Assembly: GCA_031296215.1 (NCBI GenBank)
Contig: JARLGE010000225.1
Location: 1-32,986, forward strand
Origin: Occallatibacter sp.
Lineage (GTDB): Bacteria > Acidobacteriota > Terriglobia > Terriglobales > Acidobacteriaceae
Direction of reading: 5' to 3'
DNA length: 32,986 nucleotides
Made by a program: the position numbers and the translations under genes. The notes below the pieces were generated by a model that worked only from the letters and a program-made list of their open reading frames with translations, had not been told where the DNA came from and did no database searches. Positions 1-32,986 of this stretch are shown here, one piece after another. How positions within the stretch are numbered: the stretch's first letter is position 1; each line of letters begins with the position of its first letter.

Positions 1-566
1 TGGGGATGAGCGAAGTCCAGACAATGCTCCTCACGAAGAAAGCTCTGACCCTGACGCGGAGTCAAGGGAAACCAGCGGGAGGTCAGGCGCCAGCCGAGCT
101 CTTCCAGGCAGGCCCGCGCCCGGCGCAGATCTTCGGCGGCGACGGCCACATCGAGGTCGCGCGCGTGGCGCAGACCGAGGTCTCCGTAGAGCTCGGAAGA
201 AAGCGCCGGCCCCTTGAACGGCATGGCCGGAATTTGAGCAGCGCTCAAGCACTTCAGCACCGCGGCCAGCAACAGGGAATGGCGCACGGCCCACATGCGG
301 CAGGCATCGCTGCGCTTTTTGAGCCCCTGCCGGGCGGGCTGAGGAATCTCCAATTCCGGCGCCAGCTTGAGCGCCGCCCAGCTGATGGCCGGCGTGCGGT
401 GACGGTCGACCAGGCGCAGATATTCCTCCCAGTCCACGCCCGCGAACCCGGCCGCGCGGATGGCCGACCGCTGAGGCTCCCGCCAGAGGTCCGGGGCCAG
501 CCAGGAGGTGGCCAGCATCAGGCGGAACGCGGGACTGGCGCTGCTAAGCCACACCGACTCGGCCAT
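1..566 (-). CDS. Nucleotidyltransferase of lasso cluster (partial, 3' end outside window)
   Basis: About 188 residues are visible from ATG 566; the C-terminal part lies beyond base 1. The segment around residues 113-135, FKGPALSSELYGDLGLRHAR followed by DLDVAV, matches the signature of the nucleotidyltransferase family found in lasso-peptide clusters (NTP_transf_5 type), where the DxD pair would bind metal and nucleotide. A GGAGGAG ribosome-binding site lies 7-8 bases before the ATG, inside the end of the exporter gene. The two genes overlap by 23 bases, so translation is probably coupled. In related clusters this protein occurs next to a kinase and is thought to modify the peptide or its phosphate; its exact reaction is inferred, not shown. 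The family call is firm, the role less so. Confidence 0.85.
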   Translation of the reverse strand, partial: MAESVWLSSASPAFRLMLATSWLAPDLWREPQRSAIRAAGFAGVDWEEYLRLVDRHRTPAISWAALKLAPELEIPQPARQGLKKRSDACRMWAVRHSLLLAAVLKCLSAAQIPAMPFKGPALSSELYGDLGLRHARDLDVAVAAEDLRRARACLEELGWRLTSRWFPLTPRQGQSFLREEHCLDFAHP

Positions 567-2352
567 GGCCAATCTCCTCCATCTGGGCGGCCCAGGAGCC
601 GGCGTAGGATCCGCCCAGCGCCACCAGCTCCGCATGCGTTCCCGATTCCACTACCCGCCCCTTGTCAAGTACATGAATCCGGTCGGCATGCATGGCGGTG
701 GTGAAGCGGTGGGTGATCATGAGCGCCGTCCGGCCCGCGGTGAGGGCGCGAAACCGCGCCAGCCAGTCCCGCTCTGCCCAGGAATCCATGGAGCTGGTCG
801 GCTCGTCCAGGATCACCAGCGAAGCGCGCCGGAAGAAGGCTCGGGCGAGGGCAATGCGCTGCCACTCGCCGCCGCTCAGCTCCGCGCCCCCGAACCACTT
901 GCCCAACTGCGCTTCCAAGCCTCCGGGCAGGCGCCCGATGGGCTCCATCGCCCCGGCATCGGCGGCGGCCTCAAGCAGCCGCGCCTGGTCGGATGCTGCC
1001 TCCAGGTCCCCGAACGCAATGTTCTCCCGGACGGTTGCGTGGTAGTGCACCGGATCCTGGAAGAGGACGGCAATCTGCCGCTGCACGGCGTCCCGGTCCA
1101 GGGCCCGCAAGTCCACGCCATCGAAGAGAATCCGCCCCGCATCGGGATCGTAGAAGCGGCAAAGCAGCTTGATCAGCGTGCTTTTACCCGCGCCATTGTG
1201 GCCCACCAGGGCAACCACCTTGCCGCGGGGAATCTCCAGGTCAAAGCCGTCCAGGGCGCGGTGGAATCCTCCGGGATAGGTGAAGCTGACCCCCTCGAAG
1301 CGGATCGCGTCTTTCACCGGCAGGCCGGGCTGCGCAGACGGACCGGAGAGGATCTCGGCCTTCAGCGCCAGAAACTCGTCCAGATTCTCGACAAACAGCA
1401 GGCTGCGATAGATTTTTCCAGCACCTTCGAGAAGTGCGCGCAGCAGAATCTGGCTTTGCTGGAAGGCTTGGAAGCAGAGCAGCAGGTCGCCCAGGCCGGC
1501 CTTTCCAGCCAGCGTGCGGCCGAGCATCCAGCCGAGTCCGGCCAGACTGCCCGCCCAGGCCAGCACCCCTGCGCCCAGTTCGGTCACCGCCCCTTCCCTG
1601 ACCAGGCTCAGCCGCCCTTCGCGGAGGCTGGCGCGGAGTGCTTCGAAGGCCCTCCGATGGTAGGCGCCCAGGCCAAACAGGCGCAGCTCAGCCGCGGCGC
1701 TGCGCTCGGTAATCAGCCAATCGAGGTAGCGCGTGCGCCGCTCCTGGCTGGTGTGCTCAAGATTCCAGCAGTGTTCGTTCAGAATGTGCCTGGCCACCAG
1801 CAGCAGGCCGGGAATTCCGGCAGCGACAACAAGCAGCGGCAGCCAGCGGGCATAGGTCCACAGGATTCCCGCCAGCACCAGAAAGCCCAGTCCGTTTTGC
1901 ACCAGGGAACCGAGACTTTCGAGCAGCGCCAGGGGCTGCGCAATGGCGTCGACGCGCGCCCGGTGCAGCATATCGTAGGATTCCGGATGGTCGTAAAAAG
2001 CCATGTCCAGGCGCAGAGCCTGGGCGTGAATCAGGCCATGGACCTGGTCCTGCACTCGTTCGGCCTGCACCGCCCGCACCCAGCTCAGGGCGCTGGACAA
2101 GAGTTGGGCCACGATCCACAGCGCGGCAATGCCCAGGGCAGGCGAGGCAATGGAAGTCCAGTGCGGCCGGGCCACCAGGCGATTGACCAGAGCCCTGAGC
2201 AGCAGCACCTGGCCGGCTGGAATCAATCCCTGCCCCACCAGCAGCGCGCCCCAGGCCAGGGTCCAGGAGCGCGCCGCCTCCCACACCAGCGCCAGAGCCC
2301 GGCGGCCGGCCGGCAACTGGTGAACGAACTGGCTGAGCTGGCTACGCAACAT
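544..2352 (-). CDS. Lasso peptide ABC exporter (protein D)
   Basis: A 602-residue half-transporter with an N-terminal transmembrane domain (about residues 25-310, several hydrophobic segments) fused to a C-terminal ATPase domain. The ATPase has every key motif: Walker A GHNGAGKST near 384, Q-loop LFQD near 431, signature LSGGEWQRIALAR near 492, Walker B LVILDE near 512 with D-loop SSMD, and H-loop THR. It would export the mature lasso peptide across the inner membrane and provide self-immunity. The start is ATG 2352, with GAGG 12 bases upstream. A TTG at 2364 would add four residues but sits directly on that GAGG. The gap to the upstream cyclase gene is 27 bases, and the 3' end overlaps the nucleotidyltransferase gene. 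Confidence 0.92.
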   Translation of the reverse strand: MLRSQLSQFVHQLPAGRRALALVWEAARSWTLAWGALLVGQGLIPAGQVLLLRALVNRLVARPHWTSIASPALGIAALWIVAQLLSSALSWVRAVQAERVQDQVHGLIHAQALRLDMAFYDHPESYDMLHRARVDAIAQPLALLESLGSLVQNGLGFLVLAGILWTYARWLPLLVVAAGIPGLLLVARHILNEHCWNLEHTSQERRTRYLDWLITERSAAAELRLFGLGAYHRRAFEALRASLREGRLSLVREGAVTELGAGVLAWAGSLAGLGWMLGRTLAGKAGLGDLLLCFQAFQQSQILLRALLEGAGKIYRSLLFVENLDEFLALKAEILSGPSAQPGLPVKDAIRFEGVSFTYPGGFHRALDGFDLEIPRGKVVALVGHNGAGKSTLIKLLCRFYDPDAGRILFDGVDLRALDRDAVQRQIAVLFQDPVHYHATVRENIAFGDLEAASDQARLLEAAADAGAMEPIGRLPGGLEAQLGKWFGGAELSGGEWQRIALARAFFRRASLVILDEPTSSMDSWAERDWLARFRALTAGRTALMITHRFTTAMHADRIHVLDKGRVVESGTHAELVALGGSYAGSWAAQMEEIGHGRVGVA

Positions 2353-2379
2353 GAAAACGAACAACCTCAGGAATTGGCG

Positions 2380-4296
2380 TTAGATCAAGCGGCGCAGAAA
2401 GAGCCCCACGCCCACTCCGCGGAGCAGAATCTGGCTGGCCCGGCTGGAGGTCCGCGGGTCGACCTTTGCAGCCAGATCGTCAAGACAGCGCAGGAGTAGC
2501 TTCATGTCAAGGAACTCCCTGATCGAAGGGTGCGCTTCGAACGAATCGAGAACCTGGCGGAATTGGGGCAGTTCGCGCAGGATCCTGTGCCCCAGATCCG
2601 CGGCTTGCAAACCCTTCAGGCGCCCTTCGAGCACCGCCGCCGGAAGGCGGCCGCGCATGGCTCGCCGCAGCAGGCAACTCGACTGGCCGCGGCGGCGAAA
2701 CTGATCGTCGGGAACGCGCAGGACAAACTCCACCAGCGGCAGATGGACGGTGGGATCGAGGTAAGCAACGGAATGAGCGGCCCCCAGCTCCGACCAGAGC
2801 CCCGCGCCGATGCCAAACACGGCGCGAAAGAAACGCAGGCGGCGATCTTCGCCGGGGGAGAATGTGCAGGTCGCGTCATGGCGGGCCGCGCTCATGCGCT
2901 CATGCAGATTGAATTCCAGGGCCACGGCGGGATTCAGCGCCGAGTAGGCCTGCCAGGGCGGCCTCGAGCCCAGCATACCGGGAAGCCGCCGGACAAGGCG
3001 AAGCGGGGGCGCCAGCAGAGGCTTCAACAGTTGCCGCTTGAACGTCAGCCAGGGATTGGGCTCCGCATGAAAGAGCAGGCGCAGCGCCGTTTGCCCGCGG
3101 CCCTGGGCGAGCGCCAGCAGCGCGGAGCCGTTGCCTTCCCAGGAGACAGTGGCGTTGCCCATCTGACCGGTGAGCACCACCGCGGCGCCCTGCCGCGACG
3201 CGGCCTCGGTCAAAGCCTGGAGCCAGTAGTGGTTGTTGGCGGCGTGGCTGGGTCCGTCATGAACGTCGAGAAAGTGCTCGATCCCGGCGATGACGCCGAA
3301 GCCCGCGGCATCGAGGGCGACATGCTCGACGTTGGGGCCTGCGAGCGCGGAAGTGGCGTGCGCCTGGCTCCATTCATCGCCCAGCCGGTGCTGCCCGGCG
3401 CCGTCGGCGGCCAGAAGCGGCACCGACGTATAAGCACGGAGAGACCGGCCCCGGGCGGCCAGCAGCGGCGCGGCGGTGGCCACCACGGAGCCGGAGTCGC
3501 GCCCCCCCGAGAGCGTTGCGGCCACCGGCTTGCGGGTGCGCAGGCAGCAGGCGACCGCCTGCGTCAAGCACTCCCGAAAGGCCTCCTCGTACTCCTCGTC
3601 GCGGCGGCAGGCCGGCGGCTCACGGCCCTCGGCGGACCAGTGGCGCCAAGTGCGTGTCTGCCCCTGGGGGCCGACGGTCATGGCGTGCGCCCAGACTAGC
3701 CGCCGGAGGCCCTGATAGGCGGTCCGATCCGCATCGTGCTGCCAGGAGACCAGCAACTCGGCCAGGCGCAGGCGGTCCGGCTGCCGCACCACTCCGGGCA
3801 GCGCCAGCAGCGCCTTCAGGCTGGAGGCAAAGGCGAAGAACCCCTTGCCCTCAAGGAAGTAAAGCGTGGCGTTTCCGCAGGCGTCCCTGGCCAGCAAAAG
3901 GCGGCGTCTACGCGCATCCCACGCAGCCAGCGCCCAGTCGCCCTGGAGATGGGTTGAAAGCTCGTCGCCCCAGCGGTCGAAGGCCAGACTGACCAGATGG
4001 CCGTCGGAGTTGAGCGCGGCATCCGCGGCAGAGATCCGGAAGGCCTCCAGGAGAGCGGCGCGGTTGTCCAGCCGAGCCGCGCTCACCACCAGCCCGCGCT
4101 CGCCCCGGACCGGCTGGCGCTCCTGGGCGTCTTCCGGGTTGACCTCCAGCAGCAGATGGCCCAGCCCCACGGCGCCTTCCACCCGGCTCTGTCCGCCGTG
4201 GGGGCCGTAGAAGGCCATCGCCGCCCGCATCCGCTCCAGCCAATCGGGGTCCGGAGGCGCGCCGTCATAGCTGTAGATGCCGTAGATTCCGCTCAC
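2380..4296 (-). CDS. Lasso cyclase, asparagine-synthetase-like (protein C)
   Basis: A 638-residue asparagine synthetase B homologue of the kind that adenylates a ring Asp/Glu of a lasso core and forms the isopeptide bond with residue 1. The N-terminal glutaminase-like domain starts (M)SGIYGIYSYDG and lacks the catalytic Cys that follows Met in true glutamine-dependent AsnB, so ammonia release from glutamine is not expected. The synthetase domain has the pyrophosphate loop SGGRDS at about residues 263-268. GTG 4296 is the start because it overlaps the B2 stop in a GTGA junction; the open frame continues upstream to 4743, but that part is the other-frame reading of B2. Surrounding B1, B2, kinase and exporter genes make the lasso assignment much stronger than asparagine synthesis. 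Confidence 0.93.
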   Translation of the reverse strand: MSGIYGIYSYDGAPPDPDWLERMRAAMAFYGPHGGQSRVEGAVGLGHLLLEVNPEDAQERQPVRGERGLVVSAARLDNRAALLEAFRISAADAALNSDGHLVSLAFDRWGDELSTHLQGDWALAAWDARRRRLLLARDACGNATLYFLEGKGFFAFASSLKALLALPGVVRQPDRLRLAELLVSWQHDADRTAYQGLRRLVWAHAMTVGPQGQTRTWRHWSAEGREPPACRRDEEYEEAFRECLTQAVACCLRTRKPVAATLSGGRDSGSVVATAAPLLAARGRSLRAYTSVPLLAADGAGQHRLGDEWSQAHATSALAGPNVEHVALDAAGFGVIAGIEHFLDVHDGPSHAANNHYWLQALTEAASRQGAAVVLTGQMGNATVSWEGNGSALLALAQGRGQTALRLLFHAEPNPWLTFKRQLLKPLLAPPLRLVRRLPGMLGSRPPWQAYSALNPAVALEFNLHERMSAARHDATCTFSPGEDRRLRFFRAVFGIGAGLWSELGAAHSVAYLDPTVHLPLVEFVLRVPDDQFRRRGQSSCLLRRAMRGRLPAAVLEGRLKGLQAADLGHRILRELPQFRQVLDSFEAHPSIREFLDMKLLLRCLDDLAAKVDPRTSSRASQILLRGVGVGLFLRRLI

Positions 4297-4754
4297 GTGC
4301 GTCTCCGCGCGAAGGTGGTAAAGACCTGGAAGGTCTGGTGGCCAGCGCCGCCGGTGACCACGGAGGAGCCCACGCGCAGCCAGGCATGGGCGTCGAAGGC
4401 CGATTCCTGACCCGTTCCCAGGCCGGGCCGCGCGCCAAAGCTCACCGTGCCCTCGAGGCCGCGGCGGCGCAGCATCGCTGTGGCCGCCAAAGCCTGGGCC
4501 AGGCAGCGGCCATCCCAGGGCACGCGGCGGCCCAGAACCCCGACCGCCCAGCCAATCTCTTCTCCCATGCGCGTCTCCGAGGGCGATGCCTCGGCTGGGC
4601 TCTCGGCTCCAGGGGTCCCCAGCCAGGCGGCAATGCGGCGGAAGGGCAGGCAGGCCATGGCCAGCCGGGCCAGGGCAAGCGCCGCCAGGGCTTCGGCGAG
4701 CAGCGCCTTGCGGGCGCGCGGAAGATCTCGAAGGCGCTTCCATTCATTCCACAC
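4293..4754 (-). CDS. Lasso leader peptidase, transglutaminase-like (protein B2)
   Basis: A 153-residue protein of the lasso B2 (transglutaminase-like cysteine protease) family, which removes the precursor leader. The Cys is in the GRCLAQALA motif (residue 84) and the His in FDAHAWLRVG (residue 123). The third acidic residue, usually about 12 positions after this His, is not evident (Gly there). GTG 4754 was chosen because it lies 11 bases inside the end of B1, with a GGGAAGGG stretch upstream; an in-frame ATG at 4799 would add 15 residues and deepen the overlap. The stop overlaps the cyclase GTG by four bases. The length suits stand-alone B2 proteins, which work with a separate PqqD-like B1. 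Confidence 0.88.
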   Translation of the reverse strand: MWNEWKRLRDLPRARKALLAEALAALALARLAMACLPFRRIAAWLGTPGAESPAEASPSETRMGEEIGWAVGVLGRRVPWDGRCLAQALAATAMLRRRGLEGTVSFGARPGLGTGQESAFDAHAWLRVGSSVVTGGAGHQTFQVFTTFARRRT

Positions 4755-5022
4755 GCAGCAACCCTTCCCGCTGCATCGCCTGGAGAAATTTCTCCACATC
4801 GGCCGCGCAGGTCTCGGGTGAGACCTGGTACTGCCGAATCAGGCGGGCAACAAGGGCGGAGAAGGTCATGGGCGCGGCGAGAGTCTCCCAGATGGTCCGC
4901 GCCGGCCCCTCCAGGCCGTAGTAGGCTCCCGCGTCCAGGCTCATCAGCACCGTCTCCTGGTCCAGCTCCGTGGAGAGCAGGTTTTCGACGCGGGACAGTC
5001 TGTCTTCAGGACCGAAGCGCAT
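4744..5022 (-). CDS. PqqD-family RiPP recognition element (protein B1)
   Basis: A 92-residue PqqD-like protein. The pattern ETVLMSLDAGAYYGL at about 23-37, IWETL at 44-48, and a helical C-terminus with KFLQAMQREGLL is characteristic of the winged-helix RiPP recognition element, which binds the leader of the precursor and delivers it to B2 and the cyclase. ATG 5022 has a GAGGAGA ribosome-binding site about eight bases upstream and lies 17 bases inside the end of the kinase gene. The 3' end overlaps B2 by 11 bases. Split B1 and B2 genes are typical outside the classical McjB-type proteobacterial clusters. Confidence 0.92.
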   Translation of the reverse strand: MRFGPEDRLSRVENLLSTELDQETVLMSLDAGAYYGLEGPARTIWETLAAPMTFSALVARLIRQYQVSPETCAADVEKFLQAMQREGLLRVE

Positions 5023-5950
5023 GGAGCTCGTCTCCTCTGGTTTGGTTCATGCGAGCGAAGCGTTGCGCCCAGGCCGCTTCAAGAAACTCGACCAAAGTTC
5101 CCACCCTTTCGGGGGCGCGTTGCCGGGTCACGACGGCGATGGTGCACTTCTCCGCAATCCGGCTCGCCATCCGCATCAGGTCTCCCTGTGTGCCCTGCCC
5201 TTTGAGAAAATGGGGCCGGTACAGGTTTCCGAGGAGCCGCTCGACCCGTTCAAATCCGCGCAGAACCCGGAACTCGGGAGTTCCCTGGTTGTGGCCCGCG
5301 AGAACGTGAATGGCGGCGAGCGGCACGGGGGTGGGGCAATAGCCGTGACCCATCGGCACCACAAATTTATCCACATCGAAGCGCCCGCCGGCCGGCGATC
5401 CTAGCTGTTCAAAGGCATCCGCGCACAACCGGAACTGAGCCGGCGCGGGAAGAATCCGCAACAGGTCCGCGGCCGCCTCCACGGCGCACACGTCGTCAGA
5501 GAGCAGGCGGAAGCCGCGACGGTGAAACTCGGCCGCCAGCGTGGATTTGCCCGCGCCCTGCGCTCCCACAAAAACCATCGCTCCCCAGGGCGTCTCCACC
5601 GCGCTCCCATGCAGCGGAAACAGCCCCCGCTGGTAGAGCAGCGCGCCCATGGCCGAGCCCAGCAGAAACAGACGGACCTTTTCCGGCGCGGCGCCGGCGA
5701 CAGGCTCAATCGCGATCTGACGCCCGCCTTCCACCCGGTACTGGGCCACGCCTGCCACCGCCAAGCGGAAGGCTCCAGGCCGGGTCTCGTAATAGCCGTT
5801 CTGCAAAGGCTCCGTCGCTTGAGCGGATTCGGGCAGCAGGCGGATGGTCACATCGGGATTCCCGTCCGTCTCGGAATGAGACGGAAGTTCGGGACAATCC
5901 AGTTCCGCATGAATGCGGAGACCATAAGCCCAGTATGCGTTGCGGTGCAT
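5006..5950 (-). CDS. HPr-kinase-like lasso tailoring kinase
   Basis: A 314-residue protein with the HPr kinase/phosphorylase fold signature: LHGSAV near residue 112, P-loop GAQGAGKST near 129-137 and LLSDDV near 149-154. Homologues in lasso clusters (ThcoK, PadeK) phosphorylate the C-terminal Ser of the precursor; the same job is inferred here from the neighbours. There is no HPr or PTS gene nearby. It is the first recognisable gene of the minus-strand operon. The start is ATG 5950, which has GAGG six bases upstream; ATG 5956 overlaps that GAGG and is a two-residue-longer alternative. The stop overlaps the PqqD gene by 17 bases. Confidence 0.85.
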   Translation of the reverse strand: MHRNAYWAYGLRIHAELDCPELPSHSETDGNPDVTIRLLPESAQATEPLQNGYYETRPGAFRLAVAGVAQYRVEGGRQIAIEPVAGAAPEKVRLFLLGSAMGALLYQRGLFPLHGSAVETPWGAMVFVGAQGAGKSTLAAEFHRRGFRLLSDDVCAVEAAADLLRILPAPAQFRLCADAFEQLGSPAGGRFDVDKFVVPMGHGYCPTPVPLAAIHVLAGHNQGTPEFRVLRGFERVERLLGNLYRPHFLKGQGTQGDLMRMASRIAEKCTIAVVTRQRAPERVGTLVEFLEAAWAQRFARMNQTRGDELHALRS

Positions 5951-6480
5951 CTTCATCCTCGAATGAGATCGAAATCCAGCGCTTCCTTTACACCGCCTCA
6001 ACAGACTCCGGCGCGAGGCCTCCTGAAGATCGAGGGACGAGAAGAGATTAGCTCATGGAAAATGCGTTTTGGCCTTGAAAACACAGCGTCCAAGACTTGC
6101 GCAGCCAGCTTTGCGCCCAACTTTTCAATCTGGCCCAATTCGGTACAGTCCAAGCACAGCGAGGCCAGACGCAGGGCCGTCCGGTTTTGCGCCGGTCAGG
6201 CCTTTCGACTTTGGCGGCGGCGGCGGCGTTTGGTTCGGCTGGACGGATCTCATAAGAATCAGTCTTGCCGATTGGGGTCCATCGGACTGGCCGGCGCGCA
6301 CCCAGGAGCTTTCGTTCCTTTCGTCATTAAAGCCAATCGTCCCATTACTTTTTGCTGGCCTGCGCGGGTTGGAATCGTCACGCCGGAACGAGCCCGCGCC
6401 GATGGGATAGGGGTCGGCCCACCCAGGGTTTTTCAGATTCTTCCTGGAACGCGACGAGAAAACCATAGAGGAACCGCCCC
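5951..6480. other. Divergent intergenic region between lasso operon and repeat protein
   Basis: A 530-base stretch separating two divergently transcribed units. It must hold the promoter of the minus-strand lasso operon and that of the plus-strand repeat protein; no convincing -35/-10 pair was found for either. The lasso precursor gene, if it is in this window, should be here. All six frames were read. Only the weak candidate at 6125-6253 shows a Gly plus acid spacing with a leader-like stretch. The region contains a GGC repeat near 6213-6228 that reads as Pro codons on the minus strand. Confidence 0.7.
6125..6253 (-). CDS. Candidate lasso precursor peptide (weak)
   Basis: A 42-residue open frame 175 bases upstream of the kinase, in the only place where the operon could hold its precursor. 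A Pro-rich segment (residues 10-14) is followed by KSK and then Gly18. Taking Gly18 as core residue 1, Asp25 is position 8 (GLTGAKPD), a legal ring size, followed by a 17-residue tail with Tyr37 and Arg38 as possible bulky plugs. Against it: no ribosome-binding site is seen, the usual Thr at -2 is Ser, the YxxPxL leader motif is absent, and the C-terminal residue is Asp, not the Ser expected for a kinase-containing cluster. A Gly with an acid at 7-9 also arises often by chance. The frame is open further up to ATG 6466. Confidence 0.2.
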   Translation of the reverse strand: MRSVQPNQTPPPPPKSKGLTGAKPDGPASGLAVLGLYRIGPD

Positions 6481-9400
6481 ATGCGGAAGTTTCTGCTCAG
6501 CGGCCTGCTCGTTCTCTGTCCAGCACTATCGTTCGCCGGCGTGGTGAGCGCCTCAAGCAGCGTGGCGGTGACGGCGACCCCGGCGAGCCCCGCGTATGGA
6601 AGCCCCATCACGCTGGCGGCCACGGTCGTAGACCAGAACGGGAACCCGCTCACGAACGGCGCCGTCACCTTCTATGACGGCAACGTCCGGCTGGGAACGG
6701 TTCAGGTGGCGAGCACAGCCTTGGCCGGCGGCGTCCCCGGCACGGCGACGCTCACAACCTTCCTGACGCAACTGGGCTCGAACAGCATTACGGCAACGTA
6801 TGCGGGAGCCGGCGCAGCAAGCGCCTCCGCGCCTGTCACGGTCACAGTGACCGGCCTCTATCCAGCCGCCGCCGCGCTGACCGCCTCGGGCAGCGCGGGA
6901 AACTACTCCTTGACTGCGACTGTCCTTGGGGCCAGCCCGGTCGCACCTACTGGAAGCGTCGTGTTCACCGACTCAACGACCGGTCTTGAGATCGGCGCGG
7001 CGAGCTTCAACTCCTCCTCACCGGCACAGACGTTCACCGTTGCCGCCGCCACAGGCGTGACCGCTCCGCAGGCCGCGGCTCTCGACGACGTGAACGGAGA
7101 CGGAATCCTCGACCTGGTTGCCGGCAGCGCCTCCGGGCTCTTCGTGCAACTGGGCAACGGAGACGGCAGCTTCCGCGCGCCGGTTCAAGTTTCCTCCTCG
7201 AGCGTCTCTCCGGCAGCCACCTTTGGCCTGCTACCCGGCGCCAGCATGGTCTTCGGCGACTTCAACGGCGACGGCAAGATCGACATTGCCTTCGTCTCCT
7301 GCGCAGGCTCGAACTGCGCGGTGGGCGTGCTACCGGGCAACGGCGACGGCACCTTCCTGCCGGAGCGCGACTTCGACCAGGGCGAAACGATTGCAGCCAT
7401 CGCGGCAGGCGATTTCAACGGCGATGGAATCCTGGACCTGGCGGTAGCCAAATACGGCAATGGAACTGTCGACATATTGCCGGGCAACGGCGACGGCAGC
7501 TTCCAGACGCCGCTCACCATCTCCATGCCGGGAGCGAGTTCGATTGCCGCGGCAGACCTGAACGGCGACGGCATGCTCGACCTGGTTGTATCCAGCTGGA
7601 GCGCAGCCACTGTAAGCGTGCTGACGGGCAAGGGCGACGGGACCTTCCAGGCGGCTCAACCGTACGCGACAGGCGCGAACCCAAGCAACGTGATCCTTGC
7701 CGACCTGCGCGGCATCGGCAGGCTCGACATCGTGAACCTCGACGCCAACGGCTCAGTCAGCGCGCTGCTGGCGAACGGCGACGGCTCGTTCCAGCCGGCC
7801 ACGCCGGTCTTCACTGCCTCCTCGGAGAGCGTGGCCAGCCTGGCCGTGGCCGACGTGAATGGCGACGGCAGACAGGACCTGGTGGTCTCCGACCAGGCCG
7901 GCAATGCGGTCGATGTGCTGGCGGGCAACGGCGACGGCACCTTTGAAGGCCCCGTCTCCTATTCGACCGGAGCGGCTCCCCACGGCGTTGCGGTTGGAGA
8001 CCTGAACCACGACGGCCTGGCTGACATCGCCGTCGCCAGCCAGACCGCCAACTCCACCACGATTCTGCTCAACCAGGTGACGCAGACCGCGACGCTGAGC
8101 AATGCGGCCATTCCCGGCAAGGGCACGCACTCGGTCGTCGCGGCCTACTCCGGCGATGCGAACTTTGCCGCCTCCACCTCGAACCCGGTGCAGCTTGCCG
8201 CCGCCCTCGCCACGCCAAGCATGAGCCTGGCCTGGCTGCCCGCAGCCACCCTCGCCTGGGGCCAGGCACTGAGCCTGAGCGTAGCGCTGGCCGGGCCTTC
8301 CGCCACGCTGCCCACGCCCACCGGCACGGCCAGCTACTCCATCGACAAGGGATCCGTCCGCAAGGTAAACCTGGCCGCCGGCGCGGTCACCGTCCCCATC
8401 AGCCAGCTTGCCGTCGGCGCTCATTCCATCTCCGTCACCTATGGTGGCGACTGCTACTACGCCGCCCTGCCAGCGCAGACTCTGGCGGTGAATGTCGACC
8501 TGGCCTTGCCCGTTATCAGCTGGCCCGCTCCGGCCGACCTCCCCTACGGCAAGGCGCTCAACGGCGTGCAGCTCAACGCCACCGCGAACACGGCTGGAAC
8601 TTTCGCATACTCTCCAGCCGCGGGAACGGTCCTGGCCGCCGGCTCGCAGACCCTCTCCGTCACCTTCACCCCCACCAACGCCAGCGTCTACGCCGCGGCG
8701 ACGGCCACGGTCACGCTGACTGTGAATCCTGCCACACCGGGCGTAAGCTGGTCCGAGCCGGCAGCCATTCCCTACGGAACCGCTTTGAGCGCGACGCAGC
8801 TCGATGCCTCTTCTCCCATTGCCGGAACCTTCGCCTACTCGCCAGCCGCGGGAGCAATACTGACCGCCGGATGGCAAACGCTCTCCGTCACCTTCACACC
8901 CACCGACGCCACCGACTACAACTCCGCGACGGCCACCGTGAAACTGAGTGTGAGCGCGGCCAAGCCTGCCATAACCTGGGCGACGCCGGCCCCCATCGCC
9001 AATGGAACCGCCTTGAGCGCGACCCAGCTCAACGCCAGCTCGCCGCCGGCCGGAACCTTCGTCTACACCCCTGCGTCCGGCACCGTGCTGGCCCCAGGAG
9101 CGCATATTCTCTCCGTCGCCTTTACCCCGGCCGACAGCACCGACTACACCACGGCCACCGGCACAGTGACAGAGCTGGTCGGACCCGGCATCTCCACCCA
9201 ACCCGCCAATGCCAAGGTGGTGTTTGGCCAGAGCGCCACCTTCAAAGTGTGCGCATCGGGCGCGGCGCCGGTTACCTACCAGTGGCAGTATCTGAACGGC
9301 TCGACGTGGAGGCCTTTCGGCGCGGGCGCCGGTTATACCACCGCCACCCTGACCACCTTCCCCACCACCGCGATGTTTGGCGGCGCACAACTTCGGGTGG

Positions 9401-10296
9401 TCGTCACCGACGGCAACGGCCTCTCCGCAGCCAGCAACGCCGCCACGCTGACCGTGACGCCCGCGATTCTCACCCAGCCGGTATCGCAAACTGTCGCCTT
9501 TGGCGCAAGCGCCACGTTCAGCGTGGCGGTGGGCGGCGTGGGCAACCTAACTTACCAGTGGCAGTATCTGAACGGCTCGACGTGGATGCCTTTCGGAGCG
9601 GGCACCGGCTATAACACCGCCACGGTCACCACCTTCCCTACCACCGCAGCTTTTGACCGGGTTCAGTTCAGGGTGGTGGCGACCGACGGCAACGGCTTCA
9701 CCGTGACCAGCTGCCAAGCCAGGCTGTTGGTGGCTCCGGCCATCCTCGCCGCGCCCTTTAGCCAAACGGTCGCCGGCGGCAGCGCGGCAGTCTTCACCGT
9801 CTCAGCCACCGGCCTGGGAAGCCTCAGCTACACCTGGCAATACTGGAACGGAAGCGCCTGGGTTACATTCACGCCGGCCATGGCAAAGGCCTACTTCACG
9901 GCCACCCTCACCACCGTTCCGGCCACCGCGGCCTTGAACGGGCTGCAGCTTCGAGTGCAGGTGACCGGCAACGGCACCACCGCCACCAGCGCCCCGGTGA
10001 CCCTGATTGTGACACCCGGCATCACGCAGCAACCAACCCGCCAGACGGTGCCAGTGAATTGGAGCGCCACCTTCAGCGTGACGGTCGTTGGCGTGCCCAA
10101 CCTTATCTACCAGTGGCAATACCTCGACGGCGCCAACTGGACGCCTTTCTGCACAGGCAGCGGCTACGATGCGGCCATCTTCACCACCGTGAACAACCCA
10201 TTGGCCAGCAACGGCACACAAGTCAGGGCCGTGATCACCGACGGACAAGGCCTCACCGTCACCAGTAAAGCGGTAACGCTGACCGTGATTCTTTAG
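6481..10296 (+). CDS. Secreted Ig-like / FG-GAP / MBG-repeat protein
   Basis: A 1271-residue exported protein. Residues 1-22 form a Sec signal peptide (MRKFLLSGLL, then a hydrophobic core ending ALSFAG). Next come an Ig-like domain (about 25-125), a second Ig-like domain interrupted by an FG-GAP/VCBS block of seven repeats (about 200-515, with six clear or near-clear DxNxDG-type calcium loops and one degenerate), a third Ig-like domain (about 577-676), three MBG-type repeats (about 678-900, with YGTALSATQL and TFTPTDATDY signatures) and four Ig-like repeats (about 901-1271, with YQWQYLNGSTW). No C-terminal sorting signal was recognised. ATG 6481 has GAGGAA about eight bases upstream. Such proteins are usually cell-surface or secreted adhesion or carbohydrate-binding scaffolds; the ligand is unknown. 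Confidence 0.9.
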   Translation: MRKFLLSGLLVLCPALSFAGVVSASSSVAVTATPASPAYGSPITLAATVVDQNGNPLTNGAVTFYDGNVRLGTVQVASTALAGGVPGTATLTTFLTQLGSNSITATYAGAGAASASAPVTVTVTGLYPAAAALTASGSAGNYSLTATVLGASPVAPTGSVVFTDSTTGLEIGAASFNSSSPAQTFTVAAATGVTAPQAAALDDVNGDGILDLVAGSASGLFVQLGNGDGSFRAPVQVSSSSVSPAATFGLLPGASMVFGDFNGDGKIDIAFVSCAGSNCAVGVLPGNGDGTFLPERDFDQGETIAAIAAGDFNGDGILDLAVAKYGNGTVDILPGNGDGSFQTPLTISMPGASSIAAADLNGDGMLDLVVSSWSAATVSVLTGKGDGTFQAAQPYATGANPSNVILADLRGIGRLDIVNLDANGSVSALLANGDGSFQPATPVFTASSESVASLAVADVNGDGRQDLVVSDQAGNAVDVLAGNGDGTFEGPVSYSTGAAPHGVAVGDLNHDGLADIAVASQTANSTTILLNQVTQTATLSNAAIPGKGTHSVVAAYSGDANFAASTSNPVQLAAALATPSMSLAWLPAATLAWGQALSLSVALAGPSATLPTPTGTASYSIDKGSVRKVNLAAGAVTVPISQLAVGAHSISVTYGGDCYYAALPAQTLAVNVDLALPVISWPAPADLPYGKALNGVQLNATANTAGTFAYSPAAGTVLAAGSQTLSVTFTPTNASVYAAATATVTLTVNPATPGVSWSEPAAIPYGTALSATQLDASSPIAGTFAYSPAAGAILTAGWQTLSVTFTPTDATDYNSATATVKLSVSAAKPAITWATPAPIANGTALSATQLNASSPPAGTFVYTPASGTVLAPGAHILSVAFTPADSTDYTTATGTVTELVGPGISTQPANAKVVFGQSATFKVCASGAAPVTYQWQYLNGSTWRPFGAGAGYTTATLTTFPTTAMFGGAQLRVVVTDGNGLSAASNAATLTVTPAILTQPVSQTVAFGASATFSVAVGGVGNLTYQWQYLNGSTWMPFGAGTGYNTATVTTFPTTAAFDRVQFRVVATDGNGFTVTSCQARLLVAPAILAAPFSQTVAGGSAAVFTVSATGLGSLSYTWQYWNGSAWVTFTPAMAKAYFTATLTTVPATAALNGLQLRVQVTGNGTTATSAPVTLIVTPGITQQPTRQTVPVNWSATFSVTVVGVPNLIYQWQYLDGANWTPFCTGSGYDAAIFTTVNNPLASNGTQVRAVITDGQGLTVTSKAVTLTVIL

Positions 10297-10320
10297 AATG
10301 GAACGCTGCGGATGGAAACA

Positions 10321-10725
10321 CTACGGATTCTTTGGCCCATGCAGGTTGCTGAAGTCCTGGCGGCCCGCTTCCACGGTCACCGCGAGCTGCTTCGATCGCC
10401 GGTAGACGTTGGCCACGGCCAGGGTCCAAAGAGGAACCAGACCGACACCGGGGACGAGCTTGCCAAGAAACGAGGGCAGAAACTCCCAGTGCCAGCCCAG
10501 CAGGTAAACCATCAGGGCGCCTATGCCCAGGTCGAGCGCGTCATCGGCAGGCGATGCGGCGCCCTCGATGAACAGGGGCATCACGGCTAGCTGCACGACA
10601 TCCGCAACGATCGCCAGCCCCATGGCGGCGCGTATGCGAAAGCCCGGCGAGAGTTGGATGAAGTCTTGAGCCACTGGAGTCTGCTGCCTCGAAGGTGGTG
10701 CCCGATAGCCCCATTCTACGCTCAC
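10321..10725 (-). CDS. Small membrane protein of unknown function
   Basis: About 134 residues, not recognised. It has a hydrophilic N-terminus (VEWGYRAPPSRQQTP), then hydrophobic segments near residues 36-55 and 67-115, including YLLGWHWEFLPSFLGKLVPG, which suggest two to three membrane passes. GTG 10725 is proposed. The frame stays open to ATG 10836, but the extra residues would be encoded by the dispersed repeat at 10782-10911, so the shorter form is more credible. No ribosome-binding site was seen at the GTG. The gene is convergent with the large repeat-protein gene, 24 bases from its stop. Confidence 0.6.
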   Translation of the reverse strand: MSVEWGYRAPPSRQQTPVAQDFIQLSPGFRIRAAMGLAIVADVVQLAVMPLFIEGAASPADDALDLGIGALMVYLLGWHWEFLPSFLGKLVPGVGLVPLWTLAVANVYRRSKQLAVTVEAGRQDFSNLHGPKNP

Positions 10726-10781
10726 CGGCGGCGTGACCAGGGCGGCCAACGTCCCCGCTCTCAACCGGTCCGCGAGCTGGC

Positions 10782-10911
10782 CTAGTACTGCAGTTTTATT
10801 TGCCTCAAATGGCCCCGATCCGGGCCTAAAGGCCATGCTGTGTTGGCCGCTTGTCAGGGGTCTGAAGACCCCCGCTCCCTCCGGAATTTCCGATCTACAG
10901 CTGTAGTACCA
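10782..10911. repeat. Dispersed TAGTAC-bounded repeat, copy 1
   Basis: A roughly 130-base element starting CTAGTACTGCAG and ending CTGTAGTACCAGG, so its ends form a short inverted repeat. Inside are GGGCCTAAAGGCC, CAGGGGTCTGAAGACCCCC and TCCGGAATTTCCGATCTACA. The same modules in the same order recur at 15684-15826. It lies between the small membrane protein and the deoC promoter. Confidence 0.75.
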
Positions 10912-10979
10912 GGCCGGAGCGAGCCGCTTCTCCCCACCCCGCCCAAGGAACCTGAACTGTTAAAATCCCGTTCATTTAT

Positions 10980-11008
10980 TTGGCCCGGAGTGCGGCGAGG
11001 AATATACT
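10980..11008 (+). promoter_or_regulatory. Sigma-70-like promoter of deoC
   Basis: TTGGCC at 10980-10985 and TATACT at 11003-11008, separated by exactly 17 bases, about 70 bases before the deoC start. The -10 box matches consensus at five of six positions and the -35 at four of six. Confidence 0.6.
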
Positions 11009-11076
11009 CATCTACCGGACCCTCAACCCCAAGCCGGCCGTAGAGAGCGGCTTTTGTCAGCAAGGAGCAACACCCG

Positions 11077-11832
11077 ATGGTTTCCACCACGCCGATCAAC
11101 GCCGCGGACCTGGAATTCGACAACGGCAGTTGGGACGCAGCCGCCTTTACTGCGCAGACCCTCTCCAACTGGCAGTCGCTGGCCTCCGTCATCGACCACA
11201 CCCTGCTCAAGCCCGACACCACGCGCAACCAGGTGGAGAGCCACTGCGGCCAGGTCATCCGCTACCGCTTTGCCTGCGCCATGGTGAGTCCCGTGTGGGC
11301 CGCGACAGCCGTCAACCAGCTCTCCGGCAGCGGCATTCCGGTCGGCGTCACCATCGGCTTTCCACTGGGCGCTTCGCTGGTGTCCACCCTGCGCCAGGAG
11401 GCAGCCGCCCTCACCCGCCTGGGCGTCCGCGAGCTGGACATGGTGCTCCCCATCGGCCCGTTGAAGAGCGGCAACCATCAGGCCGTCCACCACACCATTC
11501 AAGCTACCGCCAGCGTAGCCCATCATCACGGCGCACTGCTCAAGGTCATCCTGGAGACCTGCCTGCTTACCGTGGAAGAAAAGCTGCGGGCCGCCGAGAT
11601 CGCTATCCAGGCAGGCGCGGACTTCCTCAAGACCTCGACCGGCTTTTCAACCGGCGGCGCAACCGTGGCCGACGTGGCCCTGCTGCGCGGCGTGGCCGGC
11701 GCGCGCGCGGGCGTCAAGGCCTCGGGCGGCATCCGCACCCTCGCCGAGGTCCGCGCCCTGCTCGAAGCCGGGGCAAATCGCATCGGCGCATCGGCTTCCG
11801 TGGCCATCGTCAGAGAACTGGGAGCAGAGTAG
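11077..11832 (+). CDS. deoC: Deoxyribose-phosphate aldolase
   Basis: A 251-residue class I aldolase that splits 2-deoxyribose 5-phosphate into glyceraldehyde 3-phosphate and acetaldehyde in deoxynucleoside catabolism; cytoplasmic. Family signatures are in order: DHTLLKPDTT at 40-49, ELDMVLPIG with Asp121, KVILET at 156-161, the Schiff-base Lys185 in FLKTSTGF, and Lys214 in VKASGGIRT. These correspond to the Asp102, Lys167 and Lys201 set of the E. coli enzyme. ATG 11077 is preceded by AAGGAG at a normal distance. No other deo genes are adjacent, and a promoter lies directly upstream. About 25 residues at the N-terminus precede the conserved domain. Confidence 0.97.
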   Translation: MVSTTPINAADLEFDNGSWDAAAFTAQTLSNWQSLASVIDHTLLKPDTTRNQVESHCGQVIRYRFACAMVSPVWAATAVNQLSGSGIPVGVTIGFPLGASLVSTLRQEAAALTRLGVRELDMVLPIGPLKSGNHQAVHHTIQATASVAHHHGALLKVILETCLLTVEEKLRAAEIAIQAGADFLKTSTGFSTGGATVADVALLRGVAGARAGVKASGGIRTLAEVRALLEAGANRIGASASVAIVRELGAE

Positions 11833-11841
11833 CGCAGGGTT

Positions 11842-11982
11842 CAGGGGTCAGGGGTCAGCCCGCATCGCTCGGCCCGCAGCAGCCCCTCCTGTTTCCTACT
11901 CCCTATTCCCTATTCCCTATTCTCTTTTCCCTTTTCCCTATTCCCTTTTCCCTGTTCCCTGACGCCTGGCCCCTGACCCCTG
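11842..11982. repeat. CCCTATTCCCT-type short repeat array with inverted ends
   Basis: The stretch between deoC and the phosphatase gene. It starts with CAGGGGTCAGGGGTCAG (11842-11858), holds a run of about ten units of the type CCCTATT or CCCTTTT, and ends with CCCCTGACCCCTG (11970-11982), the inverted copy of its start. Related arrays occur at 26023-26079 and 27040-27075. The unit length varies between 7 and 8 bases, so this is not a CRISPR. Confidence 0.75.
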
Positions 11983-12006
11983 CGCTATCATTCCTATTCG
12001 ACCCCC

Positions 12007-13830
12007 ATGTCCTCCAAACCCCCACTTCCGCCGGATGAACCTGAATTCGAAGGCGACTACCGCCCCGCCGATCCCGCCAACCCACACGCTCATCTGGACC
12101 CTGTCAACGCCCGGGTTGAAACGGCCGACCTCAATTACCTGGTCCGCCTTGCCGACGCCCTCAACACCACGCTCGATCTCGACACCCTGCTCAACCGCAC
12201 CGCGGAGCTGGTGCGCACCCTCATCGACTACCGCATCTTCGCTATTCTGCTGCTCAACGACCGCACTCACGAGCTGCGCATGCGGTTCCAGATCGGCCAC
12301 ACCCCCCAGACCGAGCGCATCCGCGTGCCGCTGGGCCGCGGCGTCGTGGGCCAGGTGGCGCTAACCCGCCAGTCCATTCTGCTCAACGATGTCTCGACCT
12401 CCGCTATCTACTTCGCCGTGAATCCCGACGTGCGCTCGGAGCTATGCGTCCCGCTGATCGCCAAGAACCGCCTCATCGGCGTCATGGACATCGAGAGCGA
12501 GCAGGCCGACTACTTTCGCCCCGAGCACCTGCACGTGCTCACGCTGACCGCCTCGCGCATCGCCCAGGCCACCGAGAACGCCCGCCTTTACACCCGCGTC
12601 TCACGCCAGGCCGAGGTCCTCGCGGTCCTCAACGAGATCGCCGTCGAGCTGACTTCCATTCTCGATCTCGATCCACTGCTAGAGCGCGTCGGCCAGCTTC
12701 TGCGCCGCCTCATCGACTACCAGATGTTTACCATCATGCTGCTGGACGAGAAGGGCGAAGTGCTCATCACGCGCTACGCATGGCGCTTCGGCTACGCCCA
12801 CGCCCCGCTGCGCCGCATCTCGGTCTCGAGCGGGCTGGTCGGCGCCGCCGTGCGCGAGTGGCGTCCCATCAACGTGCCCGACGTGCGCAAGGACTCGCGC
12901 TACCTGCCCATGAACCCCGAGACCCGCTCCGAACTGGTGGTGCCGCTGTTCTATAAAGGCCGCGTCATCGGCGTGCTCGACCTGGAACATACCCGCCCCG
13001 GCTTCTTCAACGAAGGTCACGAGCGCATGCTCACCACCCTTGCCGCGCAGGTGGCCATCGCCATCGAGAACGCCCGGCTCTACCAGGCCGTCCGGCGCCA
13101 GGAGCGCCAGCTTGAGCGCGACATCGCGATGGCCCGCGAGGTGCAACTGCGCCTGCTGCCCGCCGCGGCTCCCGAGCAGCCCAACGCCGAAATGGCGGTC
13201 CGCTTTCTGCCCGCGCGCACCATCGGCGGGGACCTCTACGACTTTCTCGACTACGGCGCCGGCCGCACCGCCATCGTTCTGGGCGACGTGAGCGGCAAGG
13301 CCGCACCCGCGGCCCTCTTTGCGGCGCTGGTGAGCGGCATCATGCGCTCCGCCGCATTGCATCACCCCGAACCGGCGAAGATGCTGGCCAACCTCAACGA
13401 CGCGCTGCAGGAGCGCAAGCTCGAATCGCAGTACGTGACGCTGCTCTTCGCCCTCTGGAACGACGAAACCCGCACCCTCACCGTGGCCAACTCCGGCGCC
13501 GTGCAGCCCATCTTCTGCCGCCAGGGCCAGTCGAACGCCATGCGCGCCGAAGGCTTCCCGCTGGGACTCTTTCCCGACGTCGTCTACGACGAAATCCGCC
13601 TCGAAGCCCAGCCCGGCGACGCAATTGTCTTTGTCTCCGACGGCATCCTCGACGCCGAAAACGACCAAGGCGCGATGTACGGCGAAGAGCGGCTCTCCCA
13701 CCTGCTCTGCGCCAGCCGCGACAACCCCCCAGCGGAGATCGCCGACGCCATCCTCGCCGACGTAGCCCGATTCCAGGGGGCCCACGACCGCTTCGACGAC
13801 GAAACCATCATCGTGCTGCGGGTGCGATAA
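12007..13830 (+). CDS. GAF-GAF-SpoIIE serine phosphatase (RsbU-like)
   Basis: A 607-residue cytoplasmic signalling protein. Two GAF domains (about 60-195 and 215-362, each starting with a helical linker of the ALNTTLDLDTLLNRTAELV type) precede a coiled segment (QERQLERDIAMAREVQLRLLP) and a PPM/SpoIIE phosphatase domain (about 395-605). Metal-binding motifs are present: GGDLYDF, GDVSGK, SDGILDAEN and DDETIIVLRVR. Such proteins dephosphorylate an anti-sigma-factor antagonist in response to a small ligand bound by the GAF domains. No partner anti-sigma or antagonist gene is in the window. ATG 12007 follows the short-repeat array; no strong ribosome-binding site was seen. Confidence 0.93.
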   Translation: MSSKPPLPPDEPEFEGDYRPADPANPHAHLDPVNARVETADLNYLVRLADALNTTLDLDTLLNRTAELVRTLIDYRIFAILLLNDRTHELRMRFQIGHTPQTERIRVPLGRGVVGQVALTRQSILLNDVSTSAIYFAVNPDVRSELCVPLIAKNRLIGVMDIESEQADYFRPEHLHVLTLTASRIAQATENARLYTRVSRQAEVLAVLNEIAVELTSILDLDPLLERVGQLLRRLIDYQMFTIMLLDEKGEVLITRYAWRFGYAHAPLRRISVSSGLVGAAVREWRPINVPDVRKDSRYLPMNPETRSELVVPLFYKGRVIGVLDLEHTRPGFFNEGHERMLTTLAAQVAIAIENARLYQAVRRQERQLERDIAMAREVQLRLLPAAAPEQPNAEMAVRFLPARTIGGDLYDFLDYGAGRTAIVLGDVSGKAAPAALFAALVSGIMRSAALHHPEPAKMLANLNDALQERKLESQYVTLLFALWNDETRTLTVANSGAVQPIFCRQGQSNAMRAEGFPLGLFPDVVYDEIRLEAQPGDAIVFVSDGILDAENDQGAMYGEERLSHLLCASRDNPPAEIADAILADVARFQGAHDRFDDETIIVLRVR

Positions 13831-13846
13831 TCACAGCGATTTGACC

Positions 13847-14212
13847 ATGAAGCCCAGGATCAAGCCCAAGAATCCGCTCCTCTTTGTCTTCGAACCGCTC
13901 GAAGACGACCCCCAGTTCTTCCTGCGCAAGCTGTTCAGCTTCGACGCCGCCCACCTCGGCAGCCGCATCTATCTCGCCGTCTCCGGCGGAGCAGAACCCT
14001 GGAACGGGCTGCTGGTCTGCACCGCGCGCGAGCACCACGCCTCGCTCCTCAGGCAGTTTCCTCAGCTTGTCTCTCACGAATTCCTGGGCAAGTGGCTTTA
14101 CATCTCGCAAGCAAATCCGGAATTCGAATCGATCGCCCTGGACCTTGCCGCCCTCGCCCGCAAGCGCGATCCCCGCCTCGGCGTCGAATCCAAGGCAAGA
14201 ATCCCGCGCTGA
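13847..14212 (+). CDS. Conserved-looking small protein of unknown function
   Basis: A 121-residue protein, not recognised. It begins only 16 bases after the SpoIIE phosphatase stop and is probably co-transcribed with it. It is soluble in appearance, with no signal peptide or membrane segment, and contains FVFEPLEDDPQFFLRKLFSFDAAHLGSRIY, split here as FVFEPLEDD then FFLRKLFSF, and an HHASLLRQFPQL segment. The basic first eight residues (MKPRIKPK) are notable. ATG 13847 is preferred over TTG 13841. Its position suggests a link to the phosphatase output, but nothing in the sequence proves it. Confidence 0.7.
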   Translation: MKPRIKPKNPLLFVFEPLEDDPQFFLRKLFSFDAAHLGSRIYLAVSGGAEPWNGLLVCTAREHHASLLRQFPQLVSHEFLGKWLYISQANPEFESIALDLAALARKRDPRLGVESKARIPR

Positions 14213-14237
14213 TTCAATCCGAGGAAGCGCCAGTCCC

Positions 14238-15470
14238 CTAGGGCTTCCCCGCCCCGTAATTCGGAACCTTCGGCGTCAGCCTCCGAATCAGAAACTCCTG
14301 GAACAGGTTCTGCATTGCACTCGATCCGAACCCCACCACCATGTTTTCAAACATCGGTCCGGCTCCCTCGCGGGCCTCCTCGGGGTAGTAAGCGTTCGAG
14401 ATTCCCGCCGACGCCAGACCGCCCACTATCGCCGAATAGTCCACCTGCCACTTCCCGTTGTCGCCCCTGCACATCACTGAGTTGGCAATTGCATAAGCCA
14501 CCCTCGACTTGACCGACCCCGTCCCCTTGTAGAAATAGCGCGGGTCCTGCTTCCACCACGACGAAAGCAGCGCGCCGCCAATGAAGTTGTCGGTGGCGCT
14601 GTCGGCAAACAGCGCCCCGAAGCGCTTCCCGTAGCCCTGTGCCCCCTGCCCATAGCCGGAGAAACTGTTCGTCGCCTGCTCCATTCCCGCCATCGCACCC
14701 ACAGCCACAAAGTTCATCGGGTCCACCGCCGAGCGCCAGGCCAGGTGGAACTTCTGTTTCGCGGTCAGCGGAGGAGCATTGGGAACATAGCTCACATAGA
14801 AGTTGGGCAGCACGCCCAGCACATGCTGGGTCTCCTCCTGCCTGAATTGCTCGACGGCAATCTCCTCGCGCGAGGCGGCCACGCGCACCTCGCTTGCGGC
14901 GCCGCTCATGACCAGAACAATGGGCTCGCACTCGTAGCTCTCGCCCGGCTCGAGCGTCCCCGTTACAACCTGGGTCGCGAAACCGGCCGAGCCCACCGTG
15001 AGACGGAAGGCCCCTCCACTCACTCCGCTAAAACTGAATCGACCGTAGCTATCGGTCCTTGTCGCCTGGACTGCGGCAGTGTCCGGATTGGCCCCGCTCC
15101 CCGCACTGGCCTGCGCCAGGCTGAGCGCTACCTGCGCCCCTTCGTACACTGCCCCTTCACGGTCCACCACCACGCCGTGAATGCTGCCCGTGGCAGGCTG
15201 AATCGGCGCTTGCAGCACGCCGGCAGCCGGCGCCTGGGGTGCATCGGGCAAGAGTGGACTCGGGGACACGCCGCCGCCCGCCGGCGCACGCACTTCCCTA
15301 CCTTGCGCCCGTGCCCCTGCCGCCAGTCCCAGTAGAGCGATGACGAGCACAACACCGGACGCGCAACGCAGAACCCTGCGCCGCGGGCCGTACTCCGCGC
15401 AGTTTAGATTGATTGCTTTCCCGATGGTTCCCTCACCCGGTTCCTGGCCCTCAGACACTCCTGACCGCAA
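14238..15470 (-). CDS. Exported protein with carboxypeptidase-regulatory-like domain
   Basis: About 410 residues. A hydrophobic signal segment (CASGVVLVIALLGLAAGARA, about residues 36-55) sits behind an unusually long basic N-terminus, so the true start may be downstream of the TTG 15470 used here; GTG 15458 is an alternative. Residues about 93-190 form a carboxypeptidase-regulatory-like beta domain (GSIHGVVVDREGAVYEGAQV; DSYGRFSFSGV), common in acidobacterial outer-membrane proteins. The rest (about 225-400, with FHLAWRSAVDPMNF and QDPRYFYKGTGS) looks like an envelope domain seen with this module, but no TonB-barrel plug is recognised. It converges with the preceding gene, 25 bases apart. 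Function is unknown. Confidence 0.75.
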   Translation of the reverse strand: MRSGVSEGQEPGEGTIGKAINLNCAEYGPRRRVLRCASGVVLVIALLGLAAGARAQGREVRAPAGGGVSPSPLLPDAPQAPAAGVLQAPIQPATGSIHGVVVDREGAVYEGAQVALSLAQASAGSGANPDTAAVQATRTDSYGRFSFSGVSGGAFRLTVGSAGFATQVVTGTLEPGESYECEPIVLVMSGAASEVRVAASREEIAVEQFRQEETQHVLGVLPNFYVSYVPNAPPLTAKQKFHLAWRSAVDPMNFVAVGAMAGMEQATNSFSGYGQGAQGYGKRFGALFADSATDNFIGGALLSSWWKQDPRYFYKGTGSVKSRVAYAIANSVMCRGDNGKWQVDYSAIVGGLASAGISNAYYPEEAREGAGPMFENMVVGFGSSAMQNLFQEFLIRRLTPKVPNYGAGKP

Positions 15471-15900
15471 ACGACTCCCCCAGCGCAGCCTTGGTGCGTT
15501 AAACGGATCCCCGGCGGAGAGTTTTCTGCCACAGTTTATAGCAGCTCCCAGATTCTGGCGCTGTGATACAGGTCGCAGCTCCCAGTGGACCGCCAGTTGG
15601 CGGGCGACAGATCGGAATGGAGTGCCGCCGCGGGCCCGAAAATCTGCGCGTGTTTGAAGAGGTTGAACCCTGAGGCGCAGGGCTCTAGTACTACGGTCGT
15701 ATTGGCGGTCTGCGTGAGAAAAGTGACAAGGACCCAGGGCTAAAGGCCTCGTTCTTTGGCTTTCTTTCAGGGGGTTGAACCCCCCCGGCTTACTCCGGAA
15801 CTTCCGATCTACAACTGGAGTAACAGGCTGCGACCGTCCTGAATTCGCGCCTTCCCGGCCAGCTTAGACTGGATAAGACAACAAAAAGACGGAGCCCCGC
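15471..15900. other. Intergenic region upstream of aroA
   Basis: A 430-base gap between divergent genes. It holds the second TAGTAC-bounded repeat (15684-15826) and the 5' regions of both neighbours. No small gene with a ribosome-binding site was seen. A GGAG (15891-15894) precedes the aroA GTG. Confidence 0.6.
15684..15826. repeat. Dispersed TAGTAC-bounded repeat, copy 2
   Basis: About 143 bases with the same module order as 10782-10911: TCTAGTACTACGG at the left, GGGCTAAAGGCC, TTTCAGGGGGTTGAACCCCC, TCCGGAACTTCCGATCTACA, and an AGTAACAGG end. The two copies share modules rather than full identity, as expected for old palindromic elements. Confidence 0.75.
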
Positions 15901-17202
15901 GTGCATACGAAGACCGAAGAACGAGTGATCCGCCCTGCCCGCAACGTGTACGGCAGCCTGCGCCTGCCCGGTGACAAGTCCATCAGCCATCGTTACGGCA
16001 TGCTTGGAGCCTTCGCCGAAGGGACCTCGCGGTTCACCAACTTCTCCACCGGGGCCGATTGCGCTTCCACCCTGGCCTGCATGACCGCGCTGGGCGCAAC
16101 GGTGAGCAAGATCGCCGACGGAGTGGTTGAGGTTACCGGGGTCGGCGGAAGCGTCACCCCCGCCGATCACCCGCTCGACTGCGGCAACTCTGGTTCGACC
16201 ATGCGGATGATCGCCGGCCTGCTGGCTCCGCAAGCGGGCAGCTTCACCCTCGTCGGCGACGCCTCACTCTCGCGCCGTCCCATGGAGCGCATCCGCAAAC
16301 CTCTTGCGGAGATGGGCGCAGGAATTACGCTCACCGAAGGCCACGCCCCAGTGACGATCGAGGGCGGCCCGCTCAGGGCCATCGACTACACCACTCCCGT
16401 GCCCAGCGCCCAGGTAAAGACCTGCGTTCTGCTAGCCGGCCTGCAAACCGCGGGAACCACGACGGTGCGGGAAGCGCTGCGCACGCGCGACCACAGCGAG
16501 CTGGCGCTGCGCGCCTTCGGCGCTACGCTCACCCGCGACCTCGATTCGGTGTCGATCTCCGGCCCGCAAGCGCTCCACTCGATCGAAGCCCAGGTCCCGG
16601 GAGACATCTCCTCGGCCGCCTTCTTTCTGTGCGCCGCCGCGCTCTTCCCCGGCTCCACGCTGCTCTTCGATTCGCTGGGACTGAACCCCACGCGGGCCAC
16701 GCTGCTCGACGTGCTCACCGCCCTGGGCGCGCGGATTTCGGTGCTGCATCTGGAAGAGAAGAATGCCGAGCTGGTGGGCGCGGTGCAGATCACAGCCCCG
16801 GCCGAGGGCCTGGGTTCCACCGAGATCAGCGGAGCACTGGCCGCCCAGCTCATCGACGAGCTGCCGGTACTGGCCGCCATCGCCCCCTACACCAGGGGCG
16901 GCATCCGCATCCGCGACGCAAAAGAGCTGCGCGTGAAGGAGTCCGACCGCATCGCGCTGGTGGCTAAAAACCTGCGCGCCATGGGCGCAGAAGTGACCGA
17001 GTTCGAAGACGGCATCGACGTTCCCGGCGGCCAGACCCTGCACGGCGCAACGATTGACTCGGGCAGCGACCACCGCATCGCCATGGCGTTCAGCGTCGCC
17101 GCTCTTCGCGCCCAGGGCGACACGCTCATCCAGGGCGCGGAGGCAGCCGCCATCAGCTTTCCGGAGTTCTTCGATCTGCTCGATCTTGTGGCGGAACGGT
17201 GA
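15901..17202 (+). CDS. aroA: 3-phosphoshikimate 1-carboxyvinyltransferase (EPSP synthase)
   Basis: A 433-residue enzyme of the shikimate pathway that transfers enolpyruvate from PEP to shikimate 3-phosphate. Signatures include LPGDKSISHR at 22-31 (Lys26 binds PEP), DCGNSGSTMRM at 93-103, SRRPMERI, QVKTCVLLAGL, LIDELPVLA with the catalytic Asp, ELRVKESDR and SDHRIAMAF. The length is normal. The LPGDKSISHR form resembles class II enzymes, but the residue aligned to Gly96 of the E. coli enzyme is Gly98 here, not the Ala of the CP4 enzyme. The start is GTG 15901 with GGAG seven bases upstream. No other aro genes adjoin it. Confidence 0.97.
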   Translation: MHTKTEERVIRPARNVYGSLRLPGDKSISHRYGMLGAFAEGTSRFTNFSTGADCASTLACMTALGATVSKIADGVVEVTGVGGSVTPADHPLDCGNSGSTMRMIAGLLAPQAGSFTLVGDASLSRRPMERIRKPLAEMGAGITLTEGHAPVTIEGGPLRAIDYTTPVPSAQVKTCVLLAGLQTAGTTTVREALRTRDHSELALRAFGATLTRDLDSVSISGPQALHSIEAQVPGDISSAAFFLCAAALFPGSTLLFDSLGLNPTRATLLDVLTALGARISVLHLEEKNAELVGAVQITAPAEGLGSTEISGALAAQLIDELPVLAAIAPYTRGGIRIRDAKELRVKESDRIALVAKNLRAMGAEVTEFEDGIDVPGGQTLHGATIDSGSDHRIAMAFSVAALRAQGDTLIQGAEAAAISFPEFFDLLDLVAER

Positions 17203-17235
17203 GAGCGCCCGCCGCAATCATGGCGAGGAATTTAC

Positions 17236-17399
17236 TTTGAAAGGGCGCGGCTTTAGGCGCGCCGTAGAGGGGGCCAAGGGGACAGCGGCTTTAGCCGCCG
17301 AGGGAATGCAAGCTGTTGAAGATACATTCCCTCAGGGGCTGAAGCCCAAGAATGCATTTTGCCGTGTCAGCGGCGCGGCTAAAGCCGCGCCCTTTCAAA
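17236..17399. repeat. REPIN-like palindromic element, copy 1
   Basis: A 164-base element with terminal inverted repeats (TTTGAAAGGGCGCGGCTTT at the left, the complement of AAAGCCGCGCCCTTTCAAA at the right). It holds internal palindromes GCGGCTTTAGCCGC and GGGGCTGAAGCCC and the conserved spacer GAGGGAATGCAA. A second full copy is at 19945-20105 and a right-half copy at 26932-27015. It lies between aroA and the tolC terminator. Confidence 0.85.
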
Positions 17400-17438
17400 A
17401 CGCCGAGCCTTTACGGGGGCTGTCAAGCCCTGCCCGGC

Positions 17439-17480
17439 AAAAGGAAAAGGCCCGTTCAGCTCTCATAAGCTGAACGGGCC
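17439..17480 (-). terminator. Rho-independent terminator of the TolC-family gene
   Basis: A perfect 13-bp stem (GGCCCGTTCAGCT at 17449-17461 with its complement at 17468-17480) and a 6-base loop, followed on the minus strand by TTTTCCTTTT. It lies 31 bases after the TolC-family stop codon. Confidence 0.9.
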
Positions 17481-17510
17481 ATGACGTTCCACTTGATGAT
17501 GCGGGCGGAC

Positions 17511-19634
17511 TTACCGCGATGCGGGCGGCGCTGTTGTCGGCTCCTTGCCCGGCTCGGCAGGCTTCAGTCCCGGAACCAGCGGCGTCGTCTTTACGTCTCC
17601 GCTGGCGGCCTCGTTGAGGTTGATGCCGTAGTGATGCAAGGTGGAAGCCAGAATCTGGTAGAAACCCGCACGGTCCTTGGCATAGGCCGCCTCGGCCGAG
17701 ATCAGGCTGTTCTCCGCCAGCGCCATGGCTCGCTGCTGCTGTAGAACGAGCGCGGTGGTCGAGGCTCCCAACCGCAGCTTTTTGCTTTCCGCGTCCGTGC
17801 TCTGCTTGTTGTAGTCCAGCGTGGCGGTCGCCGCCTGCACCTGCGCCCGGTCGTTGGCCAGGGCGAACTGCTGATTGACCACCTGCATGCGAATTTCGGT
17901 GTAAAGCTGCTCGAGCCGCAGCTCCGCCTGGCGGTATTCCATCAGCGACCGCACCTGCTCCGACTGAGCCAGCTTGTTGCCGATAGGAATGTTGATGTTG
18001 AATCCGACGCCCTTGTCCGGCGAGGAGTTATTGAAGGCGCTCTGCAACGCCGTCCCGAAGCCGCCGATGCTGGGCGGGCAAACGCCGCCGTAGAATGTGC
18101 AGCCCGCCTTGACCATGGCCGGGTTCACCGTTCCGGCCACGCCGGAACCGTTCAGGTAGGCAAAGACATCGACCTGGGGCAGCAGCAGGTTGCGCGCGCC
18201 CTTTAACGAGATTTCGTCATTGCGCAGGGTGAGGACCGCCTGCTCCAACTCCGGCCGCTGTTGGAAGGCCTCCTGCACCAGCTCTTCCACCGGCTGCTTC
18301 TCTTCCGGAATCTCTTCGATGCTCACCCTGTCGGTCGGAATCACCGCCGCAGCCACCAGCGCCGGATCGTTCAGGTTGCGCGCAATGGCCTGCTTGATGA
18401 TCTGCTGCTGAAAGTTCAAGCTGCTCTGCGAGGCGATCAGCGCCTGCTTGTCCGACGCCACCGACTGGTCGGCGTTGAGCACGTCCAGCGGGGCCATGGT
18501 GCCGATCTCCAACTGCTTGCGGTTGTCGCTGGACACCTTGCTGCTCTGGTCGAGCGCCCGCTCCTTGGCCTGCACATCTTCGTAGGCCTGCACCAGCCCC
18601 CAGTAAATGGATTCAACCTGGTTGACGGTATACATGATCTGCTGGCGGAAGGAGGAGTCCGTAATGCGCCGGTTGTTCAGCGCCTGGTACATGTAGCGCT
18701 TGTTCACCCAGATGCCCGCGCCTTGCAGAACGTGCTGAGTCACCTTGGCGTTGAAGCCGGCGTTGTACTGCGGGCTGTAGGTGGTAATCGGGTTGGTCGA
18801 CGTGGCGGTGCTGTTGTTCCACGAGAACTGCAACGCCGTGCCGGTGACGAATCCCTGGTTGTAGCCGAAGTCGTAGGTGTTGGTGTTGGTCTGCCCACCG
18901 GTGAAGAAGTTGGTAGAGGGAGAGGTCTGGCGATCGAACTGCAAGGTCGAGGTGACCGAAGGCTCCAGGCTCTCCGGCTGCGGCCCGGCGCCCGCGGTAG
19001 TCAGCGACAGTCCGGCCGTGCCGGAACCCGCGCCGCCTGAACCGACTGTCGTGCCGCCAGGACCGCCGCCGGCTGTCAGCGTCGAGGCCGACCCGCCCAG
19101 CGTATTGGTAACCAGCCCGGCCGGGGCGCCCAGCAGGCCCGCTCCAGTGCGCGAGCGCAGAATGTCCGTGTCGGCAATGTCCAGGTCGTAGCGCGCAATG
19201 GCGATGTCGTAGTTGTTCTCCAGCGCCAGCGCCAGGGCGTCCGACAGGCTCAGGTAAATTTTGCCGTCCTTGACCAGATCGGCCAGGCGCACCGAGTTGG
19301 CAAAGCTGGCCTTGGGAATCGATGTCGGCTTGAAGATGTTGATGGGGTTACCGGTCAGCCGCGCCGCAGGCCGGGAATAATCGCGCGCCGAGGTGCGCAG
19401 GTCCAGCGGCTGGGTCAGCGCCGGCGCCGGAGCGCCCGGTAATTCTGACGCTTCCTTTTCCGGGGTCTTGGCTCCCGCCCCCTGCACGGCCTGCTGGCCA
19501 TATCCGGGGGGCACTCCCATTGCCAGTGTCAGCACCACTGCCGCAATTGCGCGCAGCCGGTTGCCTGCCTGCCCACGGTCTTTCCGGGCGTTCTTCTCAA
19601 CATCCTCAAACACACGTTTACCGTACAAATGCAT
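17511..19634 (-). CDS. TolC-family outer membrane efflux protein
   Basis: A 707-residue exported protein. The signal peptide follows a basic N-terminus (hydrophobic core AIAAVVLTLAMGV, near residues 29-41). The first outer-membrane-factor repeat begins with LSDALALALENNYDIAIARYDLDIA, read in two parts as LSDALALALENN and YDIAIARYDLDIA. The second half shows VRSLMEYRQAELRLEQLY and SAEAAYAKDRAGFYQILA coiled segments. Compared with a typical TolC of about 450-490 residues it is long. The excess is mainly a Gly/Ala/Thr/Ser-rich stretch after the first helix pair and a Pro-rich tail. ATG 19634 is chosen because GGAGAGGG precedes it. No RND pump or adaptor gene is adjacent, so its partner is elsewhere. 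Confidence 0.9.
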   Translation of the reverse strand: MHLYGKRVFEDVEKNARKDRGQAGNRLRAIAAVVLTLAMGVPPGYGQQAVQGAGAKTPEKEASELPGAPAPALTQPLDLRTSARDYSRPAARLTGNPINIFKPTSIPKASFANSVRLADLVKDGKIYLSLSDALALALENNYDIAIARYDLDIADTDILRSRTGAGLLGAPAGLVTNTLGGSASTLTAGGGPGGTTVGSGGAGSGTAGLSLTTAGAGPQPESLEPSVTSTLQFDRQTSPSTNFFTGGQTNTNTYDFGYNQGFVTGTALQFSWNNSTATSTNPITTYSPQYNAGFNAKVTQHVLQGAGIWVNKRYMYQALNNRRITDSSFRQQIMYTVNQVESIYWGLVQAYEDVQAKERALDQSSKVSSDNRKQLEIGTMAPLDVLNADQSVASDKQALIASQSSLNFQQQIIKQAIARNLNDPALVAAAVIPTDRVSIEEIPEEKQPVEELVQEAFQQRPELEQAVLTLRNDEISLKGARNLLLPQVDVFAYLNGSGVAGTVNPAMVKAGCTFYGGVCPPSIGGFGTALQSAFNNSSPDKGVGFNINIPIGNKLAQSEQVRSLMEYRQAELRLEQLYTEIRMQVVNQQFALANDRAQVQAATATLDYNKQSTDAESKKLRLGASTTALVLQQQRAMALAENSLISAEAAYAKDRAGFYQILASTLHHYGINLNEAASGDVKTTPLVPGLKPAEPGKEPTTAPPASR

Positions 19635-19918
19635 TATCCCTCTCCGTGAATTGCCGAGGCATGTGGGTTGCCATTCTTCCAGACGTTCGGAGGGCCTCTC
19701 CGGACGCATTTTTGTCGTTGCACGGGACGCTTTTCGCCCCGAACCCGGTCTGCGGTCTCACCGTAACTACGCGCGCCGCCTCTGCTTCGTTCCAGCCAAT
19801 CCGTTTTTCGCGCAGGATTCCGCGGATTTCTGAGGTTCTGCCCATCCTTGGCGCGGCCGCGCCGCCAAGGGATGCAGAAAGCTGAGTATATCCCACCCCC
19901 GTTCGGCTTCCCTCCTTC
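19635..19918. other. Upstream region of the TolC-family gene
   Basis: A 284-base gap before the repeat element. It contains an interrupted palindrome CCTTGGCG (19846-19853) / CGCCAAGG (19863-19870), which could be an operator or hairpin, and a TATACT on the minus strand near 19886-19891 as a possible -10 box without a clear -35. No gene was seen. Confidence 0.4.
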
Positions 19919-20150
19919 CTAGAACCTGTATAAAAACTCGCAATTTTGAAAGGGCACGGCTTTCGCCGTGCCGAGGAAACGGAAAATGGGACGCGGCTTT
20001 AGCCGCCGAGGGAATGCAAAGGATTGAAAATACACTCCCTCGGGGGCTAAAGCCCAAAACTCAATCTGCCATCGAGCGGCGCGGCTAAAGCCGCGCCCTT
20101 TCAAAGCAGATCAATCCACCACATGACCGAGTCTTTATACAGGTTCTTAG
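19919..20150. mobile_element. MITE-like element with CTAGAACCTGT ends enclosing a REPIN
   Basis: The left end starts CTAGAACCTGTATAAA (19919-19934, similarity continuing to 19940) and the right end is its inverted copy TTTATACAGGTTCTTAG (20134-20150, similarity from 20128). The terminal inverted repeats are about 21 of 22 bases alike. A full REPIN-like copy fills 19945-20105. It has no coding capacity. It lies directly before truA, so it is likely to supply or disturb that promoter. Confidence 0.65.
19945..20105. repeat. REPIN-like palindromic element, copy 2
   Basis: A 161-base copy of the element at 17236-17399: TTTGAAAGGGCACGGCTTT at the left, GCGGCTTTAGCCGCCGAGGG inside, GGGGCTAAAGCCC, and AAAGCCGCGCCCTTTCAAA at the right. 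The left hairpin differs from copy 1 by compensating changes (GGCACGGC with GCCGTGCC), which suggests the palindrome itself is conserved. Confidence 0.85.
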
Positions 20151-20187
20151 ACGCTTTCGAGTACTCTGATATTTGAACTGGAAGCCC

Positions 20188-21093
20188 GTGACCGACAGCG
20201 CCCAACCCGCCCCCCGCCTGCACACTCGGAACCAGAATTGGAGGCTGACCGTGGCTTACGACGGCTCCGACTTCAGCGGCTGGCAGATCCAGCCCGGCGA
20301 GCGCACCATCCAGGGCGAGCTGCAGGCCGCCCTCGGCCGGGTCACCGGAGAAGCGCCGCTGCCGCAGGGTTCCGGCCGCACCGACGCCGGCGTCCATGCC
20401 CTGGGCCAAGTGGCCAGCTTCGAACTCCAGGCCAACATCCCCGCGGAGAACCTGCAGCGCGCCCTCAACCGGACCCTGCCTGAAGCGATACGGGTGATCG
20501 AGTCGAGAACGGTACGAAGTACCTTTCATGCGCGGCACTCGGCTCGCGCCAAAACCTATGAGTACCGCGTCTTCCGCCAGGCCGTCTGCCCGCCCTTCCT
20601 GGCCCGCTACGTCCACGCCTGCGGCTGGCCCATGGACGTGGACCTGCTGCAAAGGTCCGCCCGGCTTTTCGAAGGCGAGCACGATTTCCTCAGCTTTGCC
20701 GCCACCGATCCCGACCTGGCCACCCGCAGCCTTCCCCCGGACGAGGAACTCGACCCAGGCACAGAAGCGCCCAGAGCGCCGACGCCAGAGCCGCCCGCAG
20801 GCAAACAGGGCGCAATCCGCACCATCTTCTCCTCTGGCTGGCAGGAGCGCCAGACCGAGCACGGCACGCTGCTCATCTACCGAGTCCGCGGCAACGGCTT
20901 TCTCCACCACATGGTGCGCAACCTGGTGGGAACGATGCTGGATGTGGGCCGCGGCTACCGCACCATCGAAGAGATCCCGCAAATCCTCGCCGCCCGCGCC
21001 CGCTCCGTCGCCGGACCCACCGCTCCGGCGCAAGGGCTTTTTCTGCATTCGGTCGAATACGACGAGCTGGAATTCGCTCCAAGGACCGAATAA
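20188..21093 (+). CDS. truA: tRNA pseudouridine(38-40) synthase
   Basis: A 301-residue enzyme that converts uridines 38-40 of tRNA anticodon arms to pseudouridine. The fold starts WRLTVAYDGSDFSGWQIQPG; the catalytic Asp is in GSGRTDAGVHALGQV (residue 66 from this start). GNGFLHHMVRNLVGTM marks the C-terminal half. A Pro/Glu-rich insertion of about 30 residues (LPPDEELDPGTEAPRAPTPE and following) lies after HDFLSFAATDPD, where most family members are shorter. The start is uncertain: GTG 20188 has GGAAG very close upstream, while TTG 20173 would add five residues. Its promoter region lies in the repeat element at 19919-20150. Confidence 0.93.
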   Translation: MTDSAQPAPRLHTRNQNWRLTVAYDGSDFSGWQIQPGERTIQGELQAALGRVTGEAPLPQGSGRTDAGVHALGQVASFELQANIPAENLQRALNRTLPEAIRVIESRTVRSTFHARHSARAKTYEYRVFRQAVCPPFLARYVHACGWPMDVDLLQRSARLFEGEHDFLSFAATDPDLATRSLPPDEELDPGTEAPRAPTPEPPAGKQGAIRTIFSSGWQERQTEHGTLLIYRVRGNGFLHHMVRNLVGTMLDVGRGYRTIEEIPQILAARARSVAGPTAPAQGLFLHSVEYDELEFAPRTE

Positions 21094-21104
21094 GGACTTT
21101 ATTT

Positions 21105-21143
21105 GGTTCTTAAAAAGATGTATATTCAGGCTATTCAAGAACC
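21105..21143 (+). promoter_or_regulatory. Possible promoter/operator of the toxin-antitoxin pair
   Basis: An inverted repeat GGTTCTT (21105-21111) / AAGAACC (21137-21143) brackets TATATT (21121-21126), a good -10 box. It lies 14 bases before the antitoxin ATG. Autorepression by the antitoxin is usual for this family and would suit this layout. The -35 box is weak (TTTATT at 21098-21103). Confidence 0.45.
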
Positions 21144-21156
21144 GCTGGAGGTCTTC

Positions 21157-21495
21157 ATGCGCTATTCCACCCAGATCAAGCCCATCAGCTATGTCAAGGC
21201 CCACGCCGCCGAACTTCTCGACCAGATCACCGAGGACCGCCAGCCGATCATCATCACCCAGAACGGCGAGGCGCGTGCGGTGCTGGTGGATGTCCGCTCC
21301 TACGAGAAGTCTCAGGAAACCATGGCGTTGCTGCAAATCCTGGCCATCGGCAAAAAGCAGGTAGAGGCGGGCCAGAGCTATCCGCTCTCCGAGGTCATCG
21401 GCAAAATTCGCGGCCGCCAATCGGCCAAGAATGGGCCGGAAGGAGACGAATTCAGCCTGAAGCTGGAAACCCGTGAGGATCCTATCGTCCGATGA
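21157..21495 (+). CDS. Phd/YefM-family antitoxin
   Basis: A 112-residue antitoxin. The N-terminal DNA-binding Phd/YefM fold is seen in IKPISYVKAHAAELLDQITE, PIIITQNGEARAVLVDVRSY and KSQETMALLQIL. The remaining 50 or so residues are charged and probably bind the toxin. ATG 21157 has GGAGG five bases upstream; an in-frame ATG at 21103 lies in the promoter region and is rejected. The stop overlaps the toxin start (ATGA), the usual coupling that keeps antitoxin in excess. Confidence 0.92.
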   Translation: MRYSTQIKPISYVKAHAAELLDQITEDRQPIIITQNGEARAVLVDVRSYEKSQETMALLQILAIGKKQVEAGQSYPLSEVIGKIRGRQSAKNGPEGDEFSLKLETREDPIVR

Positions 21496-21818
21496 CTTAC
21501 TCTCTGCGAATCACCAGCGCTGCCTGGAGGGATCTGGTGGAGATTCATGACTGGATCGCGGAAAATGACTCGCTGGAAAGCGCCGACTCTGTTTTGGACC
21601 GGCTGAGCGAAACGGCTGAGAGCATCGCGGCCATGCCTCATCGAGGCGCGCGCCCGCCGGAACTTCCCCAGAACATGGAGGGGGAGTTTCGACAGGTTCT
21701 CTTCAAGCCTTATCGCGTGATCTACGAAGTCAGCCGCGACGAGGTGCTGATCCATCTCATCGCCGATGGCCGCCGGAATTTGCAACCGCTCCTGTTGCGG
21801 CGGCTCAGCGGCGGTTGA
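21492..21818 (+). CDS. ParE/RelE-family toxin
   Basis: A 108-residue toxin of the ParE/RelE superfamily. Family features are SLRITSAAWRDLVEIHDWIA at the start, AESIAAMPHRGARPPE in the middle, and the core strand pattern FRQVLFKPYRVIYEV followed by VLIHLIADGRRN. ParE proteins poison gyrase and RelE proteins cut mRNA; the sequence favours ParE slightly (pattern DLVEIHDWIAE) but does not decide. Overlap with the antitoxin by four bases confirms a two-gene module. Confidence 0.92.
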   Translation: MTYSLRITSAAWRDLVEIHDWIAENDSLESADSVLDRLSETAESIAAMPHRGARPPELPQNMEGEFRQVLFKPYRVIYEVSRDEVLIHLIADGRRNLQPLLLRRLSGG

Positions 21819-21895
21819 TGCCGCGTGACTCTCGCTCTTCAAGATTTGCTCTTCGCCCTCTCGCAAACCGTCCCTGTTACCCTGAACCCATCGCC

Positions 21896-23155
21896 ATGCC
21901 AATCTTTCCCCGCAGCTCGGCGTTTTCCCGCGTGACGGCCCTTGCCGGCCAACGGCCGGTCCATGCCGCCTTCGCCTGGCTGCACGGCAATCCCAAACGC
22001 ATCATGGACTGGCAATCGGCGCTGGTTGCGATCCCGGGGCCGCCTTTCGGCGAAGAGGCGCGGGCCGCCTGGATGGCCGAGCGCTTCGGCGAAGCCGGCC
22101 TCGCCCAGGTCCACACCGACCAGATCGGCAACGTCCTGGGCTTTCTGCCCGCCGCCAACCTCTCGCCGGAGAGCACTGGTCCCATCGTTGTCCTCTCCGC
22201 GCACCTCGACACCGTCTTTCCCGTGGGCACCGCGCTTAACCCGGTCCTCAAAGGAGACCGCCTGGAAGCGCCCGGAGCCTGCGACAATGGCGCCGGAGTC
22301 GCCGGGCTGTTGGCTGTGGCCCACGCGCTGGTCCATGCTCACGTCGAGCTGCCGGCGGCGCTGTTGTTTCTCGGCAACGTGGGCGAAGAGGGCGAGGGCG
22401 ACCTGCGCGGGGTGCGCCATCTCTATGAACAGAGCGCGCTGGCCGGCCGCATCGGGGCGCACATCGTCCTGGACGGCGCCGGCTCCGACACAGCCGTCAC
22501 CCAGGCCCTGGGCAGCAAGCGCTACCAGGTGGTCATCACCGGCCCCGGCGGCCACAGCTTTACCGACGCGGGCACGCCCAACCCCATCGCCGCCCTGGCC
22601 TCGGCGCTGGCCGTGGTGGCGCAAACTCCCCTCACCGACGACCCCCGCAGCACTCTCAATCTCGGCACCATCCAGGGCGGCACCAGCGTCAACTCGATCC
22701 CCGAGAGCGCCCAGGCTTCCATCGATTGCCGCTCCACCAGCAGCGAGCAGCTCACGCGCCTGGAAGTGGCCCTCTTTCGGGCGGTGGAAGACGCGGTGAC
22801 CCGCGCCAACCTCTCCGCCAAAACCGGCCCGGCGACCGTAAATGGATCACTCGCCTTCGATATTTCGACCATCGGCGACCGTCCCGCGGCCCAATTGCCT
22901 TCCGATTCCCCGCTGCTGGAAACCTTGCGCGCCGTCGATCGCCATCTGGGCCTGCGCACCGATCACCGCCTCGGCTCAACCGACGCCAATGTTCCCCTCG
23001 CGCTGGGAGTCCCCTCCGTATCGATGGGCGCCGGAGGCGAGGGCGGCGGAGCGCACACCCGCTCCGAGTGGTACTCCGCCAAGGATCGCGAAACCGGCCT
23101 GAAGCGCGTGCTGCTGCTGACCCTGGCCATGACCGAATGGGCTGCCTGGCAGTAG
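21896..23155 (+). CDS. M20-family metallopeptidase
   Basis: A 419-residue zinc peptidase of the M20 family (PepT / ArgE / CPG2 group). Metal and catalytic motifs are in order: SAHLDTVFPVG (His-x-Asp), APGACDNGAG (bridging Asp), NVGEEGEGDLRG (Glu-Glu), a lid domain with GPGGHSFTDAG and NSIPESAQASIDCRS, and the C-terminal GGAHTRSEW His. The likely substrate is a dipeptide, tripeptide or acyl amino acid. ATG 21896 is preferred to the in-frame ATGs at 21815 and 21818, which lie at the end of the toxin gene. No signal peptide is apparent, so cytoplasmic action is inferred. It is followed after 24 bases by the amidohydrolase gene. Confidence 0.9.
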   Translation: MPIFPRSSAFSRVTALAGQRPVHAAFAWLHGNPKRIMDWQSALVAIPGPPFGEEARAAWMAERFGEAGLAQVHTDQIGNVLGFLPAANLSPESTGPIVVLSAHLDTVFPVGTALNPVLKGDRLEAPGACDNGAGVAGLLAVAHALVHAHVELPAALLFLGNVGEEGEGDLRGVRHLYEQSALAGRIGAHIVLDGAGSDTAVTQALGSKRYQVVITGPGGHSFTDAGTPNPIAALASALAVVAQTPLTDDPRSTLNLGTIQGGTSVNSIPESAQASIDCRSTSSEQLTRLEVALFRAVEDAVTRANLSAKTGPATVNGSLAFDISTIGDRPAAQLPSDSPLLETLRAVDRHLGLRTDHRLGSTDANVPLALGVPSVSMGAGGEGGGAHTRSEWYSAKDRETGLKRVLLLTLAMTEWAAWQ

Positions 23156-23179
23156 CGCCTCTCTGCTAAACTGCGGCCC

Positions 23180-24994
23180 ATGCGCGTATCGATCGCCTTG
23201 CTCGCCGCCGCCCTTGCCGCCACGCCGCTCAACCCGCTTTGCGCTGCTCAAAGCGCCCCGCAGAAACATACGCCCGCTCAGCGCGTGAAGCCGGCGCCGC
23301 CCAAGGCCGACGCGGTCCCCGAGGTCATCTTCTTCAACGGCGCCATCTACACCGGCATCGGATTGGCGGAAGCCAAGCCCGAGACCGTCCAGGCCATGGC
23401 CATCGGCGGCGGCAAGGTGCTGGCCGTGGGCACAACCGAGGAGATCACCCGGCTGGCCGGCCCCAACACCCGCCTGCGCGACCTGAACTCCGCCAACACC
23501 AGCACCTACGTCTTTCCAGGCCTGAACGACGCTCACACCCACCTGGGCGGGGCCGGCCAGACCAAGCTCAACGTGGACCTGACCGGGGTTCAATCGCTGG
23601 CGGAAATGCTGACCAAGATAGGAGCCTTTGCCAAAGATAAGCCCGCCAGCCACTGGCTCACGGGCGGCAACTGGGACCATACGCTCTGGGCCAGCAAGAC
23701 TCTCCCCACCCGCCAGGACCTGGACCAGGTCACAGGCGGCCACCCCACGTTTCTCGACCGCATCGACGGCCATATCTCCATCGCCAATAGCGCCGCGCTG
23801 AAGGCGGCCGGCGTCACCGGCAAAACCGTTCCGCCGCAGGGCGGAGCCATCGACCTCGACGCCAACGGCGAACCCACCGGAATCCTGCGCGAGTCGGCGC
23901 AGAGCCTGGTCTACAAGGTCATTCCCCCGCCCAGCCACGAGGAGCGGCTACGCGGCGACCTGCTGGCCATCGCCGACGCACTCTCGCATGGGGTGACCAG
24001 CGTGCAGGACTTCAGCGACTGGCAGGATTTCCTGGTCTTCGAGGAACTGGAAAAGCAGGGCAAGCTCGGCCTGCGCATCAGCGAGTGGCTGCCCTTCAAA
24101 GATCCCCTCCCCGAACTCGAGCGCATGCGCGCCCACCACGACCTCAACGACCCGCTGCTGCACACGGGAATGTTGAAGGGCTTTATGGATGGATCGCTGG
24201 GATCGCGAACGGCGGCGATGAAAGCGCCGTTTGCCGACGATCCGAAAAATACCGGCCTGCCCCAGTACACCCAGGCGCAGCTGAACAAGATGGCCTTCGA
24301 GCGGTCGGGTGCAGGCTTTCAGCTCGGCTTCCACGCCATTGGCGACAGGGCTGTATCGATGGCGCTCAATGCGCTTGAGCAGGCGGAAGCGGGGCACTTG
24401 CCAAACATATGCCGCCCCTATGGCGTCCCCCCGAAACCCATGGACGAGAAAGCGACATGCCCTTCGCCTCGCAACCGCATCGAGCACGCCCAGGTCGTCG
24501 ATCCTGCCGACATTCCGCGCTTCGAGCAACTGGGCGTCATCGCCTCGATGCAACCCAATCACCTGCTTACCGATATGAACTGGGCCGAAGACCGCCTCGG
24601 GCACGAGCGCGCGGCTTACTCTTATGCCTGGAAGGCCTTCCTCGACGCCGGCGTTCCGCTGGCCTTCGGCACCGACTACCCGGTCGAGCCCATCACGCCC
24701 TTCCGCGGCCTCTATGCCGCCGTGACGCGCATGAACGAAGCGGGAACCAAGACCTACTTCCCCCAGAACACACTCACCCGCGGCCAGGCGCTCTATGCCT
24801 ACACACAGGGCTCGGCCTATGCGGAGTTTGCCGAGAAGCGCAAAGGCAAGCTCGAGCCCGGCTACGAGGCCGACTTCATCCTCGTCGACCGCGACCTCTA
24901 CAAGGTCGGCGCCCGCGCGATTCTCCAGACCCAAGTCGAGGAGACCTGGGTGGGCGGACACGAGTCGTTTCCCAGCAACGCCAACGCGGAGTAG
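23180..24994 (+). CDS. Exported amidohydrolase, YtcJ-like
   Basis: A 604-residue metal-dependent hydrolase with a Sec signal peptide (MRVSIALLAAALAATPLN, cleavage probably after CAA near residue 23). The amidohydrolase_3 signatures are FNGAIYTG, the metal motif NDAHTHLGG, LDRIDGHISIANSAAL, GFMDGSLGSRTAAM, FHAIGDRAV, RIEHAQVVDP and FGTDYPVEP. Members hydrolyse C-N bonds of varied small molecules; the substrate here is unknown. It lies between an M20 peptidase and an EamA transporter, all co-directional, so a shared catabolic role for peptides or amides is possible but unproven. Confidence 0.92.
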   Translation: MRVSIALLAAALAATPLNPLCAAQSAPQKHTPAQRVKPAPPKADAVPEVIFFNGAIYTGIGLAEAKPETVQAMAIGGGKVLAVGTTEEITRLAGPNTRLRDLNSANTSTYVFPGLNDAHTHLGGAGQTKLNVDLTGVQSLAEMLTKIGAFAKDKPASHWLTGGNWDHTLWASKTLPTRQDLDQVTGGHPTFLDRIDGHISIANSAALKAAGVTGKTVPPQGGAIDLDANGEPTGILRESAQSLVYKVIPPPSHEERLRGDLLAIADALSHGVTSVQDFSDWQDFLVFEELEKQGKLGLRISEWLPFKDPLPELERMRAHHDLNDPLLHTGMLKGFMDGSLGSRTAAMKAPFADDPKNTGLPQYTQAQLNKMAFERSGAGFQLGFHAIGDRAVSMALNALEQAEAGHLPNICRPYGVPPKPMDEKATCPSPRNRIEHAQVVDPADIPRFEQLGVIASMQPNHLLTDMNWAEDRLGHERAAYSYAWKAFLDAGVPLAFGTDYPVEPITPFRGLYAAVTRMNEAGTKTYFPQNTLTRGQALYAYTQGSAYAEFAEKRKGKLEPGYEADFILVDRDLYKVGARAILQTQVEETWVGGHESFPSNANAE

Positions 24995-25062
24995 GGCTGG
25001 GCGCAGTGGTGCTCGCTGCTTTCGAACCTGAATTGCTCAACGGGACGCAACTGCAATAATCC

Positions 25063-26016
25063 ATGCAGATGAAGCTGCGCGCTTACCTGTTAATGCTGTT
25101 TGTGGTCGCCGTGTGGGGATCGACCTTCGTGCTGATCAAGGGCGCGCTGGCCGACGCGACCCCCGGCGCGTTCAACCTGGTGCGCATGACGCTGGCCTTC
25201 GCGATTCTTTCAGCGGCCTATCATCGATCGTGGAAAGCCATCCGCGGTTGGCAGATTGCCTCGGGCGCCCTGGTCGGCCTCTGCCTAGCCGTCGGCTACC
25301 AGTTCCAGACCACCGGCCTGGCGCGCACAACGCCGTCGAAGTCGGCGTTCATCACGGGCCTGGTGGTGGTTCTCGTCCCGCTGTTCTCCTCCATCCCCGG
25401 CCTGCATGTGCCCGGCGCCCGGCGACCCCGCTGGAATGCTTTCGCCGGCGCGGCGCTGGCCTTTGCGGGAATCATCCTGCTCACCGCGCCAGCGGCCGCC
25501 GGCGCACACGGACCGGCTTCCGCCCTGCGCTTCGCTGCCGGCCTCCTGCCCGATCTCTCTTCCATCAACACCGGCGATCTGCTCACGCTGGGCTGCGCGA
25601 TCGGATTTGCCTTCCACTGCATCGCCCTCAGCCACATCTCGCCGCGCATCGGCTTCCGGCCGCTGGCGCTGTTGCAGGTGGGCTTCTGCGCGGTCTTCAT
25701 GGCGCTCAGCCTGCCCTTCATCGAGCATCCGCATATCGCCTGGACTTCGCGCCTCGCAATCGCTCTCGCCATTGCAGCCGTCCTGGCCACGGCTGCCGCC
25801 TTCTCCATCCAGAGCTGGGCGCAGTCGGTGTTGCCGCCCACGCATACGGCGCTGTTGCTGACGCTGGAGCCTGTGTTTGCCTGGATCACGTCGTTCGCCG
25901 TGATGGGCGAGCGGCTCGGCCTGCGGCCAGCATCGGGCGCGCTGCTCATCCTGGCCGGAATCGCACTGACCGAACTGGCGCCGCAGCCGCATGTGCCGAC
26001 GGCGCATGAGGCGTGA
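25063..26016 (+). CDS. EamA/DMT-family permease
   Basis: A 317-residue inner-membrane protein with about ten hydrophobic segments in two EamA repeats. The start LMLFVVAVWGSTFVLIKGAL and the ending GERLGLRPASGALLILAGI are typical of drug/metabolite exporters. Substrate is not predictable from sequence. The start is ATG 25063 or ATG 25069; neither has a clear ribosome-binding site. The gap to the amidohydrolase is 68 bases. Shortly after the stop come a short repeat array and a hairpin (26081-26100) that may end transcription. Confidence 0.92.
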   Translation: MQMKLRAYLLMLFVVAVWGSTFVLIKGALADATPGAFNLVRMTLAFAILSAAYHRSWKAIRGWQIASGALVGLCLAVGYQFQTTGLARTTPSKSAFITGLVVVLVPLFSSIPGLHVPGARRPRWNAFAGAALAFAGIILLTAPAAAGAHGPASALRFAAGLLPDLSSINTGDLLTLGCAIGFAFHCIALSHISPRIGFRPLALLQVGFCAVFMALSLPFIEHPHIAWTSRLAIALAIAAVLATAAAFSIQSWAQSVLPPTHTALLLTLEPVFAWITSFAVMGERLGLRPASGALLILAGIALTELAPQPHVPTAHEA

Positions 26017-26022
26017 GAAAAG

Positions 26023-26079
26023 CAGGGAACAGGGATCAGGGAACAGGGATCAGGGAGCAGGGATCAGGGATTAGGGAGC
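26023..26079. repeat. GGGAACAGGGATCA direct-repeat array
   Basis: Four units of about 14 bases (GGGAACAGGGATCA twice, then GGGAGCAGGGATCA and GGGATTAGGGAGCA) directly behind the permease gene. The inverted form of the same unit is at 27040-27075, so the two arrays face each other around a 1 kb segment. Confidence 0.85.
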
Positions 26080-26080
26080 A

Positions 26081-26100
26081 GAAGGCCCGATTGGGCCTTC
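26081..26100. terminator. Short perfect hairpin after the permease gene
   Basis: GAAGGCCC (26081-26088) / GGGCCTTC (26093-26100) with a GATT loop. No T-tract follows on either strand, so termination activity is uncertain; it may protect mRNA 3' ends. Confidence 0.4.
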
Positions 26101-26222
26101 ATCCGTTCGCGCGTCTCAAGATCATGGTGCGCCCAGGGAGTGTAATTCAACGCACGGCCACTTGCTGTGCGGCAGCCGCCGCTGGCGCGGCAGTTTTAGG
26201 GTCGTGGTTTCGCACCGGCAGG

Positions 26223-26606
26223 TCAGGGGCGGATCTGGGGTGGGGCGACTGGCTTCGCCGCTTGCAGCTTGGCGAGCGAATGGCCCAGGCGCTTCTTGAA
26301 AGCGCCCTCTTCGTCCGCCATGTACCCGCTGTCGGGGAACTGACCTTGCAGTTCACACCCGTTGTCCTTGGGATTCAAGGCGACGGAGTTGACGCGCTGC
26401 CGTTGCGCCCCAACGGCGACAAAGGAAGCCTTCATCTCCGCATCGTCCGCAACCAGGACGCTGTAGTTCCCGGCATTGCCGAGGGTGTCGCCGACAGCCT
26501 TCCAGAGGCCGTCGCAGGGGATGGGATAGACGTCGCTGTGTGGTTTGCCGAACGCTGGAATAGCTGAAAGAAGAAGGAGTAGAGCGGAAACCAAAAACCT
26601 TGCCAT
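26223..26606 (-). CDS. Small secreted protein of unknown function
   Basis: A 127-residue protein with a clear signal peptide (MARFLVSALLLLLSAIPAFG). The mature part has two Cys (in IPCDGLWKAV and NGCELQGQF), which could form a disulfide, and a basic Pro-rich tail. It was not recognised. ATG 26606 was chosen because the signal peptide begins there; a longer frame from 26642 adds a basic stretch in front of it. GAGGCGAAAA before the ATG is a modest ribosome-binding site. Confidence 0.7.
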   Translation of the reverse strand: MARFLVSALLLLLSAIPAFGKPHSDVYPIPCDGLWKAVGDTLGNAGNYSVLVADDAEMKASFVAVGAQRQRVNSVALNPKDNGCELQGQFPDSGYMADEEGAFKKRLGHSLAKLQAAKPVAPPQIRP

Positions 26607-26931
26607 TTTTCGCCTCGTGGCACAACGTACCGCGCGACCCAAGACTGAGGAGGGACATCGGAGATGGCTCCGCGATTCGGCAACCAGTTTACGCTTGATG
26701 CCTCGGGTCGCTGGTGTCAGGAATCACACGAGAGCGGAGTCAGCTCTGTTCGATCTTTTGCCATTGAGAACCGCGCGAGGCTCCTGCGTTGGGGCAGACG
26801 GCGCTTGCGGGCCAGGAGGTTTTGGGGTGTCCCGAGCCGCCCTGCGGCTCTTAGCCCTCGCGCCAAGGCGAGCGCGAACGGCCTATTCCCTGACCCGTGA
26901 TCCCTAAGGGACCTCTGATTAAGTCCTATAT

Positions 26932-27015
26932 CCATGCCAGGCATTCCCTCAGGGGCTAAAGCCCGGGCCCTTTTTCGGCCTGGTGCGGCACGACTGAAGT
27001 CGTGCCCTTTCAAAA
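26932..27015. repeat. REPIN-like element, right-half copy
   Basis: ATTCCCTCAGGGGCTAAAGCCC, read as ATTCCCTCAGG then GGCTAAAGCCC, followed by GGCACGACTGAAGTCGTGCC and CTTTCAAAA. It matches the right half of the elements at 17236-17399 and 19945-20105, while the left half is missing. The hairpin arms differ from the other copies but still pair. Confidence 0.7.
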
Positions 27016-27039
27016 CCAGACTTTCACCACGGCCTGCAA

Positions 27040-27075
27040 ATCCCTGATCCCTGTTCCCTTCTCCCCGCTCCCTGC
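27040..27075. repeat. TCCCTGATCCCTGTTCCC array (inverted form)
   Basis: The reverse complement of the unit at 26023-26079. It ends two bases before the M28 peptidase stop codon on the minus strand. Confidence 0.75.
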
Positions 27076-27076
27076 C

Positions 27077-28576
27077 TTATCGCGGCGCGGGGTCGGCGGA
27101 GTCGGCCAGGGCGTAGGCCAGGACGGTTACGACGGCGGCGTTCTCGTTCAGGTGGTGCGGGTCGACTTTGTCGAAGGTGTCGGCGGCGGTGTGGTGGTAG
27201 TTGAAGTAGAAGCGGCTGTCCTGCACCGGGGCAAAGCTGGGCACGCCTTTCTCGGTGAGCCCTCCAATGTCCGCGCCGACTTCAGGAGCGCTGACGAGGG
27301 TCTCCGCGCCGATGTCGCCGAGGACCTGGGAGACGGGCTGGAGCCACGCGCCCAGCGCCGGTTTGCCGGCGTAGAAGATGCCTGTGGGGTGGTCCGCGCC
27401 CCCGTCGGTCTCAACGGCGCCAATGTGGTTGGCAAAATCGATCGCGTGGTCGGCCACGTACTGCGCCGCGCCCGCGGAGCCTTCTTCCTCGCTCATCCAG
27501 GCGATGAAGCGGACGGTGCGGCGGGGATGAATGCCCAGGTCGTGCAAGAGGTGAATGGCCTGCATGGAGACCACCACGCCGGCGCCATCGTCAATCGCTC
27601 CTGTCCCCAGGTCCCAGGAATCCAAATGCCCGGAGACGATGACCACCTGCTCCGGGTGCTCGGTTCCCTTCCAGTCGGCGATGACGTTGTAGCTGTCGGC
27701 GTCGGGAGGGGTCTGCGGCGTCAGGGTCAGGTGCAGCTGGACCGGTCCCTGGCCGGCGAGGTCCTTGAGCAGGTCGGCGTCCTCGGCGGTGACAGCGGCG
27801 GCGGGAATCTTGGGGACGCCGTCGGCGTACTCGGTCAGCCCGGTGTGCGGAAGGCGGTAGTCCGCGCCGCCAACAGAACGCACCAGCACAGCGATGGCGC
27901 CAGCCCCGGCTCCGGCAATGGGACCCGCTCCGCGATAAACAACGCTTCCAACATAGGCCTCGAATCCCCTTCCCTGGGCGGCCAGTTCCTTGTCGAATTT
28001 GTGGTTGAAGAGCAGAATCTTCCCCTTGGCCGCGCCGGGCGGGAGTGCGTGCAACTGCTTCCAATCGTCGACCACGACGACCTCGGCGGTGAGGCCTTCA
28101 GGCGGCGTGGCCACGCTGCCGCCCAGCGCGGTGAGCACGACCTTCCGGGTGGTTCCCGGCGCCTGGCCGGGCCAGCGAACAAGTTCGGCGGCCTCCGCGC
28201 CGCGCACCCAGTGGGGAACTTTGGCTTTCTCCAGCGTCACCTCGGCGCCCAGCGCGCGCATCTGGGCGGCGACGTAGTCGACGGCCTGAGCGGCCTGCGG
28301 CGAACCGCTCAGGCGCGGACCGATGTTCGAGGTCAGGTAACGCAACTGGTTGAGGGCGTAGGGGTCTCGGATGGCTGCGTCGCGCAGCCGCTCCATGGTG
28401 GCCAACTGCCCGGGGTTCCAGGCGCTGTTGCCGCCGCCGATGATGGCGTTGAGACGGTCCAGCAGGGTAGGAGCAGGCGCGGGAGCAGGGCTTTGCGCAG
28501 CGCAAAAAGGCGCGCTCAGCGAGAAGAAGAGAGCCGCGAGAAGGGCAATTCGAATCTCGGTCCGGGGAAATTCCAT
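27077..28576 (-). CDS. Exported M28-family zinc peptidase
   Basis: A 499-residue secreted peptidase of the M28 (carboxypeptidase Q / glutamate carboxypeptidase) family. A signal peptide (IALLAALFFSLSAPFCAA, about residues 9-26) is followed by a Pro/Ala linker, an inserted PA-like domain (about 125-300, with GKILLFNHKFDKEL), and the peptidase core. Zinc motifs are SGHLDSWDLGTGAIDDGAG, SEEEGSAGA, ETDGGADHPTG and HHTAADTFDKV. It probably trims peptides outside the cytoplasm. ATG 28576 is chosen; ATG 28591 would add MLTSG. The start lacks a strong ribosome-binding site. Confidence 0.92.
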   Translation of the reverse strand: MEFPRTEIRIALLAALFFSLSAPFCAAQSPAPAPAPTLLDRLNAIIGGGNSAWNPGQLATMERLRDAAIRDPYALNQLRYLTSNIGPRLSGSPQAAQAVDYVAAQMRALGAEVTLEKAKVPHWVRGAEAAELVRWPGQAPGTTRKVVLTALGGSVATPPEGLTAEVVVVDDWKQLHALPPGAAKGKILLFNHKFDKELAAQGRGFEAYVGSVVYRGAGPIAGAGAGAIAVLVRSVGGADYRLPHTGLTEYADGVPKIPAAAVTAEDADLLKDLAGQGPVQLHLTLTPQTPPDADSYNVIADWKGTEHPEQVVIVSGHLDSWDLGTGAIDDGAGVVVSMQAIHLLHDLGIHPRRTVRFIAWMSEEEGSAGAAQYVADHAIDFANHIGAVETDGGADHPTGIFYAGKPALGAWLQPVSQVLGDIGAETLVSAPEVGADIGGLTEKGVPSFAPVQDSRFYFNYHHTAADTFDKVDPHHLNENAAVVTVLAYALADSADPAPR

Positions 28577-28685
28577 GCCGGATGTTAGCACGGCGCCGGT
28601 GCGACTCTTTGCCGCGGTTGACGTCTATTCAGCAGGGGCGGCCAGGACAAAGTGAGCCGCCGCGCCGGGCGAGTTTTCCGGCTAG

Positions 28686-28795
28686 AGCAAAACCAGAGTA
28701 AACGTGCGCTCATGGAGAGTCGCGCAGGTGGCTTTTTCTTGAGGAAAAAGCCACTTGTGAGGATCGCCTCGGGGTACAGCTACTCTGGTTTTGCT
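28686..28795 (+). repeat. Nested palindrome upstream of htrA
   Basis: Outer arms AGCAAAACCAGAGT (28686-28699) and ACTCTGGTTTTGCT (28782-28795) are a perfect 14-bp inverted repeat. Inside lies GTGGCTTTTTC (28728-28738) / GAAAAAGCCAC (28744-28754) with a 5-base loop. The inner stem extends by G-U and Watson-Crick pairs only on a plus-strand transcript. A TATACT (28804-28809) follows at once, a possible -10 box for the protease gene. Confidence 0.75.
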
Positions 28796-28872
28796 GTAGT
28801 CGCTATACTGATAGTTGGTGCAGTCAACCATCCAGCCGCAGGGCTGGTTACTCGACGAGGTCAGAAGAACCC

Positions 28873-30510
28873 ATGAGATCGCTTTTTGAACGGCTGCGCA
28901 CGCGCCGTCTCGCTTCGATGTTTGTCTTGCTTGCCACGCTGTCGGTCGCGATTGTGGCTGGCTCCTTTGCGGCGCACGGAGTCCGCGGACAGGAAAAGCA
29001 GAACCAGAGCACCGACGCCACCCCCCTGAAGGTGGTCAACTCGGCGGTTGCGCCGAACGAGTTTGTCCGTATTGCGAAGGAGGTGGGGCCGGCGGTGGTC
29101 AACATCAACACCCGCACTCTCCCCAAGCTGTCGGAAAACAAGGGCGGCCGGGCCCCGCACGGGCGCGCCATTCCCAACCCGCATCAGCAGAACCCTGACG
29201 GAGACGATCAGGGAGACGACCAGCAGCAGGGCCAGGGCAACTTCCAGGACTTCTTCAACCGCTTCTTCGGCGGGCAGATTCCCGACCAGGATGGCGGCGA
29301 CGACGGGCAGGTGCGCCAGTCGCTGGGCTCGGGCTTCATTGTGGACCCCAAGGGCTACATCATCACCAACAACCACGTGATCGAGAAGGCGGACCAGATT
29401 TACGTGAAGCTCTCGACCGACCCCGACTCGCAGGACCTGGGCCGTCCGGCGCGGGTGATCGGCTTCGACAAGGCGACCGATCTGGCGGTGATCAAGATCG
29501 ACACCAGCACGGCGCTGCCCACCGTGAAGCTGGGCAACTCCGAGACCGCGCAGGTGGGCGACTGGGTAGAGGCCATCGGCAGCCCCTTTGCGCTTTCGCA
29601 GACGGTCACGGCGGGGATCATCTCGGCCAAGCACCGGACGATCGAGCCGGGCGCGAGCGGCCAGTTCCAGCACTTCATTCAGACCGACGCGGCCATCAAT
29701 CCGGGCAACTCGGGCGGGCCGCTGTTGAACATGAACGGCGAAGTGATCGGGGTGAACACGGCCATCTATACGCAGTCGGCCGGCTACCAGGGGATCGGCT
29801 TCGCCATGCCGTCGAACACCGTGGTCGAGGTCTACAACGACCTGATCGGCGTGAGCCACAAGGTGACGCGCGGGTCGATTGGCATACGATTCAACCAGGG
29901 GCTGTCCGGCGCGGTGAACCGCGTTTACGGCTTCAAGAACGGGGTGCTGGTGCAGCAGGTTGTGCACGGCGGCCCGGCGGACAAGGCCGGACTGAAGGGG
30001 GGCGACGTAATCACCACGATCGACGGCCGCTCCATCAAGGACGGCGACGACCTGGTGAACGAGATCACCAGCCGCCGGCCGGGCTCCTCGGTCCGGATCG
30101 GTTACCAGCGCGACAGCAAGGCGATGGACACCACGGTCACGATCGGCGATCTGGACAAGGTATTTGCCGATGCGGGTGCGCAGCAGGCCGAGACCGGCCC
30201 GGACGACACGGGCGACGCCGGCGAAACCAAGCTAGGCCTGGTGGTTCGGCCGGAGTCCGACTCGACGGCCGCCAAGCTGCACATGCAGGGGGTGGTCATC
30301 CAGTCGGTCCGTTCCGGCTCGTTTGCCGACCTTCAGGGGCTGGAGCCGGGCCTGGTGATTACCCGCATCAATAAGCAGCCCACCGGCACCAAGGAGCAGT
30401 TCAACGCCGTGGCCAGCAAGCTGAAGCAGGGCGACGACGTGGTGTTCGAGGTCATCGACCCGCGCCATCCCGACAACGGCATCAGCTACCTGGGCGGGAC
30501 GCTGGAGTAA
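28873..30510 (+). CDS. HtrA/DegP-family periplasmic serine protease
   Basis: A 545-residue protease/chaperone of the Do family. An N-terminal hydrophobic segment (SMFVLLATLSVAIVAGSFAA, about 15-34) acts as signal or anchor. A Gln/Asp/Gly-rich linker (about 105-145) precedes the trypsin-like domain with His168 (TNNHV), Asp203 (ATDLAVIKID) and Ser280 (NPGNSGGP). Two PDZ domains follow (about 334-425, with GVLVQQVVHGGPADKAGL, and 452-535, with GVVIQSVRSGSFADLQGL). It degrades misfolded envelope proteins. ATG 28873 follows a weak AGAAG. A palindromic element lies upstream and a stable hairpin directly downstream. Confidence 0.95.
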   Translation: MRSLFERLRTRRLASMFVLLATLSVAIVAGSFAAHGVRGQEKQNQSTDATPLKVVNSAVAPNEFVRIAKEVGPAVVNINTRTLPKLSENKGGRAPHGRAIPNPHQQNPDGDDQGDDQQQGQGNFQDFFNRFFGGQIPDQDGGDDGQVRQSLGSGFIVDPKGYIITNNHVIEKADQIYVKLSTDPDSQDLGRPARVIGFDKATDLAVIKIDTSTALPTVKLGNSETAQVGDWVEAIGSPFALSQTVTAGIISAKHRTIEPGASGQFQHFIQTDAAINPGNSGGPLLNMNGEVIGVNTAIYTQSAGYQGIGFAMPSNTVVEVYNDLIGVSHKVTRGSIGIRFNQGLSGAVNRVYGFKNGVLVQQVVHGGPADKAGLKGGDVITTIDGRSIKDGDDLVNEITSRRPGSSVRIGYQRDSKAMDTTVTIGDLDKVFADAGAQQAETGPDDTGDAGETKLGLVVRPESDSTAAKLHMQGVVIQSVRSGSFADLQGLEPGLVITRINKQPTGTKEQFNAVASKLKQGDDVVFEVIDPRHPDNGISYLGGTLE

Positions 30511-30521
30511 ACCCAAGCAGA

Positions 30522-30555
30522 TGCGCCGGTTGCGGGCCTTTCCGCAATCGGCGCA
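30522..30555 (+). terminator. Stable hairpin downstream of htrA
   Basis: TGCGCCGGTTGCGG (30522-30535) pairs with CCGCAATCGGCGCA (30542-30555) around a 6-base loop; the single non-Watson-Crick position is a G-U pair on the plus strand. It lies 12 bases after the stop. No T-tract follows, so it may be a Rho-type or mRNA-stabilising structure rather than a classical terminator. Confidence 0.5.
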
Positions 30556-30619
30556 CTGGCCCGAACGGTTTCCAAGCTCGGGCTGCGACCGATTTTCCTC
30601 TTGTCGCGATGCGAGACAA

Positions 30620-31195
30620 GTGATTAGACTGAAACGTAAGTTTTCACCGGAATCTTTTTTCATAAGGGGATTCAGCCTGCCTTCTTATCGAGCCGAACTT
30701 GCGATGGTGCTCTCAGCGGTGCTGATGGCTTCGCCGGGATTTGCGGCAAGCACACACCGGACCCTGGGCAGCTCCCACTCCGGGACGCACGCCGGCGCCG
30801 CGCACCTTGGCGCCGCACACACCGGCAGCGCCCACTCGAAGTCCTCGCACAAGGCGGTTCCCAAGCCGCATAAGCTGCACGGCCAGACGGCCATTGAGCC
30901 GGCGCGGGTGACGGAGATTCAGGAGGCGCTGATTCGCGAGCGCTACTTGAGCGCGGAAGCCAATGGCAAATGGGATGCAACCACCGAAGCGGCCATGCAG
31001 AAGTACCAGGCCGACCAGGGCTGGCAGACCAAGCTGATGCCCGACTCGCGGGCGCTGAAGAAGCTCGGCCTGGGGCCGGACTACTCGAACGCCATCAATG
31101 CGAAGAACTCGAGCTTTGCCGCACCACCCCCGGTGAGCACCATCCCCGCCGAGCAGGTCTCTGGATTTGCGCAGGCAGCGGGCGTCAATCACTGA
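30620..31195 (+). CDS. Exported peptidoglycan-binding-domain protein
   Basis: About 191 residues. A hydrophobic signal segment (AMVLSAVLMASPGFAAS, about residues 28-44) is followed by a His/Ser/Ala/Gly-rich low-complexity stretch (HSGTHAGAAHLGAAHTGSAH), a basic linker, and a PG_binding_1-type domain (ARVTEIQEALIRERYLSAEA, GKWDATTEAAMQKYQAD, about 95-150). It probably binds cell-wall peptidoglycan in the periplasm. The start is uncertain: GTG 30620 gives a long basic n-region. A CTG at 30679, with AAGGGGA seven bases upstream, would place the signal peptide at the very start, and ATG 30704 is a third option. A clear terminator follows. Confidence 0.8.
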   Translation: MIRLKRKFSPESFFIRGFSLPSYRAELAMVLSAVLMASPGFAASTHRTLGSSHSGTHAGAAHLGAAHTGSAHSKSSHKAVPKPHKLHGQTAIEPARVTEIQEALIRERYLSAEANGKWDATTEAAMQKYQADQGWQTKLMPDSRALKKLGLGPDYSNAINAKNSSFAAPPPVSTIPAEQVSGFAQAAGVNH

Positions 31196-31224
31196 GATTG
31201 AGCTGAACGATTCGAAGAAGGAAC

Positions 31225-31251
31225 GGCCGCCCGAGGGCGGCCATTTTGTTT
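31225..31251 (+). terminator. Rho-independent terminator
   Basis: GGCCGCC (31225-31231) / GGCGGCC (31236-31242) with a 4-base loop, then ATTTTGTTT. It lies 30 bases after the peptidoglycan-binding protein stop. Confidence 0.85.
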
Positions 31252-31271
31252 GGTGCAGGGTTTTCCTGTTC

Positions 31272-31416
31272 CTAGAACCTGTCCAAGAATCGAGTTCGGG
31301 GAAGGCTGGATTGGGTTCGCGGCTTCCCACCCATTCGCAAAAAAACGCGAATGGATGGGGCACGGAGCGTTTGTGGCGAGTTGAAGGTGGGCAAATTGCA
31401 GCTCTTGGGCGTGTTC

Positions 31417-31420
<4 letters not shown>
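31272..31420. mobile_element. Second MITE-like element with CTAGAACCTGT end
   Basis: The left end CTAGAACCTGTCCAAGAATC resembles the left end of the element at 19919. The right end, read as its complement from 31420, is CTAAGAACACGCCCAAGAG, an imperfect inverted copy. Inside is a strong hairpin: CCCACCCATTCGC (31326-31338) / GCGAATGGATGGGG (31347-31360). The right end includes the stop codon of the carboxylesterase gene. Confidence 0.5.
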
Positions 31421-32979
<1,559 letters not shown>

Positions 32980-32986
32980 TGTAAAA

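Follow-up and report, generated by a model that had tools for sequence, protein, structure and literature searches.

Lasso-peptide clusters that include a kinase gene have been reported from Acidobacteriaceae, Bradymonadales, Sphingomonadales and Bacillota, the Acidobacteriaceae case being given in the excerpted text of PMC10368454, and their characterised counterparts, as named in the source excerpts, are PadeK, ThcoK, PsmK/PsmN and BsfK. The original prediction for the locus described here had placed such clusters mainly in Firmicutes and Proteobacteria, a picture refined by the Acidobacteriaceae clusters of PMC10368454. Among the closest systems, the paeninodin-type clusters of Bacillota (PadeA/PadeK, PbaA/PbaB1) share with the present locus the kinase, B1, B2, C and the ABC exporter. 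The pseudomycoidin (psm) cluster, also from Bacillota and set beside this one by review descriptions alone, shares the kinase (PsmK) and the nucleotidyltransferase (PsmN), and the residue modified in its product is a C-terminal Ser. In the bsf cluster of Bradymonas sediminis (PMC10368454) all of K, B1, B2, C, D and N are present. Lasso clusters of acidobacterial type recovered on soil fosmids, as far as the excerpts of PMC9064862 describe them, contain B1, B2 and C with best matches to Acidobacteria, and one of them, BGC 482.1, has a gene labelled kinase and two precursor genes; however, the annotation of that gene reads aminoglycoside phosphotransferase, expression yielded no detected product, and the comparison is one of descriptions alone.

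The window (the whole stretch of 32,986 nucleotides that was analysed) carries an operon of a soil acidobacterium that is very probably a lasso-peptide biosynthetic operon of the class II type, with the order K-B1-B2-C-D-N(-A) and the enzyme roles proposed below. As had been predicted, open reading frame calls and profile searches place all six lasso-type genes in one direction, the minus strand being read from position 5950 down to 1 (Table 1), and the acidobacterial origin is borne out by the closest named records: of the first four, three are MAGs of Acidobacteriaceae and the other is an Acidobacteria MAG. Since the window begins at base 1 of contig C329, N is truncated, retaining only its first 190-210 codons before the contig end. 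The five complete genes have open frames and intact motifs wherever these were checked; the B1 and B2 frames overlap by 56 bases, and the GTG start of the cyclase gene overlaps the B2 stop as GTGA. The kinase could alternatively start at ATG 5956 or TTG 6001, and N at ATG 635 or, as for locus L026 of a relative, at ATG 566.

Table 1. Positions of the lasso-type genes and of the upstream gap in the window.
Feature	Position	Strand	Basis and remarks
K, HprK-like peptide kinase	5006..5950	-	ATG 5950 preferred start, GAGG six bases 5'
B1, discrete RRE / PqqD-like leader-binding protein	4744..5022	-	PF05402 and NF033536
B2, leader peptidase, transglutaminase-like	4293..4799	-	NF033537 above cut-off
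C, lasso cyclase, asparagine-synthetase-like	2380..4296	-	GTG start; NF033535 best NCBIfam model
D, ABC exporter, permease-ATPase	544..2364	-	ABC_tran; start TTG 2364 or ATG 2352
N, NTP_transf_5 nucleotidyltransferase, 3' part missing	1..635	-	PF14907
Gap between kinase and FG-GAP repeat gene	5951..6480		Small-ORF listing, motif scan, promoter scan

Gene identities and motifs can be read directly from these frames, and the B1, B2 and C enzymes occur together in one operon, as lasso clusters require. B1 matches PqqD (PF05402) at 62.9 bits (Pfam cut-off 23.4), the lasso model NF033536 (lasso_PqqD_Bac) at 69.8 bits, below the cut-off of 80, and two lasso RRE structures with nearly the same score (9x90, 35.4 bits; 5v1u, 34.3 bits). 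B2 scores 75.9 bits against Transglut_core3 (cut-off 26) and 87.2 bits against NF033537 (lasso_biosyn_B2), exceeding the cut-off of 33, and its catalytic Cys and His are kept in 26 of 27 aligned rows, the one exception being a wrong reading frame. The cyclase reaches 83.2 bits with Asn_synthase (cut-off 21) and 263.2 bits with the lasso cyclase model NF033535, which is below its cut-off of 525 and still the top NCBIfam model; the N-terminus reads M-S-G, without Cys2, the ATP motif is SGGRDSG, and the single match among solved structures is a hydroxyamidotransferase, with none to a lasso cyclase. The exporter (ABC_tran, 115.8 bits, cut-off 25) has MsbA as its top NCBIfam match and, at 78-82% identity to its L025 and L026 counterparts, is the most conserved operon protein in that comparison. 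By profile the kinase is the weakest of the set, with 22.9 bits against Hpr_kinase_C (PF07475, cut-off 33.3) and 37.3 bits against TIGR04352 (HprK_rel_A, cut-off 200), which is yet its top NCBIfam match; it nevertheless retains the His, the P-loop GKS and the Asp-Asp, of which the first two are found in 34/34 aligned kinases and the last in 33/34.

These scores count against the lasso reading in so far as the kinase, B1 and the cyclase lie below curated NCBIfam cut-offs, and two features would suit another product, either a linear phosphorylated peptide, like the LPP of Bacilli, or an exopolysaccharide role of the HprK-rel-A type, with the cyclase-like gene encoding an ordinary amidotransferase. 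Thus, the LPP core likewise comprises an HprK-like kinase, an RRE, an NTP transferase and an MsbA-like exporter (PMC13381572), and HprK_rel_A and MsbA head the NCBIfam matches of the kinase and the exporter here. However, LPP clusters need a SipW-like signal peptidase and have no cyclase, whereas this operon has both a cyclase and B2, and no such peptidase among its six genes. B2 passes the lasso-specific cut-off, B1 and the cyclase, although under theirs, match lasso models best, the cyclase lacks Cys2, and in all nine precursors of relatives Thr(-2) is followed by a ring-forming acid at core position 7-9, so that a linear or exopolysaccharide product appears highly improbable and the lasso assignment that had been predicted is upheld. 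Neither of the two outcomes that were to overturn the prediction was obtained, namely best matches of the cyclase and B1/B2 outside RiPP clusters, or a lack of precursors both here and in related genomes.

The window yielded no precursor, either among the small ORFs around the kinase or when both strands were scanned with a broad lasso motif, and the small-ORF, motif and promoter scans of the upstream gap gave neither a precursor nor a sigma-70-like promoter match. Protein, profile and DNA-pattern searches of the source assembly (G000, 88% complete) likewise returned no precursor; the precursor profile does find matches in relatives, and the DNA pattern was applied without a run on a known-matching genome. 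The absence of a precursor from this assembly, which also weighs against the lasso reading, could be taken as a sign that the cluster is a decayed remnant, the more so as the cluster is patchy in the genus (8/80 genomes) and the orthologous kinase of genome G248 is split over two reading frames. Nevertheless, the open frames and kept motifs of the five complete genes, the incompleteness of the assembly, and the position of the contig end, inside N and beside the usual site of A, make decay improbable. The remainder of N is missing from the assembly as well, a search with PF14907 finding, besides the cut copy, just one further copy, which is complete and lies on contig C17. Because relatives mostly carry A just downstream of N, the precursor gene of this operon is expected in the missing sequence, and we infer that this genome has one.

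The orthologous kinase occurs in eight of 80 same-genus genomes, the source genome included, with 60-70% identity in the seven further genomes. The gene order in the genus and the precursors of the relatives are direct observations: the full six-gene order is present at L025, L026 and L131, the last with K-B1-B2-C-D-N-A-A on a single strand, and part copies are present at L027, L028, L128 and L133, with L028 having an unrelated 499-codon ORF, instead of the ABC gene, after the cyclase. Nine small precursors are spread over seven genus genomes, eight of them sharing a contig with orthologues of the cluster genes; the prediction would have failed if neither this genome nor its relatives had a precursor. 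Where N and A share a contig, in six cases, A always lies downstream of N, five times on the same strand. The exceptions in position are L128 (A upstream of the kinase), L126 (opposite strand) and L088 (without a visible cluster). G261 is the one other cluster-bearing genome in which no A was detected, and its contig likewise ends inside the nucleotidyltransferase gene. All nine precursors have W(-16), a WxxPx[LF] leader, Thr(-2), a predicted core of 15-19 residues with Asp at core position 8 or 9 as the presumed ring acid (D7/D8 in one), and Ser as the last residue. The strict leader motif matches these nine alone in 49 sources (730 kb). Weak profile matches (E 0.1-1) were excluded from the count, a profile match in G123 was rejected since it sits within an 823-codon frame, and broad-motif matches in L065, L080 and L084 are likely due to chance and were not counted. 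Separately, broad-motif matches in L064, L066, L071, L074 and L081 look plausible by eye.

The genus precursors resemble the paeninodin type, as represented by a Priestia plasmid cluster, in the WxxPxL leader, Thr(-2) and C-terminal Ser, but have one more leader residue (W-16, where PbaA is given as W-15). Moreover, three of the nine were searched against NCBIfam and matched no model at E <= 1, including the paeninodin-family NF033524 (lasso_PadeA_fam), with which the Priestia precursor, as a control, scores 57.7 bits (cut-off 27); two of the nine run against Pfam gave no match. Since the three match no model, NCBIfam-based naming would miss these precursors. The paeninodin-type RRE has Gly at PbaB1 position 42 and Gln, not Asp, at position 79 (PMC13381572), whereas, with positions mapped by hand and PDB 9x90 taken as PbaB1, the window B1 has Glu38 and Asp75. 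Five clade B1 proteins have E/K/A/A/A at the first site and D/D/D/D/E at the second; thus, they lack the paeninodin Gly and four of five keep the Tyr-binding Asp, in contrast to the Gly and Gln of the Paenibacillus B1. The bsf system differs in other respects, having, by the excerpts of PMC10368454, YxxPxL, Ile(-2) and phosphorylation at Ser3, while the genus precursors have Trp, Thr(-2) in 9/9, the C-terminal Ser, and at position 3 Thr in one of nine and Ser in none. The same excerpts report Acidobacteriaceae kinase-type lasso clusters with Ile/Val(-2).

In the wider family, trees of the kinase, B2 and cyclase, with short or cut rows and the Antarctobacter B2 row (a wrong 24-residue frame) omitted, set the genus clade apart from paeninodin-type clusters. 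Among 22 wider-family kinase loci, 15 have a B2 match and 16 a cyclase match, L085 having neither, and four of 22 family loci contain NTase-B2 fusion ORFs. Plasmid records gave a B2 match in seven and a kinase match in 14; seven regions were examined, and that of a Rhizorhabdus plasmid (L103) holds a kinase piece with no annotated lasso genes adjoining. Kinase-bearing lasso clusters, Acidobacteriaceae included, are already known, and what the comparison adds is a supported acidobacterial clade with paeninodin-like leaders; PMC10368454 was the only open-access paper found on lasso peptides and Acidobacteriaceae, and its supplementary lists may already include these precursors. Tentatively, and with somewhat less than even confidence, the genus may hold a separate, unmodelled lasso subfamily that reached independently the same solution as paeninodin, with Trp in the leader motif, phosphoserine at the C-terminus and a kinase joined by a nucleotidyltransferase, while keeping a Tyr-type RRE contact.

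For the pathway, we infer the core borders, the substrate, the order of steps and the chemistry of the nucleotidyltransferase. B1 would bind the WxxPx[LF] leader, and the kinase would phosphorylate the C-terminal Ser of the core, probably while the precursor is still linear. This reading, which the original prediction had offered, is well founded because that Ser, directly observed, is shared by all nine precursors of relatives, in which it is the likely phosphosite as judged from sequence; the kept kinase motifs accord with it. B2 would then cleave after Thr-Ala, the ATP-dependent cyclase would close a ring around the threaded tail by linking residue 1 to Asp8 or Asp9, the N-type enzyme would modify the phosphoserine, and the ABC transporter would export the product.

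The remaining part of N scores 95.2 bits against NTP_transf_5 (PF14907, cut-off 31.2), was assigned no family in the NCBIfam profile search, and contains KG and DLD motifs; an AlphaFold2 model of the nucleotidyltransferase, from a three-row alignment, has a mean pLDDT of 42.5, and no conclusion is drawn from it. A PF14907 match is found no more than 10 kb from the kinase in 16 of the 21 further genomes of the family, and all 21 have at least one match somewhere. That KG...DxD is kept in the available part of N, as it is in all 21 of the other rows that span the motif, would fit a true transfer of NMP to the phosphoserine, with a nucleotidylated lasso peptide as the product, and for pseudomycoidin the excerpted PMC9266682 states that glycosylation by a host enzyme following nucleotidylation could not be excluded. 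However, by the same excerpts the psm knock-outs link PsmN with the addition of one or two hexoses to phosphoserine, and no nucleotidyl adduct is reported there; deletion of LppN in a heterologous host brought no change and favours neither a sugar nor a nucleotide. NMP transfer is therefore rather unlikely, and of the predicted tailoring by nucleotidyl transfer the additional modification remains probable but the nucleotide is less certain; by analogy with PsmN, a sugar is the more likely group.

If the genus does hold an independent subfamily, the Trp leader would be tied to the kinase/nucleotidyltransferase pathway, beyond the mere avoidance of LPP cross-talk, and its short cores would bear a phospho-sugar cap. 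The well-supported acidobacterial clade, with its nine precursors, enlarges the phosphorylated lasso peptides, and offers natural test cases for what a cluster-borne nucleotidyltransferase transfers and why kinase-type leaders use Trp over Tyr.

The lasso-peptide reading of the original prediction is borne out. All six genes that it named, encoding an HprK-like kinase, B1 (PqqD/RRE), the B2 peptidase, the cyclase, an ABC exporter and a nucleotidyltransferase (NTase), are present on contig C329 (32,986 bases, entirely covered by the window) of the Occallatibacter sp. assembly G000 (4.17 Mb, 350 contigs, completeness 88%), and the organism is indeed an acidobacterium. The operon is compact, with overlaps at kinase/B1, B1/B2 and B2/cyclase, the last pair having GTGA in common. 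Pfam cut-offs were exceeded by PqqD, Transglut_core3, Asn_synthase with GATase, ABC_tran and NTP_transf_5 (PF14907), and the kinase gave a weak HprK match only. B2 also scored above the NCBIfam lasso B2 cut-off, and lasso models ranked first for B1 (69.8 bits, below the cut-off of 80) and for the cyclase (263 bits, below 525); the NTase matched no family among the NCBIfam models and, with the contig ending inside it, retains 188 or 211 codons according to which start is used.

The active-site motifs are retained. The His and GKS of lasso kinases are kept in all 34 aligned kinases, including that of the window, and Asp-Asp in 33 of them (Glu-Asp in locus L066). The B2 Cys and His are present in 26 of 27 rows, the other being a wrong reading frame, and the NTase fragment retains KG and DLD. 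A Cys2 is typical of glutamine-hydrolysing synthetases; the cyclase, which retains SGGRDSG, begins with M-S-G and lacks it, as do the fetched Bacillota lasso cyclases (M-S-A, M-S-L).

Small-ORF listing and a lasso motif scan revealed no precursor in the window, including the region upstream of the kinase, and protein, profile and DNA-pattern searches revealed none in the remainder of the assembly; nor did the assembly yield the rest of the NTase. Among 80 same-genus genomes, 11 matched the kinase at E ≤ 1e-10, own included; seven matches other than its own have 60-70% identity and are counted as orthologues. Searches of the genus yielded nine precursors, spread over seven genomes. The precursor lies downstream of the NTase in all six contigs carrying both. 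In five of them the closest precursor shares the strand of the NTase, at a distance of 0.1-0.4 kb; at locus L126 it is about 0.6 kb downstream on the opposite strand, and at L128 a precursor lies upstream of the kinase, also on the opposite strand. Because the precursors of relatives lie beside the NTase, and because in G261, the one other genome with a cluster and no detected precursor, the contig likewise ends within this gene, the missing precursor is best explained by an assembly break. In L028, a record of a near relative, the cyclase is followed by a gene other than the ABC exporter, and gene order is therefore not fixed throughout. The genome of another such record, L026, carries a second precursor of this kind, on a contig of 3.7 kb where no cluster is visible.

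All nine genus precursors have Trp(-16), Pro(-13) and Thr(-2)-Ala(-1) in the leader, counted back from the core, and end in Ser. If Thr(-2) and the ring acid are used to set the core borders, the cores would span 15-19 residues, with Asp at position 8 or 9 (D7 and D8 in one) and no conservation at position 3. The strict leader motif has nine matches in 49 sources (730 kb), all within these precursors. A broader lasso motif gave eight candidates in 22 family kinase loci, of which five looked plausible by eye, and no match in nine same-genus control loci without the kinase. At the order level, a search of 397 genomes with the precursor profile (E ≤ 0.001) gave matches in five: four genomes of the genus, where cluster genes adjoin the peptide, and one that was rejected as chance. 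The three precursors tested matched no NCBIfam model at E ≤ 1; the Priestia paeninodin precursor, a control, does match.

Kinase matches occur in 22 of 200 family genomes, own included. PF14907 is present somewhere in all 21 others and within 10 kb of the kinase in 16, the exceptions being G031, G055, G128, G129 and G148 (the kinases of G055 and G129 sit on short contigs). B2 and cyclase matches were obtained in 15 and 16 of the 22 loci, respectively, and neither in L085. In four loci (L068, L073, L075 and L079), NTase and B2 form a single ORF of 555-623 residues, an arrangement that links the NTase to the lasso pathway; fusions of this type have been described in Firmicutes (PMC8498205). Two other NTP_transf_5 genes were seen, L034 (G000, C17) and L039 (G200, C251), one adjoining a sugar transferase and a phosphotransferase-like gene and the other a radical SAM gene (by eye), and because of these neighbours the family may serve other pathways too. 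In the kinase, B2 and cyclase trees, the window falls into a clade with relatives of its genus (5, 5 and 4 rows; support 100/100), separate from the Bacillota rows, and several deeper forks are weak or open. In G248, whose cluster is otherwise complete, the kinase is in two reading frames, either because of a sequencing error or because the gene is broken.

The contig side away from the operon is syntenic in same-genus genomes, where nine stretches fetched around deoC share genes at 62-86% identity (GAF/PP2C in eight, aroA in four, tolC and truA in two, pepT in one). None of these stretches, each reaching at least 9 kb on the operon side, contains operon genes. The FG-GAP protein gene adjoins the operon, and its first 340 codons had no match in the relatives' fetched operon copies, whose flanks are mostly short. 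A second, partial deoC in G000 may come from another same-genus strain mixed into the bin.

Coordinates of the operon and of side observations
Feature	Location	Positions	Strand	Description
Lasso-peptide operon	window (G000, C329)	5950 to 1	-	six genes
FG-GAP protein	window	6481-10296	+	1271 residues, FG-GAP and bacterial Ig-like repeats
Second deoC	G000, C236	5913-6338		partial, 75% identical to window's copy
Second precursor of L026 genome	L088	3319-3489	-	
Azospirillum oryzae small ORF	L104	11904-12080	-	plasmid kinase/NTase lasso locus
G248 kinase	L131	12879-13762		two reading frames

Lasso clusters with HPr kinase and nucleotidyltransferase genes have been reported from rumen Butyrivibrio (PMC7533575). 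Acidobacterial lasso clusters have been described from soil, one of which includes a kinase-labelled gene (PMC9064862), and one is listed for Granulicella (PMC7074687). Acidobacteriaceae clusters with kinases have also been described, together with a Bradymonas cluster of the same six genes (PMC10368454); however, the clusters described there have Ile/Val(-2) instead of Thr(-2), and the Bradymonas kinase BsfK targets Ser3, whereas the genus precursors share a terminal Ser. Paeninodins, which combine WxxP leaders with a Gly-type RRE, are stated to be restricted to Bacillota (PMC13381572). The genus clade has the Trp leader of paeninodins but not the Gly-type signature: at two discriminating positions, assigned by manual mapping, Glu and Asp occur in the window's B1 and E/K/A/A/A and D/D/D/D/E in the clade proteins, whereas Paenibacillus B1 has the expected Gly and Gln. 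A WxxPxL leader and a C-terminal Ser are also encoded by the Azospirillum small ORF, which has no NCBIfam match; the genus clade is thus not alone in having Trp leaders outside Bacillota.

Reviews describe lasso kinases that modify the linear precursor at its C-terminal Ser, and report that one or two hexoses are added to the phosphoserine in dependence on PsmN, the pseudomycoidin nucleotidyltransferase (PMC9266682, PMC8498205). The likeliest product of the operon is a C-terminally phosphorylated lasso peptide, which is probably sugar-capped, and the final tailoring step is, as originally predicted, poorly understood. The cluster is of a known type, with modest novelty in its precursors and leader recognition.
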